Source: Eucommia ulmoides (taxonomy: Eukaryota; Streptophyta; Magnoliopsida; Garryales; Eucommiaceae). From it: 64,000 nucleotides of DNA. Positions 1-64,000 of this stretch are shown here, in pieces. The notes under the pieces are model-generated. The model was not told the DNA's origin, made no database searches, and was given only the letters and a program-made list of their open reading frames with translations. Within the stretch, counting starts at the first letter, position 1; each line of letters begins with the position of its first letter. The stretch is from the NCBI GenBank assembly GCA_016647705.1, contig CM028340.1, positions 13,035,001-13,099,000 on the forward strand, written 5' to 3'. The translations under genes and the position numbers were made by a program.

Positions 1-371
1 ACAATAAATAAATATTTTATTTTTACAAACCAAACACACCCCCAATTATTAGATCTCTTATTGTTTGATAATTCATACTTGACTAATTTTACTCGCTTAG
101 CATTTGTTGTACCTCAATAGTTTAAACATTAGTTATACTAGCAAAGAATGTACCGACATCAATTATTTTAGTTCAAATATTAATTAGCAAGAATGTACAA
201 TTTATTAATAAAAATATAGTAACGAAATCAAAATGTAAAATAAATAAATAAATAAATAAAGCATCGATTATTATATCGAAGTATGAAAAAAAAAACTACC
301 AATAGCCCGTACATAGCACGGGCATACAATCTAATCGGAAAAACTAAAATTGAAAACCTAACAATTGGACA
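1..371. other. AT-rich spacer with possible Helitron-like 3' end (minus)
   Basis: No credible gene. Around 303-335 the minus strand reads a GC-rich hairpin (GCCCGT...ACGGGC, 7-nt loop) followed about nine bases later by GGTAGT, in an otherwise AT-rich stretch. This resembles the subterminal hairpin of plant Helitrons, but the terminal CTAG is not intact, so the assignment is weak. The short plus-strand frame here has low-complexity composition and no recognisable domain. Confidence 0.25.
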
Positions 372-766
372 TAGGGATGTCAATGGTTCGGTTTCGGTTC
401 GATTTCATATAAAACCAAAACCAAAATCGTTAGACATATACCAAACAAAGTCCGCCGATTTTTTTTAAATGGTTTTAAAACCAAAGCATTTAAATTTATA
501 AAAAACCAAAACCAAAACTGCAAAACCGCGAACCCATTTAAGATTTTTCAATTTTATAAAAAGCCAAAAACAAAACCAATATCAAAACCACGATACTGCG
601 GACCATTGTTTTTTTTTATATATAAACACAAATATAACTAAAATATAAAACATAAATTCAAAAAAATAAAATATAACCACAAAACTATTAATTGTTACAA
701 TAAACATTTCTAACCATAATTAAAATACAACGATATTTAAAATAAATGATTGTAACCATAATTGTT

Positions 767-855
<89 letters not shown>

Positions 856-1000
856 GGGTTAAACTGTAAATATATAAAAAGTTAGGTATATATGTCATAA
901 AAATATATCTAAAATATCGGTTTTGTGGTTTGGTTTCATGGTTTAGTTTCGTGGTTCGGTTTCATGGTTACTATTCCAAAATCAAAACCAAAATCGCTCC
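372..1000. repeat. GGTTCGG/CCAAAACC-rich dispersed repeat
   Basis: Both ends (about 375-430 and 918-998) carry strings of GGTTCGGTTTCGGTT and its complement CCAAAACCAAAA, in mixed orientation, around an AT-rich centre holding a long (AT)n tract. Such GGTTCGGTT-rich non-coding elements are common in eudicots and often belong to hAT-type non-autonomous families. I could not delimit terminal inverted repeats or a target-site duplication, so the class is unproven. Confidence 0.35.
771..852. repeat. (AT)41 microsatellite
   Basis: An uninterrupted AT dinucleotide run of about 82 bp. Confidence 0.98.
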
Positions 1001-2365
1001 AGTTGCTAATTTCAAAAGTAATGTCACAGTCAAACCATTTAGTCGGTTTCAAACTATTCGGTGCGGCTTCTCTCGATTACTCGTCAGTTCAGTTTTTTTT
1101 GCCGTCCTTATTTGGACCGAAGGAGAGCTCAACAAAGACAATCTTTTTGCTCCTATTCATTGTGAACAATCTGTCATTTTCCTCTATTAATGTTCACAAA
1201 ATTAATTCTTCTAATTTTTTTTCTCTGTTTGAACATTTTGTTTAAATAAATTTTAAATGATAAATAAAATAAAAAAACTATAAATATCTATTATTTTTAA
1301 TAAATATGACATTACATTAGACAAAATAATTACATTTTCTACTTTATTCTCTCTTGATATGATTTTTTTTTTGTTGATAATCATTATTAAAATTTATAAT
1401 TATAATAAGTACTAGACAACAAAAGTACTAAACAGACCCTGTAACGGAGTGAGCATTTGTGCACTGGGATGTCCTTTTAACAAGTATTAAATAACAAAAA
1501 ATGGGAGCTATTATATTTGTTAAAAAATAAACATTAAAAGCACAATTAAAAAACTAAAAATAAATAATAATCTTTAATATATAAATCTTATTTATTTCTC
1601 CCATTTTAACATTTTATTTAAATAAACTTAAATAATATTTATAATCAATATAGTAATTTGAGTGCATTTAATTATTATTTATTATTAATATAGTAGATTG
1701 AATTAATTTTATCGTTGTAAGTTTTTCAAGTGACCAGGGACATAACTGAAACTTACCCATATAGTTCATCTTTATTTTTATTATAATTAATTATATGTGA
1801 CTTATCTATTCCTCACATTCTCTCTTTCATACCATTTAATAAAATTCCCTCTCTCCATCTATTAATTACGTATAAAATTTATTAAATTTCATTTGCTCAA
1901 AAGAGTATTCCAATACTTTTTAACCAAATAATAGAAATTATTAAATAATGTAAGAAAAGACCTCTTATATTATTTTAAAATCATTATTTGAAAAACAAAA
2001 AGTTAAACAATTGAAAAAACCCTCTAGGAATTGTTTACTCAATATTTACTATTTTGAAAAAATAAATATTAGTCAACATTAATAATTTTAGAGGTCGATA
2101 TTAATAGTTTTCTAGGTTATTTTTATTTTATTTTTATTTTTTTTAACAATTCTCAATAAATTTATTTTTTCTATACTCTCATAAAATGTATTAGATATAA
2201 AATTAAACGATTAATTATATCTAGGTACAATACTCAAATAATATTTTTTTTGAGACCAACATATTATGTAGGTCTAAAATTAGTAATTATTTTATAGATA
2301 AAACTAGGGGTGTTAGTGTAATGATAACCTCTAACACTATGCATTCCATTCTTATCTAATTAAAG
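1001..2365. other. AT-rich non-coding stretch
   Basis: No gene or element boundary seen. The short plus-strand frames at 925-1245 and 930-1190 overlap each other and show no domain. A 7-bp perfect inverted repeat, GTGTTAG...CTAACAC, spans 2310-2337 with a 14-nt loop. Confidence 0.4.
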
Positions 2366-2600
2366 GACATGTTTAATAACCACTTAATTTTTAAGTGCTG
2401 AAATTTGAAGTGTTGAAAATATCAGAAATTTGCTTGATAAAAATTCAAAATTTAAGTGTTGAATTTTTGTTTTTGATAAGTACAAAATTTGAATGTTAGA
2501 AATTGTTTAATTTACATAACTATCATTGAATTAAAAAAAATCGAAAACAAAATAATAAAATAAAAACACTAAAAAATTCAAATATATGAATTATTACAAG
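2366..2600. mobile_element. One end of a PIF/Harbinger-type element
   Basis: From about 2368 the sequence aligns by eye with the reverse complement of the right end of the element at 34251-35951. Both run ACATGTTT-ATAACCACTT, then AATTTTTAAGTGCTGAAA and further blocks such as CAAAATTTGAAT. The match covers at least 200 bp with substitutions and small gaps. The terminal bases are AGGACATG where the intact copy has GGGCTTG. I did not find the other terminus, so this is a truncated or interrupted copy. Region 2600-3330 could be its interior but I see no coding capacity. Confidence 0.6.
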
Positions 2601-3540
2601 TCAACAATAACATAAATTTCAATAAAAAAAAATTAAATTCACAAATTAAACAATTCAATTACAATTCTAGCTCTCATGTGAATCATATATGCTTGATCTA
2701 CTTACTTGCTTCTCCTTTTAGTTTTAATATTTATAAAATAATTATGTATGAATCATTTGTTTCATAACAATGAAGATTCTTATGAAACCCCAACGCAATT
2801 TCCATGCAATTCAAATTACAATGAGCAATTACTGTAAAACCTTTCAAAAATTGACAGCAAAATATTCACAGTCACATTCATATTCACAACATAAACTAAT
2901 CAGTTACATCAAAGGCAAGCTATGTTCACAGACCTTGTCATCTACAGCACCTTCAGCTCCAAGTTCTTGCGATTTCACATCTACATATTGGAATTTCCGA
3001 TTTCACCTTCTCATCTGCACATTCTTGCGATTTCACATCTTCACAAGTTTCCAATTTGCTGTCCGCCACAATTTCCTGTCCGATTCCACTCGAATCTAAC
3101 CATAATTTCCCGAATCGACGGTTCCATCCACAATTTCCCAACCCCTTTGGAAGGCACTTCGATTTTTTCATTCTCAACAAAATCAATTTTATTTTCAACC
3201 CCAGTTTCCACCAATTTCCTGTCCGCAGACCGATCACTGCCCGAATCGGACCAAAAATAACCTGATTCATTCCTGGGATACGGAGTTTTCTGACGCAGGA
3301 ATCGCCTCCTCAAACCAGCACAGCGCTGCTCTTCTCCCTTCTCTTCGCTGAAAGTGAAGTGAATTGTTGATGCAAACGAAAAATATAACCTTCACTATAA
3401 TCTGTGTATCCTTGTGAGCACTGAATATAATATCTAATGCAATAGAAACTGACATTCTCATGTATATATCAAACAAAAAAATATATATATTAATTTCTTA
3501 TGTTTAAAAATAATATCAATCAATTTTAATAATAACACTA
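2601..3540. other. Non-coding stretch, no recognised gene
   Basis: Several overlapping frames exist on both strands between 2770 and 3476, mutually exclusive and without motifs. A 15-bp word, CTTGCGATTTCACATC, is repeated near 2966 and 3025. Possibly the interior of the truncated Harbinger element to the left. Confidence 0.3.
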
Positions 3541-3740
3541 ATGATATAGACGTAAAAGTGATTTGTATGTTGAATGTAACACTCAATTACATTTAGATAA
3601 TATATAAGACTGTGCTAAATATAACACGAGCGTAAAAACTGAAAATTCAAGAAGTATTATGTTGAATATAACATGAATATAAAAATTAAAAATTCTGAAA
3701 GTAACATGTTGAATGTAACTCGAATTTGAGAGCTAATAAA
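3541..3740. repeat. Cluster of the TGTTGAATGTAACA motif (distal copy)
   Basis: Copies or near copies at about 3569-3582 (TGTTGAATGTAACA), 3613-3626 (degenerate TGCTAAATATAACA), 3659-3673 (TGTTGAATATAACA) and 3707-3719 (TGTTGAATGTAACT). This is the motif that saturates the MULE region at 40.5-50.8 kb. I see no MULE coding sequence here, so this may be the relic of a subterminal region or a non-autonomous relative. Confidence 0.7.
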
Positions 3741-4904
3741 AAAATAATAAATGTATTATCATTTTAATGCCCTTATTAAGACGAATCTGAATATATAATT
3801 AGATCGTGATAAAAATATATAAAATGTACAATACTTATTTGATTTGAATAAAATGATTTTGTTAGGAGAACCGTTACATATGAGAATGAGGATTAAATAT
3901 GAAAAATTCTAATCCCGCGGATTTCACAAGGGCAAATTAATCATGTAAATTTTTGTATTTTTGAATTTAGGATTGGACGGTTCGGAAAATCTATTCACTA
4001 GAATAACTTAGTTTATTTTTCAAACAGTTTGAATCAATTGGTAATTTCAAATAAAATACACTTAAAAAAAATTAGTGGAATTTGCCCAAAAACCTCATCC
4101 CATGAAAACACCACTTTAAGAAGTTTTGTAACAGTGATTTTTTTACACATTAAATAATCTTTAGAAAATTATTTTTGAAATTTTGGATCTCCAAAAAAAA
4201 TTTTCAAAAAAATATTTCGAAATCTCGGCCTAACGTTTCTAAATTGGTTGTGACGAAAAGTCTATCCTTGGCGGCGGAAAAAAGGGAAAAAAACCTGACG
4301 CTAGCTATGTAGATACCTGCTATCAAAGGAAAAAAACCTAACGCTAGCTATATATCTACCCGCAATGGCAATTAATCCTAATAGTTAACACAGAAAGTAG
4401 TGGAAAATTAATAGATGTAAGGAAAATTAGATTGGTAATAGATGTAGGGAAAATTACATATTTGGTCATTTAAGTTTAGGATAGATGTTTAAATAGTCCT
4501 GATCTTTCGTACTTTACACATTTGATTTTTAACTGTTAAATTAATTTTAATGTGATCCAATTGAAAAATCTATTAGGCCAATTTGACCGGATGCCATTTA
4601 TAAAGAGACTTTTTTGTCTTGTCAAGTCCAACTCTGTCACCCTCTCTCTTCTCTTATTCTAGAAATCTCTCCCTCACACACACACAAATACAAACAACAA
4701 AATTCACTCTCTCTTTATATATATATATATATATAAAATTAAACAAAATATATTACTTTTTATTTTTGAATTTGTGTATTTTATATCTTTTCTACTGTAT
4801 AAAAATAAGAATTATTAAAATATATATTTATAAACAAATTATATAAAAATAATAATTATTAATATATATATACATACATACATACACACATATATATTCT
4901 AAAA
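3741..4904. other. AT-rich spacer with a short tandem duplication and microsatellites
   Basis: Around 4275-4362 a roughly 45-bp unit is repeated twice (GGAAAAAAACCT-ACGCTAGCTAT-TA followed by CTACC or ATACC). Short CA-, TA- and CATA-rich runs lie at about 4674-4730 and 4862-4898. No gene seen; the plus-strand frame at 4619-4846 is made of these simple repeats. Confidence 0.5.
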
Positions 4905-5856
4905 TCTATATAATTAAACAAGACGTACATGAACCCTCTAGATAAATCATAACCGTTCTTTATCTCCCACATAAAGAACAGTCTAGTTTGGTCTAAAAAG
5001 TTGTCATAGATATAAGAAGTATATTTATGTCTAACCTTATATAACTTGTACTTAAAAAGAGATAATATATATTTTTTTGGTATAATTGAGGAGAGAGAAT
5101 ACGTATTTCTCTCTCTATATAAATGTATAAAAATAGTATATGAACATTGGATTTCCTAATAAAACTAAAACATTAAATTTACGACAATTAAATTAAAGAA
5201 ATAATATAAAAATATAATATACGAGAATTATAGAAATAATATATATACACAATAAATTTAGTAATAGTACTAAAATATTAAATTTACAAAATTAAATTAA
5301 AAAATAATATAAAAGATATGATACACAAAAATTATGGAAATAATATATAGACGTTAAATTTAGTAATAATAGTGAAATATTAAATTTATAGAAATTCAAG
5401 TTAAAAAATAATATAAAAGAGGAAATATAATATTTATAGAAATAATATATGAACATTAAATTTAACAATAATACAAAAATATTAAATTTATGAATAAATT
5501 AAAAAAATAACATAAAAGATAAAATATAATATTAAAAACCATGAATATTAAATTTACAAAAAATATATAAATAATATATGAACATGAGATTTAATAATAA
5601 TATTGAAATATTAAATTTACGGAAATTAAATTAAAGAAATAATATAAAAGAAGAAATTTAATGCACAAAAAAAATAGACATTAAATTTATGAAATTATAA
5701 AAATAATATATGCACGTTAAACTTGTTAATAGTGCTGAAATATTAAATTTATAAAAATTAAATTAAATAAATAATATAAAATAGAATATAATATACAAAA
5801 ATTATGGACTTTAAACTTATTGACATGATATAAATAATACATGGACATTAAATGTA
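4905..5856 (+). mobile_element. Helitron 5' end with internal AT-rich tandem array
   Basis: Starts TCTATATAATTAAACAAG after an A, matching the 5' ends at 32186 and 39277 (TCTATATAATAAA, then ACATAAACC and CCCTCTAG-like words). A GGAGAGAGAATA segment follows. From about 5130 to 5856 a degenerate unit of roughly 110-130 bp (built from ATATTAAATTTA, AAATTAAATTAAA, ATAATATAAAA and GAAATATAATAT) repeats about six times. The same order occurs in the copy at 39277. No 3' hairpin/CTAG end is visible; the array runs directly into an LTR at about 5857. Confidence 0.6.
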
Positions 5857-6609
5857 AGGTGGAGATGGTGGTTTTCAGGATTGTATCTGAGAAATCGCCG
5901 TTCTACACTATGATGAGCAACTAATCTTCCTTCAATCAAATTAGGATTGTGGTAATGTATTTTGAGTTTATGTAATATTGTGCTTTTCTATTTTATCTTT
6001 AGATATTGTGTAAACAATTGTGTGACAGGAATATTATTCTTAATTTTGATTTTATTGTAAGTGGATTTATTGTCAAAATGTTATTGTAGAGATTTTGGTT
6101 TAAATTTGATTACTATTAGAATATTAGATCTTATATCTATGGTTTAGATCTAATGCTTATACAATCGTATTCTTGGAGATTGATTAATGGTCTGGAGATT
6201 TATGCCTAAATTTTAATTTACTTTAGATTAGTATAGTGTAAGAATTAAATACCGAAGATAAATCACGTCGGAGAATAATAATCCGATCATTCTAAGTAGT
6301 TCCGGCTTGTGGTTGAGAACTCTTATATGTACAAATCCCAGTTGAATATATAAAATGTGAAAACAACATAATACTCAAAATATTAAACTCACAGTTCCTA
6401 ATCCGGTTCTTTATTTTCTTTTGTTTGTAGATTTAGAATTTTATTTTATTTTATTAAAAATCCAAAATCAAACTTCACTTTCATCAAAGGAAGAAAAATA
6501 ATCAGAAATCAATAATTAGAGGACTAATCCCTTTGGTTTGATACATGTACTTAAGCACACTATACTATGATATTTTCCTCTTAAATAGAGTATTAAATTT
6601 GAGCAATCA
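5857..6609 (+). repeat. 5'-truncated LTR of an Athila/Tat-like element
   Basis: Aligns by eye with 31183-31870 over most of its length, for example GCCGTTCTACACTA, GTGGTAATGTATTTTGAGTTTAT and GTGTAAACAATTGTGTG. It ends ...GAGCAATCA immediately before a primer-binding-site-like sequence, as expected for a 5' LTR. The U3 half is missing: the sequence to the left is a Helitron array. The fuller copy at 30380 preserves the U3 and a TATA box. Confidence 0.7.
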
Positions 6610-6611
6610 AA

Positions 6612-6632
6612 TTTTGGTGCCGTTGGAGGGGA
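6612..6632 (+). promoter_or_regulatory. Primer-binding-site-like sequence (Athila/Tat type)
   Basis: TTTTGGTGCCGTTGGAGGGG resembles the TTTGGCGCCGTTGCCGGGGA site that follows 5' LTRs in Athila/Tat-group gypsy elements. It lies two bases after the LTR ends in CA. Confidence 0.6.
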
Positions 6633-6840
6633 TTGATATCACTAATTGTTGATTTCTGTTTTTTTTTTTCCCACCTGTATATATCTATCTGTTTTCTTCT
6701 TGAGTTTTAATTTTGTAGATTAATCGAGATCCAACGTTTGTGTTCAGATTTTCAGGCAAGGATTTGGGTTATTTTGTCCATTTTTTAAAGAAAATTAAAA
6801 AAAAAATAAAAAATCTAAAAAATAAAATAAAATTGGGTAG

Positions 6841-7356
6841 ATGGATGATGTCTTTGGGAGCTTAGCCACTTTGATTAAGAAATTAGACCAATCTAACCCC
6901 CTAAGACCACTCCCTAACTTGTATTCATGTTCTATATGTCAAGGCCCCGCTTATCTCACCGACTAGTGTCCGTTTAATTGGCAATATCCACTTATTCCTA
7001 TAATAATGTTTATCCCGATCCATATTATCCACCGACCAAGTATAATCATTATTCAAACAATTATGGATGAGATCAAAACTATTATAGTGAGCCTTTAGGG
7101 TCGTGCTTTTACGATTAATCCTTTTACCAACCCACTGCTCAAGCATCGTTTCCCCAAGAAACTAGGAGTGAACGGACTAATGATATGCAAATAGTCCTTA
7201 AAATCTTAGAGTGGATTCAAGACCAAGTCCAAACGATATACTCGCAAACTCAAACCCTTGCTAGGCTAGAAGCCCATGTCAGGCAACTCGTTGTGACTTT
7301 GAATATGGATAATAGTCTAGAGGTTGACAATTGGGTAGGTATTGAGGAGATGATGT
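6841..7356 (+). pseudogene. gag-like remnant of a non-autonomous Athila/Tat element
   Basis: An ATG at 6841 opens a frame of about 43 codons (begins MDDVFGSLATLIKKL) that contains a C-x2-C pair (CSIC) and, just beyond a TAG, a further Cys. This is similar in spacing to the CCHC-like knuckle of short gag proteins in large non-autonomous plant elements. After further stops, the stretch 7180-7356 reads a heptad-like segment (Q-D-Q-V-Q-T-I-Y-S-Q then ARLEAHVRQL), as in the coiled coil after the knuckle. Position, about 200 bp after the primer site, also fits gag. It is broken by at least three stops and has no pol downstream, because another LTR-like sequence begins at 7357. Sure of decay, moderately sure of gag origin. 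Confidence 0.45.
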
Positions 7357-8329
7357 AAACACCGCATTTTATCTTGCCCATTTAGTATCGGATCAAAAGC
7401 GCACATTCGGATAAACTTTAAACTAAGGTTTAAAGGGAACGTATTTCTACCTTAAATTAAATTCGATACTACAAAAAACCAAAAAAAAAAAAAAAAGAAA
7501 AAAAAACAAAAAAGTATAAAATTGCTAATTTGACCGAATTTGATATAAGTAAAAGTTTCGAGTCAATCTCGAAGTACCTAAAGTTAAAGGGGACTCAAAT
7601 GAAATTATTAAAGGTTGATTTTCATGAAATCACTTTTAATATAAATATAAATTAATTACTACCCTTTAACTTAAGAAAATTTCACCAATTACCCATGTTT
7701 CCCTTTTTGACCCCTGAAACTTTTACTATCATCAATTTCGTTTCTTTGACACTAAAAATACTTCTTTAATTTTTCATTTAAAGTATTAATCCTCAAGAAT
7801 TCAAGCCAAAATCCTTCATCAAGTTAAAGAAACTACCATGACAAGTCTAGTTACTCAAGGTATCTAATGCTAAAGATATGGTTCAAAACCAACCAAACTG
7901 AATGTCATTATGACAAGCATTTATGGTCCATCACATCAAGGTCTAATAAAGCATTAAATGACTCATTAATGAGAATTAAACGATGAGATATTTTCAAGAT
8001 ATTTCTAGCAAATATCTAAGATGCAAACCTAGTTACTTGAAAAGTAAATAACGGTTACAAAACTAACTGAATGCAATAAATGATCCATCAAATAAAGGTT
8101 ACATCAATAATTTAAGTCCTAAAATGACCTTTTAAGACTACAATAAAAGAATGGAGATATTTTCATCAAAATATATTAAGGAAACTTAGTTACTTCAAAA
8201 GTAACTAAACTCTTACAAGACTAACCAGATCAAATCCCATCTCATCTAGGCATTAAATGCCCATGAAATAACATTAAATCAAGTCTTTTATGCTTGAAAT
8301 GATATGTAGAGACAACATTCATTGAACAT
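7357..8329 (+). other. LTR-like sequence of an unassigned element, non-coding
   Basis: Begins TGTAAACACCGCATTTTATC, the sort of sequence that opens plant gypsy LTRs, directly after the broken gag remnant. No second copy is visible in the window, so the element cannot be delimited. A poly-A-rich patch lies at 7477-7520. No coding sequence seen. Confidence 0.35.
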
Positions 8330-8539
8330 TGATAGGTGTGAAAAACCTATCTATTTCCAATCCGAATTTGTTAGTTTTCGAATACGTTTATATAGTATTT
8401 TATTATGTTTTAATTAGTTTTTATACTTTTTGTATAAATCAGGTGTGTGGGGCAAAAATATAGGAAACTGGAACAAAAATGATGAGATCGAACCAAAGCG
8501 GTTCGAAGTTACGGTGGATAAACAAGCTCGGAGGCTAAA

Positions 8540-8820
8540 AGATGAAACAGGCCCACTGCCTAGGCGGTGAAGAAGCTGAGAAGAGCAAAATGTTACTGAC
8601 AGATGACTGCCTAGGCGAATTTTCCTTTGCCTAGGCGGAAATCCAGCAGAAGATGCAGATGGGCTTCTGATAGCCGCTCGCCTAGGCAAAGTTTTCTTCG
8701 CCTAGGCAAAAATCCAACAGAATGCTCTCCCAGTCCACCGCCTACTTCACCACCTAGGCGATCAGACCGACCCGACCTAACTCTGCCTAGGTGAAGAATC
8801 CACCGCCTAGGCGGATTTGC
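8540..8820 (+). repeat. Array of paired CGCCTAGGCG palindromes (5' LTR)
   Basis: CCTAGG cores at 8559, 8610, 8630, 8681, 8701, 8753, 8786 and 8806, most inside a longer palindrome such as CCGCCTAGGCGG. Three pairs are exactly 20 bp apart (8610/8630, 8681/8701, 8786/8806), and the first two pairs are 71 bp apart. The array lies just upstream of the LTR TATA box. Confidence 0.95.
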
Positions 8821-8867
8821 CCTGCATAGTCTTGAGATATTTTTAGATATTTTTGAGATATTTTGGC

Positions 8868-8875
8868 TATAAATA
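8868..8875 (+). promoter_or_regulatory. TATA box of the Athila-like 5' LTR
   Basis: TATAAATA followed by a CT-rich leader (CCCTCTCTCCTCCCCC). The identical context recurs at 12611 in the 3' LTR, as expected for the LTR promoter. Confidence 0.7.
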
Positions 8876-10035
8876 CCCTCTCTCCTCCCCCTTAGCCGGG
8901 AATTCTCTTTCCCCCTTGGCTTTTTGAGCCCCTTAGGCTATATATATGGGTATTTTTAGGAATTTTAGAGGGGGAGCTGACATCCCGAAGTGGAGAAGAC
9001 GGCGAATCAATCGTATAACGTTCTTAGCGGTTTATCTTCGGACGAGGCTAAGTTCTTCAATTATTTTTCCTTATTTATTTATCTTAGGATCATGTGAGCA
9101 CGTTTAGCTCTATTTATATGTTTATACAGCTATGGCCACGAGTTAAATATGGATTGTAGTAGGGATTAACAATAAATTTATAAATACGTTGTTTGGATGA
9201 TTTCGGTGTTGCGTTTATGTTTGTTCTTCGTAGTTTGATTGTATTTATCGTATTGTTTGTTTATTATACTTGGATTGATAAATGAAGAATACGGGGTTTT
9301 GACAAATCTCGGATTCAGATTAAGGTAAACAAACGCTACGCTTCTATAACCTGGTCGGGGTTTAAATCGTGGATAATCGATGACGTAGGGCAAGACTCAC
9401 GTGACCTAGGGTCATTAAGACATTGAGGGGGACCTCTTCATTGACTCGAAGTTGCGTTATATCCCTCTTCGTACACTCGGGAGAGGTGGCGAGAGAGTTT
9501 TAGAACGAAGATTGTCTATAGGGTAAATACAACGCGACGATTCAATAACCCGGGAGATAGTTGGATTGTGTGCAATCAATGACACTGGGTGAGACTCACG
9601 TGACCTAGGACCGTTAATACGTTGAGGGGGACTTCTTCGTTGACTCGAAATTATGTATTCCCCCGTCTTACACTCGAGAGAGGTGGCGGTGGAGTTTACA
9701 TACCGAGGTTGTCAAATAGGTTGAACACTGTAAACGTGAGTAAATCGGAATTGAACACATATTTGTAAACACGTTAATTCCTAGGAAATTATTCACCTTA
9801 AAACATATTACCATATTAGTGTAGTTAATTTAGGTTATATTAGTATTAGTTTAATTAATTAAATACATCTGTTTTCGCCTAGATAAAGTTAGGTCACGAC
9901 AAATGCGGTATTCGATAGTAACGACACTAATCCCTGTGGATACGATAACCCGATCTTAACAATCATACTATACTAAAACTTAGACCACGTATACTTGCGA
10001 GTGTAAGTAGCGGCGTATGTTGTACGCCCCTACCA

Positions 10036-10184
10036 AGTTTTTGACGCCGTTGTCGGGGATTGTTTTGATGTTATTGTCAGAGAAACGCAGTAATGGCTGG
10101 AGACTTAAGTTTTAGATAGGAGAAGCAAGTGTATCATATTCTAGTCCCATCAACGCACCAAGTTTTTGGCGCTGTTGCCGGGGA
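10036..10184 (+). promoter_or_regulatory. Two tandem primer-binding-site-like sequences
   Basis: 10036-10059 reads AGTTTTTGACGCCGTTGTCG then GGGA. 10161-10184 reads AGTTTTTGGCGCTGTTGCCG then GGGA. The second is preceded by GCACCA just as the first is by CTACCA. Both resemble the Athila/Tat consensus TGGCGCCGTTGCCGGGGA. The first directly abuts the LTR and should be the functional one; the second looks like a 125-bp-offset duplication. Confidence 0.7.
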
Positions 10185-10439
10185 TTGACGAAGTTGTTAT
10201 TATCGATATTGTGTGTAAATGACTTAATTTTGCTTTAGGCATTTATTTTGTATATAATTTTTGTTTGTAGTTTTGTTTTTGTTTCTTATGCAGGGTACTT
10301 GGCGATGTTAGATCGACGGGTATTGATGCATCCCTTTCGACGGGATTCCAAGTCGTTTATTGTGCTTGGCCAAGCACATAAGCCGGTGAGGCGTTTCGCT
10401 GAGAGATTGAGCCATCCAAAGCAAAACCTCGCCAGTCTT

Positions 10440-10530
10440 GAGGGCGTTCTGATGATGTCGGGCCGAGAACATTAAACCACGCGCTTCTTGGGAGGCAACC
10501 TAAGCAATTCTTTTTGATCCATCCCATCCG
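10440..10530 (+). pseudogene. Extreme 3' end of Athila-type pol
   Basis: The frame through 10458-10526 reads ...TLNHALLGRQPKQFF. The DNA, ACATTAAACCACGCGCTTCT followed by TGGGAGGCAACC, matches the same position after integrase in the minus-strand element (about 21075-21100, reverse complement). So this element keeps only the pol tail and the spacer after it; everything between the primer site and here (gag, protease, RT, RNase H, integrase) is deleted. The 75-codon frame at 10248-10475 overlaps this in another frame and has no domain. Confidence 0.6.
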
Positions 10531-12062
10531 ACTTGATTCGGAGGCGAGATCCTCTCGCCTCCCAAGTAAGTATTCTAAACACCATTTGTCAACATGCTTT
10601 AATTTCATATGTTGAGATTGATGATTGGGATCGCTGAGGACACTGTCCATTTTGAGTTCGAAAGTTATGTGTAGCATTTAGTATTGTTAGTTTATGTATT
10701 ATTGTTTTTCCGTATTGCATGTGTGTTTAGGTTAGAATGTGTTTATGTTTTTGTGTTGTTGTTTATATGTTGAGTTTTGCATTCATCTGGGCCGTCACCC
10801 GATGATGAAAATTACCCCTGGTTGTTTTCGAAGTCAAGGGTAATACCCATACATGTGTGATTCTATGTGCTTGATTATGCTTTTTGGTAAAAATTATTGT
10901 AGATCCTAATTTGCACGGGCACATAGACTCAATGCAAAGTTATTCAATTAATTTGAGGATGATTATCGATTAACCAAATTCATGATACGTTAAGGATTCT
11001 AGAACTTGACTGAGGGAAAGCTTGAGGCGAAATTCTAGGCGAAGTAGTTTAGGAGACGTGATTTAGGTATTCGTTTTGTCGCTTGAGCCTTTTTAAGCCT
11101 ACCTTGTTACATGTTTATCCCTCGTTACCCTGTCGAAGCCTAAATGCAAATTTAATTCTGAACACATAAACTAATACCCTGGCCAGTTGATCATTTTCCA
11201 AATCTATATCGCTAAAATTAAAGGCACATTTAAGTGAATCAAGTTAGCCATTGCAAAGGCTTCTTGATGTGAGCGGTTGAGTTTAGGGCGAACTTCTAAT
11301 TAGTTCGGTATTTGAGTACTCACTTGTCGGTTTTCATTTGTATTTCACACACCCCTTCAATTATAACAATCAAATAAGTTTGGGGGTGTGTTCATTGAAA
11401 ATAATTTAAAAAAAAAAAAAAATAGAAAAAAAAATAAAATAAAAAAAATCAAATGTAAATACGGTTTTTATTTCCATTTCTTTTGACAAGTACGTCGGTC
11501 TTAAATGCATGTTCGAGATTATTTTCCAATCTTTCTATGGGGGTTCGAGAGTGAATGTGCCTAGGGTTGAGCCTTGGGTAATGTTATGTTAACAACGTTA
11601 ACCAGTTTTCTATTCTGAATTACCCTTGGCCAAATATACCAAAACTGAACCAAGTCCTAATGATCTTCATGAACTACTAAACCTACATTAGTGTAGAGTG
11701 GACCCCAATCAAGCCTATGGAAATCCTAGTCCTTTACGGTCTAAGTCATGAATTTCGTTGGGGGATAATCCAATCCGATCGTTGTCTAGTTATATTATTA
11801 AGTCTCGCACTAACACGTTTACCGGATCTAGAATAGCATTCACCATTATTGTATGTCAAAAATCTAGAACATTACATGCTGTGTGTTACTGCCTGAACTC
11901 AATATAACTAGTGGTTGTTGAGGGTAAAAATAAATAGGCCGTTAGAAGAAGTCAAAACTCACATGTTGTTATGTTTAGATTGTTTTTAGGTTGTTCGTTA
12001 TTTAATTCAATTTGTTGTTTTTTTCATTTTAGTGTGTGTGTTTGGCTTGAGGACTAGCCAAA
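10531..12062 (+). other. Post-pol spacer of the deleted Athila-like element
   Basis: Non-coding by eye. Holds TCGCTGAGGACACTGTCC near 10632, a conserved-looking word also present as TCATTGAGGACAATGC at about 29300 in another element's post-pol region. An A-rich tract lies at 11405-11450. In intact Athila elements this interval can carry an env-like frame; none is visible. Confidence 0.5.
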
Positions 12063-12080
12063 TTATGAGTTTGGGGGTAT
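12063..12080 (+). promoter_or_regulatory. Polypurine tract before the 3' LTR
   Basis: TATGAGTTTGGGGGTAT directly precedes TGATAGGTGTG. It is preceded by GGCTTGAGGACTAGCC, a context also seen as GCTCGAGGACTAG before the LTR at 30380. Confidence 0.75.
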
Positions 12081-13445
12081 TGATAGGTGTGAAAAACCTA
12101 TCTATTTTCAATCCGAATTTGTTAGTTTTCGAATACGTTTATATAGTATTTTATTATATTTTAATTAGTTTTTATACTTTTTGTATAAATTAGGTGTGTG
12201 GGGCAAAAAGATAGAAAACTGAAAACGATGAGATCAAACCAAAGCGGTTTGAAGTTACGAAGGATAAACAAGCTCGGAGGCTAAAAGATTAAACAGGCCC
12301 ACCACCTAGGCGTCCAGACCACCGCCTAGGCGGTGAAGAAGTTGGGAAGAGCAAAATATTATTGACGGATAAACGCCTAGGCGAATTTTCGTTCGCCTAG
12401 GCAGAAATCCAGCAGAAGACGCAGATGGGCTACTGACAGCCGCTCGCCTAGGCGAAGTTTTCTTCACCTAGGCGAAAATCCAACAGAATGTTCTCTCAGT
12501 CCACTGCCTAGGCGATTAGACCAAACTGACCTAACTCTGCCTAGGCGAAGAATCCATCGCCTAGGCTGATTTACCATGCACAGTCTTGAGATATTTGTAG
12601 ATATTTTGGCTATAAATACCCCCTCTCCTCCCCCTTGTCCGGGAACTCTCTTGTCCCCTTGGATTTTTGAGCCCCTTAGGCTATATCTAAGGTTATATTT
12701 AGGAATGTTAGAAGTGGAGAAGACGGCGAATCAATCGTATAGCGTTCTTAGCGGTTTATCTTCGGACGAGGCCAAGTTATTCGATTGTTTTTCCTTATTT
12801 ATTTATCTTAGGATCATGTGAGCATGTTTAGCTCAATTTATATGTTTATACGGCTATGGCCATGAGTTAAATATGGATTGTAGTAGGGATTAACAATATA
12901 TTTATAAATACATTGTTTGGATGATTTTGGTGTTTTGTTTATGAATATTCTTCGTAGTTTGATTGTATTTATCGTATTGTTTGTTTATCTTGCTTAGTTA
13001 GATAAATGGAGAATACGGGATTTTGAAAAACCCCGGATTCAGATTAAGGTAAATAAACGCCACGATTCTATAACCCGGTTGAGGTTTGAATCGTGGACAA
13101 TCGATGACGTGGGGCAAGACACACGCTACCTAGGGTCATTAAGATGTTGAGGGGGACTTCTTCATTGGCTCAAAGTTGCATTATATCCCTCTTCTTACAC
13201 TCGGAAAAGGTGGCGAGGGAGTTTTAGAACGGAGATTGTCGATTGGGTAAATACAACGCACGATTCAATAACCTGGGAGGGAGTTAAATTGTGGGAAATC
13301 AATGACACTGGGTGAGACTCATGTGACCTAGGGTCATTAAAACATTGAGGGGGACTTCTTCGTTGACTCTAAGTCATGTATTCCCCCATCTTACACTCGG
13401 AAGAGGTGGCGGTGGAGTTTACGTACCGAGATTGTCGGATACCTC
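12081..13445 (+). repeat. 3' LTR of the Athila-like element, truncated
   Basis: Aligns with 8330 onward, including the palindrome array (12300-12570) and TATAAATA at 12611-12618. It stops after ...GAGATTGTCGGATACCT, where the next bases run backward into an inverted LTR. The rest of U5 and any 3' target duplication are missing. Confidence 0.85.
12300..12570 (+). repeat. Array of paired CGCCTAGGCG palindromes (3' LTR)
   Basis: CCTAGG cores at 12305, 12325, 12376, 12396, 12447, 12467, 12507, 12540 and 12560. Pair spacing is 20 bp four times (12305/12325, 12376/12396, 12447/12467, 12540/12560), and the first three pairs recur at exactly 71 bp. Confidence 0.95.
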
Positions 13446-14577
13446 TTCCGAGTATAAGACGTGTCGACGAAGAGGTCCCCCTCAATGTCTTAATGACTCT
13501 AGGCCATGTGAGTCTTGACCCAACATCATCGATTTCACACTAACTAACGCCCTCCCGGGTCGTTAGGTCGTAACGATGTGTTTACCCTAGTCCGAATCAA
13601 TAGTTACCTCTCCTGAGTGTCAAACCCTAGATTCTCAAATCCAACCCTAATACCATTACAAGCATACTAATATTTTCATAAAATGATAAACACAATCGTA
13701 CTTAAAAGCAACAACTGTTAAAGAAACATATATTAAACCAAACGAGCATTTACACAACTACACCTTTCCCTAACTAATCTCTAAATTACACTAACATGTT
13801 CTTAGCCAATACAACAATAAATCAAGAGGATATCATCATTATCAAAAATAAACATTTAATACAAAGATGGAAACAAGGGAAGAAAAACCAAATCTCAAAG
13901 TGGAGTAGTCCACTTTTGCCAAAGAAGAATCCTCCCGAGCTTTCTCTTCTCCGTTGATGAACTTCCTCTTCTAGATCTTCAAGGGTTGGCCAAGAACACC
14001 TCCTAAAACTAATCTAATCTAACTAAGGTGGGAGAGATCTCTATAGAACAACCAATCCCTCTCCCACGTCTAAGGTAAGAGTCTAAGCTTTCTGAGGTTT
14101 GGGGGAGAAAAGGGGTTAAATAGGTAAGGTTTAGAAATATCTTCAAAATATCTGAAAACTGATATTTCTGTGCAGAGTGTCACCACCTAAGCGGTGAACC
14201 ACCGCTTATGTGGTGGCTTTAAGTCGGTTAAGCTTCTGTCAGTAACTTCGCCTATGCAGTGGCTGCTGGCATAACAATCTGTCGTTTTCTCGCCTAGGCG
14301 GTGGTTTTCTTGCCTAGGCAGTGGTTAAGCCCTTTAGCACTCCAAAATTCTACCTCTTTTCCGCCTAGGCGATGGAACTTTTGCCTAGGCGGTGGTCTTC
14401 ATTCACTGAAACCCTATTTTGCACATTTTGTTCACCGTTTCTCTACCGTTTTCACTTGTTTATCGCCCTTTAACGTCCCTTCACCTATTTTACACTAAAA
14501 CACAATTAAATATAACTAAAATGCTTGAAAACTTAACAAATTCGGTTTAGAAATAAATAGGTTTTTCACACATATCA
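13441..14577 (-). repeat. Inverted, truncated LTR of a related Athila-like family
   Basis: The reverse complement starts TGATATGTGTGAAAAACC at 14577 and resembles the LTR at 27311-28728 more closely than its neighbour at 12081 (for example CCGAATTTGTTA followed by a different AT-rich block and a GTGAAAACGGT-like stretch). It ends at the junction near 13441. The palindromic array lies at about 14180-14395. Confidence 0.7.
14180..14395 (-). repeat. CGCCTAGGCG palindrome array in the inverted LTR
   Basis: Intact cores at 14293, 14313, 14364 and 14384: again 20 bp within pairs and 71 bp between pairs. Degenerate members near 14186 and 14206 (ACCTAAGCGGT, ACCGCTTATGT) and 14250. Confidence 0.9.
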
Positions 14578-14875
14578 GTTGCACCTAGATAAAACAGACC
14601 CTAAGGAAAAGGTTGGGTAGGCCTATGCATTGAGGAATGCACGGGCTCCCCGAGCCTATCAATCGGTAGTCTATTTTTTCATTCCAAAGGGCTTGAACCA
14701 AGAACTTCTCTCTCTATTCTTGAAATTCTCTCTCAGGTTTAAGGAATTCTCAAGATTTCGACTTCAAAAACACTCTCAAATCTTGTGAAAAAGGCTTCCA
14801 AAAGGTGTTTTTGGGATTCTAAGAACAAGATCTCAAGAAGTTGTTGAGACACGATCAAGAAGAACTAAGAAAATA
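14578..14875. other. Unassigned sequence between two LTRs
   Basis: No coding sequence. CT- and AAG-rich words (CTCTCTCTATTCTTGAAATT) resemble transcribed leader sequence of an LTR element, possibly the continuation of the one interrupted at 8329. I could not prove this. Confidence 0.25.
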
Positions 14876-17049
14876 TGTTGATCCTAAGATTTTGATGGAC
14901 AATTAGAGGTTGATGTTTTTGGTGAAATTAACGATTTTATTGAGTGTTTCAGTTTATTAGTTCCAGTGATGATCATGAAGATATTGTGGTAATACTAAAG
15001 ATAATGACAAAGATGGTAGAAGATTAAGAGTTTGAAGAAATTGAAGAACCTAGGAAAAACAATTCAGGTTAAATTCTAACTCTTAATGTATCCTGGTTAG
15101 GATTACACATGACATAAAATATTTTTTAAAGTTATGTGTGTTTTTATAGGATCCTAATTAGTTAAATTATTTGCTCCTATGTGTAATTGAAAAAGAAATA
15201 AAGATAATTGACTAAAATTGAATTTAAGATTTAGTGTCGCTAATCAAGAAAATAAATCGGTTAAAGGGGTGAAAATGTCGAAGAAATTGAATGAAAATGA
15301 ATTAAGGAGAGGTATTCCAAAAGTGGTTGGTCAACAGGTAAGTTGACTTGTGGTTATAAGGTGAACTTTCTGGATCATTCGGTCACCAGGTAAGTTGACC
15401 TGTGCTTAGAGGATGAAATCTCTGAATTCTTCGGTCGATAGGTAGGTCCATCTATGCCCAAAAGAGGAACTCTCTGGATCTCTAAGTCGATAGATAGGTC
15501 GACTTGTGAAACATCCTGAATCATCTAGTTGATAGGTAAAGTATAGGCGGTCGACCGATGGGCGAAGGATTTTTGGCTTGGCTAAATTGAGCGATTGACA
15601 GATGGGTCTTGGCCGGTCGACAAATAGAGTTGTTTCAGGATTTATAGAATTTTAGATTTTATTCAAAAAGTAGCCGTTACTAGCCGTTTTATGGTTAAGA
15701 TATGTGAGATATCTTAGGGATCTGATATATTTTGTGTTATTTAATTAATATTTAATTATCCCTATAGATATGGTTCAAGTAGTTTTGATATTTTCAATTT
15801 GGTACATGAAATTCTTTCCATCTTATCTAATTGAGATTGAGTAAAAGTTTGATGGACTTAATTGAATATTTTAAGAGATATTTTAAGTGATTTATACCGG
15901 GAATGAATCATTATGATATAGAGGGTCTATTGGTATAATTAAATGTCATGATTTATGGGAACTAGCCGTTATAAGACTTGTTTCAAGTGACTTTAAATAG
16001 ACCTGCAAATTTCACATATTAGATAATAAAAAATCAAGAGAATCCAAATTATTCTGAGTTATTCAGCTCTCGTGCTTTCTAAGAGTAATTATACTGAGTG
16101 TATTGTGATATCTTTCTTGAGATTTATTCTTGAGAAATATTGCTGTGGATTATTGCTTCTACTGATTTGAAATTTCATTGCTATTCTAACCATTATACTT
16201 TCGGTGGAATCCTAGTGAGATCTTTCTAAATTACTTACTATTAATTGTTGCTTGATTATATTATTTATTATTTAGAATTTGATCTTTGAAATTTTTTTCT
16301 GAATTTTTTTATTGAAAATTATTTTTGAAACAATTTCTTGAGAAAATCTGATTACGTGCTTAACGGCTTGCTATCTATCTTTATTTGAAATTAGATTTTG
16401 AAATTCTCACTTTTTTAATACTAGTATCGGGACATTAATTGAGTTTCAATTTATCTAGGGTAGTGGAAGTTCCAAGTGGAAAAATCACTTATCAATTATT
16501 TTTAATTGGTGAGTTGAGTGTCGGATCAGATACTACTGGGAGTGTCTAATCAAGGGTAGCTGGTTTCAATCTCTTTCGGTAAAGAAATTGAGATTTTGAT
16601 CTTTGCCTAGAGTATAAAAATATTAGGTGTTAATTCTTCCTTAATTAAACCTGGGAAAATGATACTTGGAGTGAATATGGGGTTTTGATTCTTGAGCCTA
16701 AGGTATAAAAAGAATTAAATCGTGATTCTCCCTATGATAGAATTAGGTTAATCTTTAGCCTGTAAAAAGATAAGTTATTCTTGAGCCTGGAGTAGGGCTT
16801 GGAGGACTGGATTAACCAAGAGTAGCTTGGTGAATAAGGATATATTATGGTGTGCTGCTTTATTTACTTTACTTATATTTTGTTGTTTGGGTGTGCATCT
16901 AGTTGATAACACATATCCGCTGTTATAAAAGATAATAATTAATTTTAGGATAAAATTAATTGTTTGATTTTTTTGAAGTGTTATATTCTAATAATGTTTT
17001 AATACTACCCAATTCACCCATCTTTCTTGGGTTGCTCACTGGGCCAACA
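14876..17049 (+). repeat. LTR of a Copia SIRE-like element
   Basis: Starts TGTTGATCCTAAGATTTTGA and ends CTGGGCCAACA. It aligns with the reverse complement of the solo LTR at 33840-37893 at both ends (TGGATCCTGAGGTTTTGATG and GGCTAACA there) and inside. About 2174 bp. Flanks are AAATA and AGATC, so no clear target duplication. The right flank resembles gypsy post-pol spacer (GGTAAGTATTCTTAAAC; compare 10565). The middle carries a GGTCGACC-type palindrome array. The SIRE assignment rests on my memory of the family's GGATCCTGAGGTTTTGATG start. Confidence 0.65.
15316..15620 (+). repeat. Degenerate GGTCGACC-type palindrome array
   Basis: Recurring words such as GGTCAACAGGTAAGTTGAC, GGTCACCAGGTAAGTTGACC, GGTCGATAGGTAGGTC, GTCGATAGATAGGTCGAC and GGTCGACCGATGGG, at intervals of about 60-70 bp. 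Each contains half-sites GGTCGA/TTGACC that pair with each other. The matching array in the solo LTR is at 37170-37425. Confidence 0.75.
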
Positions 17050-17660
17050 AGATCGAAGAAGAAGAAGAAATAAAACACTTAAGAAAAGACCACTCCCCTA
17101 AGTTAGGTAAGTATTCTTAAACCGCTATTTGATTTTATTTAAATATCATTATATTACTTGTATATAGCGTATTTGGCTAGTTCTTAGAATCATAGATCAT
17201 GTACATAGAGTAGACATAAAAAATAAGTAAAAAAACTTAAAAAATATGTCAAGAACATCAAAAGCACCATGAGTTGTGCATAGAATCTTTGATTCTCTCA
17301 AGAACACATGAAATGGAACTCCAATGAATTCAAAACAACCTTCTGGCAAAGGACTACTAACTACTGACTACTAACAATTAACTTTTACTTTTTTACAATA
17401 GTTTAGATCACAACCTGGTACTAAGTTATGGGTTTGTGAACTGGCATCTTATATATACGGATATATACTACTTGGTCGAGACCTTTGTGGTTAAAATTCG
17501 GAATAAAGAGAGGGCCTTTATTCCTTCGGGGATAAGTGTGCACCTTCTTCAGAAACATTTCCATTTTCTCAGCTTTGAGTAGAACTAACACATATACGAT
17601 ATATTTTCTTTCATTTTTAAACATATAACCAAAACCTAAACACTAAACTTACCTAAGTGT
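17050..17660. other. Non-coding, probable gypsy post-pol spacer then unassigned
   Basis: The first 90 bp (CTAAGTTAGGTAAGTATTCTT) resemble the spacer after pol in the element at 10560. The remainder holds no recognised feature; the minus frame at 17421-17624 has no motif. Confidence 0.3.
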
Positions 17661-18150
17661 TGCGAAAACTATTTGCTATGTATTACTCGCAAGTGTATGA
17701 GGTCGAACAAGTAACAAAATTCCATAGGCCCGATTTGGCTCTACTCTCCACTAATGTAAGCTAAGTTAGTATTGGATATCGATAGGACATTAGTGGCTTA
17801 TAATGTTTAACTAAGGTAATGGTTAAGTATGGAATGCAATGTTTAGGCTCGTTTCACCCTAGGCATGTCACTCACCTTTTCGGACTTTATAAACTTCCCA
17901 AAGTAGTTCCCCAAAATACCCCATTATAATTATTTCTCTTGTCACTCTTTTATTTCCACAAAGATAGATATAGCATGGAATTGCTCGAGTTGTGAACACG
18001 CAACATTTTTTTTTTCACGAAACATCGGTTAAACGAGATGTAAAACCACAAGATGTGATATCGAGTTCCTCACGTTGTGTCATGACTCAGACCCCCCCCT
18101 ACTTGTATAACATCAAATCAATACAAGTAGAGAAAAAAATTCAAATATGC
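17661..18150 (-). repeat. Fragment of an Athila-like LTR 3' portion
   Basis: 17668-17725 (TATTTGCTATGTATTACTCG then CAAGTGTATGAGGTCGAACA) matches 24292-24340 (TTTGCTATAGATTACTCGCA, AGTGTACGAGGTCGAACAAG), the U5 end of the minus-strand LTR at 24282. Similarity fades to the right. A C-run lies at 18091. Confidence 0.5.
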
Positions 18151-18715
18151 CTAGAGTACAATATAATATTCTGAATACAATATAACATGAAAGCACGCTC
18201 TCGAGTTACCTTCGTTAGATACGAGGTAGGAGACATCTTGGCATAAAGAAAATGATGCCAAATTTTCAGCGGTGTCGTAAGCTCCTTTGTTAAGAATGTT
18301 GATCGAACCCCTCGCACAACTGACCATTGAATTTACCTCCCACAAGTCAAGGTGGTGACGTCGTCAAGATCAAATTTTTTTCGATAATTTGAGTAAGTTG
18401 GTCCTCATCGAGAATGAGAATTTGTAGTGCTGATTTATAGTCGGACTATTAAATTTTATTAATTTCTCGCGAACCATCGTGGATAAATCTAAGGCTTCTT
18501 TTGCATTCGTAAAATTCTTGCACAACTGTTATCGTCGCGGCACCCGAATGTTGACAGTATACTTTCCATCCCCATAATTCGATGACTTTAAGGATATCCA
18601 AATTTTGTGATCTCGTTACTTCAAAACCCTTTTCTTTTAATCCGATCCTCTTAATCATCGAATTGTCAAATCTTGTTTCTGCCGCTGTGGATATGAATCT
18701 TTACTCTTTACTTCC
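18151..18715 (-). pseudogene. Athila-type gag, second copy (truncated)
   Basis: A direct repeat of 19428-19960: both share TACGAG-TAGGAGACATCTTG, AAAATGATGCCAAATTTTCA and ACCATCGTGGATAAATCTAA. Read on the minus strand, the frame around 18658-18450 gives KRIGLKEKGFEVTRSQN, then W-x2-YCQHSGAA and VVQEFY, matching the more complete copy's VVREFYANAKEA. That is the conserved N-terminal part of Athila-group Gag, the capsid-like structural protein. It ends abruptly near 18160 where the other copy continues, and carries stops and frameshifts. Confidence 0.65.
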
Positions 18716-20004
18716 ACAATAACTTCTTTATTTGCATTAGCCTTCTCATTTAACTCATTCTGTACTGGCCTTGAATTATTGATCCCTGATTCGTTTTTGG
18801 GGCTTATTTAATCATTACTTCCACAGTAACGTCTTTATCTGAATTAGCCTCCTTATTTAGCTCATTCTATATGGGCCTTGAATTATTGAGCTTCTTGCCA
18901 CTCTTCAATGTAATTGCCTTGCAATATTTTCGGTTGGGTTCCATATTACTTGGAAACCTTCCCGAAGATTGCACCTTTATTGAGCTAGCCAGCTGACCGA
19001 TTTATGTCTCCAATGACTTTAAAGTCGCATTGATATTAGTATAGGTCATCTCAATGTTTTCCAATCGAGCATCATGTCTATTGAGACGAGTATGAGTCTC
19101 CTACGTCGATCTGTGAGCCATGATGCTAGAGTAGGGCCTACATATTAGTCGTGGATAAGCGATGGGGGGGTCACTGTGGAGGTGGACTAGATGGACTAGC
19201 CGCGTCCTCAACCTCTGCTTCATTCTTCAAAGTCCGATTTATAGCATTATCAGTGATCAAATTTTTAGGTTGAGTGACCTCTTGACCCTCTATGTGGACA
19301 CTGGCTGCTGCAATCAACTCTGTTATAAGGGGTGGGAATGGAAGACCCACCGCAAGATTGTTAGCGGCATGCCGGATGGCATTGCTAATCTATGTCCTGA
19401 CGTTGATTTTGTAATAATTTTGAATACAATATAACATGAAAATACACTCTCGAGTTACCTCCGTTAGATACGAGATAGGAGACATCTTGGCACAAAGAAA
19501 ATGATGCCAAATTTTCAGCAGTGTCGTAAGCTTCTTTGTCAAGAATGTTGACCGAACCCCTCACACAACTAACTATTGAATTTGGCTCCTGCAAATTGAG
19601 GTGGTGACATCGTAAAGATCAATATTTTTGATAATTTGAGTGGGTTGATCCTCATCGAGACTTAGAATTTTGTAGTGCTAATTTATAGTTGCACTATCAA
19701 ATTTTATTAATTTCCCGTGAACCATCGTGGATAAATCTAAGGCTTCTTTTGCATTAGCATAAAATTCTCGCACAACTGTCATTGCCGCGGCACCCGACTG
19801 TTGACAGTGTACATGCCATCCCCGTAATTAGATGACTTTAAAGATATCCGGATTTTGTGATCTCGTCACTTGAAAACCTCTTTCTTTCAATCCGGTCCTC
19901 TTAATCACCGAATCATCAAATCTTGCTTTTACTGCTACGGATACGAATCTTTCCGACTCGTATGATTGAATTTATTGGGACTACTTTGTGGATTTTTTTA
20001 ACGG
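18716..20004 (-). pseudogene. Athila-type gag, N-terminus to the gag/protease linker
   Basis: Minus strand. A likely start is the ATG at 20004 (MPLKKSTK then stops). The frame continues ESERFVSVAVKARF, KRTGLKERGFQV, GAAAMTVVREFYANAKEA and so on to about 19700. Around 19390-19270 another frame reads ISNAIRHAANNLAVGLPFPP, a Gag signature before the C-terminus. Around 19060-18900 the residues E-N-I-E, IGQLASSI, GRFPSNMEPNR and CKAITLKSGK match the Athila linker just before protease (family form QIGQLA...LPSNTE...CKAITLRSGK). Multiple stops and frame changes make it non-functional. Near 18709-18890 a roughly 105-bp unit is duplicated in tandem. Confidence 0.7.
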
Positions 20005-20519
20005 CATTGTCGGTAGATTACGAAGACAAATAATCAAGGTTCATTAAATAGAGTTTCCACCCTATGTGATAGATTATACCACAACCCACTGTTTACCAAC
20101 ACCAACACCAAATCCAAAACGTACCAGCAAACAAATCAATGATCAAATCAAAACTACCAATAACAACACCAACACCAACACCAACTCCAACAACAATACT
20201 AACACCAACATTGACGACAATGTAGCAGAAGTAACCACCCAACCAAAAGAAATCTTAAGAACCCGCTTAACAATACTTACTTAAAGTCCTTAGTGCAATA
20301 GACATGAAGAAGTTTGGATTGTGCGCTAATCTTGCTTTGATGTGGGCGATTTTGTGAGATTAGGGATGAGATATGGGAGATTTCGGAGTTAGGGCTTGAA
20401 CTTGGGTATGTTTGGAAGGAGGGGATGAGATGAAATCCGATTTTGGGGAAGAAGATGTAGGGATTTTGGTTTGTGGGGGATGAAATGGGTAGTTTTTAGA
20501 AGTGGAGGGGTTCAAAACA
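20005..20519 (-). other. Leader-like region upstream of the minus-strand gag
   Basis: Holds a low-complexity ACCAAC/AACACC-rich stretch (20090-20215), which produces an Asn/Thr-rich frame on the plus strand (20066-20284), and a GA-rich block at 20340-20510. In minus orientation it lies between a palindrome array and the gag ATG, the place of U5 plus leader, but I see no primer-binding site, so the join is probably rearranged. Confidence 0.35.
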
Positions 20520-20905
20520 GATGGTGTGGCACTGTAGTGTGAAATCGGTGGCGCTGCAATGCTGTTTTGGACATTAGGGTTCTTTTAGACTAGGGGAGCT
20601 CGCACTATAGCGTGAAAAAAGTTCACACTGTAGCGCCAAAAGACGGTGAACGTGATCTTTATTGAGATTGGCACTGCAGTGCTATTCATTTTCGCACTAC
20701 AATGCCAAAAGGCGCTAACAACATTTTGGCAGAAGGTCTCGCGCTCAAGCGTGGGCATTATGTTGGCTAATAATGATGTGCTTCTCATTTTTTCGTGCTA
20801 CAGCCCACTTTTCCTCTGCTGCAGTGCCAAGTTTGTATTCAGAATGTGTATTTTGCACAGAATATTTGCGCTGCAGCTCATTTTCTCCGCGCTGCAGCCC
20901 AAAGT
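20520..20905 (-). repeat. Array of paired CTGCAG-core palindromes
   Basis: Units such as TGGCACTGCAGTGC, GCGCTGCAGC and their variants have cores at about 20532/20554, 20604/20627, 20673/20696, 20742, 20797/20818 and 20871/20892: 21-23 bp within pairs, about 70 bp between most pairs. It lies next to the end of pol on the minus strand, so it is probably a piece of a 3' LTR U3 region. Confidence 0.9.
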
Positions 20906-21104
20906 TCTGATTTGAACACTTTATGTCTCCACTTTTGCTTCGTTTTTCAGTCCCAAAAATATTCATTCGAATTTCAAAAAGTCTTCTCGCACTTTGGTTC
21001 TCATCTTCTTCTATAATTTTAGTCCAATCTGATGCATCCGAAATCCAAATATTTAAAAAAAAAAACCACTTGGGTTGCCTCTCAAGAAACACTAAATTAA
21101 CGTC
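20906..21104 (-). other. End of Athila pol and short spacer
   Basis: Minus strand reads GGGACGTTAATTTAGTGTTT, then CTTGAGAGGCAACCCAAG, equivalent to the pol-end marker at 10470-10505 in the deleted element. Only about 150 bp separate it from the palindrome array, so the usual post-pol region is largely deleted. Confidence 0.5.
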
Positions 21105-22208
21105 CCAAGATGGACTTAGCTGGCGACCTTAGTTGGTATCTTGGAGCACGATTTTCTACACAAAATGCTCTTCCCCTCCATAGTAGTGTTTGAGTCTTTG
21201 ACCATTTACTCGGAAGGATTACCCATCTTTATCCTCTAATTCCACGGCTCCAAACGAAAATACTTGACTTATATTAAATGGGTCAGACCATCATGATCCC
21301 AATTTCCTCAGAAAGAGCTTTAGTAGAGAATTAAATAGTAACACTTGTTGTCCTGGCTTAAACTCCCTTCTCAATATCTGTTTGTCATGCCACTTCTTAG
21401 TTTTCTCCTTGTAGATCCGGGTATTCTTATATGCTTTATTCTAGAATTCTTCTAACCCGTTGATGCCCATAACGCTCGATGTTCCATCTCTACCGGTAAG
21501 TGGTATGCTTTTCCAAACAAAAATCGATATGGGGACATACCAATTGGTGTTTTGAAAGCAGTGCGGTACGCCCATAAATCATCATCAAGTTTAGTCGCCC
21601 AATCTTTCTGGTTAATGTTGACTGTCTTCTCGAGAATTTTCTTAACCTCCCGATTTGATACTTCGGCTTGCCCGTTTATTTGAGGGTAGTAGGCTAATGT
21701 TACCTTGTGCTTCACGCCGTATTTTGCTAAAAGAGTGTCCAACACCTTATTGTAGAAGTGAGTTCCCTCATTACTAATAATGGCCCTTGGAGTACTGAAT
21801 CGTGTTAAGATATTTCGGTAAACAAACTTTAAGATGGTTTTAGCATCGTTAGTAGGAGCCGCTATAGCTTCCACCTACTTGGATACCTAATCGACCTCCA
21901 ATAGGATATATTCCTTGCCAAACGACGGGTGAAATGGTCCCATAAAATTGATATCCCGTACATCAAAGATCTCTACTTCCAGTATGTTATTCAATGGAAG
22001 TTTGTGTCGCCTCGAAATGTTTCCCACCCTTTGATATCAGTCACCAGTTTTCACAAACGCGTATGCATCTCGGAATAGGGTTGGTTAATAGAATTCAGAT
22101 TGTAGCACCTTAGAAGCAGTACTTATGGTGGAAAATGTCGTCCATAAGGTGATGGGTGATAATAATAGAGAATATTCAGTATTTCTTCTTCAGGAAAGCA
22201 TCTCCGAA
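21105..22208 (-). pseudogene. Integrase of an Athila-like Ty3/gypsy element (inactive)
   Basis: Integrase would insert the cDNA into the genome. The longest open piece, 21452-21874, covers the second half of the DDE core ([64 protein letters not shown]). Upstream at about 21960-21930 the first catalytic position reads INFMGPF where the family has IDFMGPF, and the second reads ISNEGTHF where the family has ISDGGTHF, so both Asp are Asn; the Glu (GQAE) is kept. The HHCC zinc region (22200-22020) is present but in shifting frames. The GPY/F tail follows at about 21340-21190 ([22 protein letters not shown]) with stops. Certain of family; certain it is dead. Confidence 0.85.
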
Positions 22209-22757
22209 TCACCTGATCGGAACATCTTTGAACAATATGGGATCATCCCAAAGATAGTTTCTCACATCATGCCGAAATTTCTTCTTCTGAATACTAGACA
22301 TATCCGGGGGTAACACATTACACGCTAATAAATTAATAATATCGGCAAACCAAGGGAGTCTTACCGCCACATTAAAAAGTTGTTCATCAGGGAAGACTTC
22401 CATTATGCTTTCTTCACTATCTTCCTTTGTGATCTCCAGTCTAGACAAGTGATCCACAATGACATTCTCACTCCCTTTCTTATCACGAATCTCTACATCA
22501 AATTCTTGAAGCAGTAGAATCCATAGAATTAAATAGGGTTTTGCATAATTTTTAGCAAATAAATAACGGATAGCTACGTGATTCGTGTAAACAATTTCCT
22601 TAGAGATAATAATGTAAGATCTGAATTTTTCACATGCAAAGACAACTGCCAACATCTCATTCTCTGTAGTTATGTAATTTTCTTGTGCATTATCAAGAGT
22701 CTTATTGGCATAGTAGATTACGCGGAAAATTTTCTCTCTTCTTTGGCTTCGTTCCAA
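22209..22757 (-). pseudogene. RNase H domain of an Athila-like element (degenerate)
   Basis: Residues in order: [77 protein letters not shown]. This is the Ty3/gypsy RNase H, which degrades the RNA strand of the replication intermediate. The acidic Glu in the TEN-E-ML block is kept, but the family TDH is TNH here, so a metal-binding Asp is Asn. The frame stays open into the start of the integrase zinc region ([12 protein letters not shown]). No natural ATG is expected; it is part of a polyprotein. Confidence 0.85.
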
Positions 22758-23633
22758 TCGGGTGCGATAACGATAGGAGCTAAGATCAATTGCTCTTTCA
22801 TCATATCAAATGCCTTCAAGCAAGAATCGTCAAAGATGAACGAAGTGTCTTTCTCTAGTAACTGGCGTGGCTTAGGAAACTACAGACTCCTTTTACATTA
22901 GTTGGTATTCAATCTTTGCTCTATCCACTTCAATCCCTTTAGAAGAAACTCGATGGCCCAGAACAATACCTTTCTTGACTATAAAGTGACACTTCTCCCA
23001 ATTTAGCACAAGATTCTTCTCCTAACATCGCTTTAGCACAAACGATAAATTGTGGAGGCAATGGTTAAAGGATGAGCTGAAAATCGAAAAATCATCCATA
23101 AACACTCCCATAATGTCTTCCACCATATCTGAGAATATCGCCATCATACACCTTTGGAAAGTTGCCAGAGCATTGCATAACCCGAACAACATACGGGGAT
23201 ATACGAATCTCCCATATAGGCAGGTAAAGGTAGTCTTCTCTTGATCCTCTAGTGCAATGGCCATTTTATTATAGCCTGAATATCCATCAAGAATGCAGTA
23301 GTGATCATAACCGGCTAATCGGTCCAACATTTGAACGATGAATGGAAGAAGAAAATGATATTTTCTTGTAGCTTTATTCAGCTTTCGATAATCGATATGC
23401 ACTCTCCATCCCGTAATAGTTATTGTGGGAATTAATTCATTCTTCTCATTTTTCGCCATCGTTATCTCACATTTCTTCGGTACTACTTGCATAAGACTTA
23501 CCCACAAACTATCCAAAATCGTGTAAATAATTTCGACGTTCAATAATTTTAGAACTTTAGCTCGAACTACTTCTTTCATCGTCAGGTTTAATCTTGGTTG
23601 ATGCTCAATCGAGGGCTTGTAAGAATCCTCCAT
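22758..23633 (-). pseudogene. Reverse transcriptase of an Athila-like element
   Basis: Open from 23633 to 23022. Blocks visible in order: EDSYKPSIEHQPRLN, MKEVVRAKVLKLL, QVVPKK, WRVHIDYRKLNKATRKYHF, CILDGYSGYNKMAI, TTFTCLYG, FGLCNALATFQRCMMAIF and FMDDFSIF, which keeps the catalytic Asp-Asp. These are RT blocks of the Ty3/gypsy Athila lineage. Beyond a stop at 23022 the connection region continues in other frames ([20 protein letters not shown] near 22850), with an apparent small deletion. It is followed directly by RNase H and integrase in the usual gypsy order. Confidence 0.88.
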
Positions 23634-23699
23634 TAGAATTTTATGTATGCATATAGTTGGGTTGATTCATTTGATGTCCAAAATGGACCAAGCAAAAGC

Positions 23700-24135
23700 T
23701 CATTTATACTTTTTCACAATAAGTAGCAACTTCTTCTCTTCTTCTTGACTTAGCAATGCCGAAATAATCACTGGGTTAGTGGACTCATCCCCCACAAATC
23801 CATATCTCAAATGATTGGGTAATTGTTTAAATACTATTCCCTTCTCGTTTTCATTCAAAGGATTGGAAGATTCCTTATTCCCCTCAAGAATATCCATTTT
23901 ATTCATATTCACGGTTTCGTTAGGCAAAGTATCAAAAGCTACTATACAATATGCTATTCTATCTTCTTCTTCTTCATATTTCTTTGCATCGACATCCCTT
24001 AGGAATAATGAATTAGTGAAGGTATGAGCCAAAGGATCATTATGAACCACCTCCTGGAAGAACTTCCTTTGTTTCCTAAATGTACGTTCAACTTCCGGAT
24101 CAAAAGGAATAAGTTATGAGCGTTGCGCTCTTAGC
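23700..24135 (-). pseudogene. Gag N-terminal stub joined to the pre-RT region
   Basis: The minus frame runs FDPEVERTFRKQRKFF, VVHNDPLAHTF and so on, like the start of Athila-group Gag, and within about 70 residues becomes NEKGIVFKQLPNHLRYGFVG, STNPVIISALLSQEEEKKLL, the spacer normally lying between protease and RT. Most of gag and all of protease are missing, so this looks like an internal deletion fused nearly in frame. It ends with a stop at 23700, about 60 bp before the RT open piece. Confidence 0.65.
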
Positions 24136-24261
24136 ATACACCTTGCCAACCACAAAATACAAGAACAAAATTAGAACAAAAAAAAAAAAAAAAAAATGCC
24201 TAAATTAAAATCAAGTCAATTAGTAGCAATATTAGCTAATTTTTTTGAATTACTCAATCCT

Positions 24262-24281
24262 CGACAACGGTGTCAAAAACT
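24262..24281 (-). promoter_or_regulatory. Primer-binding-site-like sequence (minus)
   Basis: Minus strand: AGTTTTTGACACCGTTGTCG then AGGA, adjoining the LTR end. It is the same arrangement as at 10036 (AGTTTTTGACGCCGTTGTCG) and fixes the element's orientation. Confidence 0.75.
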
Positions 24282-24685
24282 TATTCTGAAAATTATTTGC
24301 TATAGATTACTCGCAAGTGTACGAGGTCGAACAAGTAATAAAGTGAGTGAGTAAGTATTGTCTCCAAAGGGATTGATAATGAGAAATTAACTAAGTACCG
24401 CAATTAGAATGACCTAATTTTATTTAGGTGATCAATAATGATTTAGTGAGAATTTTGAATAATTATTAAGTACAAAATGACAGGGAACTTATTTGACTAA
24501 TAGGCTTTTAAGGAATTTCAGCGTAAATAAAGCTCTAGGGGGTGTTAAATTCATATATTGAACTATATTAAACCATACAGTTGTTAATTGAATTCATATA
24601 TAATCATTAGCCGTGGTTACTTCCATTAACCTCACTTTTACCTCTTGAATAATAAGTGAGATAATTTTTATAATTAATTGAGTTA

Positions 24686-25760
24686 ATATCTCTATTGAGC
24701 TCAACTAATTATCCAATTATTACGTTTTACCAATCAATTAACTATCCCAATTATATTAGCCTCTCACACGCAATATAATCGATTTTGTATTTCTTCTGTT
24801 ACAATATATAAAATTATCACTTTTCGAATGCTTAATTTTATATAGATTTCGAATTTACCTTTCGCTTAAATTAGCCAATAAGAGCAAAGAAACACAAATG
24901 ATGTAAATAGGAACTCCAATCAACAACTTCATAGGTCTTCAAAACATAGTTCATACAAATCATTCAACAACCCTAGATATGGGTGATTGAGCTGAGCATA
25001 ATTAAATTGTTTATCATAATAACTATTGTATCATTCAAATTAGAACTCATGAATAGTATTGAAACGACAATCACAAAACTCAGATTTAGCATGTCCAAGA
25101 AGTAACGAGATGAGAGAATGAGAAAAACTATGTTTGACGATGCGATATGGATCTCCACTCTTGATTCCGATCTTCTTGATTCCTATATTGTGAATACTCC
25201 AAGTCAGATTTGTTTGACTTGGAGTATCTCTATTGAGCTCAACTAATTATCCAATTATTACGTTTTACCAATCAATTAACTATCCCAATTATATTAGCCT
25301 CTCACACGCAATATAATCGATTTTGTATTTCTTCTGTTACAATATATAAAATTATCACCTTTCGAATGCTTAATTTTATATATCTAGGATTTCTAATTTA
25401 CCTTTCACTTAAATTAGCCAATAAGAGCAAAGAAACACAAATGATGTAAATAGGAACTCCAATCAACAACTTCATAGGTTTTCAAAACATAGTTCATACA
25501 AATCATTCAACACCCCTAGATATGGGTGATTTAGCCTTTTATAATTAAATTGTTCATCATAATAACTATTGTATCATTCAAATTAGAACTCATGAATAGT
25601 ATTGAAACGACAATCACAAAACTCAGATTTAGCATGTGCAAGAAGTAACGAGATGAGAGAATGAGAAAAACTATGTTTGACGATGCGATATGGATCTCCA
25701 CTCTTGATTCCGATCTTCTTGATTCCTATATTGTGAATACTCCAAGTCAGATTCGTCTGA
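24686..25760. repeat. Tandem duplication of about 540 bp inside the LTR
   Basis: TCTATTGAGCTCAACTAATT begins at 24691 and again at 25229; TGAATACTCC at 25191 and 25733. The two copies differ by only a few substitutions and small indels (for example GATTGAGCTGAGCATAATT against GATTTAGCCTTTTATAATT), so the duplication looks younger than most neighbouring elements. Confidence 0.95.
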
Positions 25761-25864
25761 TCTGCTCTTCAAAGGTTCTCTTCTAACTCTGCTCCAAGCC
25801 TCCAGTGTCTAACCCCCTTCAAAGTTAAAGAATAAGATATTTTCAGCATTCCAAACTTGTAGGT

Positions 25865-26015
25865 TGGTACTGCAGTCCCAGATCCACATTGCAGTTCCAC
25901 GCTAATTAGGATTAGGGTTGGATTAATGGCACTGTAGCGCCAAGAATGTTGGCTCTGCAGCACCAAAAGGTGTCGGTGCCACGCTGTGGCACCAAGAGTG
26001 TTGGCGCTGCAACCT
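25865..26015 (-). repeat. Paired CTGCAG-core palindromes in the LTR
   Basis: Cores at about 25870/25890, 25932/25955 and 25984/26007, in words such as GGTACTGCAGTCCC, GGCACTGTAGCGCC and GTGCCACGCTGTGGCACC. Pair spacing is 20-23 bp, pair period 52-62 bp. Confidence 0.85.
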
Positions 26016-26188
26016 CATCAATACTTGTCATCTCTTCTTGATTTCACTGTTTTGATCTGTTTTTTCCATTTTTCTGGGCCTACGCAATAAGATTTATAGA
26101 ATTAGGAACTAACAACTAAAAGCCCTAAAAATAACTCAAAACTAACATTTAATTATGGGGGGTATAATGATTAGAATTCAACTTATCA

Positions 26189-27310
26189 CTAAGAAAGTGA
26201 GTTCAGTTGGAGTGTACTTGACAAAATTAAAAATGTATATCCACTTATTATTGGTGTGATTCATGTCCTTATCTCATCAAAAAATAAAAACAAAATAAAA
26301 TCATCTTGGGATGAACTATGTATTGATCTGATTCTCAACTATCTGAGATACGTTGGCAACCTACACATAAGTTTGGTCACTTGTTTAAACAAAATCATCT
26401 TGAAAAGATGAACTACGTTTCGACCTGATTCCCCGTGAAAATCGGGATACGTAGTTAACCTTTACAGATTTGGTCGTCATTAAAAAATAAAAAAAACATT
26501 TTCATTTAATGTATTTTATCTGTTACTACTGATAGATAGTAAATATTTCTTGGTTCCTTACATAAAAAATACATAAAAGACAAAAACATAAAAAAATAGA
26601 AATTATTGTGTTAAACAAAACCAAATGAAGTTACTTGGATGGGTGTTTGAGGATACCTAACACCTTCATTGAGTATAACAGACCCTCGAACTTAAAGAAA
26701 TCTCTGGTAAAAGACTAATTATTTTTCAAGTCAAAACTCGGGCCATTTTCAAACAAATATAATTTCGGTGACCTAGCATACCATTTAACCCCATGCTAGG
26801 TGGTGACTCAGTTTTTAAACAAAATCTTGGCCCAACGAATATACAAAATCGGTACCTAGAAAAGATCTTGAAACTAGTTTTCTAAAATGAACGAATTTTT
26901 GAGGATTTTGAGAAGGAGGAATGAAACTTTGTTTTGTTCTTCTTTCTGTTATCTACTTCCTCTGCTTCCAAAATCCAGGGTACATCAAGTGGTCTAGAGC
27001 ATTAGAGTGAAAATGGAGAGTCGTCGAAGGGACCACAACTGAGCAAGACTAGTAAGGAACCCCAACGTTATGATCCTAAGTTTGAGTCATTTTCGGATCA
27101 ACCATCACTGCCTAGTGATACAGAGAAAAAAGTGGGATATGAGAGCGATGGTGAGTGAATGAGCTCAAAGTTAAAAATACGTACATGAAAGAAGTTAGGG
27201 TACAAAATCATAAGGAAAATGAGATTTAACAATTAGTGACACATCCATGTAATATTCATTTGATTGAAACATTCATAATAACAGTTGTACGACGAGGTTT
27301 TTATGCTCGC
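26189..27310 (+). mobile_element. Fragment of an Ogre/Tat-type gypsy element
   Basis: Two tandem blocks of about 115 bp (GATGAACTATGTATTGATCT ... GAGATACGTTGGCAACCT and GATGAACTACGTTTCGACCT ... GGGATACGTAGTTAACCT) occur near 26312-26360 and 26407-26460. Then come GGGTGTTTGAGGATACCTAA, AAAACTCGGGCCATTTTCAA and CTAGGTGGTGACTC at 26796-26809. Ogre/Tat LTRs typically end near CTAGGTGGCGACTCC, the start of a tRNA-Arg primer site, so this looks like the 3' half of an LTR plus leader. No coding sequence follows before the next LTR. Confidence 0.5.
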
Positions 27311-28728
27311 GTATTGACTACTCTCAAGTGCACGAGGTCCACTTTTAATATAATGGATCTTTAAGATCGGATATCATTCCCACAGGGACGGTGTGAATAA
27401 TTGAATACCGCAATTGGCATAGTCTCCTATTATCCAGACGGTTAAAGAAATGATTTAAAATTAAACTAATTAAAACTAAGCTAAACTACAATTAATGAGT
27501 TAATCCTAACTAAGTTGATTACCTAGGGATTTATTTCGTTCACTTAATACATGTTTGATTTCGTTTAATTAACAATAATGAAGTTTAGGTATCCGACAAT
27601 TTCGGTTCGTAAACTCACTCGCCACCTCTCCCGAGTGTAAGATGAGTGAATAAGTGACTTCGTGTCAACGAAGAGATCCCACTCATTGTCTTAACGACGC
27701 TAGGTCACGTGAGTCTTTCCCCAACGTCATCGATTGAAAACTCACTAACACCCTCTCGGGTTGTTAGATCATAACGATGTGTTTACCTTAATCCAAATTC
27801 GGGGTTACCTCTTCCGAGTGTCAAACCCCATATTCTCAAATCCAACCCTAATACCTTAACAAGAATATTAAAGTTCTCATCAAATGATAAACACAATCGG
27901 AATTAAAAACAAACAACCGTTAAAGAAACATATATTTAATCAAACTAGTATTTACACAATTACATCTATCCCTAACCAATATTTAACTAATCTAACATGC
28001 TCTTGGCCATTGAAACTACAAACCAAGAAGTATTCATCATCATTTAAAATGAAATATTAAGTTACAAAGGGAGAAATAACGAGAGAAAGATCAAATCTTA
28101 AAGTGGAGTGGTTTCCACTTTCACCAAAGATCGATCCGCCAATGTTTCCTCTTCTCCGGATGATGATTCTCCTCTTTGAGCTCTTCAATATTGTCCATGG
28201 ACCACCTCCTAAGGGTTAGGGACGATCAACCTCCAATCCTTTTTAAGGGAAGTGGGAGAATGGGTATTTATAGGTGTAAGGCTTCAAAATATTTAAAAAT
28301 ATTTATTTTGCTGAGCAGAGCCTACCGTTGCGGTGGTGGGATCACGGCCGCGGCGGTGGGTAAGTCGGTTAGCTCACAGATATTTTACCGTCGCAGCGGT
28401 GGCCTTGCTCCGCAGTGGTAGAACAACATCCAAACTCTCTGATCTTTCACTGCCACGGCGGTGGCCTTGCACTGCGGCAGTGAGACTTGTTCAAATTCAG
28501 CACTCTCTGCAATCTCACCACCGCGGCGGTGGCTCTTGTGATCTTGAAACCTTGTTTCTTCATCATTTTTTCACTATTTTCCCACCATTTTCACCCGTTT
28601 GTTGCTTGTTTGGGTCCCTACACCTGAATTACATAAAAACTACAAAAACGCAATTAAATATTACTAATTCACTCGAAAACTACCAAATTCGATTTAGAAA
28701 TAGATAGATATTTGACACCTATCACCCG
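27311..28728 (-). repeat. LTR of an Athila-like family (minus)
   Basis: Minus strand starts TGATAGGTGTCAAATATC at 28728 and ends near TGCTCGCG (plus strand) at 27311. It shares with the LTRs at 8330 and 13441 the blocks ACGCTAGGTCACGTGAGTC, CACCTCTCCCGAGTGTAAGA and AACACCCTCTCGGGTTGTTA. TATTTATA at 28265-28272 is a minus-strand TATA box. Neither flank shows a polypurine tract or a clear target duplication. Confidence 0.7.
28320..28535 (-). repeat. Paired CCGCGG-core palindromes in the LTR
   Basis: Words such as ACGGCCGCGGCGGTGG, ACCGTCGCAGCGGTGG, CTGCCACGGCGGTGG, CACTGCGGCAGTG and CACCACCGCGGCGGTGG lie at about 28328/28349, 28391/28411, 28454/28474 and 28524: about 20 bp within pairs, about 62 bp between pairs. 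It occupies the same place, just upstream of the TATA box, as the CCTAGG array in the related LTR. Confidence 0.88.
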
Positions 28729-30379
28729 TGCCACGACACATAAAATTAAAGTTTATCTTTTTGATGCGGTGGACCAGCTGCCAACCTTGATTACGGAGGA
28801 TTCTTGTCATATTCGGTGGGTTGACGGAACTCAAATTCGCTTGTGGGTTTTAATAAGATGACCCCCAAGTAGGTTCCACATAAATGAAATAGGATTTGAA
28901 TCGGGAAAAAAATTGAGAAATTTGAGTGTCACCTGTAACTCATCCTTGATTGACTAGAGAGTAACCTAACATATGTTGAGGAGCGAGTTACTCCACTATG
29001 GTTTGGGGGTTTGTGACACTTATTGTTTGGCTAAAGACGTTAAATTTAGTGCTACGTGGGACGCAACTCACGCATAAAAAAAAGAATATAAAAAATAATA
29101 ATATAATAATTAAAAAATAATAAATACAACTTGATAAGGATTTGATTGATTGACTAATTTCTTTAATTCATCAATATTTATGTTTATTTTGACAGCGCAA
29201 ACACATAGGTTTGGGGGCGTATTCTAAGCAAACAAGTGTTTTGTTTTTGCCGAAAAACCAGGTATTATTGTTCATTCCCTTACTATGAGGTATTTTCTGA
29301 TCATTGAGGACAATGCTAGATTTAGGTTTGGGGAGGATAAATGCTTGTATTCCTTTTGTTATTCCATATTGTGATATTGTTAATTTATCCTATGAAAGCA
29401 TGTCTGCCGGGTATAAACTTGAGTTAGCTGAATAGTCATTGGGGCATAGCATTAACTTCTAATAACATATAATTTTTTAACCTTTGCATGCATCCGAACT
29501 TTATTTAATTTTAAATTTAGTGCATGTACTGGTTTGCTGAGTTTTGGAATGATAATAACTTACCCCCCGAAGTATTCAAAAAAACAAAAAAAAGAAGAGA
29601 ATTTTGTTTATGCTAATAGTAATTTTCCATCTTAATGATGAGTTTCCACTGAGTAATTGAGTCTCTTATCTCAGTATGCAATGAGTGTTCGCGTAAAAAA
29701 TAGGAAGTGATTTGTTAATTCGATAAGTGACTTGTTCACTTCAAAGTTTAAGATGTTCGAGTTATTAAGCTTGAAGGGTGCCTTTACACCTAATATCCTG
29801 AGCCAACTAGATTGGGGTCATTGACCCAACACTTGCTACGCGGACATTTTAGAAAGTTTAGTGGGGTTAGTATTGCACAAGTCTATTATTTAAAGAAAAT
29901 TATAATTAAAATAAAAAAAATATAAAAAAATTTGAGTTATATTTATAAATACTTCAAGGGAAACATTGTTTGATTGTTGAAATTCAAGCGACTAGCTACT
30001 TTGTGCTAAATTCCTTATAGATGAAAGTCATGTGTATGTTCTGGGTGCGAAAAACATATATTATGGGTCATGTGCTAGGAAATCATTGGCTCAATTAGTA
30101 ACTCTAGGGTGATCTCGATATGATGTGCTATCATTGTACAATATTGACAAATTTTCGTAAGGAATACAATCACCAATAAGGAACTTGGGATAATTATGGG
30201 TATCATCAATGTAAACCCTCTACTAAAACTCTTCTAATATGAGTGACCTAGGAGTTTAAAGGCTGGTTGCATATGCTAAATGCAACTGTGTTCCCTACGG
30301 AAGCGACTTTCCATTTAATTAGTATATTTAGTTTTGCTCGAGGACTAGTTAACAAAATTTAGGTTTGCGAGTGGGATCA
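28729..30379 (+). other. Post-pol internal region and polypurine tract of a gypsy element
   Basis: Non-coding. Markers of the Athila group: TCATTGAGGACAATGCTAGA with TTTAGGTTTGGGGAGG at about 29300-29335, CACATAGGTTTGGGGGCG at 29203, and GCTCGAGGACTAGTTAAC followed by GTTTGCGAGTGGGATCA just before the LTR at 30380. Confidence 0.5.
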
Positions 30380-31880
30380 TGTCACATTTTGTGCGATTCA
30401 ATATCACTAAACTAATTTTAGTTAATCATTTGAATAAATTCAAGTAGTAGAAATTGATTTATTTTATTTGTGTTTATAGGTTTTTGGAAAGGGTTAATAG
30501 CACTTTACCCCCTGTGGTTTGGCCAATTTGCACTTTATCCCCTTGTGGTTTGAAAATCGCCACTTACCCCCCTGTGGTAATATATTTGTTGCACTTACCC
30601 CCCTATATCAGGGGGTAAATTGTTTGAAAATATAACCACAAGGGGGGTAAGTGACGATTTTCAAACCAAAGGGGGGTAAGTGCAAATCGGTTAAACCATA
30701 AGGGGGTAAAGTTTAATTAACCTTTTTTGGAAATGGAACAAAAGAATATTAATTTAGAGAAAAAATGGATGGAAAATGAGCAAACCACAATGAACCGAAC
30801 GCGAATAAAAAAAACAAATTAGAAGCCATGCTTGGCTTCGAAAGCTGAGCAACAGGCTTGGTTTCTGCAAGTGGAGCATCTCGCAATGTGTGGCGCTCCA
30901 GCTAGCTAAATGGCCAGCCCACTTGGCCAACCCACTTTTCCATCCCACTTCTCCAACCCTTTTCTAGCCTACTTGGCCAGCTTTCATCTGGTGTCTAGTT
31001 GTCGTTTTATCCCTAATTGCTTTTAGTTTTGGCCAATTTGCACCCACAAACCCTCTTTTAGGTTCTTATAAAAAGGACTTGAGGTTTTAGGAATAGGAGA
31101 TCAACTTTTAGACACTAATTCCACTCCATTTCTAGATATTTTGTAGCCTAATTCCTTGAAGGAGATCAGCCAAGGTTCTTAAAGATAAGGTAGCATTGGT
31201 GATTTTGAGGATTGTATTCAAGAAACTGCCGTTCTACACTACGATGAGCGACTAATTTTTTTTTCAACTGGGTTAGGATTGTGGTAATGTATTTTGAGTT
31301 TATATAATACTGTATTTTTTTATTTCATTTTTGATATTGTGTAAACAATTGTGTGGCAAGAATATTATTCTTAATTTTGATTTTATTGTAACTGGATTTA
31401 TATTTAAAATGTTATTGTAGAAATTTTGGTTTAAATCTGATTACTACTAGAATATTAGATCTTGTACCTGTAGTCTAGATTTAATAGTCACACTATAGTG
31501 TTCTTGGGGATTGATTATTAATCTAGATGATTTTTGCCCAGATTTTAATTTACCTTAGATTAGTGTAGTATAGAAATTAAATACCGATGATAAATTATGC
31601 CAGAGAATAATAATCCTATCACTCAAAGTAGTTCTGGCTTGTAGTTAGGAACTCTCATTTGCACAAATCCAAGTTGAATAGAAAATGCAAAAACAACATA
31701 ATACTAAACACTAATAAACCCACAGTTCCTAACTTGATTCTCTGTTTTCTTTTATTCGCTAATTTAGTATTTTCTTTTCTTTTATTAAAAATCCAAAATC
31801 AAACTTCTTTTTCGGTGAAGGAAGAAAAATAATAAAAAATCAATAATTACAAAACCAATCATGTATTTACTCTTGATTGT
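30380..31880 (+). repeat. 3' LTR matching the truncated LTR at 5857
   Basis: Starts TGTCACATTTTGTGCGATTC after a polypurine-like tract. It carries a MITE (30491-30723), a TATA box TATAAAAA at 31067-31074, and from 31183 on aligns with 5857-6520 in the same orientation. The 3' end is lost: similarity stops at about 31855, before the equivalent of the primer-site junction at 6609. Confidence 0.7.
30491..30723. mobile_element. MULE-type foldback MITE, 233 bp
   Basis: Long inverted repeat: the left arm GGGTTAATAGCACTTTACCC then CCTGTGGTTTGGCCAATTTG pairs with the right arm CAAATCGGTTAAACCATAAG then GGGGTAAAGTTTAATTAACC, and the pairing continues inward for about 100 bp. It is flanked by TTTTTGGAAA at 30481-30490 and 30724-30733, a 9-10 bp target duplication as made by Mutator-like transposases. 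Confidence 0.9.
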
Positions 31881-32185
31881 TTGTTATTATTGATGTTTAA
31901 ATGTTAGTTATTATTGACATTTTAATGAAATAAGTTCAGGTCTCGATTGTTAGTTATTATTATTGATTATTGATGTTTAATTATTAGTTATTATTTATGT
32001 TCTCAAAATGTTTAAGACCCATGCCTTCTGGCACGGGTAATACCCTATACACACTAGGGTATAAACTGTGCCAAAAGGCACAAGTCCAAAACCCAAAACA
32101 ATTGACAAACTCTTCCATATATAAAACATTTTCCACATATTTCATTTGAGAATTTGAATCATAACTAACAATTGAACATTAATAA
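31881..32185. mobile_element. Two Helitron 3' ends facing each other
   Basis: Plus strand 32020-32048: hairpin CCCATGCC-TTCT-GGCACGGG, then TAATACCCTAT. Minus strand, reading back from about 32085: hairpin TGTGCCTTTTGGCACA, then GTTTATACCCTAGT. Each resembles the subterminal hairpin plus CTAGT of a plant Helitron, and the ends point toward each other across about 5 bp. The plus-strand end reads CTAT instead of CTAG. Upstream (31880-32010) are GTTATTATTGATGTTTA-type short repeats. Confidence 0.55.
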
Positions 32186-33182
32186 TCTATATAATAAAAT
32201 AAGACATACATAAACCCTCTAGGTAAATCTTAGCTACTTTTTATACCCCATAAACAATGGTCTTGATTAATTCTCTTTTATTTTTCGATTTTATATTAAA
32301 AATAGGTTATTCTAAATCATGGGGCTGTCTTAATAGATTAGCAATAATAAGTTTTCTTTCCTTTTTTTATTTTTTATTTTTTATTTTTTTTCCCTTACAA
32401 TTTTTTTTGGTGGCCGCCGCCCACTCTTGCTCCTTTCTCTCATCTACACTTTCCCATCTTCTCTTCTCGCCTTTGCTCCACTGCCATCACCGACCCTCTC
32501 TCTATTTCTCTCTTTTTATGGAAACCATTGGTCTATGGAAACCCCTTCTCCTATGGAAGTCGCCTCCCCAACCCCTGCTCCACTCACTCTATATTTTAGG
32601 GATCAAATCTCGACATCCATATAAACACTCACTCTCAATATCAATCTTCGAGTATCTTGCCTCCTAAGGTTAAGTAAGGCATTCGAGATTTCTGCTAATT
32701 AAGCTACTTGGTCTTCTGTCGATCGAGCTGCTGATTGAGATTTTTGCCGATTCGAGAGGGTTAATTAAACACTCACTCTCAATACCACCTGCTTGGTCTT
32801 GTCTCTCTTCGCTGCCGATTGAGCTATTGTTAAAGTTCGTCATTGCATTGAGATTTCTTTTTTGTAGCGTATGATTTCTTTTTCTCTATTTTCACTAAAA
32901 TCATTGCATTTTTTTTTTCTTTTATTGCATACAATTACTATTTTGTTTCTTCAATTGTTCTTCAATTTGTTCTTCTAGTCTGTTTTGTATGCTACAATTT
33001 GATCTGATCCGAGTTCATTGGATGGTGTGTATTCTAATTTCTAAAAATGTTCTTCAATAGTTCTACCATTATTCTCATTGGAAATTGCTGATGTTATAGA
33101 CTGAAATAACCCATGATCTGTGCTTTTGACGAGAATGACCTATACTTCTATTTCCAATTTAATTTCAAATGGGAATGGTGTA

Positions 33183-33185
<3 letters not shown>

Positions 33186-33226
<41 letters not shown>
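33186..33226. repeat. (TA)n microsatellite
   Basis: Uninterrupted TA dinucleotides of about 40 bp inside the Helitron. Confidence 0.95.
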
Positions 33227-33228
<2 letters not shown>

Positions 33229-34250
33229 TGATATTTTTTAGTTTCATTCATCTTCCCCACATATATATTTTCTTCAGTTCACCTCTATTTGCATTTCCAT
33301 TGAACTCCACACGTATCATATTTTATTGGAATTGAAGAGGTGAACTGAATTTCAAATATCATCAAGTCAAATTAAAGGTAGTGTTTTGTTGATATTTTGA
33401 AATTCAATATAGTATATATGTTTGGATAATTGCCTTTAAACTGTAATTCAGTATTGTATATTGTCATAAAAATCAGTTAAAAATTCAATATAGGTGAACT
33501 GAATCACTCTACTGTTAGAATCAAAAGTATAGTATATTTCCTTAAAAAGCAGTTAGAATATTGCCTGTTCTAAATCGGTACACCGATTTAGTGTTACGTT
33601 CAATAATAAATATTTTTTGGTTTTCTGTTCAGTAATAAATATGAACTAAACCATAATTTGTTCTATTACTATTTTGATAGTGTTCTGTTCAGTTTAATTA
33701 CCAATTTTGTTGTAACTTCTGATTTTTGAACATTGCCGGTTCTAAATCAGTTGACCAAGTGTATTTTTTATTTTTATTTTTTTTCATTTTTTATTTATTT
33801 TTTTTATTTTTATTTTTTATAGTATACAGTTATCTAAAGTGTTAGCCTAGTAAGCTACCCAAGAGGGAGGATAATTAGGTAGTTATAAAAATTTAAACAA
33901 ATTTCTTATCTTTCAACACTTAAATAAACAACTGATCAATTTATCCTAAATAAATTATTATCTTTATAATATAGTAGATAAGTGTTCAAATGTAGGTGCA
34001 CACCCAAACAACAAAATATAAGGTAAATCAATGCAGCACACAAGGATATATCCTGGTTCACCAAACTATTCTTGGGTAATCCAGTCCTTCGATCCCCACG
34101 GAGATTCGCACCCGCTAAACCACTTGATTCATTTACCAGGTAGAAATCAAACTCTTATAACGATTCTTTTCACAAACTCAGAATTAACCTTTACAATTCA
34201 CTTTTCACAGGCTAAGGAAGAACCTTATCTTTTTGCAGGCTAAAGACTAA

Positions 34251-35951
34251 GGGCATGTTTGATAAAAAAAATTAAGTACTTAAAACTGATTAAATTAAGT
34301 ACTTAATGAATTAGGTGTGTTTGATAAATGTAATCAAAATTACTTAATTAATTAAGCTAGCTTAAAAATTAAGTGAAATATTAAGTTAAAAATTCAGCAA
34401 AACCCCCCTTACTTATTCTTTTTAACAGAAAGCGCTCAGAAATTTTCAAATTAAAAAAAAAAATTGAATTGACTATTTTGCCCTTAGAATGTAGGGCTTC
34501 TTCTATTCAACCTCAGACGTATCGATCGTCGTTTTGGTTGTTTTGCAGAGCAGCGATTTCGAACGGCAGAGGTGACAAGCTTGGAAGAGGAGTGACGGCA
34601 GAGGCGACGAGTTTAGAAGATGAGTGACGACAAAGGCGACGAGCTTAGAAGAAAGGAGGCGAATAGACAAAGCTTCAACAAGGTATTTTCTTTTTCAAAT
34701 CTATAGTTTAGGGTTTAGAGTTTCAAATCAATGAGATTTGAATTTGTTTTTAAGATCTGAATGCATTTCTGATTTCGTTTCTTCATAAATTGTCTTTCAT
34801 AGATTTGTTTTTCTATTTTGAAATTTGAAATTTTTGCTTGATATTTGAGATTCGCCTCCTCGATTCATCAATCGCTCCTGGTATTGTGCATTTTGTTCAT
34901 CATTGTCGATTATATTCAGTGTGTGCGTATGTAAATGTATACCCTTGCCTATGATTGTGTTGCATTTTAGTGGGGTTTGATGTTTCGTCTCCCCCATTAT
35001 GTACTGCTGTTCAATAGTGTGGTGCTTGATCTTTTTCATCATCTGTAAAATCATGTCCTGATTCCCTTATGGCAGATTATTTAACTTTGTTTCTTAGATC
35101 TTCCACTTCCACTTCCACTTCTTTCTCTTTTTATTTATTTATTTATTTTTTTTTTTTTACTGTGTTCAAAACTTTCTTCTCATTGCTCTCGTCTCGTAAG
35201 TTGTTAACCTTAGGTTTCAGTGGTTCGATTTTACTTCTCTGTTCTTCAATTTCCACCTTCCGAGTTGGTTTTGATGTTAATTTTTTTTTTTTTGGGCAAT
35301 TATTGAAGCTTTGAATTGTTTCATCATTTGAGTATAAATGGGTGTTGTAATTCGGTGGGAGGCATATGTTTGACTCCTCCTCATGATTTCATCTTTCTTG
35401 TGTTTGCCAAAGATAGCTTTGGCAGTAGGGGTTGATTTGAGAGGCTGTTTGGTTGTTTGGCGTTGCCGTAAGTGGAGCTGTTGTAAGGTTTTGCCGGCGG
35501 GCGTGGGTGCAATCTAGTTGAGGTCCTTTCTCCCGTATTGATTTCATCTCATTTCAAGATGGGGGATAGTTCTAAAGTGTTGTGTAGTGTGTTTCTTCTT
35601 GGGCATTTTGGCATTGTATAATTCGAATCTTTCTATGTTTAGGTGTGGATTTTGAAAAATTGTTTTAAGAATTTTATAGACTTAACAATGATTACAAAAT
35701 TTACAGAATTTTATGGTTGTTTAATTTTATAAAAATGATTTTTTTTTTTTGTATTATCTTAATTCAAGAGTAGTTATGTATATTAAATAATTTTCAGTAA
35801 TTCAAATTTTGCATTTATCAAACAAACAAAAAAAATTCCACACTTAAATTTTCAGCACAATTTATCAAACAACCTTCTTAAATTTTCAGCACTTAAAATT
35901 TAAGTACTTATTTTTCAGCACTTAAAAATTAAGTGGTTATCAAACAAGCCC
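34251..35951. mobile_element. PIF/Harbinger-type element nested in the solo LTR
   Basis: Termini GGGCATGTTTGATAA and TTATCAAACAAGCCC are inverted repeats flanked by TAA (34248-34250 and 35952-35954), the 3-bp duplication of this superfamily. 1701 bp. Subterminal AAGTACTTAA and TTTTCAGCACTTAAA words recur. No transposase or Myb-like frame is visible; frames at 34797-35054 and 35069-35314 lack motifs, and a GACGACAAAGGCGACGAG-rich patch lies at 34560-34670. Confidence 0.88.
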
Positions 35952-37169
35952 TAACCTAATTCTTTTACTAGGTTAGGAATCAAACCTCACAAAATACTCT
36001 AAGTATCATTTTCACCAATAAGGATGGAACCGTTACAATTCACATACAATTAATTCTAATCAGGAAGAACAAGCCTAATTCTTTTCAAGGAAAACGAATA
36101 ACCTAACCTTTTTATACTTTAGGCAAAGATCATACCTCAATCTTTTTACCGAAAAAGATTGAAACCCAGCTACCCCTGACTAGATACTCCCAAGAGTATC
36201 TAATCCGCACAAACTCACCAAATACAAAAATCAATAAGTTTCTTCCCACTCAGAGCTTCTATTGCTTCAAATGAATTAAACTCAATTAATGTCCTGATAA
36301 TTACAAGTGATAGAAATTAAGTGAGGAATTCAATATCTGATTATAATATGTGTGGGTAGTACAAAATTAAGCACGTAATAAGATAATCACAAAAATCATT
36401 TTGAAAAGAATTTTTATGCTATTTAAAGTTCAAAATGATTTTTCTAAGATATTATAAACCAAGCAAAGATAGTAATATGAATTCATAATAAAGAATAATA
36501 GCTTGGAAAGATCTCACCAGAAAATACTAAAGATTGAAATCAGAATAGTAAGATAGCACAAATTCGGTGACGCTAACTCAATCGGCACTTTAACTCAAGA
36601 ACTTTGCACCCAATTGATCTAAAAAATAATCTCTCGAATATATCTCAGAATAACAACTCTTAGAAAGCTCAGGAACTGAAAGTTCTTGATTCATGTGATA
36701 TCATGATATGTAAAAATCGTAGGTCTATTTAATCTGATTTGAAACAGGTCCACTAACGGTTAGTTTCCTCAAGACATGACATTTAAATACACCAATAGAC
36801 CCCCTATATCATTACCATTCATTCATAGTTTAATTCACTTAGATATAGCTTTTAAAACATTCAATTTAGTCTCCAAATTAATTCTCAATCTCAAATCATA
36901 TAGATAAGAAGTATTAAAAGAATCAAATTGAGAAACACTTTAATTTTATGAACCATATCTATAAGGATATTAAAATAAGTGTATCATATCTTTAATATAT
37001 CCAAATTCCCAAAACATCTCACTAAGATATCCCAAAAATGACTAGTTAACGACTAGTTTTTGAATAGATCCTCGAAATCCTTGAAACTGTAACTACATAG
37101 TCGATTGACTGACCTTCAAACCATCAGTCAACCAATTGATTCAGGTTACATGCAAATCCATTTCTAAAA

Positions 37170-37425
37170 CAATGGTCAGTTGACCAATTTCTCATGGGTC
37201 GGTTGACCGATCGATTCCGGATGTTCTTCTGGACCCAATTTCGGCCTTGGTCGATTGATCGATCACCTATGGTCGGTTGACCGATTGATAGAAATATTTT
37301 CACTTCGGTCCATCACTTGACCGATCTCCCTTGGTCGATTGACTGATCGATTGAGAGACTCATCCTTTTTCCCACCTATGCCCTTCGATTGATCGATCCT
37401 CTTGTGGTAAGTTGACCGATCAATG
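37170..37425 (-). repeat. Paired GGTCGGTTGACC-type palindromes in the solo LTR
   Basis: GGTC...TTGACC units at 37174/37198, 37249/37271, 37307/37333 and 37383/37408: about 22-26 bp within pairs and 58-76 bp between pairs. Words include GGTCAGTTGACC, GGTCGGTTGACCGATCGATT and GGTCGATTGATCGATC. Confidence 0.85.
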
Positions 37426-38016
37426 TTGGAATACCAACTTATCAAATTATTTCAACTCCAAACTTCGACGTTTTAATCCCTCTAACTGATTTCTTTTCTC
37501 GGTTAACTCAATCGACACTTATATTCAATTTTAAATATTAATCTTTCTTAGGTCAATTTTCATTTTTCAATTTCACATTAGAGCAAATAATTGAACACTA
37601 ATTAGGATCTTAATCTCATAAACTTAAACACACATAAATATAAATCATTTAATTTGTGTCGTTTGTAATCCTAGTCAAGATATATGAAGAGTAAAATAGA
37701 TTTGAATTGTTTTCATCTAATTTTTTTAGAATCTTCAATACACTTCATCGCTTTAATGTCCGTCTCTGCACCCTTCATAATTACATTATGATTTGATCTT
37801 GCATGGAACTCTTAAACTGAAATACTCAATAAACATGTTAGTTCCACCAAAAACATCAACAATTAATTGTCCATCAAAACCTCAGGATCCACATAAAGTT
37901 AGAACTATACTGCTAGAACTATGTTGAAAGTCTGTTTTGATAGTGTTTGGTGTTCTTGCATTTAGAAAAGAAATCAGATTGACTCGAACCAAAGAAACTC
38001 GCAGATTCCAAACGGG

Positions 38017-38067
38017 TAATTATTTATTTATTTATTTATTTATTGTGTGTGTGTGTGTGTGTGTGTT
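38017..38067. repeat. (TTTA)n then (TG)n microsatellites
   Basis: About seven TTTA units directly followed by about eleven TG units. Confidence 0.95.
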
Positions 38068-39276
38068 TCACTTCGTAAGTCTTATTTTTCTTCTCTGTTT
38101 TTTTCTTTCCCGCTGTTTTTTTGCATCTTTAATTCATGGTTAATCAAGTCTTTTTTTTTTCTTCATATCTATAAGTCAATTGATTCATTAAGTTTTACAT
38201 GAGAGTATTTATATATAACATGTTTCGATTTCTAAATAAGCAAAAGCAGTACATTGCAAGGATTAGTTCGGTATTTTTGAACTGGAAAATTCCCAATTCT
38301 TCAGGTATGTTCTCGATTTTATGTTCCCCAAATATTGTTTTGGTAGCGTACTGCTTATGTTTAGGAAGATTCCTGTTTAGGAGTAATGAGAAGATGACAA
38401 AATGGACCATGATAATATGTTTTTTTACACCATAACAATATTACCTTACTGTTAAGTTCATTTCTAAGCAAAACTGAACATACCTTACCATACCTTACCT
38501 TACCTAATGTTAGTATATAATTTTGACGTCCATAGAAATTATATATTTTGTTCTATATATTTTTTTCTATGTAGTTCTGTTTTTTGGCAATTTGAGAGGC
38601 GCACATCTATCATTGCCATCACTTTAAATTTGAATAGTCGCCATCACTAGCAATTTGAGCGGCTTGAAATTTTTGCCTTCGGCCTTTTCTAAAGTTTAAG
38701 GTAGTTTTTTGTTGCAAGGACAAGTCTATCAATGCTTTATTTGGAATTTTGAATCTTTGCAATTATTTTAATGCAAAAAAATGGGAATTTGTTAAGATGC
38801 ACATCATTTGATCGATTAAGTACTTCTCCTTGATGATAAATCTCTCTTGACAGTGAACATTATTTACCTAGAGTTTTGCTGTAAAGATCTCAACTGAAAT
38901 ATTGATACGGTAATTCAATTGGTAATTTATTTTGTCGATTCATTATAAAAATTTATCAATAGTTTTTCATTATCTTCGTTAATTATTGTAGGAATTGGGT
39001 TAAAAAGTTCAACACTGATGATGATAGTGTTATGAGATAACTGAATAATTGATATTGTTTCATTATCTTTGTTCTTTCATTCTAATTTAATTCAAGTTAT
39101 TATCTTAAGTTTATGCTATAAATAACAATTATTGTATTTGTTTCTTAATTATCTTTATAAATCATTATCACAAATATGTTGGTAATTTGTTTAATGATGT
39201 GTTCATTTCAAAATAAGTTTTTTTCTTTTTTTTTCAATCCATGCCTTTAGGCAAGGAGGCACGGGTAATCCGCTAG

Positions 39277-40140
39277 TCTATATAATAAAGCTAGATGTAC
39301 ATAAACCCCCTAGATAAAATCACAACCGTTTTTTATCTCTCACATAAAGAATGATCCAGATTGATTCTCTACATTAACATAAATTAAACTCTATATTCAT
39401 ATTAAACATTATATATCCTACATCTAATTGAGGAGAGAGAATATATTTATTGTATAAGTTAGGAGAGAGAATATGTTTTTTATGAATCAGAGTAGAAGTT
39501 TTGTATATAAGTGAGGAATCAAGATCTCTATCGGTTTATAGGAAACGGGCCATCGTTAATCACGCAAGTCTGGCCTAAGAGCCGACTAGAAGGAAGAAGA
39601 GTTCAGTTGTATATATAAATCTATAAAAATAATATATGAATATTAATTTTTTTAATAATATTAAAATATTAAATTTAGAAAATAAAAAAATAATAATATG
39701 AAATAGTGTATGGAAATTATGGACATTAAATATAAGAAAATTAAATTTAAAAATAATAAAAAATAAAAAATATAATACACGAAATATGGACATTAAAATT
39801 ACGTTAAATTTAGTAATAATATAAAAACATTAAATTTATAAAAATTAAATTAAACATTATAAAAGAAGAAATATAATATAAAGAAATTATGAAAATTAAA
39901 TTTAAGAAAGTTTTAGAAATAATATATATAATATTAAATTTAGTAATAACACTAAAATATTAAATTTATGAAAATTTAATTAAAAAAATAAAAGAAAAGA
40001 AAAAATAATAGACGCAAATTATAAACATTCAATTTACATAAATTATACAAATAATATATATAGATTGAATATATTAATAATAATGAAGCATTAACTTTAT
40101 AAAAATTAAATTAAAAAAATAATATAAAGAGAAATATAAT
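39277..40140 (+). mobile_element. Helitron 5' end with AT-rich tandem array (left part)
   Basis: Starts TCTATATAATAAAGCTAG immediately after the CTAG end of the previous Helitron. Like the copy at 4905 it continues with ACATAAACCCCCTAGATAAA, a GGAGAGAGAATAT segment and, from about 39610, the degenerate ATATTAAATTTA/AAATTAAATTAAA array. The array stops at 40140 where the MULE begins, and similar array sequence resumes at about 47015. No hairpin end found. Confidence 0.6.
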
Positions 40141-40485
40141 AGGGGCGTGTACCGGTAGGTCCCTTTCGTAATTCTATGAACCAATCCAATTTTTTTTTTT
40201 TTCCATCATCCACTCCTTTGTGCCGATTTCTGGCCATAATTCTCCTAAAATGTGCAGAATACACTTTGTTTTGTATTCCCTATTTTGCGGCACATTTAAC
40301 AAGCCTCAATGGAATCTTGCAAAATTTGGAGCATGAGCGCGTGAACGTGAACAAACAAAACCAAGATATTTTTTGTTCATCCTGATGTTGAAAAATTAAA
40401 ATTTTTACATCATATTAATCAGAAAAAAATCCTCTTTCTTTTGATATGCTAATTATTTTTTTTGGCCAAGTAAATCTATTTTCAT

Positions 40486-40707
40486 GTGGATATTACATTC
40501 AACACCCAAAGGGGATATTGAATGTAACATCGAAAGCCATGTGTTCGGGTGCACGTTGGGTTGCGTGTGCGATGCATTAGTTCATTCCCTTGTATCGCCT
40601 CTTTCAAAATCTGTCATACTTTCTGTGACGTGGATGTGACCGTTTCGGTAATGACGCGATTTCCATTTGTAGACCTTCTACTTTCTATTCCTATCCAAAA
40701 CCCTAAA

Positions 40708-40753
<46 letters not shown>

Positions 40754-42486
40754 ATATTCCCATATTCTCTAGCGATTTTCAGTATCGAAAGACTTTAAAA
40801 ACCCTCCAAGCCCCAAAACAATGGTGAACACTTGACGTAAGATGAGGATTGTGAACCTCAATACCGCTGCTACCCCCGTGAATCTGACAGACTCGGGTAA
40901 GCTTTCTTGTTTTTTAAATTTTGGTTTTGTGGTCAGCTCTGTGCACAATAAACGCGATTATTAATTTTTTGTTTGTTTGTTTGATCCTAAAAAACTTGTC
41001 ATGCAACAAGTGTAAGGCGCCGACACTCAAAAAGAGTGACCTTCGTACACTATTATTGCGCTCTATTTTCGTTATCGTTACATGTTTTTAGTCCCGCTTT
41101 GGTTTTGTTTTGTGGTTGTCCCTTCAATCTTTGTAAATGAATGTGTTCTTCAGTTAAACTTCTAATTGTTTGTGTTGTTTAAAGATTTATATGTATTATA
41201 TGGCAACTGTATGTGATCGAACCATAATATTCATGTTTTGTCTTGTATGTATACAATGTGTGTATTGGATTGCCAATTTATTTTCGTATGTTGAATGTAA
41301 CAATGTCTATTTAGTCGAAAAATTTCTCATTTTGTGTGTGTTGAATGTAACATTATTTAACTTCATTTTGATTCAAAGGTTAACGTGCGTGTTGAATGTA
41401 ACATTGGTGTAAAATATCCCCAAGCTTACGTTTAGTTTGTGTTGAATATAATATTGTCTTACATTTTAATTTGTGTTTAAAGATGATCAGGTGTCCATAA
41501 AATACATGCAACCCGCTGCGTCGGTCAGTGGGTTTGAAATTTTTCCTATTCTGTTATGTAGCTCGTCTGATGCAGATGCACCTAATTCATTGCTATCATG
41601 AGCTACATATTCACGTCCAGCTGATCCGGTTGCTAAATTCAATGCAAACCTGTTACAATTTTGCTCTCTTATATCTAGTATTCGTCTCCGCAGTTCTTAT
41701 ATTGAACTTCTTAAACGTACATCCTTTTGGAACACTATGTCTACGTTGTTTCCTAATAAATCGGCAAATTTGGATTTCAACAAGATAGATAGTTTGTGTG
41801 TGAATATTATATTACATACCATCCATATCGAAAGGCCTTCAAAATTGGGTCCAAACTATTGTTGTTCTCCCTTGATGATGTACAATTGGTCTTTGGCTTT
41901 ACATCTAGTAAAAAACAAATACCAGGGAGATATGCCAAGAAAATTGATTGCTCGTCCAACCATTGTTGGCGGTTGAAGACTAACCAGATGAGTATGGTTC
42001 ATATCAGGTATATGCTAAGGGGGATTTTGGGAAGTGATCCTGACAATGATGTTGAGGACGTCGTGCAATTGCTCTGTTTACATCTTATTGCGACGATTTT
42101 TTTTTTACAAACAATGGGCAATCATGTAATATCTATGAAATGAAGCTCGTTGAGGATTTGAATGCCCTTTCATCCTATAATTGGGTTGAGTTTGTGCATT
42201 CAAACGTAATGTCTTCCATAGAGGCTAGATATCAAACGTCCTCGTCAGTTATTGGTTGTGTGATTGCGCTATAGGTTATAGATTTTTTTTTTGTTTAAAT
42301 TTTACTTAATAAGTACTGTCCACGTTTGGTGTTGTTTCTGATTTTCAATTCTTATATTCAGCTTTAGTTGAGTGAGCACACTGGCATTATTCGCATTTAT
42401 CTGGACTGCGATTATCTAACATAGGAGAGGATCAGGTATGTTACGGTGATTCTAATACATTTCAGTGTGTGTTGAATATAATATCG
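40486..42486. repeat. TGTTGAATGTAACA motif copies, left part
   Basis: An inverted pair at about 40490-40532 (ATTACATTCAACA, 12 bp, ATTGAATGTAACAT), then direct copies at 41288-41302, 41338-41352, 41389-41404, a TGTTGAATATAATA variant at 41440-41453, and one at about 42469-42482. The copies at 41.3-41.5 kb lie in what appears to be the first intron. Confidence 0.9.
40711..40749. repeat. (CT)n microsatellite
   Basis: About 39 bp of TC dinucleotides, just upstream of the putative start of the plus-strand gene; a CT tract is common in plant 5' leaders. Confidence 0.97.
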
Positions 42487-43084
42487 ACACTGTGTTATTG
42501 ATTGACAGACATATTTCAGGTCAATGAGGGTCATCTCGTTGAGACGATAGCTGAAATACAAGTTGGTGTCGTCTTGCCCATTCATGGTGATAATGAAGAG
42601 TCCAAGGGTTTGCAGTTCGTTCGCATCGATTAGGGATTTTGATCATGTTGCTGTTTCTTCGTTGTCTATTTCTGTGCAAAAATCAAACATCCCACGCCGT
42701 CATATACATCGTAAGTGTTTCTTTTTAAGCTTCAAGTTGTTAATTGGGGGATTTGGGATAATTAAAGTTTTTTTAATGTTTTTAATTCCGATAGGATGGT
42801 TGACAACCACAATAACAACGATTTTGACAAGAGCATAGCGAAATGGGACAAGGAATCAAAATTGTTGATGGAGGTTGCATGGGGACTGCAGTGAAAAATG
42901 GGATGTGCGCAGTGAAGGTACGATTAAATGGTCAAAGACATTAGGGCCATGAAGTTAGAGATCCAGTGTATCAACATGCTCGTCTCGAGTTTGCGAGATT
43001 AGATTGAGATGTTGAGGAACCAGCTAGGTCCTGGTTATGTTACACCCGCCCCCAGCAAATCGTCTGTCTACATGGAGCATTGAA
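40842..43084 (+). pseudogene. DUF1985-like (VANC-like?) gene of the MULE, broken
   Basis: Possible start ATG at 40842 (MRIVNLNTAATPVN), with a GTAAGC donor at 40897. After the motif-bearing intron and an acceptor at 41490, coding resumes: PADPVAKFNANLLQF and IELLKRTSFWNTMST, then after a frameshift FSLDDVQLVFGFTSSKKQIP, KKIDCSSNHCWRL, MLRGILGSDPDNDVEDVVQL, and KLVEDLNALSSYNWVEFVHS. This order (FSLDDV-LVFGF, then L--LL--ATIFF, then LVEDLN-L--YNWVEFV) is that of plant DUF1985/ULP1-associated transposon proteins. Later exons give HTGIIRIYL, then NEGHLVETIAEIQVG and a coiled-coil tail (RAMKLEIQCINMLVSSLRD, LRNQLGPGYVTPAPS) ending at 43084. At least two tail stops sit where unit 2 or the reading sense expects Trp (TGG to TGA). 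I do not see a ULP1 protease triad. Known: in Arabidopsis VANDAL21, the VANC anti-silencing protein is, as I recall, a DUF1985 protein. Equivalence here is inference. Confidence 0.55.
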
Positions 43085-43299
43085 GACCATGTTCGTATTT
43101 ATTTTTTATCTATATGGTCTTTTATTTTTATTTTGGTCCAAATACACTTACTTTGATTCGCCTTTTGTGTCTATAATATACTACTTCCCGTGGCTTTGAT
43201 TCGTCGAAACCAATATGTTTAATACATGTTTTGATATACCGTCAAATGTGTTGATATTCTAGTTGTGTATTATTGTTGAATTCCAAACAAAATACATGT

Positions 43300-43545
43300 G
43301 CTTTGAATGTTACATCCAATAATACCTTTGGATGTTGAATGTAACATGCACACAAAAAATAATTTAACGTGGTTTGACTGTGCATATTGAATGTAATATG
43401 GCTTTGCATGGATGTTACATTCAACATTGCATTAGAAGTTGAACGTAACATGCACATAAAATAGGGTTGTTTTACGTGTTGAATGTAACATGGCTTTCCC
43501 TAGATGATACATTCAACATTGTTTTTTTATGTTGAATGTAATGTG
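43300..43545. repeat. Motif cluster at the transposase 3' side, unit 1
   Basis: About eight copies in both orientations: near 43303, 43332-43347, 43383-43398 (TTGAATGTAATAT), 43412-43426 (ATGTTACATTCAACA), 43438-43450, 43477-43491, 43504-43518 (inverted) and 43530-43542. Flanking words GGCTTTGCATGG and GCACATAAA also recur. Confidence 0.93.
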
Positions 43546-43739
43546 CACATGAAACACAGTTTAAAATGTCATTTTTGACTAAGTGTGTTATGAAAAAATA
43601 ACCCCAATGTAAAACTGTTGTAATATAGTGCGAACAAAACTGTAACCATTCCCCAAAACAAAGAAGACACTGTATGTTATATTTCTGTTTGGATTTTTTT
43701 TACAAGAAATAGATTTTATTTGGTACGAATGAAAGAAAA

Positions 43740-45960
43740 AAAATCAAAGTCTTCATCTCCCCTGTTTGAGTGGTGCTTTGCATGATTTTCCGTTATGTTT
43801 CCCTATTTGACTTCATCTCCAACAACGTCATTCTTTTACCTCTCCAAGTGATGTAATCTAAATTTTTTTTGGCTGTCCCTGTTGTTTCTTTTTTCTAGAA
43901 TACGTCTCCCGATAAAACCAACTCTAAAAGTAATCCTCTATGTATCTGCATGTTGGCAGTCCACTCTTATTTATAGCTATAAATGCATGTGCACATGGGA
44001 AACCTTTGATCTGCCACTGTCGACACGAACATGACCGTCCCTCGGTGTTAACTAATTAGAATGGGCTGAATGAACTCCAAACACTCTATTACCTAATGAG
44101 CTAATGTTCCACATTCGTCAATCATTCATCAATTCGCACATCTTATTATCCTAGTATGGCGTGATCTCACCTTGTAGCTTGTTTTCTTTATCCTTTCTCT
44201 TTGCAATAAGTCCATCCATTGTATCCTTATTTTGTTGATCAACAAAATTACAGGATGGTGGCAAAATTCGCGTATCCCAGAATTAAAACACTCCTCCAGA
44301 TTGGACGTCATCTCACCATATCAGTTTCGTCTGAAAAATGCATTACTGTACTTCATAACTGATAATTCATGGACGAATATCTATACTTTTTTGCCCCCTT
44401 CGTACATTAGTTGATAGTATAGAAATTTGTACATTTCCAGCGTGTGTGCATATGCCAACCCATTCAATTTTGGACCATCATCTTCTTGAATGTCATTCTT
44501 GTTCCAGTCATCGTAGCCCTCAAGTTCATTTTCAAGTGATGCAGATAGTATGCGCGATGGCAGTGAGGGAACATGGTCTATACCCCTTGCAAAATCCCAT
44601 TGTGCCGGTCGAAAATGAATGTCATCACTATTTCTAGCTCGATAATCTTGTTGAATTTTGATGAAAACAAGAACCAATTATCATCGTTTTCTGCATTAAC
44701 AATGGCGAACGCAACTGGGAATATCCTTGCATAAAAAATGACAGAATTTTAATCCATATTGAATGTAACATTGTTATATGTCATAAAAAATGAATGTAAC
44801 GTTGTTATGTGTAAAAACATAATTTATATATGTGCCTTGGTTTTCGTCTTTTGCTGTTGCTGTTAGTAAATTTCCTTTGTACCTATGAGTCAAGAAGGTG
44901 CCGTCGAGAAACAACATGCGGCTGAAAAATCAAAATCCTTATTTGCACTCTTAGAACGCAATGAATATTCTCTTGAAGTGCTTTGTGTCCTTGTTGTATT
45001 CTAGCGCGACGTGACTGCCCGGGTTTGTCTCTCTGCATTTTTCAACATACTATTTTAATTGATTATATGACGATGAGTAGTCACCGAATATTCTATTCTT
45101 GTCTTTTTCTACCCCCATCTATGTATTTCGATATAATATATCTAGTCCATATTGTTTCCTAAAGCTGTCAACGACATCCATGGGGTGAGTTTTCGGATTT
45201 GCACGCACCTTGTCAGCAAAACACGATAATATAATGTCTGAACTTAATCTTTTGTTCCTATTTGTTTGGAATGTAGCACCGCATGTGTTGTTCTTTTACT
45301 AGACTACGAATATAGATTATATCGTTTTCACTCCTCATGTGCCCGTACACAAACCACAGGCAATTTCTTTCCTCTCGCAATACGTATGTACCTGTGACAC
45401 ATATCTTGTCATTTCTAAGATACCAAAAATTAAATCCCACATCTACCACATATTTCTACAGTGCAATGCGAAATTCGGTTATCCCTCCCTTGAATTTTTG
45501 TGCCTCTCTTTTATGCCATCAGCCCATTTTACAGACAACAGTGTTTTGTCGTTGGTAATCTGTAACATATTATCGTAACTGCCTATGTAGTCCATTTCAG
45601 CTTCACTGTCTCTGCTACTACGATCGGTGGCATGAACTATCACGTATGAAGAAGCCTCGGTAGTTACTAACTAGCCTTTCGACACACACTTCAATAAATT
45701 TGATCTTAATAATCCCCGCTAGGAAAAACATTTTCTCAAAGTCATTCTGGTCGTCAAGCATATATTTTGGACGCTCGGGGAGTGAATATGACAACTCGAG
45801 CTTTTTGCCACTTAATTCTAACCATTTGTTTTCAATTTTTGACTCAATTCTGCGATATCGCAATCATTTCTCATTCTCAGTACTGTTGTCACATTCTCGT
45901 AGTTACATAGTAATGGGATTGATGACTTATCCTAGTCAATAAAAAACATATCTCCCATGT
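43740..45960 (-). pseudogene. MULE transposase, unit 1 (vanA-like)
   Basis: Minus strand. N-terminal part (45863-45620): KKLELSYSLPERPKYMLDD, FEKMFFLAGIIKI, EVCVERLVSN, like the N-terminus of MuDR-type transposases. At about 45370-45180: VYGHMRSENDIIYIRSLVKE, then KTHPMDVVDSFRKQYGLDI, the DNA-binding region that precedes the DDE core. At 44677-44381 a spacer-like segment. At 44311-44129: SNLEECFNSGIREFCHHPVI, the conserved block after the core. At about 44033-43990: CSCRQWQIKGFPCAH, a SWIM zinc finger (C-x-C...C-x-H). The protein would cut and insert the element in the nucleus. Many frameshifts and stops separate the blocks; introns cannot be excluded for some. The DDE catalytic triad was not located. 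Confidence 0.75.
44755..44815. repeat. Motif copies inside the transposase gene, unit 1
   Basis: TATTGAATGTAACATTG at about 44757 and ATGAATGTAACGTTG at about 44789, between coding blocks of the transposase, probably in an intron. Unit 2 has the same pair plus one extra copy at 49210-49275. Confidence 0.85.
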
Positions 45961-45964
45961 CATT

Positions 45965-46640
45965 GCAAATGCATATTGAACACACACCTGATTATGTGGA
46001 TGTTGAATATAACATCCATGCATTGTGTCTTGTAGGAGTGGAATGTAACACTCATTGTTTATTTTTCAAAAAAAATGGTAGCAGTAATGTCAATGGCTTT
46101 GTGTCGTGTGCATGTGGAATGTAACACCCTCTGTTTTATTTTTCAAAAATGACAGTAGTAGGTATCTTGTGACATATGTTTTGTTCACGACGATAAAAAC
46201 ATGAAAACTTCAAGAAAATCGAAGACTTCATGAACTTCTTATTCTTGCGGAATGTAACATTCTCTATCAGTGCAAATGCATATTCAACACACACCTGGTC
46301 ATGTGGGTGTTGAATGTAACATCCCATGCATTGTGTCGTGTGGGAGTGGAATGTAACACTCATTGTTTATTTTCCAAAAAAAAATGGTAGTAGTAACGTC
46401 AATAGATTTGTGTCGTGCGTTTATGAAATATAACACTCTCTGTTTTATTTTTCAAAAATGATAGCAGTAGGTATTTTGTGAAATATGTTTTGTCCACCAC
46501 AACAAAAACATGAAAACTTGAAGAAAAATGAAAATTTTCATGTATATCTTGTCCGTATGGAATGTAACATTCTCTGTTTATTGCTCGGAATGACATCAGT
46601 AAATATCTTGTTCTCGCAAATGAACACCTTATCATATATG
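45965..46640. repeat. Two tandem copies of a 307-bp motif-bearing repeat
   Basis: GCAAATGCATATT starts at 45965 and again at 46272. Each copy contains about four GGAATGTAACA(C/T)TC or TGTTGAATGTAACATCC motifs (about 46010, 46040, 46115, 46250 and 46305, 46348, 46420, 46557). It lies directly upstream of the minus-strand transposase, so it is in promoter position. Unit 2 has a single copy (50445-50760). Confidence 0.92.
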
Positions 46641-47014
46641 GACATCAATTGTCCAGATGTTGTGATTGCATGACAAAAGATTACACAAAAAAAAAGAAAA
46701 AAATATAACTTCCATGAACGACTTTATGAAAAAATGTTTGTCCCCCGAAATAAAAGAATGGAACTTCGTCAAAATTTAAATTTGAATACTTATCTTCTGT
46801 CGATGATCACAAACAGAGGTGTATACGTAAAAAATAAATGATTTTTTGCATACCTGTTTTGCTTTGGAAATTTGAATCTATGAAATGATGATTGTTGAAT
46901 ACCGACAATGCTCGATCGGTGATTCTTCGACTTCGGCTCTCTCGATTGGAATACTAAAATGTGTTTGAGAGTGCTCAATCTATGCTTCTCCGATCTCTGT
47001 TCTCTGGATTGATT

Positions 47015-47292
47015 TAGAGAAATTAAATTAAAGAAATAATATAAAAAAAGGAAATATAATATACATAAATTTTGGACATTAAATTCATAGAATTATAGAA
47101 ATAATATATTGACATTAAATTTAGTAATATTTCTTTAATATTAAATTTTTAAAATTAAATTAAAGAAATAATATAAAAAATCAAATATAATATACGAAAA
47201 TTATGAACATTAAAACATATGGATATCAAATTTATTAATAATAAATTTAAAGGAATTTAGATTAAAGAAATAATATAATGAGAAAATATAAT
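47015..47292. repeat. Helitron-type AT-rich array fragment
   Basis: GAAATTAAATTAAAGAAATA, GGAAATATAATATACATAAA and GACATTAAATTTAGTAATAT are the same words as in the arrays at 5130-5856 and 39610-40140. Probably the right half of the array interrupted at 40140. Confidence 0.7.
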
Positions 47293-47541
47293 ATAGCGAA
47301 ATAGGACGAGGAATTGAAATTGTTGATGGATATTGCACTAGGTTTGCAATGAAAAATGGGAGGTGCGCAATGGAGGTACGATTCAATGGTCAAAGGTATT
47401 AGGGCGATGAAGTTAGAGATCCAGCGTATCAATAGGCTCGTCTCGAGTTTGCGAGATGAGATCGAGATGTTAAGGAATCAGCTAGGTCCTGGTTATTTTA
47501 CACCTGCCCCCAGCGAATCGTTTGTCTACATGGTGCACTGA
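47293..47541 (+). pseudogene. Tail exon of the DUF1985-like gene, unit 2
   Basis: The frame is open from the ATG at 47356 to the TGA at 47539: MGGAQWRYDSMVKGIRAMKL, then EIQRINRLVSSLRDEIEM and LRNQLGPGYFTPAPS. It is the same coiled-coil tail as unit 1 (42838-43084) but with the Trp codons kept. Upstream of 47356 two stops (TAG, TGA) interrupt it, and the remainder of the gene is absent because unit 2 starts inside this exon. The heptad pattern of hydrophobic residues suggests oligomerisation. Confidence 0.6.
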
Positions 47542-47754
47542 AGCCCATGTTCGTATTTATTTTTTATCGATTTGGTTTTTTCTTTTTATTTTGGTCCAAA
47601 TACATTTATTTTGATAAGCCTTTTGTGTCTATAATATACTACTTCCTCTGGTTTTGATTCGTCGAAACCAATATGTTTAATACATGTTTTGACACAACGT
47701 CAACTGTGTTGATATTCTAGTTGTGTATTATTGTTGAATGCCAAACAAAATACA

Positions 47755-48000
47755 TGTGCTTTGAATGTTACATGCAACATTGCCTTCGGATGTTGAATGT
47801 AATATGCACATAGAGAATACATGGTTTGACTGTACGTGTTGAGAGTAACATGGCTTTGCATGGATGTTACATTCAATATTGCATTGGATGTTGAATGTAA
47901 CATGCACATAAAGCACGGTTGTTGTACGTGTTGAATGTAACATGGCTTTTCCTAGATGTTACATTCAACATTGCTTTTTGATGTTGAATGTAACGTGCAC
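47755..48000. repeat. Motif cluster at the transposase 3' side, unit 2
   Basis: Copies at about 47761, 47790, 47837, 47863 (inverted), 47889, 47929, 47956 (inverted) and 47981. A perfect 15-bp inverted repeat is formed by TGTTGAATGTAACAT (47929-47943) and ATGTTACATTCAACA (47956-47970) around a 12-nt loop. Confidence 0.95.
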
Positions 48001-48199
48001 ATGACACATGGTTTAAAATGGCATTTTTGACTAAGTGTGTTATGAAAAAATAACCCTAATGTAAAACTGTTTTAATATAGTGGGAAAACAACTGTAACTA
48101 TTCCCCAAAACAATAAAGACACTGTATGTTTTATTTCTGTTCAGAAACAATTTACAACAAATGGATTTTATTTGGTACGAATGAAAGAAAAAAATCAAA

Positions 48200-50420
48200 G
48201 TCTTCATCTCCCCTATTCGAGTGGTACTTTGCGTGATTTCCCGTTATGTCTCCCCATTTGACTGCATCTCCTGCAACATCATTCTTTTACATCTCCAAGT
48301 GATGCAATCTAAAATTATTTTGGCCGTCCCGATTTTTTTCTTTCTTTCTAGAATACGTCTCCCAATAAAACTAACTCCAAAAGTAATCCTCTATGTATCT
48401 GAGTATTGGTAGTCCATTCGTATTTATAGCTATAAATGCATGTGCACATGGGAAACCTTTTATTTGCCACTGTCGACACGAACATGACCGTCCCTCGGTG
48501 TTAACTAATTAGAATGGGCTGAATGAACTCCAAACACTCCATTACCTGATGAGCTAATGTTCTACATTCATCATTCATTCATCAATTCGCACATCTTATT
48601 CTCCTAATATGGTATGATCGCACCTTGTAGCTTGTTTGCTTCATCCCTTCTCTCTGCCATAAGTCCATCCATTGTATCCTTATCTTGTTGATCAACAAAA
48701 TTATAAGAAGGTGGCAAAATTTTCTTATCCAAGAATTAAAACACTCCGCCAGATTGGATGTAATCTCCCCGTATCAGTTTCCTCCAAAAAATGCATTACT
48801 GTACTTCATGACTGAGAATTCATGGATGCATCTCTACACTTTTATGCCCCCCTCGAACATTAGTTGATCGTATAGCAATTTGTACATTTCCAGTGTGTGT
48901 GTGTATATTCCAACCCATTCAATTTTGGGTCATCATCTTCTTGAATGCCGTACTTGTGCCAGTCATCGCAGCCCTCAATTTCATTTTCAAGTGATACAGA
49001 TAGTATGCGTGATGGGAGTGAGGGAACACGATCTATACCCCTTGCAAAATCCCATTGTGTCGGTCGGAAATGAATCTAATCACTACTTCTAGCTCGACGA
49101 TCTTCTTGAATTCTGATGAAAACTAGAGGTAATTATCATTGTTTTCTGCATTAACAATGGCGAACTCAACTGGGAGCATCCTAGCATAAAAAATGGCAGA
49201 ATTTTAATCCATGTTGAATGTAACAAATGTTGAATGTAACATTGTTACATGTTATAAAAAATGAATGTAACGTTGTTATATGTAAAAACAAAATTGATAT
49301 ACGTGCCTTGGTTTTCTTCTTTTGCTGTTGCTGTTAGTAAATTTACCTTGTACTTATCGGTCAAGAAGGTGCCGTTGAGAAACAACACGGGGCAGAAAAA
49401 TCAAAATCCGTATATGCATGTTTAGAACGCAATGAATATTTTCTTGAAGTGCTTTGTGTCCTTGTCGTATTCTAGCACGATGCGACTGCCCAGGTTTATC
49501 TCTCTGTATTTTTGAACATACCATTTAATTGATTATAATGATGAGTAGTCACCGAATACGCTATTTTTGGCTTTTTCTACCCCATCTATGTATTTCGATA
49601 CGATATATCTAGTCCATATTGTTTCCTAAAGCTGTCAACGACATCTACGGGGTGAGTTTTTGGATTTGTACGCACCTCGTCAACAAAACACGATGATGTA
49701 ATATCTGAACTTAATCGTTTGTTCCTGTTTGTCTGGAATGTAGCACCACATGTGTATTCTATTACTAGACTACAATTGTAGATTATGCCGTTTTCACTCC
49801 TCATGTGCCCGTGCACAAATCACAGGCAATTTCTTTCCTCTCGCAATACGTATGTAGTTGTGACACGTATCTTGTCATTTCTAAGATACCAAAAATTAAA
49901 TCCCACCTCTAATGCATATTTCTACAGTGCAATGCGAAATTCTCTTGTCCCTCCCCTGAACTTTTGCGCCTCTCTTGTATGCCATCAGCCCATTTTGCGG
50001 ACAACAGCGTTTTGTCGTTGGTAATCTGTAACGTATTATCGTATCTGCCTATGTTATCCATTTCAGCTTCACTGTCTCCACTACTATGATCGGTAGCATG
50101 AACTATTGCGTATGAGGATGCCTTGGTAGATTCGCTTGAGTTACTAACTAGCCTTTCGACACAAACTTCAATAAATTCGATCTTCATAATCCCCGGTAGG
50201 AAAAACATTTCCTCAAAGTCATTCTAGTCGTCAAGCATATATTTTGGATGCTCAGGGAGTGAATATGACAACTTGAGCTTTTTGCCACTTAATTTTGACC
50301 ATTTGTTTTCAATTTTTGACTCAATTCCACGATATCGCAATCATTTCTCATTCTCAGCACTGTTGTCACGTTCTCGTAGTTGCACAGTAATGAGATTGAT
50401 GACTTCATCCTATTCATTAA
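48200..50420 (-). pseudogene. MULE transposase, unit 2 (vanA-like)
   Basis: The same order of blocks as unit 1: N-terminal LSYSLPE-type and MFFLPGIMKIEFIEVCVERL at about 50280-50150; HMRSENGIIYNCSLVIE and NPKTHPVDVVDSFRKQYGLD at 49816-49590; the SWIM finger CSCRQWQIKGFPCAHAFIAI at about 48488-48436, intact. Relative to unit 1 some positions are better kept and others worse, so both copies are independently decaying. It is flanked by motif clusters on both sides, as in unit 1. Confidence 0.75.
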
Positions 50421-50740
50421 AAAAATATATCTCTCCTGTCATTGCAAATGCATATTAAACACACACCTAATCATGTGGATGTTGAATATAACATCCATGC
50501 ATTGTGTCGTGTAGGAGTGGAATGTAACACTCATTGTTTATTTTTTTAAAAAAATGGTAGCAGTAATGTCAATGGATTTGTGTCGTGTACATGTGGAATG
50601 TAACACCCTCTGTTTTATTTTTCAAAAATGATAGCAGTAGGTATCATGTGAAATATTTTTTTCTTCACCACAATAAAAACTTGAAAACTTTAAGAAAAAC
50701 AAAGACTTCATGAATGTCTTATTCATGTGTAATGTAACAC
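49208..50740. repeat. Motif copies within and upstream of the unit 2 transposase
   Basis: Three copies at 49212-49275 (two abutting: TGTTGAATGTAACAAATG then TTGAATGTAACATTG). Four to five at 50479-50735 (TGTTGAATATAACATCC, GGAATGTAACACTC, GGAATGTAACACCC, GTAATGTAACACTC). Confidence 0.9.
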
Positions 50741-50768
50741 TCTCTGTTAGTGAAAATGCATATTCAAC

Positions 50769-52439
50769 GTTGAGGTGGCCAATTAGGACCTCAATCAGCC
50801 AGATCTGGCCAATTGGAACTGAGATTTGGTCACCACAGTCAAGGGATGGAGGAACCGAGAGTAAGGTCAACAGAGAGGTAGATCTGGGAACGATGGTGAT
50901 GGAGACGATGACGACGGTTGGTGAGGTGCGACCTGACGGAGACAACGACAACGACTTCTCTTGATCCGGTACGTCTCTCTCTCTTTCTTTCGCTCTCTAT
51001 ATTTCGATTTTGGGTTTGAAATTGAATCAATTTTGGATTTAGAAATTGAAACTTTTCATGATTTGAATTAGAGAACAATTACCACATTTTTTTGCAAAGG
51101 TGGACGTCGGTGTTTGGAGACGATAAAGGTCGGCGACGTTCGGATCTGGATGCGATGGTACTGTGTCCTTTTTCTCCCTCTCCCTGTTTGTTATGTTTTT
51201 AGTATAGATTTAAATAATGTGTTTTGTTTACTGTTTTGTTCCCAATTCTATTTTGTTTTGTGTTTTGTGTTCTGCTTACTATTTTGTTTTGTGTTCTGTT
51301 TGTTTTTGTGTTTTGTGTTTTGTTTACTATCACACCCCACCGTCAAGGTCTTGGTCTCATCACCGATCTACTTTCTACCCATCACTACCCTTTTCCATCA
51401 CATCCCCGTTCATTTTACCCTTCTTGACACCACCTGACTGCCACCTGCCCAACCACACCTCTCTGTGACCTAGTTGTCGCCGACAACTGCATCAGAAGCA
51501 TACAATGCCACCTGTATCTGTAATTTGAATTTTATTATCTTTATCTTTCCCTTGTGATTTTTTCCAAACTCCCTCAGTGGCAGATACCCTAAGTTGACTC
51601 TCATTGTGTTGTATAAGCCTGCGAAGTCCAAAAGATACTCGGTGTCTCATTAATAAATTTAATCAGTTCTATACTATGATTTTTTTTTTGTTTCTTGAAT
51701 TAAAGAATCCCTCAATTTATCATTTTAACCTTGATTGTTTGCAGATATTATTCTCTGGTTCAATCGTTTCTTGCTTCTTTATTCATTATGGCAACTAGTA
51801 AGTTTCGTATAACATTTAGGTCCTTTTTTTTTTTTTTACATTAAGTGCTAGTGTGCTACAATTTGGTTAACCTATTGCCATTAATCAGTAGTAATCAATT
51901 TTTTTTCACAGTATGTATGTTTTATTGTGTTCCATTGATTTGAATATCTAATGGTGCACGAGTTTTTCAACAAGGCTGTAACTCGAGAATTCATGTGATA
52001 TTGGGATGTTCTCCAAACTGACTAATGCCTACTGTTTGGTTGCAATTGGAGTTTTTGAGAACTTCTACACGTACTCTACTTTGTCTATTTGTTTCTTGAT
52101 TGCAAGTGCATTATTTGTTAAAATAGAATGATAGCAAATGATTATCTTGATTACAGCACATTTGAGGCTGAGTTAGTATTTTATTCATTTTCATTTTCCA
52201 AATTAAGTCCTTAACCTTTGAATAGTGTATGAAGAAGGAGAAGATGAAGAGTGAGGTGGATTGATGATGAAATATAATCGAGTAAAATTAGAATAAAGAA
52301 CCTATGTGATACAATGTTAAGAGTTGAAGGAGTTGGTTGAGAAAATTAAAACATTGGGGAAACTATTTGACAGTAACCCATAAAACTTTAAGGACCAATA
52401 CCAATTTTATTTCATCATTGGATTGATGATGAAATATCT
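50769..52439. other. Unassigned sequence right of the MULE
   Basis: No assignable gene. 50830-50965 is GC-richer than its surroundings and ends in CCG|GTACGT followed by a CT tract, like a leader exon with a donor site. 51105-51160 has a similar look (GATGCGATG|GTACTG). 51215-51340 is a TTTTGTGTTCTGTTT-type low-complexity stretch that generates Phe/Cys-rich frames. Possibly interior of the CACTA element whose end is at 54190. Confidence 0.3.
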
Positions 52440-52735
52440 CAATTGTTTGTTGTTTCTGTTTCTATTGTTGTTTCTGTTTCGGTTTGCTGTTTTTGTTTTT
52501 GTTTATGTTTGCTGTTTCTGTTTTTGTTTCTATTTGCTGTTTCTGTTTGTTGTTTCTGTTTCTATTTTTGGTTTCTGTTTCTATTTGCTGTTTCTGTTTC
52601 TGTTTCTGTTTATGTTTGTTGTTTTTGTTTATGTTTCTGTTTGTTGTTTCCGTTTCTGTTTGCTGTTTCTGTTTGCTGTTTCTGTATGTTGTTTCTATTT
52701 GTTGTTTCCGTTTCTATTTGTTGTTTCTGTTTCCG
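52440..52735. repeat. (GTTTCTGTTTGCT)n minisatellite
   Basis: About 300 bp built from TTTCTGTTTGCTGTTTCTG and TTTATGTTTG variants with a 6/12-bp sub-period. The long Phe/Val/Cys frames in all three plus-strand phases here are artefacts of this repeat. Confidence 0.93.
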
Positions 52736-52810
52736 TTAACATCTCATCTCAGTCGGTTCATCTGCAGGCTAGGCGGTAGAGCTTCTTCGGCGTAGGGTAA
52801 TTTCTGGTCG

Positions 52811-53638
52811 ATGGCGTCGTCGAGAATCATATCTGAGTTTTCGGATCTTGTCCTCCTCGATCTTAATGTTAGGTTGGTTTTGATTTGTTCTCATTTTTCC
52901 CTAATTGATTTGGTGTTGGTTGGTTTGTTGGCTGGTTCCAGGTCATCAATTGTTGGGGGGAGGGGGGGGGGGGGGGGGGTTTCGTCAGGGGCCGTTTGGT
53001 TGCTGGCATTGTACACAGATTTTGCTTGGTTTTTTGTTTCTCTGTTTTTCTCAAAGCTACTTGAAACATATAAAACAAACAGAAGAATTTTGCAATTGCA
53101 AAAACAGAGAGTTTTGGTACATTTTTGCTACAATATATACAGGATACAAGTTTATACTGAGTTAAAGCAGAGTTTTTTGATCATCTCTGCTCCTAGGGAG
53201 CAAGTGACAACGTTTCTCAATCATTTTTGAGTTTTGGTACATTTTTAAGTTGTTGATTTTTTTTAAGCTACCGATTCTTTAGCTATAGTTTTTTTTTTGT
53301 TTTTTATTTTATTTTATTTTATTTTATTTTGTATACCTGCTGATTTGTCGGGTATTGGGTTTTTGAAACTATTATTTTAGCTATTTTTTTTTTTGTTTTT
53401 TCAGGAGTTCATTTCTCAGGGAGCAAGGTCATTCGGCACAACATTTCGGAAAATAGTATGTCTATTATTTTAATTCAATTTATACCTTGATGGTCAATTA
53501 TTGTATGTGATATAGATGAAAATTCAATAATTGCAGGCTCGGGTAGGATTGATCTACATCAGATCACACATCAGAGGGCAAATGGGCAATGGATATCGCT
53601 TATCATCTGTAGCTTGTTTCTTAGTTATTTTATACTGA
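52811..53638 (+). CDS. Three-exon small gene model, unknown function (69 aa)
   Basis: Exon 1 is 52811-52867 (MASSRIISEFSDLVLLDLN), ending at a GTTAGG donor. Exon 2 is 53405-53455 (EFISQGARSFGTTFRKI), with TTTTTTCAG acceptor and GTATGT donor. Exon 3 is 53537-53638 (begins ARVGLIYIRSHIRGQMG), with TTGCAG acceptor, ending in TGA. All junctions are phase 0 and the joined frame is open, which is unusual in this decayed region. Exon 2 is Ser/Arg/Phe-rich, and the C-terminal end (SSVACFLVILY) is hydrophobic. I do not recognise the family. It sits between a minisatellite and the subterminal repeats of a CACTA end, so it may be a host gene fragment captured by the transposon. Exons were called by eye, without transcript support. 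Confidence 0.4.
52957..52980. repeat. Poly-G run in the first intron
   Basis: GGGGGGAGG followed by about 17 G in a row. Confidence 0.95.
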
Positions 53639-53819
53639 TGTTTCGTAAGACATTTTGTTTTTTTGGTCATATTAATGTTTAAGAATATTGGTATATTTTG
53701 GCTATTTGACTTTTAATGCAATTGTATAGTTTTGGTTATTTTTTGTTGATTGGTTGATGGTTATAAATTAACATTCATAGCTTTAAGTAGAGTAATTTGA
53801 TGCATATTTTATTTTTGTA

Positions 53820-54190
53820 GCCAATGTATTTCTTGAAAAAAATTATTTTTTGGCTACAAAAATAATTTCGTCGCCAAAAGAATTCTCACCATTTTAGTTA
53901 TTTTTTGGTGACGAAAATTTTCGTTGCCAAAAAATTATCCTCGTGATTTTTAATTACTCTTTGGCTACGAAATAAATTTATTAGCTACAAATTTAGCTAC
54001 GAAATGATTTGTCGCGAATAGTAGTCTTGTGCGACAAACTAACAATTCGTCGCCAAAAATATTTTGCTACGGCACATAGGCTAGGAAATTGGACCAGTAA
54101 TTTTTTTGTCGCTAAAATATTTTCGCTACGAAATTAGGGCTTTAGCTACAAAAAAATTTTGTAGCCAAAACCCATTTTTCTTGTAGTGAC
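53820..54190. mobile_element. CACTA (En/Spm) right terminus with subterminal repeats
   Basis: Ends TTTTTCTTGTAGTG at 54190, the inverted form of CACTACAAGAAAA. Over the preceding 350 bp, words such as GGCTACAAAA, TAGCTACAAA, TCGTCGCCAAAA, GGTGACGAAA and GCTACGAAAT recur in both orientations, as in the transposase-binding subterminal region of this superfamily. I did not find the left terminus, so the extent is unknown. Confidence 0.82.
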
Positions 54191-55012
54191 ACAATTAACA
54201 TTAAGCCCAAAAGACTAAAGGCACAATTATATTATTTTTGTAATATGTATTTTAATTTATTTGAATTTGACCTTTTTCATATACCAAAGAGATTTGAAAA
54301 TAAATAATTGGATGAGGTAGCTACAAATAAATAATCAAATAACTCAGCTACAAAGTAGATAAAAAGTGATCAACTTTTACTTATATTTATTTTTTACATA
54401 AATTTGAGGAATTAATCTAATCTACGTCATGGACAATTCAAAACAACGAGACTAATATTGTTAAACTTAACTCTTATTCTCAAATGAACTCAACAATAAC
54501 CAATAATATAAACTTGATAAGACCACAACAGAAAACAATAGACATTGAAACAATAAATAATACACGATTCTCTTCTTCCCTCTCAAGAAACATATTGTCA
54601 GTGGTAGACCTGGCCCCAAAAGTAACGTTTTTTGCCGTTTTGCCCTTTTGTTTATGTTCTCCATTCTTTTTGTTGCTTCTTATCTGATTCTAGTTATTTG
54701 TTCTGGATTTCTGGCAGCATTAACACAATATTTTTTTTTTTTTTTGGTTTCTGAAACAAAAACTTATTATCAAAACACACACACACATAGAACACTAAAG
54801 CACCTAATAAAGATTGATTTTACTACCTAAGAATAGAATGTTGAAGCACCTCGATCTTCATCCTAAAATGTTTACTTACTTGTGTAAATAATTCTTCCAA
54901 ACTGGTCGTGAGAGTATCTCTTGGAAAAATGGAATGCAGAAATGAGTCCGCAAATTGAATATCAACAGCCAAAAAACATTGGCCAACAAAAGTTAAAATT
55001 TGGCTAGGAAAC
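54191..55012. other. AT-rich spacer
   Basis: No gene seen. An (AC)n run lies at about 54775-54788 and a T-run at 54730-54745. Confidence 0.4.
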
Positions 55013-55015
55013 TAA

Positions 55016-55948
55016 GGGCCTGTTTGGTAACCATTTCTTTTTTGGGAGCAGAATTGTGTTTGGTAACAATAATTTTTTTTTTGTTCTGGGAATAGAATTG
55101 CATTTGGTAACGATATTATCCTAGAAATCAAGAACTAATCCTAAACCACAATCAAAATCAAAATCCTAAACCCTAATTGAAATCAAAATCCTAAACCCCA
55201 ATTAAAATTGAAATTAAAATCCTAAACCCCAATCGAAATTGATTTCGAAATTGAAATCGAAATCGAAACCATAAACCCTAATCGAAATCAAAACCTTAAC
55301 AAGAGTTGTAGCTCTAAATCGAAATTGATTACAAATCAAAATCGAAACCCTAATTTCGTAATCGAAATCGCTAATTTTAGGGGTGACGAGCGAAGACGAT
55401 GAAGTTGGAGCGATGACGAAGAATAGTAGTAGAATGAACAGAAGTGGCGATGACGATGGCGTCAATGATGACGATGAATTGAAGTCGCGACGGTGACAAT
55501 GACGAGGAGTTCGAACGAACAACAGTGGAGATGGTCGTGATCTTTTATGGAGATAGTAATGGCGACAAGGCGAAGACAATGACAAGAAGGAGGAGAAGGA
55601 TAGAGGAGGACGAAGGACCAAACACGCGAAGAACAATGATGAAGAAGAATAAAAATGAAGAAAACAAAAAGATAAAGAAAATAGAGGCTTATAAGAGTTG
55701 AAGGCCAGACCTCATTAACAATTCTATTAATACTGACCTTGTTTTTTTTCCTTGGTTTGGGAACGGGATGAGAATTATGAAAAATAACAAATTTTTGTTT
55801 CTCATTTTTTAAGAAAAAGTGAGAATGATACTTGGTTTTAGAATAAGAATGGAAACCGAAAAAGATTTACCAAATGTTATGCCCAGACAGAAATCCCAAA
55901 AATCTGGGAATGAGATGAGATTTTTTGGGAAGGGAACCAAACACGACC
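55016..55948. mobile_element. Tourist/Harbinger-type element, TSD TAA
   Basis: Termini GGGCCTGTTTGGTAACC and GGGAACCAAACACGACC are imperfect inverted repeats, flanked by TAA at 55013-55015 and 55949-55951. About 933 bp. The interior has an AATCGAAATCAAAA-type repeat (55135-55370) and a GACGATGACGA-rich block, which makes an Arg/Ser/Pro-rich frame on the minus strand (55214-55636) without a domain. No transposase. Confidence 0.88.
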
Positions 55949-55951
55949 TAA

Positions 55952-56334
55952 AGAATCTGAGAAAACAATTTTGAAAAAATAGAACATTGATTGGGAACAC
56001 ATAGAAATACAAAGAAATTGAGAACTATATAATAAAACACATACATTATAGGAACAAATATCATTTCATGAATCAAAAATTTAGTTAGGTCAATCAAATG
56101 CAATCAAAATTTAGTTGAAATCCTCAAAGTTAAGAAAATTCATCTTGGAATAAAATGTAGAGAAACTGAGAATAAAAATACGATGAATTATCTAATATGT
56201 GAATCAAATGCAATCAACAAAAAAATCCCAAAAAAACTAAATCAAAATTGAGAGAAACACATTCAACAGATTAGTGTAGATAGAGGAAGAACGAAAACTT
56301 TGATTGAAAGCAACTGCCTAAGATAGAATTGTAC
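55952..56334. other. AT-rich spacer
   Basis: Nothing recognised. Confidence 0.4.
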
Positions 56335-56339
56335 GGTAG

Positions 56340-56803
56340 TGTTGGAATATTTTTATGGGCTAACGTTAATTGAATTAATTGTTTTACAAAAACGCGTTAA
56401 TGGATAGTCTATTATTTAAGCAACCCAAATAATCAGTGATCATATTTTGAATTGGGCTATGACGTCTTTTATGTAGAAGCCCAGTTAAGTGGCAAGTGTA
56501 GGTTTAGGGTTTCGTTGAAGCCCGTTATGGAAGGGCCCAACGTGAAACCCTAGTATATATAACTAGGTCCTCTCCCTAATCTAGAATATAGGGTTTTTTC
56601 TCATTGAAAGCCGCCACCACAATAATCTAGATCATAGGGAGGAAGACCTAGTTAGTAATCCTCTGTGACAAATTCAATCTCCTGCGATGGCCCAAACAGG
56701 TACGTATTTGATTACCGTTCTTTATTGTTGTGTCCTAATATTCTTGTACGTTTATGATGATTATTTAATTCCATTTTATTGTGATTATGAGGAATAATCT
56801 ATA
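56340..56803 (+). repeat. 5' LTR of a non-autonomous Copia-type element
   Basis: 464 bp, TGTTGGAATATTTT...AATAATCTATA. The same length and about 90% or better identity by eye to 62845-63308. TATA box TATATATAA at 56554-56562 within CCTAGTATATATAACTAGG. Near the 3' end, ATGGCCCAAACAG|GTACGT (56686-56705) combines a start codon with a consensus splice donor and is kept in both LTRs. The terminal bases TATA instead of the usual CA are odd. Confidence 0.92.
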
Positions 56804-56820
56804 TGTGATATCAGAGCCTA
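56804..56820 (+). promoter_or_regulatory. Initiator-Met tRNA primer-binding site
   Basis: TGTGATATCAGAGCC matches the TGGTATCAGAGCC site complementary to plant initiator tRNA-Met with one or two changes, one base after the LTR. Confidence 0.8.
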
Positions 56821-59800
56821 CATATATGATTTAGGATCTACAATTAGGTTTTCGAAATTTTTTTCTTGTTACTGTTCATTCACGAAACCAACACTTGTGG
56901 CCACTATTTGATGGTATTTTTTTATTCTATTAATTCTTAAACATTAGGGCTTTTGTTTCTCTTTCTTCAAACTTTAATTTGATGTAAGATTCATTCGATT
57001 TGGTTGTATAATCAGAGAGAATTTCGTGTTTGAAATTTCGATTACGAACCCTAGAACATTACTGAAACCGAAACTTGGGGCTATAATTTTATTTATATTT
57101 TTGCTTTAATTGAATGTAAAAATTTAGGGATTTTATTTCTCTCGATTCAAGCTTTAATTTGATATATTACACATGTTGTTTGGTTATGTAATTAGGAAGT
57201 ACTTCGTGATTAAAGTTTTGGCTACGAAACCCTAGTAAATTGAGATTCACTTTTGAGATTGGAGAATATTGACTCGTTTTTCCTTCAATTAAACATCATA
57301 TATATGTTTTAGAAGTGTATTAGGCATGGACCCATATAATATTCGGTGAAAATAATGGTTAATTTCGTGTTTTATAATTTTGGTGATGGAGTAGTGAGAA
57401 AACACAAAACCTCAATTTGTTCATCATATTTGGTGATGTTTGACTCATTTTTTCTTGAATTAATTGTTATAGTAGTGTTAGAAATACATAAATACACATA
57501 AACCCACGAAAACATTAGGGAAAAATCGCGTTTTTGGGGATTGAGCAAACCGGGTCAGAATCAGGTTGTATGACACGGCTGCAGACTCGGCTGGAGGTTG
57601 AAGATGACCTCTAGCCGGGTCAGGCAATGCCCATGCGTGACGCAAGGAGCGTGTGGCGCATGTGAGATGATCCGGGACCTATTTTGGGTCCCCTTTTTTC
57701 CTGTACATTTATTTTTTCGTCTTCTAATTTTCTGTAAAAATTATTTTATTTTTTGAGGACTAAAAATAATTTTTAATTAATTATTACTTATTATATGATT
57801 TAATTAGCTTAAAATAATTTTTAGGCATTATTTTTTGTTGAAAAGTTTACAGAAATTATATTGGATGATTTGAAATATGATTGTTATACTCACTCTCCCT
57901 ATATTAAGATTTATTGATGTGTACTCTCTTAAGCAGTGTTAAATCACGAAAAAAAAACTAGTTTAATAGCTTCAGTTGTTCCAATTTCTTAGATTTTGAG
58001 TTGAATAGAGTATGATATGAGAACTTTTAATAATCAGGGATGAGATAAGATATGAATTATGTTTTTGTTTTGGAGTATTCCACAAATAGAAACAAGTTTG
58101 ACAAATTATTTTGTGCAGAACTATTGCAACCGACTTGGATTTTGATGTCATCCTTATGATTTTAGCTTGTCTATGGTGCTTTAATTCATCACTAAATTTT
58201 TCTTGGAATATCTTATTATTTTTCAACTGTCCAAATCTGTTATTCTTGGCTTTTCTATATATCATTTAGCGTTTTCCCTTTTTTGGTTAGTAATGAAATA
58301 AAAATGAGATAGTAAACAATTCTACTATTAAATTGGAGTTTTATTTTTTCGTTGATCGTGAATTGCCTAACTTTTCTAATCATGATTTTTTGAGATCACT
58401 TGGAGCATATCATTTTTTTTTGTGTGTGGATTCTTTTAGCAATTATGATTGAATTATTTTAATAATCAGTTATAATTTCGAATTGTCACATTAGCAGTGA
58501 TGATTAAATTATTTTAATAATCAGTTATAATTCCTGATTATCGCATTTAATTTTCAGATTTATATTAAAGAAAATTATGGTATTGTACTTTAAGTACGTT
58601 GTAACATTGTGATTCTTTTGACGTACTCTCTAATTTTATTTAGTTACATTGTACTACCGTAATCTCTTACTACAAATCTAAAAGTTAAATGAAGGAATAT
58701 GAAATGCGACCGACTGCTAAAAATTAGGCATTAATAAGTTAACGCATTGATATATTTGAGGAAGTTGTTTTGTTGCTGTAAATGGATTATGAGCATATAC
58801 CTATTAGCAATTGATTAGTGCTAATCTTCTAGTAGAAGGTGGATAAAATCCACTTTATTTTAATTGCTGCCCCAATTTAGATAATTGAATTGATTTCTGA
58901 TAATGGAAATTATAAGAGAACTTCGACATTGATTTTCCATATACTCTTTTGCTTCATTTCTATTTACGCACGATAAACTACATGCTACGTGAGTAGTTCT
59001 TATTAATTATAAATGAATAGAGTGAGCATTATAGGGATAATGCATGTATCTCTTTCTTTGATTGGTCATATGATGAATAAACTATAATAAGTTATTATTC
59101 TAGTGAAAAAAAAAGGGTCTGTCTCTATTATTTTAAACAGCAAACATGAAGGTTCAAAGAAGTCAATTCATGCATTGAGTTTTATTATCTTGGCTCATGA
59201 AGAAGCATTCCAAAGTCTACTTCACATTCTAAGTAAGTTTCAATTGATTATGAAGATGTGACCCTAGTTCGGATTTGATGACTGGGTAATTACGCATTGC
59301 TCACAAAATGAGCTATAAATGATGTGTTTATTTTATTTTGGGGATATTATTCTTTGTTGAATCCCACATCAATTGTGTTACCTAATCCTGAGCTAAGGTT
59401 TTCTTTGAGACTGAGTTAGACCCATTGGGTTTTCTACTTTAAGACTCTTGTTTGATGTTGGATGTATTGAATTCCACGTCGATGTTGGGTTTTCACCCGA
59501 TATTTGTTCGTAGTAGTTTGTTAAAAGTCCACCTAGCCCCTGATAAAAACGTTGACATTTATTTGATAGAGTCGAATGATGGCAACGAGATGGTGGCAAT
59601 GTTCAGGTGGTATAGCAGAGGGGATTGAAATTAGGGTTAGAGGTTTTGATACTAAGGACCCCAAAAATTTAACTAGAATCTCACTTATTCCAAGTAGTTT
59701 TAATTTAAACGTATAAGATGTCTTATTAACTTTATATGTTCTTTTCTGAAGTGCAATAAACTAAAATTAGTAAGAATGGTTAATTATACAATTAACACCT

Positions 59801-62800
59801 AAAGTTTAGAGGTTGTGTAAATCTGGCTGTTTTGATTATTATCCATATGGTTATTTTATTCATGTATTTGATGGTTAGGAATCTTAAAGTGGATCGACTC
59901 CTTATCTTTTTATTTGTTATCTTTGTGAAATACTTACATGATTGAGAGATTTATATCATTGTTTTATTTTGATAACTTGATGGAAGTTAAATTAAATAGA
60001 GAATTATCGAAAAGTGGTTGTAGACAATAATATATATGATATGTATTCAGAATTTTAGTGATTTAAGTATGATGTTAATAACTAATTTGGTGATTACGAA
60101 AATGAGATATTTTATTTTTTGAATTTGGGCTATGTTTGGGGCAATATATTTGTATTTTGGAATGATAGAAAAGTATTGAGTTATTTTTGTACAATTTTGT
60201 ATGGATTTCTTCTTGTATTGTCTGGGTCTTAAAGTATTTAATGGGTCATACATATACTCTGATGGGCCTGTTGGACCATAAATATTTATTAATTAACAAG
60301 CCTGATGGAATTATTAATATGGATAAATTTTTCATAAACATATAAGAAGGTCTTGAATCGAAAATACTATCACTGTGACTAGAATATATTGTTAGAGATC
60401 CAGGTTTAGGCTTATTATATATATATATATATATTGATTTTGTATTTGGGCCTATGTAATATCTCGGCCAACTGATTTTTTTTTTAGTTACAACGTTCAT
60501 TATTGAGGAGCCCATAAAAATACTAATTATTATTAATTATAGTTTTACAATTTTCAAGCTCTTAATTTTCTTTATTTTATATAGAGACTAATTTAATAAT
60601 TAGTTTTAAATTGCAGTAAAATTGTTGTTCATATTCTTGCAACAATAATTGCTCGTTGATTATTGAATGTACATTTTGTAACGTATTTTATCTTATTTTG
60701 ATCATATGCATATATATCGTTAATATGCACCGTTAATTGTTGGGCAATATTGTTTAATTTTCCCATTTTGAAATGGTTGCTTGTGAATTGTTGAGGTTAT
60801 TTTACCAAAGTGAATTAACCAACATAATTTGCAAGTTTCGAGTTCCTATTTTATTGATGGAAAAATATTTAGATTAATTTGTGTATTCACCAGCCCAAAT
60901 GGGATTATTGTGCAGATTAATTTAATTGTTGGGTAATATTGTTTAATTTTCTCATTTTGGAATGGTTGCTTGTGAATTATTGAGGTTATTTTACCAAAGT
61001 GATTTAACCAACATAATTTGTAAGTTTCGAGTTCCTATTTTGTTGATGAAAAAATATTTAGATTAATTTCTGTATTCACTTGCCCAAAGGGGGTTACTGT
61101 ACAGATTAATTTAATTGTTGGGCAATATAACTTAATTTTTTCCAATTTGAAACGTTTGCTTGTGAATTGTTGAGGTTATTTTACTAAAGTGATTTAACTA
61201 ACATAGTTTGTAAGTTTTCGAGTTCCTATTTTGTTAATGAAAAACATTTCAGATTAATTTGTGCACTCACCTACCCAAAGGGAGTTATTGTGCAAATTAA
61301 TTTAATTGCATGAGGATATTATGTGAAATAAATGATTTGATAAATTTGTTTACCCAAAGGGAATGAATTTTGAAAAATTATTTGTTTCATTATATTTTTT
61401 TAAGGAAATATATGGATTTGAAAGTTAATCTATCCAAAGGGGATAAATTTTTAAATCTGTAAATTTTTCTTATTCTATTAATCCTCGTAATTAAAGAATA
61501 ATTGTTTATTGTAGACTCTACCCAAATGGGAGTTTATGATAATACAATTGATTCTTATATTGTATTGCCTATAATTAATTGAGCATTTTGCCCCATTGTC
61601 CATAATTGATCTAGTTGTAATTTTTTGTGAAAATAACTTCTTTTTTTTGTGAACAACAATAACGCCACAATAAAATTCTAAATTAATTCTTTAATTTAAT
61701 GAGAATCTTTGTAATCCTCTTTATTTCGATGATTGTATTGTGTAAGTATTGATCACTATTGTTATAAATTTTTTTATTATTTTATTGATCTTCATATTTA
61801 AAGAATAATTGTTTATTATAAACTATACTCAAAGGAGAGTTTATGATGATGCAATTGATTCTTATATTGTGTCCCTTATACTTATTTGAGCATTTTGATT
61901 CTCCAATTTAGTGGGAGTTTTCTTATATTTTTCTTTGATTCTATGATACGTTATGACCACTATTGTTATGCATTTTGCAAAATTGAATTTTATTTGATTA
62001 TCATCATTATTCCACAATATATTATTGCGTATTATATTATTTGAATCAATTATACTAAACCAAGGTTTAAGACCCATAGAGTTCAAGGAACATGTTGTGA
62101 ATATGGGTGTCATTGAGTCTTTTGATTCTCTGGTTTAGCGAGAGCTTTTGTATTTCCTTTTATTTTGATATTACGTTGTGACTACTATTGTTATGCGTTT
62201 TACAAAATTGAAATCCATTTGATGATCATCATAATTGTATATTATATTGTCGCATATCATATATATTTGAATTTATTATACAATATGGTATCTTAAGATA
62301 TTGTGCCTTAAGAATTACAGTTGTATACTTTTGGCTGTCACTAATCACTATTTTGAGATCTCGTGATGTATTATTTGTGACAGACGACTTGTTAAAGTCA
62401 AGCAATTTCCTATTGTTTAGAAATTGCAGCAATTTTATTTTGTTGAGAAACTACAACAGTTTCATTTTGTTGAGAAACTGTAATTACAATTTCATTTTAT
62501 TGAGAAATTGTAATGAGGACTGATAAGAACAATGCATATTGATAATGATCACATGTTGGCATTGGTTTCTTACTACACTACTGGGCTTACAATTCATGTC
62601 GATATGATTATAAGTATTTGTGAATATGAAAGTCTTATGTTTGTTGAGATTAACATAGAGACTATCATAATCCAATATTAAGATCATGTTAGATCGGATA
62701 AGTTTATTAAGATACTACTTATATACTACCATTTCTTTAAACAAAAGGTGTGGTCACACCAAAAATAATTTTTTTCTGTTATTAACCCAAGAGTCTTATT

Positions 62801-62831
62801 TTTAAAATTAAATTTATTCAATTAATGTAGC
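56821..62831 (+). mobile_element. Non-coding interior of a large retrotransposon derivative
   Basis: About 6 kb without any frame resembling gag, protease, integrase, RT or RNase H; the longest frames are under 100 codons and lack motifs. Base composition is AT-rich throughout, apart from a GC-richer patch at 57540-57690. It contains a 188-bp tandem repeat (60733-61300) and a weaker duplication of about 300 bp (61490-61900). Target duplications GGTAG (56335-56339) and GGCAG (63309-63313, one mismatch) bracket the whole element, so it is a complete insertion of LARD type, mobilised in trans if at all. Confidence 0.85.
60733..61300 (+). repeat. Three tandem copies of a 188-bp repeat
   Basis: Starts of AATTGTTGGG(C/T)AATAT at 60733, 60922 and 61110. 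Each unit contains TTGCTTGTGAATT-TTGAGG, TTTCGAGTTCCTATTTT and a CCCAAA(T/G)GGG word. The last word also recurs outside the array (about 61352, 61432, 61508, 61829) as TACCCAAAGGGA-like sites before short AT-rich blocks. Confidence 0.92.
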
Positions 62832-62844
62832 ACAAGTGGGAGAA
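62832..62844 (+). promoter_or_regulatory. Copia-type polypurine tract
   Basis: ACAAGTGGGAGAA directly precedes TGTTGGAATATT; AAGTGGGAGAATGTTGG is the classic junction in plant Copia elements. Confidence 0.9.
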
Positions 62845-63308
62845 TGTTGGAATATTTTTATAGCCTAACATTAATTGAATTAATTGTTTTATAAAAACGG
62901 GTTAATGGATAGTTTATTATTTAAGCAGCCTAAATAATCAGTGATCATATTTTGATTTGGACTGTGGCATCTTTTATGTAGAAGCGCAGTTAAGTGGCAA
63001 GTGTAGGTTTAGGGTTTCGTTGAAGCCCGTTTAGGGAGGGTCCAACGTGAAATCCTAGTATATATAACTAGGTCCCATCCCTAATTTAGAATGTAGGATT
63101 TTTTCCTATTGAGAGCTGTCACCACAATAATCTAGATCATAGGGAGGAAGACCTAATTAGTAATCCGCTGCGACAGATTCAATCTCCTGTAATGGCCCAA
63201 ACAGGTACGTATTCAATTACCGTTCTTTATTATTGTGTCCTAATATTCATGTATGTTTAAGATTATTATTTAATTCCATTTTATTGTGATTATGAGAAAT
63301 AATCTATA
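62845..63308 (+). repeat. 3' LTR of the non-autonomous Copia-type element
   Basis: 464 bp, aligned without length change to 56340-56803. TATATATAA at 63059-63067; ATGGCCCAAACAG|GTACGT at 63192-63210. Substitutions against the 5' LTR are mostly transitions (for example GGGCCC to GGGTCC), implying an insertion old enough for LTR divergence. Confidence 0.92.
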
Positions 63309-63313
63309 GGCAG

Positions 63314-64000
63314 AACTGATGGACCGTTGAGGGACGCCAACGAACCTTGAAGGTGAAGAGAGAATTGGATTGCAAAACTGATATGAAAATAATCAAAATG
63401 AAAAAGAAAGGATAATTTTGATATAAAGAAATTGATTCGTCTTATCAAAGCAAATTCATTGAAATTTAAATATTTTTTTGCAAAATAAATTATAAACATA
63501 AATTATTGAATACCAAACCCAAATAGGAACATAATATATAAGAAATGCGTAAAACATTGAATTGTGGGATGGTAGGATGTAGAAACAAATAAAGGAGTCC
63601 AAATAAAAGGAAAAACGAAAAACAATAATTAAAGAGGCTATGATACATTAGGAACGTGACATCAATAAGGGACTTGAGTTTGTTATTAATATTAGGAATT
63701 CTGCGGTAACTACGAAGGGAAACAAATTGCTTGTCATAATTTATTGCGAGAAAAGAGATGGTTACTAAAGTAATCGAGAGAAGCAACAAAATAGAAAATT
63801 AGTCGACAATAAAAATAGGAAAAATTAACGAATATACCTATATTAAGAACTAAATTATCAATGAATACCAATTATTTGCAGTTAAACTAACTAATCTTAT
63901 TGATTTGATTTTTTGAACTGTTTAATCCCAATTTTAAAAGGGTAAAGGTTATTCATGACCAAGATGCCCCCGAAAGATCTGTAGAATTAAATAATTTTCT
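63314..64000. other. AT-rich flank
   Basis: The original insertion flank of the retrotransposon. Two minus frames (63290-63499 and 63490-63789) are hydrophobic and AT-driven with no recognisable family. Confidence 0.4.

Follow-up and report, generated by a model that had tools for sequence, protein, structure and literature searches.

VANC systems of eudicots have, according to Sasaki et al. 2022 (EMBO J), reportedly diversified by the gain and loss of domains as well as in motif sequence, motif density, and helical spacing.

In Arabidopsis, the 9-bp motif YAGTATTAY is bound by VANC21 of VANDAL21 (Hiun) in terminal and intergenic regions as well as in introns. The targets of VANC6 contain AGTTGTCC or AGTTGTAC, and AT9TSD1, which is unrelated, carries the VANC6 motif as well (PMC5735166). 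VANC1 is a further Arabidopsis VANC system (PMC10398659), and a review mentions VANC genes that bear Ulp1 (PMC13317346). VANDAL elements are described with 9-bp target site duplications and with terminal inverted repeats (TIRs) that are lacking or short and degenerate, some members having TIRs (PMC6446971). TnpA of maize En/Spm and MURA of MuDR are likewise transposon proteins that lower the methylation of their own elements, as we propose here for Eucommia, and the account cited for them mentions no link to DUF1985 (PMC10398659).

The element described here would be of the kind known from Arabidopsis, with long dyad-symmetric motifs on both strands as the variant. It resembles VANDAL21/VANC21 in combining a transposase and a DUF1985 protein with a short, family-specific motif that forms tandem arrays in non-coding DNA, and in the rapid turnover of this motif among families (PMC5735166). 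VANDAL6/VANC6 and VANC1 are related families with different motifs and different targets (PMC5735166, PMC10398659), and the Eucommia classes likewise differ in motif; the Arabidopsis motifs are different words, whereas the Eucommia motif M1' is a two-base variant of M1. In contrast to the 9-bp VANC21 motif, the Eucommia motif has 14 bp and dyad-symmetric ends, and M1 sites are found on both strands and partly as inverted pairs, whereas the VANC21 arrays are described in one orientation (PMC5735166). DUF287, a domain of VANC21, was not among the Pfam matches of the individual Eucommia exons that were scanned.

The window element and its motif

The window, meaning the whole 64-kb stretch of Eucommia ulmoides DNA that was analysed (CM028340.1), contains a Mutator-like element that is broken; its transposase has a SWIM finger, and its DUF1985-like gene is interrupted by frameshifts. 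The minus-strand MULE transposase of the original prediction was confirmed by its SWIM finger (PF04434, E=1.3e-7) and by a partial MULE domain that scored under the curated cut-off (PF10551, E=2.9e-4), and its first part contains the TP1_h50 matches 45324-45851 (E=7.2e-34) and 45464-45925. The plus-strand gene, which had been called DUF1985-like, gave no DUF1985 match by itself in the Pfam search, but a profile built from the genome's own DUF1985 proteins detected the relationship with E=9.9e-13. The copy in the window has decayed, part of it is duplicated internally, and it is itself no working system. Its features, together with those of one separate cluster of the 14-mer M1 (TGTTGAATGTAACA), are as follows.

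3568..3720, plus strand: separate cluster of three M1 sites, resembling the motif-bearing locus L011
40491..40529, no strand assigned: divergent M1 pair at the element's left end, in sequence common to L016
40821..40896, plus strand: remnant of exon 1 of the DUF1985 gene with an in-frame stop, similar by eye to the first exon of relatives (NLTDSG followed by a GT donor)
41289..41453, plus strand: four direct M1 sites with a spacing of 50-51, in the interval from exon 1 to the DUF1985 exon
41602..42271, plus strand: DUF1985-like exon in three overlapping frames, matched by the genome's own profile in two pieces (E=9.9e-13 and 2.9e-7)
42470..42483, plus strand: M1 site with 2 mismatches amid coding pieces of the DUF1985 gene
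43308..43543, no strand assigned: M1 cluster including three divergent pairs, 24-25 bp apart
43762..44733, minus strand: second part of the MULE transposase with the SWIM finger, decayed
44757..44770, plus strand: M1 site at the transposase intron position
44777..45925, minus strand: decayed first part of the MULE transposase, in which 44777-44929 is the partial MULE domain
46001..46569, plus strand: M1 array beyond the transposase gene, inside two 309-bp units
47293..50661, no strand assigned: duplicate of 42835-46182 (transposase and M1 clusters, without the DUF1985 exon; segments D3-D7, D10, D12, D14, D16, D19)
47766..47995, no strand assigned: M1 cluster of the duplicate
49212..49241, plus strand: two exact M1 sites of the duplicate at the transposase intron position
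50480..50739, plus strand: M1 array at the far end of the duplicate

With up to two mismatches, M1 matched the window 42 times, compared with a mean of 1.64 and a maximum of 5 in 100 shuffles. Thirty-seven of these matches (12 of them exact) lie inside 40491-50739, and all window sites are outside the recognised coding pieces, with those at 44757 and 49212-49241 at a transposase intron position deduced from an intact relative. The forty or so copies noted earlier in non-coding DNA were confirmed, but they cannot be counted as forty independent sites, as a 4.45-kb duplication inflates the local M1 count; the stretch from 42.8 to 46.2 kb recurs at 47.3-50.7 kb with an identity of 87-93%. The remaining five matches, also at up to two mismatches, are at 693, 3568, 3660, 3707, and 33592. 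Three of them lie at 3.5-3.7 kb, the one region that had been excepted when the motif was described as near absent from the rest of the window, and zero matches with up to one mismatch were present in the 53 kb beyond the element and this cluster.

Sister copies that encode both proteins

Motif clusters coincide with copies encoding both proteins in relatives of the window element, which had been proposed as a check of the original prediction. Examples are h50 and h49, two sister copies of about 9.5 kb that each encode a transposase and a DUF1985 protein. The h50 transposase matched DBD_Tnp_Mut (3.9e-14), MULE (4.3e-13), and SWIM (3e-7). Both copies are flanked by terminal 9-bp repeats, that is target duplications, which differ from each other (AAAATTAAA and TTTATTAAA), and their ends share only a few bases as an inverted repeat by eye. 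With a 9-bp duplication and no long TIR, they resemble VANDAL elements as described in PMC6446971.

The two sister copies contain 42 and 40 motif sites, 0 of 82 in the coding frames listed, and the 4.7 and 4.8 kb outside them contain 0. The end clusters are of mixed orientation on the left and on the minus strand on the right, and further sites are found in the transposase intron, in the intron of the DUF1985 gene, and in intergenic DNA. In a blastn comparison at 1e-10 over 7.5 and 6.6 kb, the h50 family and the window element had no shared stretch longer than 100 bp. They nonetheless share the 14-mer many times.

Motif classes and their conservation

Exact M1 sites numbered 16,912 in the searched genome of 947 Mb, compared with 15 for the reversed control. 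The palindrome M1' (TGTTACATGTAACA) had 6,566 sites versus 2 for its control, and the 17-mer of M2 (TTCAGTAGATATCTACTGAA), a palindrome like M1', had 4,914 strand counts versus 0. Two bases distinguish M1' from M1, and M2 is distant; all classes begin with TGTT or nearly so and end in its mirror image, with an exchangeable core (GAATGT, ACATGT, or CAGTAGATATCTACTG). The exact M1 14-mer was absent from the main text of 5.39 million PMC articles under CC0, CC BY, and CC BY-SA.

Adjacent M1 pairs within 130 bp had the same orientation in 154 of 208 cases, and the 54 inverted pairs were divergent (30) or convergent (24). Eleven clusters among the first 100 rows listed had at least two GA or AC cores, 6 of them with GA only, 4 with AC only, and 1 mixed, and this class purity was equalled in 0 of 10,000 shuffles.

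Seeding with a half-site recovered the remaining motif positions at 70-93% each, and the flanks were near background beyond a few bases. When the motif words were barred from seeding, identity was 0.86, 0.93, and 0.98 in the motif versus 0.72, 0.80, and 0.90 in the flanks. In aligned copies, 108 of 130 sites, which are not independent of each other, were above the corrected expectation, and the most diverged bin, a weak test, gave 0.861 versus an expected 0.850.

Several motif clusters are tandem repeats, and one M2-bearing array has a period of about 219 bp and extends for at least 35 kb.

Motif class and DUF1985 lineage

DUF1985 loci were searched with the DUF1985 piece of L014, an M1 locus that had itself been chosen by motif. 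From 1,434 candidates, 150 rows were scored and 16 loci sampled, 10 mostly for long frames and 6 at about every 24th row. All 16 had at least three M1 or M1' sites with up to one mismatch, compared with 0.07 and 0 in simulated 30 kb, and by exact match 9 had M1 only and 7 had M1' only. The M2 word AGTAGATATC was present in all of the best 30 loci of PF09331, another DUF1985 family, and 0 of these 30 had M1 or M1' at up to one mismatch, with 5 of the 30 having one M1 match at two mismatches. Within these searches and against the reversed control, the motif was not equally common elsewhere, and the plus-strand gene was related to DUF1985, so neither outcome that would have spoken against the original prediction was seen. 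In the converse direction, the nine motif-chosen regions (the window and L009-L016) contained DUF1985 in three cases, a transposase alone in one, and neither in five.

A tree was calculated from 29 DUF1985 rows, namely 12 M1 (3 of them motif-chosen), 7 M1', and 10 of the 30 M2. The three motif classes fit this tree with two changes, the minimum possible, and the M1' and M2 clades each had a support of 100/100. The genome therefore has at least three motif classes, and these track the DUF1985 lineages, although any linked sequence would be expected to show part of this agreement, as linked DNA is inherited together. The prediction of a new VANDAL-type lineage with its own motif is supported in part: the element does combine MULE and DUF1985 genes, but the motif is not private to one lineage.

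Among four M1/M1' proteins subjected to a Pfam search, DUF1985 was the top family in three (E 6.1e-6 to 1.4e-3). In the fourth, L052, the Plant mobile domain (5.6e-5) was better than DUF1985 (5.9e-3). All four were under the 35.1-bit DUF1985 cut-off, with a best E of 6.1e-6.

Discussion

A VANC-type system is suggested by the gene content, by a family-specific motif that lies in non-coding DNA and is better conserved than its flanks, and by the agreement of motif class with the DUF1985 tree. Probably, the DUF1985 protein recognises the motif of its own family, and its binding would counteract silencing. The element belongs to a large Mutator-like group that encodes a DUF1985 protein of this type, and the protein would bind the dense motif arrays of its own family in terminal, intergenic, and intronic DNA. 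With its arrays occupied, the element would be kept or made free of DNA methylation, which would allow the expression of both genes and the continued mobility of the family, including its non-autonomous members. When the protein of a lineage shifts its specificity, the arrays of that lineage would be rewritten together.

Since the sister copies have clusters close to either end, it could also be suggested that the transposase binds the motif for excision, much as short subterminal repeats serve in other DNA transposons, with a different role for the DUF1985 protein, and TnpA and MURA show that such proteins can also lower methylation (PMC10398659). We regard this as unlikely, since the sites are not confined to the ends but also occur in the introns of both genes and in intergenic DNA, where excision would not need them. 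Moreover, M2 saturates the surroundings of DUF1985 genes, and no relative of the transposase described here was found in those 3.4-kb stretches, although they are too short to exclude one.

There is little probability that the arrays are neutral, satellite-like tandem repeats that ride with the elements and contain a functionless motif. The tandem clusters, the inflation of the window count by duplication, and the 219-bp array would fit such repeats, but the 14-mer is common to the window element and the h50 family without a blastn stretch longer than 100 bp, the motif is conserved above flanks that reach near background within a few bases, and all 82 sites of the two sister copies are outside the coding frames listed. 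Scarcely probable is a host transcription factor site that the elements use as an enhancer, even though dense arrays beside genes would fit: a single factor predicts one shared word, whereas one host has three, the class of which tracks the DUF1985 lineage.

Within the preferred VANC-type reading, a more specific proposal is possible, but we advance it tentatively and with some doubt. A DUF1985 protein that dimerises and has a coiled-coil tail might read two half-sites, the outer part acting as a fixed clamp and the inner part being variable. The two-base difference in one half-site (GA or AC at positions 5-6), in most sites of a lineage, might have divided a single self-recognition system into the two that coexist in one genome.

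For the question of how an anti-silencing protein and its target words change jointly in transposons, a single genome here provides three words in three DUF1985 lineages, with thousands of sites for each word and only two bases between two of the words. The small difference between M1 and M1' makes a specificity switch testable by swapping protein regions, and self-recognition, escape from silencing, and non-autonomous riders could be measured in a plant beyond the Arabidopsis model.

M1 and M1' also occur mixed in some clusters, at 6.045 Mb on C1 and near 11.227 and 14.310 Mb.

Distribution and Shape of the M1 Word

In the window, the 14-mer M1, TGTTGAATGTAACA, was found at 42 sites when two mismatches were tolerated (expectation, 1.64), and 37 of them are located within 40491-50739, in a decayed MULE with an internal duplicate. 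The original count of about forty copies in this element was close, but it is partly inflated by a duplicated stretch of some 4.45 kb (42.8-46.2 versus 47.3-50.7 kb, 87-93% identical). The near absence of the motif elsewhere was also confirmed: no site with up to one mismatch occurs in the 53 kb of the window beyond the element and a cluster at 3.5 kb. Genome-wide, the word is far commoner than its reversed control: the source genome (947 Mb, 391 contigs) contains 8,425 + 8,487 exact copies (16,912), versus 7 + 8 (15) for the control. A local variant with GG for TG at positions 4-5 is present in the right-hand array (46037-46569) and again in the duplicate of that array (50516-50605). Repeats of like composition, AT-rich and tandem or dispersed, lie at 5121-5857, 39638-40144, and 47019-47295, two of the three adjoining motif clusters.

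In 131 non-redundant M1 sites, each of the 14 positions is 82-100% conserved, a purine directly precedes the motif in 91%, and conservation in the flanks is close to background only a few bases away. As these sites were picked by likeness, the motif was also seeded from one half at a time. The seed TGTTGAAT alone (146 contexts) recovered the remaining motif positions at 70-90%, and ATGTAACA alone (118 contexts) at 78-93%. M1 thus stands as a short word in its own right rather than as the centre of some longer repeat. When alignments were barred from seeding inside the motif, motif identity was 86, 93, and 98% versus 72, 80, and 90% in the flanks, and 108 of 130 sites exceeded an expectation corrected for the choice of an unmutated query site; the excess was small in the most diverged bin (0.861 versus 0.850), the sites lack independence, and gene conversion might contribute as well. 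Adjacent M1 sites are inverted in 54 of 208 pairs, and 18 of 30 divergent pairs are spaced 21-25 bp.

The Window Element and Its Relatives

Used as a protein query, the DUF1985 fragment from a motif-chosen locus (L014) yielded 1,434 candidates. From the 150 that were scored (all ≤1.6e-16), 16 were fetched, 10 mainly for long open frames and 6 at about every 24th row. This search led to two sister copies, h50 and h49, listed here with the window genes:

Window, minus strand: MULE transposase, decayed, with a SWIM match (E=1.3e-7), a partial MULE domain (E=2.9e-4), and similarity to the transposase of an intact relative
Window, plus strand: DUF1985-like gene, broken by frameshifts and a stop in the first exon
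h50, in C9:28900300-28914500: element of 9,536 bp, flanked by a 9-bp repeat (AAAATTAAA)
h49, in C15:57258100-57272300: element of 9,405 bp, flanked by a 9-bp repeat (TTTATTAAA)

The SWIM match agrees with the transposase originally predicted on the minus strand. The DUF1985 likeness of the plus-strand gene was likewise borne out: although Pfam did not recognize its pieces, two of them matched a profile built from 30 of this genome's own DUF1985 proteins (E=9.9e-13 and 2.9e-7; best reversed frame only 0.59). The DUF1985 exon is absent from the duplicate at 47.3-50.7 kb. Judged by eye, minus-strand frames at 22209-23666 of the window resemble pieces of retrotransposon reverse transcriptase and RNase H.

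The copies h50 and h49 are 95-97% identical across most of their length, and no long terminal inverted repeat was seen in either. Both encode a transposase (DBD_Tnp_Mut, MULE, SWIM), with the DUF1985 gene coming after it in the same orientation, and they contain 42 and 40 M1 sites, respectively, with up to one mismatch, so that in these two copies motif clusters coincide with genes for both proteins, as had been proposed. Besides the 5' end and a 3' array, the sites occupy one intron of each gene and the stretch that separates the two genes, whereas flanks of 4.7 and 4.8 kb have none. None overlaps the listed coding frames, which are approximate: the h49 list double-counts 74 bp, and the h50 list omits transposase coding at 4702-5188, where no M1 site lies. 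As the two genes are convergent in the window element and in locus L048, gene layout varies within the motif group. In the motif-chosen locus L011, open frames occur in a roughly 99-bp tandem repeat (8247-9129) that bears no relation to the motif.

Three Words Follow DUF1985 Lineages

Sites are present in every one of the 16 fetched DUF1985 loci, of which 9 contain exact matches only to M1 and 7 only to M1' (TGTTACATGTAACA). Neither word occurs with up to one mismatch in the 30 best loci of another DUF1985 family, PF09331, five of which have one M1 match each at two mismatches. These loci carry a third word, M2, approximately TKTTCAGTAGATATCTACTGAAMA, whose central 18 bases are nearly matched five or more times in 29 of the 30. 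Genome-wide, M1' has 6,566 sites (control, 2) and the M2 17-mer 2,410 + 2,504 strand counts (control, 0 + 0). The pattern TGTTNNATGTAACA gave 36,754 strand counts (control, 275), with a GA core in 16,912 and an AC core in 13,132; within the fetched loci, GA cores account for 176 of the 200 strand counts of the M1 class, and AC cores for 64 of the 77 of the M1' class. Among the first 100 listed matches to TGTTNNATGTAACA, all on contig C1, six clusters are GA only, four AC only, and one mixed, a purity equalled in none of 10,000 shuffles. Comparison of the M1 and M1' site lists revealed two more mixed neighbourhoods, at 11.227 and 14.310 Mb.

On a DUF1985 tree of 29 rows, including 10 of the 30 M2 loci, the three classes require two changes, the minimum, which none of 200 shuffles reached. 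M1' and M2 each form a clade (100/100). M1' is nested inside M1, and as the deciding branch has a support of 94/89, an M1 ancestral to M1' is only suggested by the tree. Because linked DNA is inherited together, this match shows lineage specificity of the motif and not binding. The original view of M1 as the word of one new lineage is modified accordingly: M1 is one of at least three classes that follow the DUF1985 tree in this genome. A C-terminal block common to M1 and M1' proteins did not turn up in the 30 M2 loci, though these are too short for its absence to be certain. Of 105 PF09331 matches (L017-L046 and other places), 50 fall into 25 pairs whose members share a strand and are separated by 4.2-5.9 kb, which suggests two DUF1985 genes per M2 element.

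M2 words also recur about every 219 bp through 35 kb or more (C1:12296076-12331210) around a DUF1985 match at C1:12301986, which is a satellite-like array bearing the word. Small groups of TGTTAGATGTAACA (C1:2178701 and C1:2178762; C1:3968261) possibly represent a further class.

Comparison with VANC Systems

According to PMC5735166, VANDAL21 copies of Arabidopsis lose methylation when VANC21 is expressed, and this protein binds YAGTATTAY in their non-coding DNA, occupying the same kinds of place as the motif sites of h50 and h49, and VANC6 has other target families and other words. By analogy, the DUF1985 protein would bind its own family's word and, once bound, would counteract silencing of the element. 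We regard this VANC-like mechanism as the most likely one, and with fair confidence, given the shared layout, in which a DUF1985 gene is accompanied by a lineage-specific word arrayed at corresponding positions. The chief rival is that the motif is a site of the transposase, but its presence also in introns and between genes argues against this. Five of nine motif-chosen regions have neither transposase nor DUF1985 gene, which fits non-autonomous riders but also a motif of other cause.

This kind of system is already known. The exact M1 14-mer, the one word of the three that was searched for, appeared in no paper of the literature library. New, setting aside the motifs catalogued in the chief comparative study (Sasaki et al., 2022), are the words themselves, their length and dyad symmetry, the inverted neighbouring sites, and the divergence of M1 and M1' by two bases.
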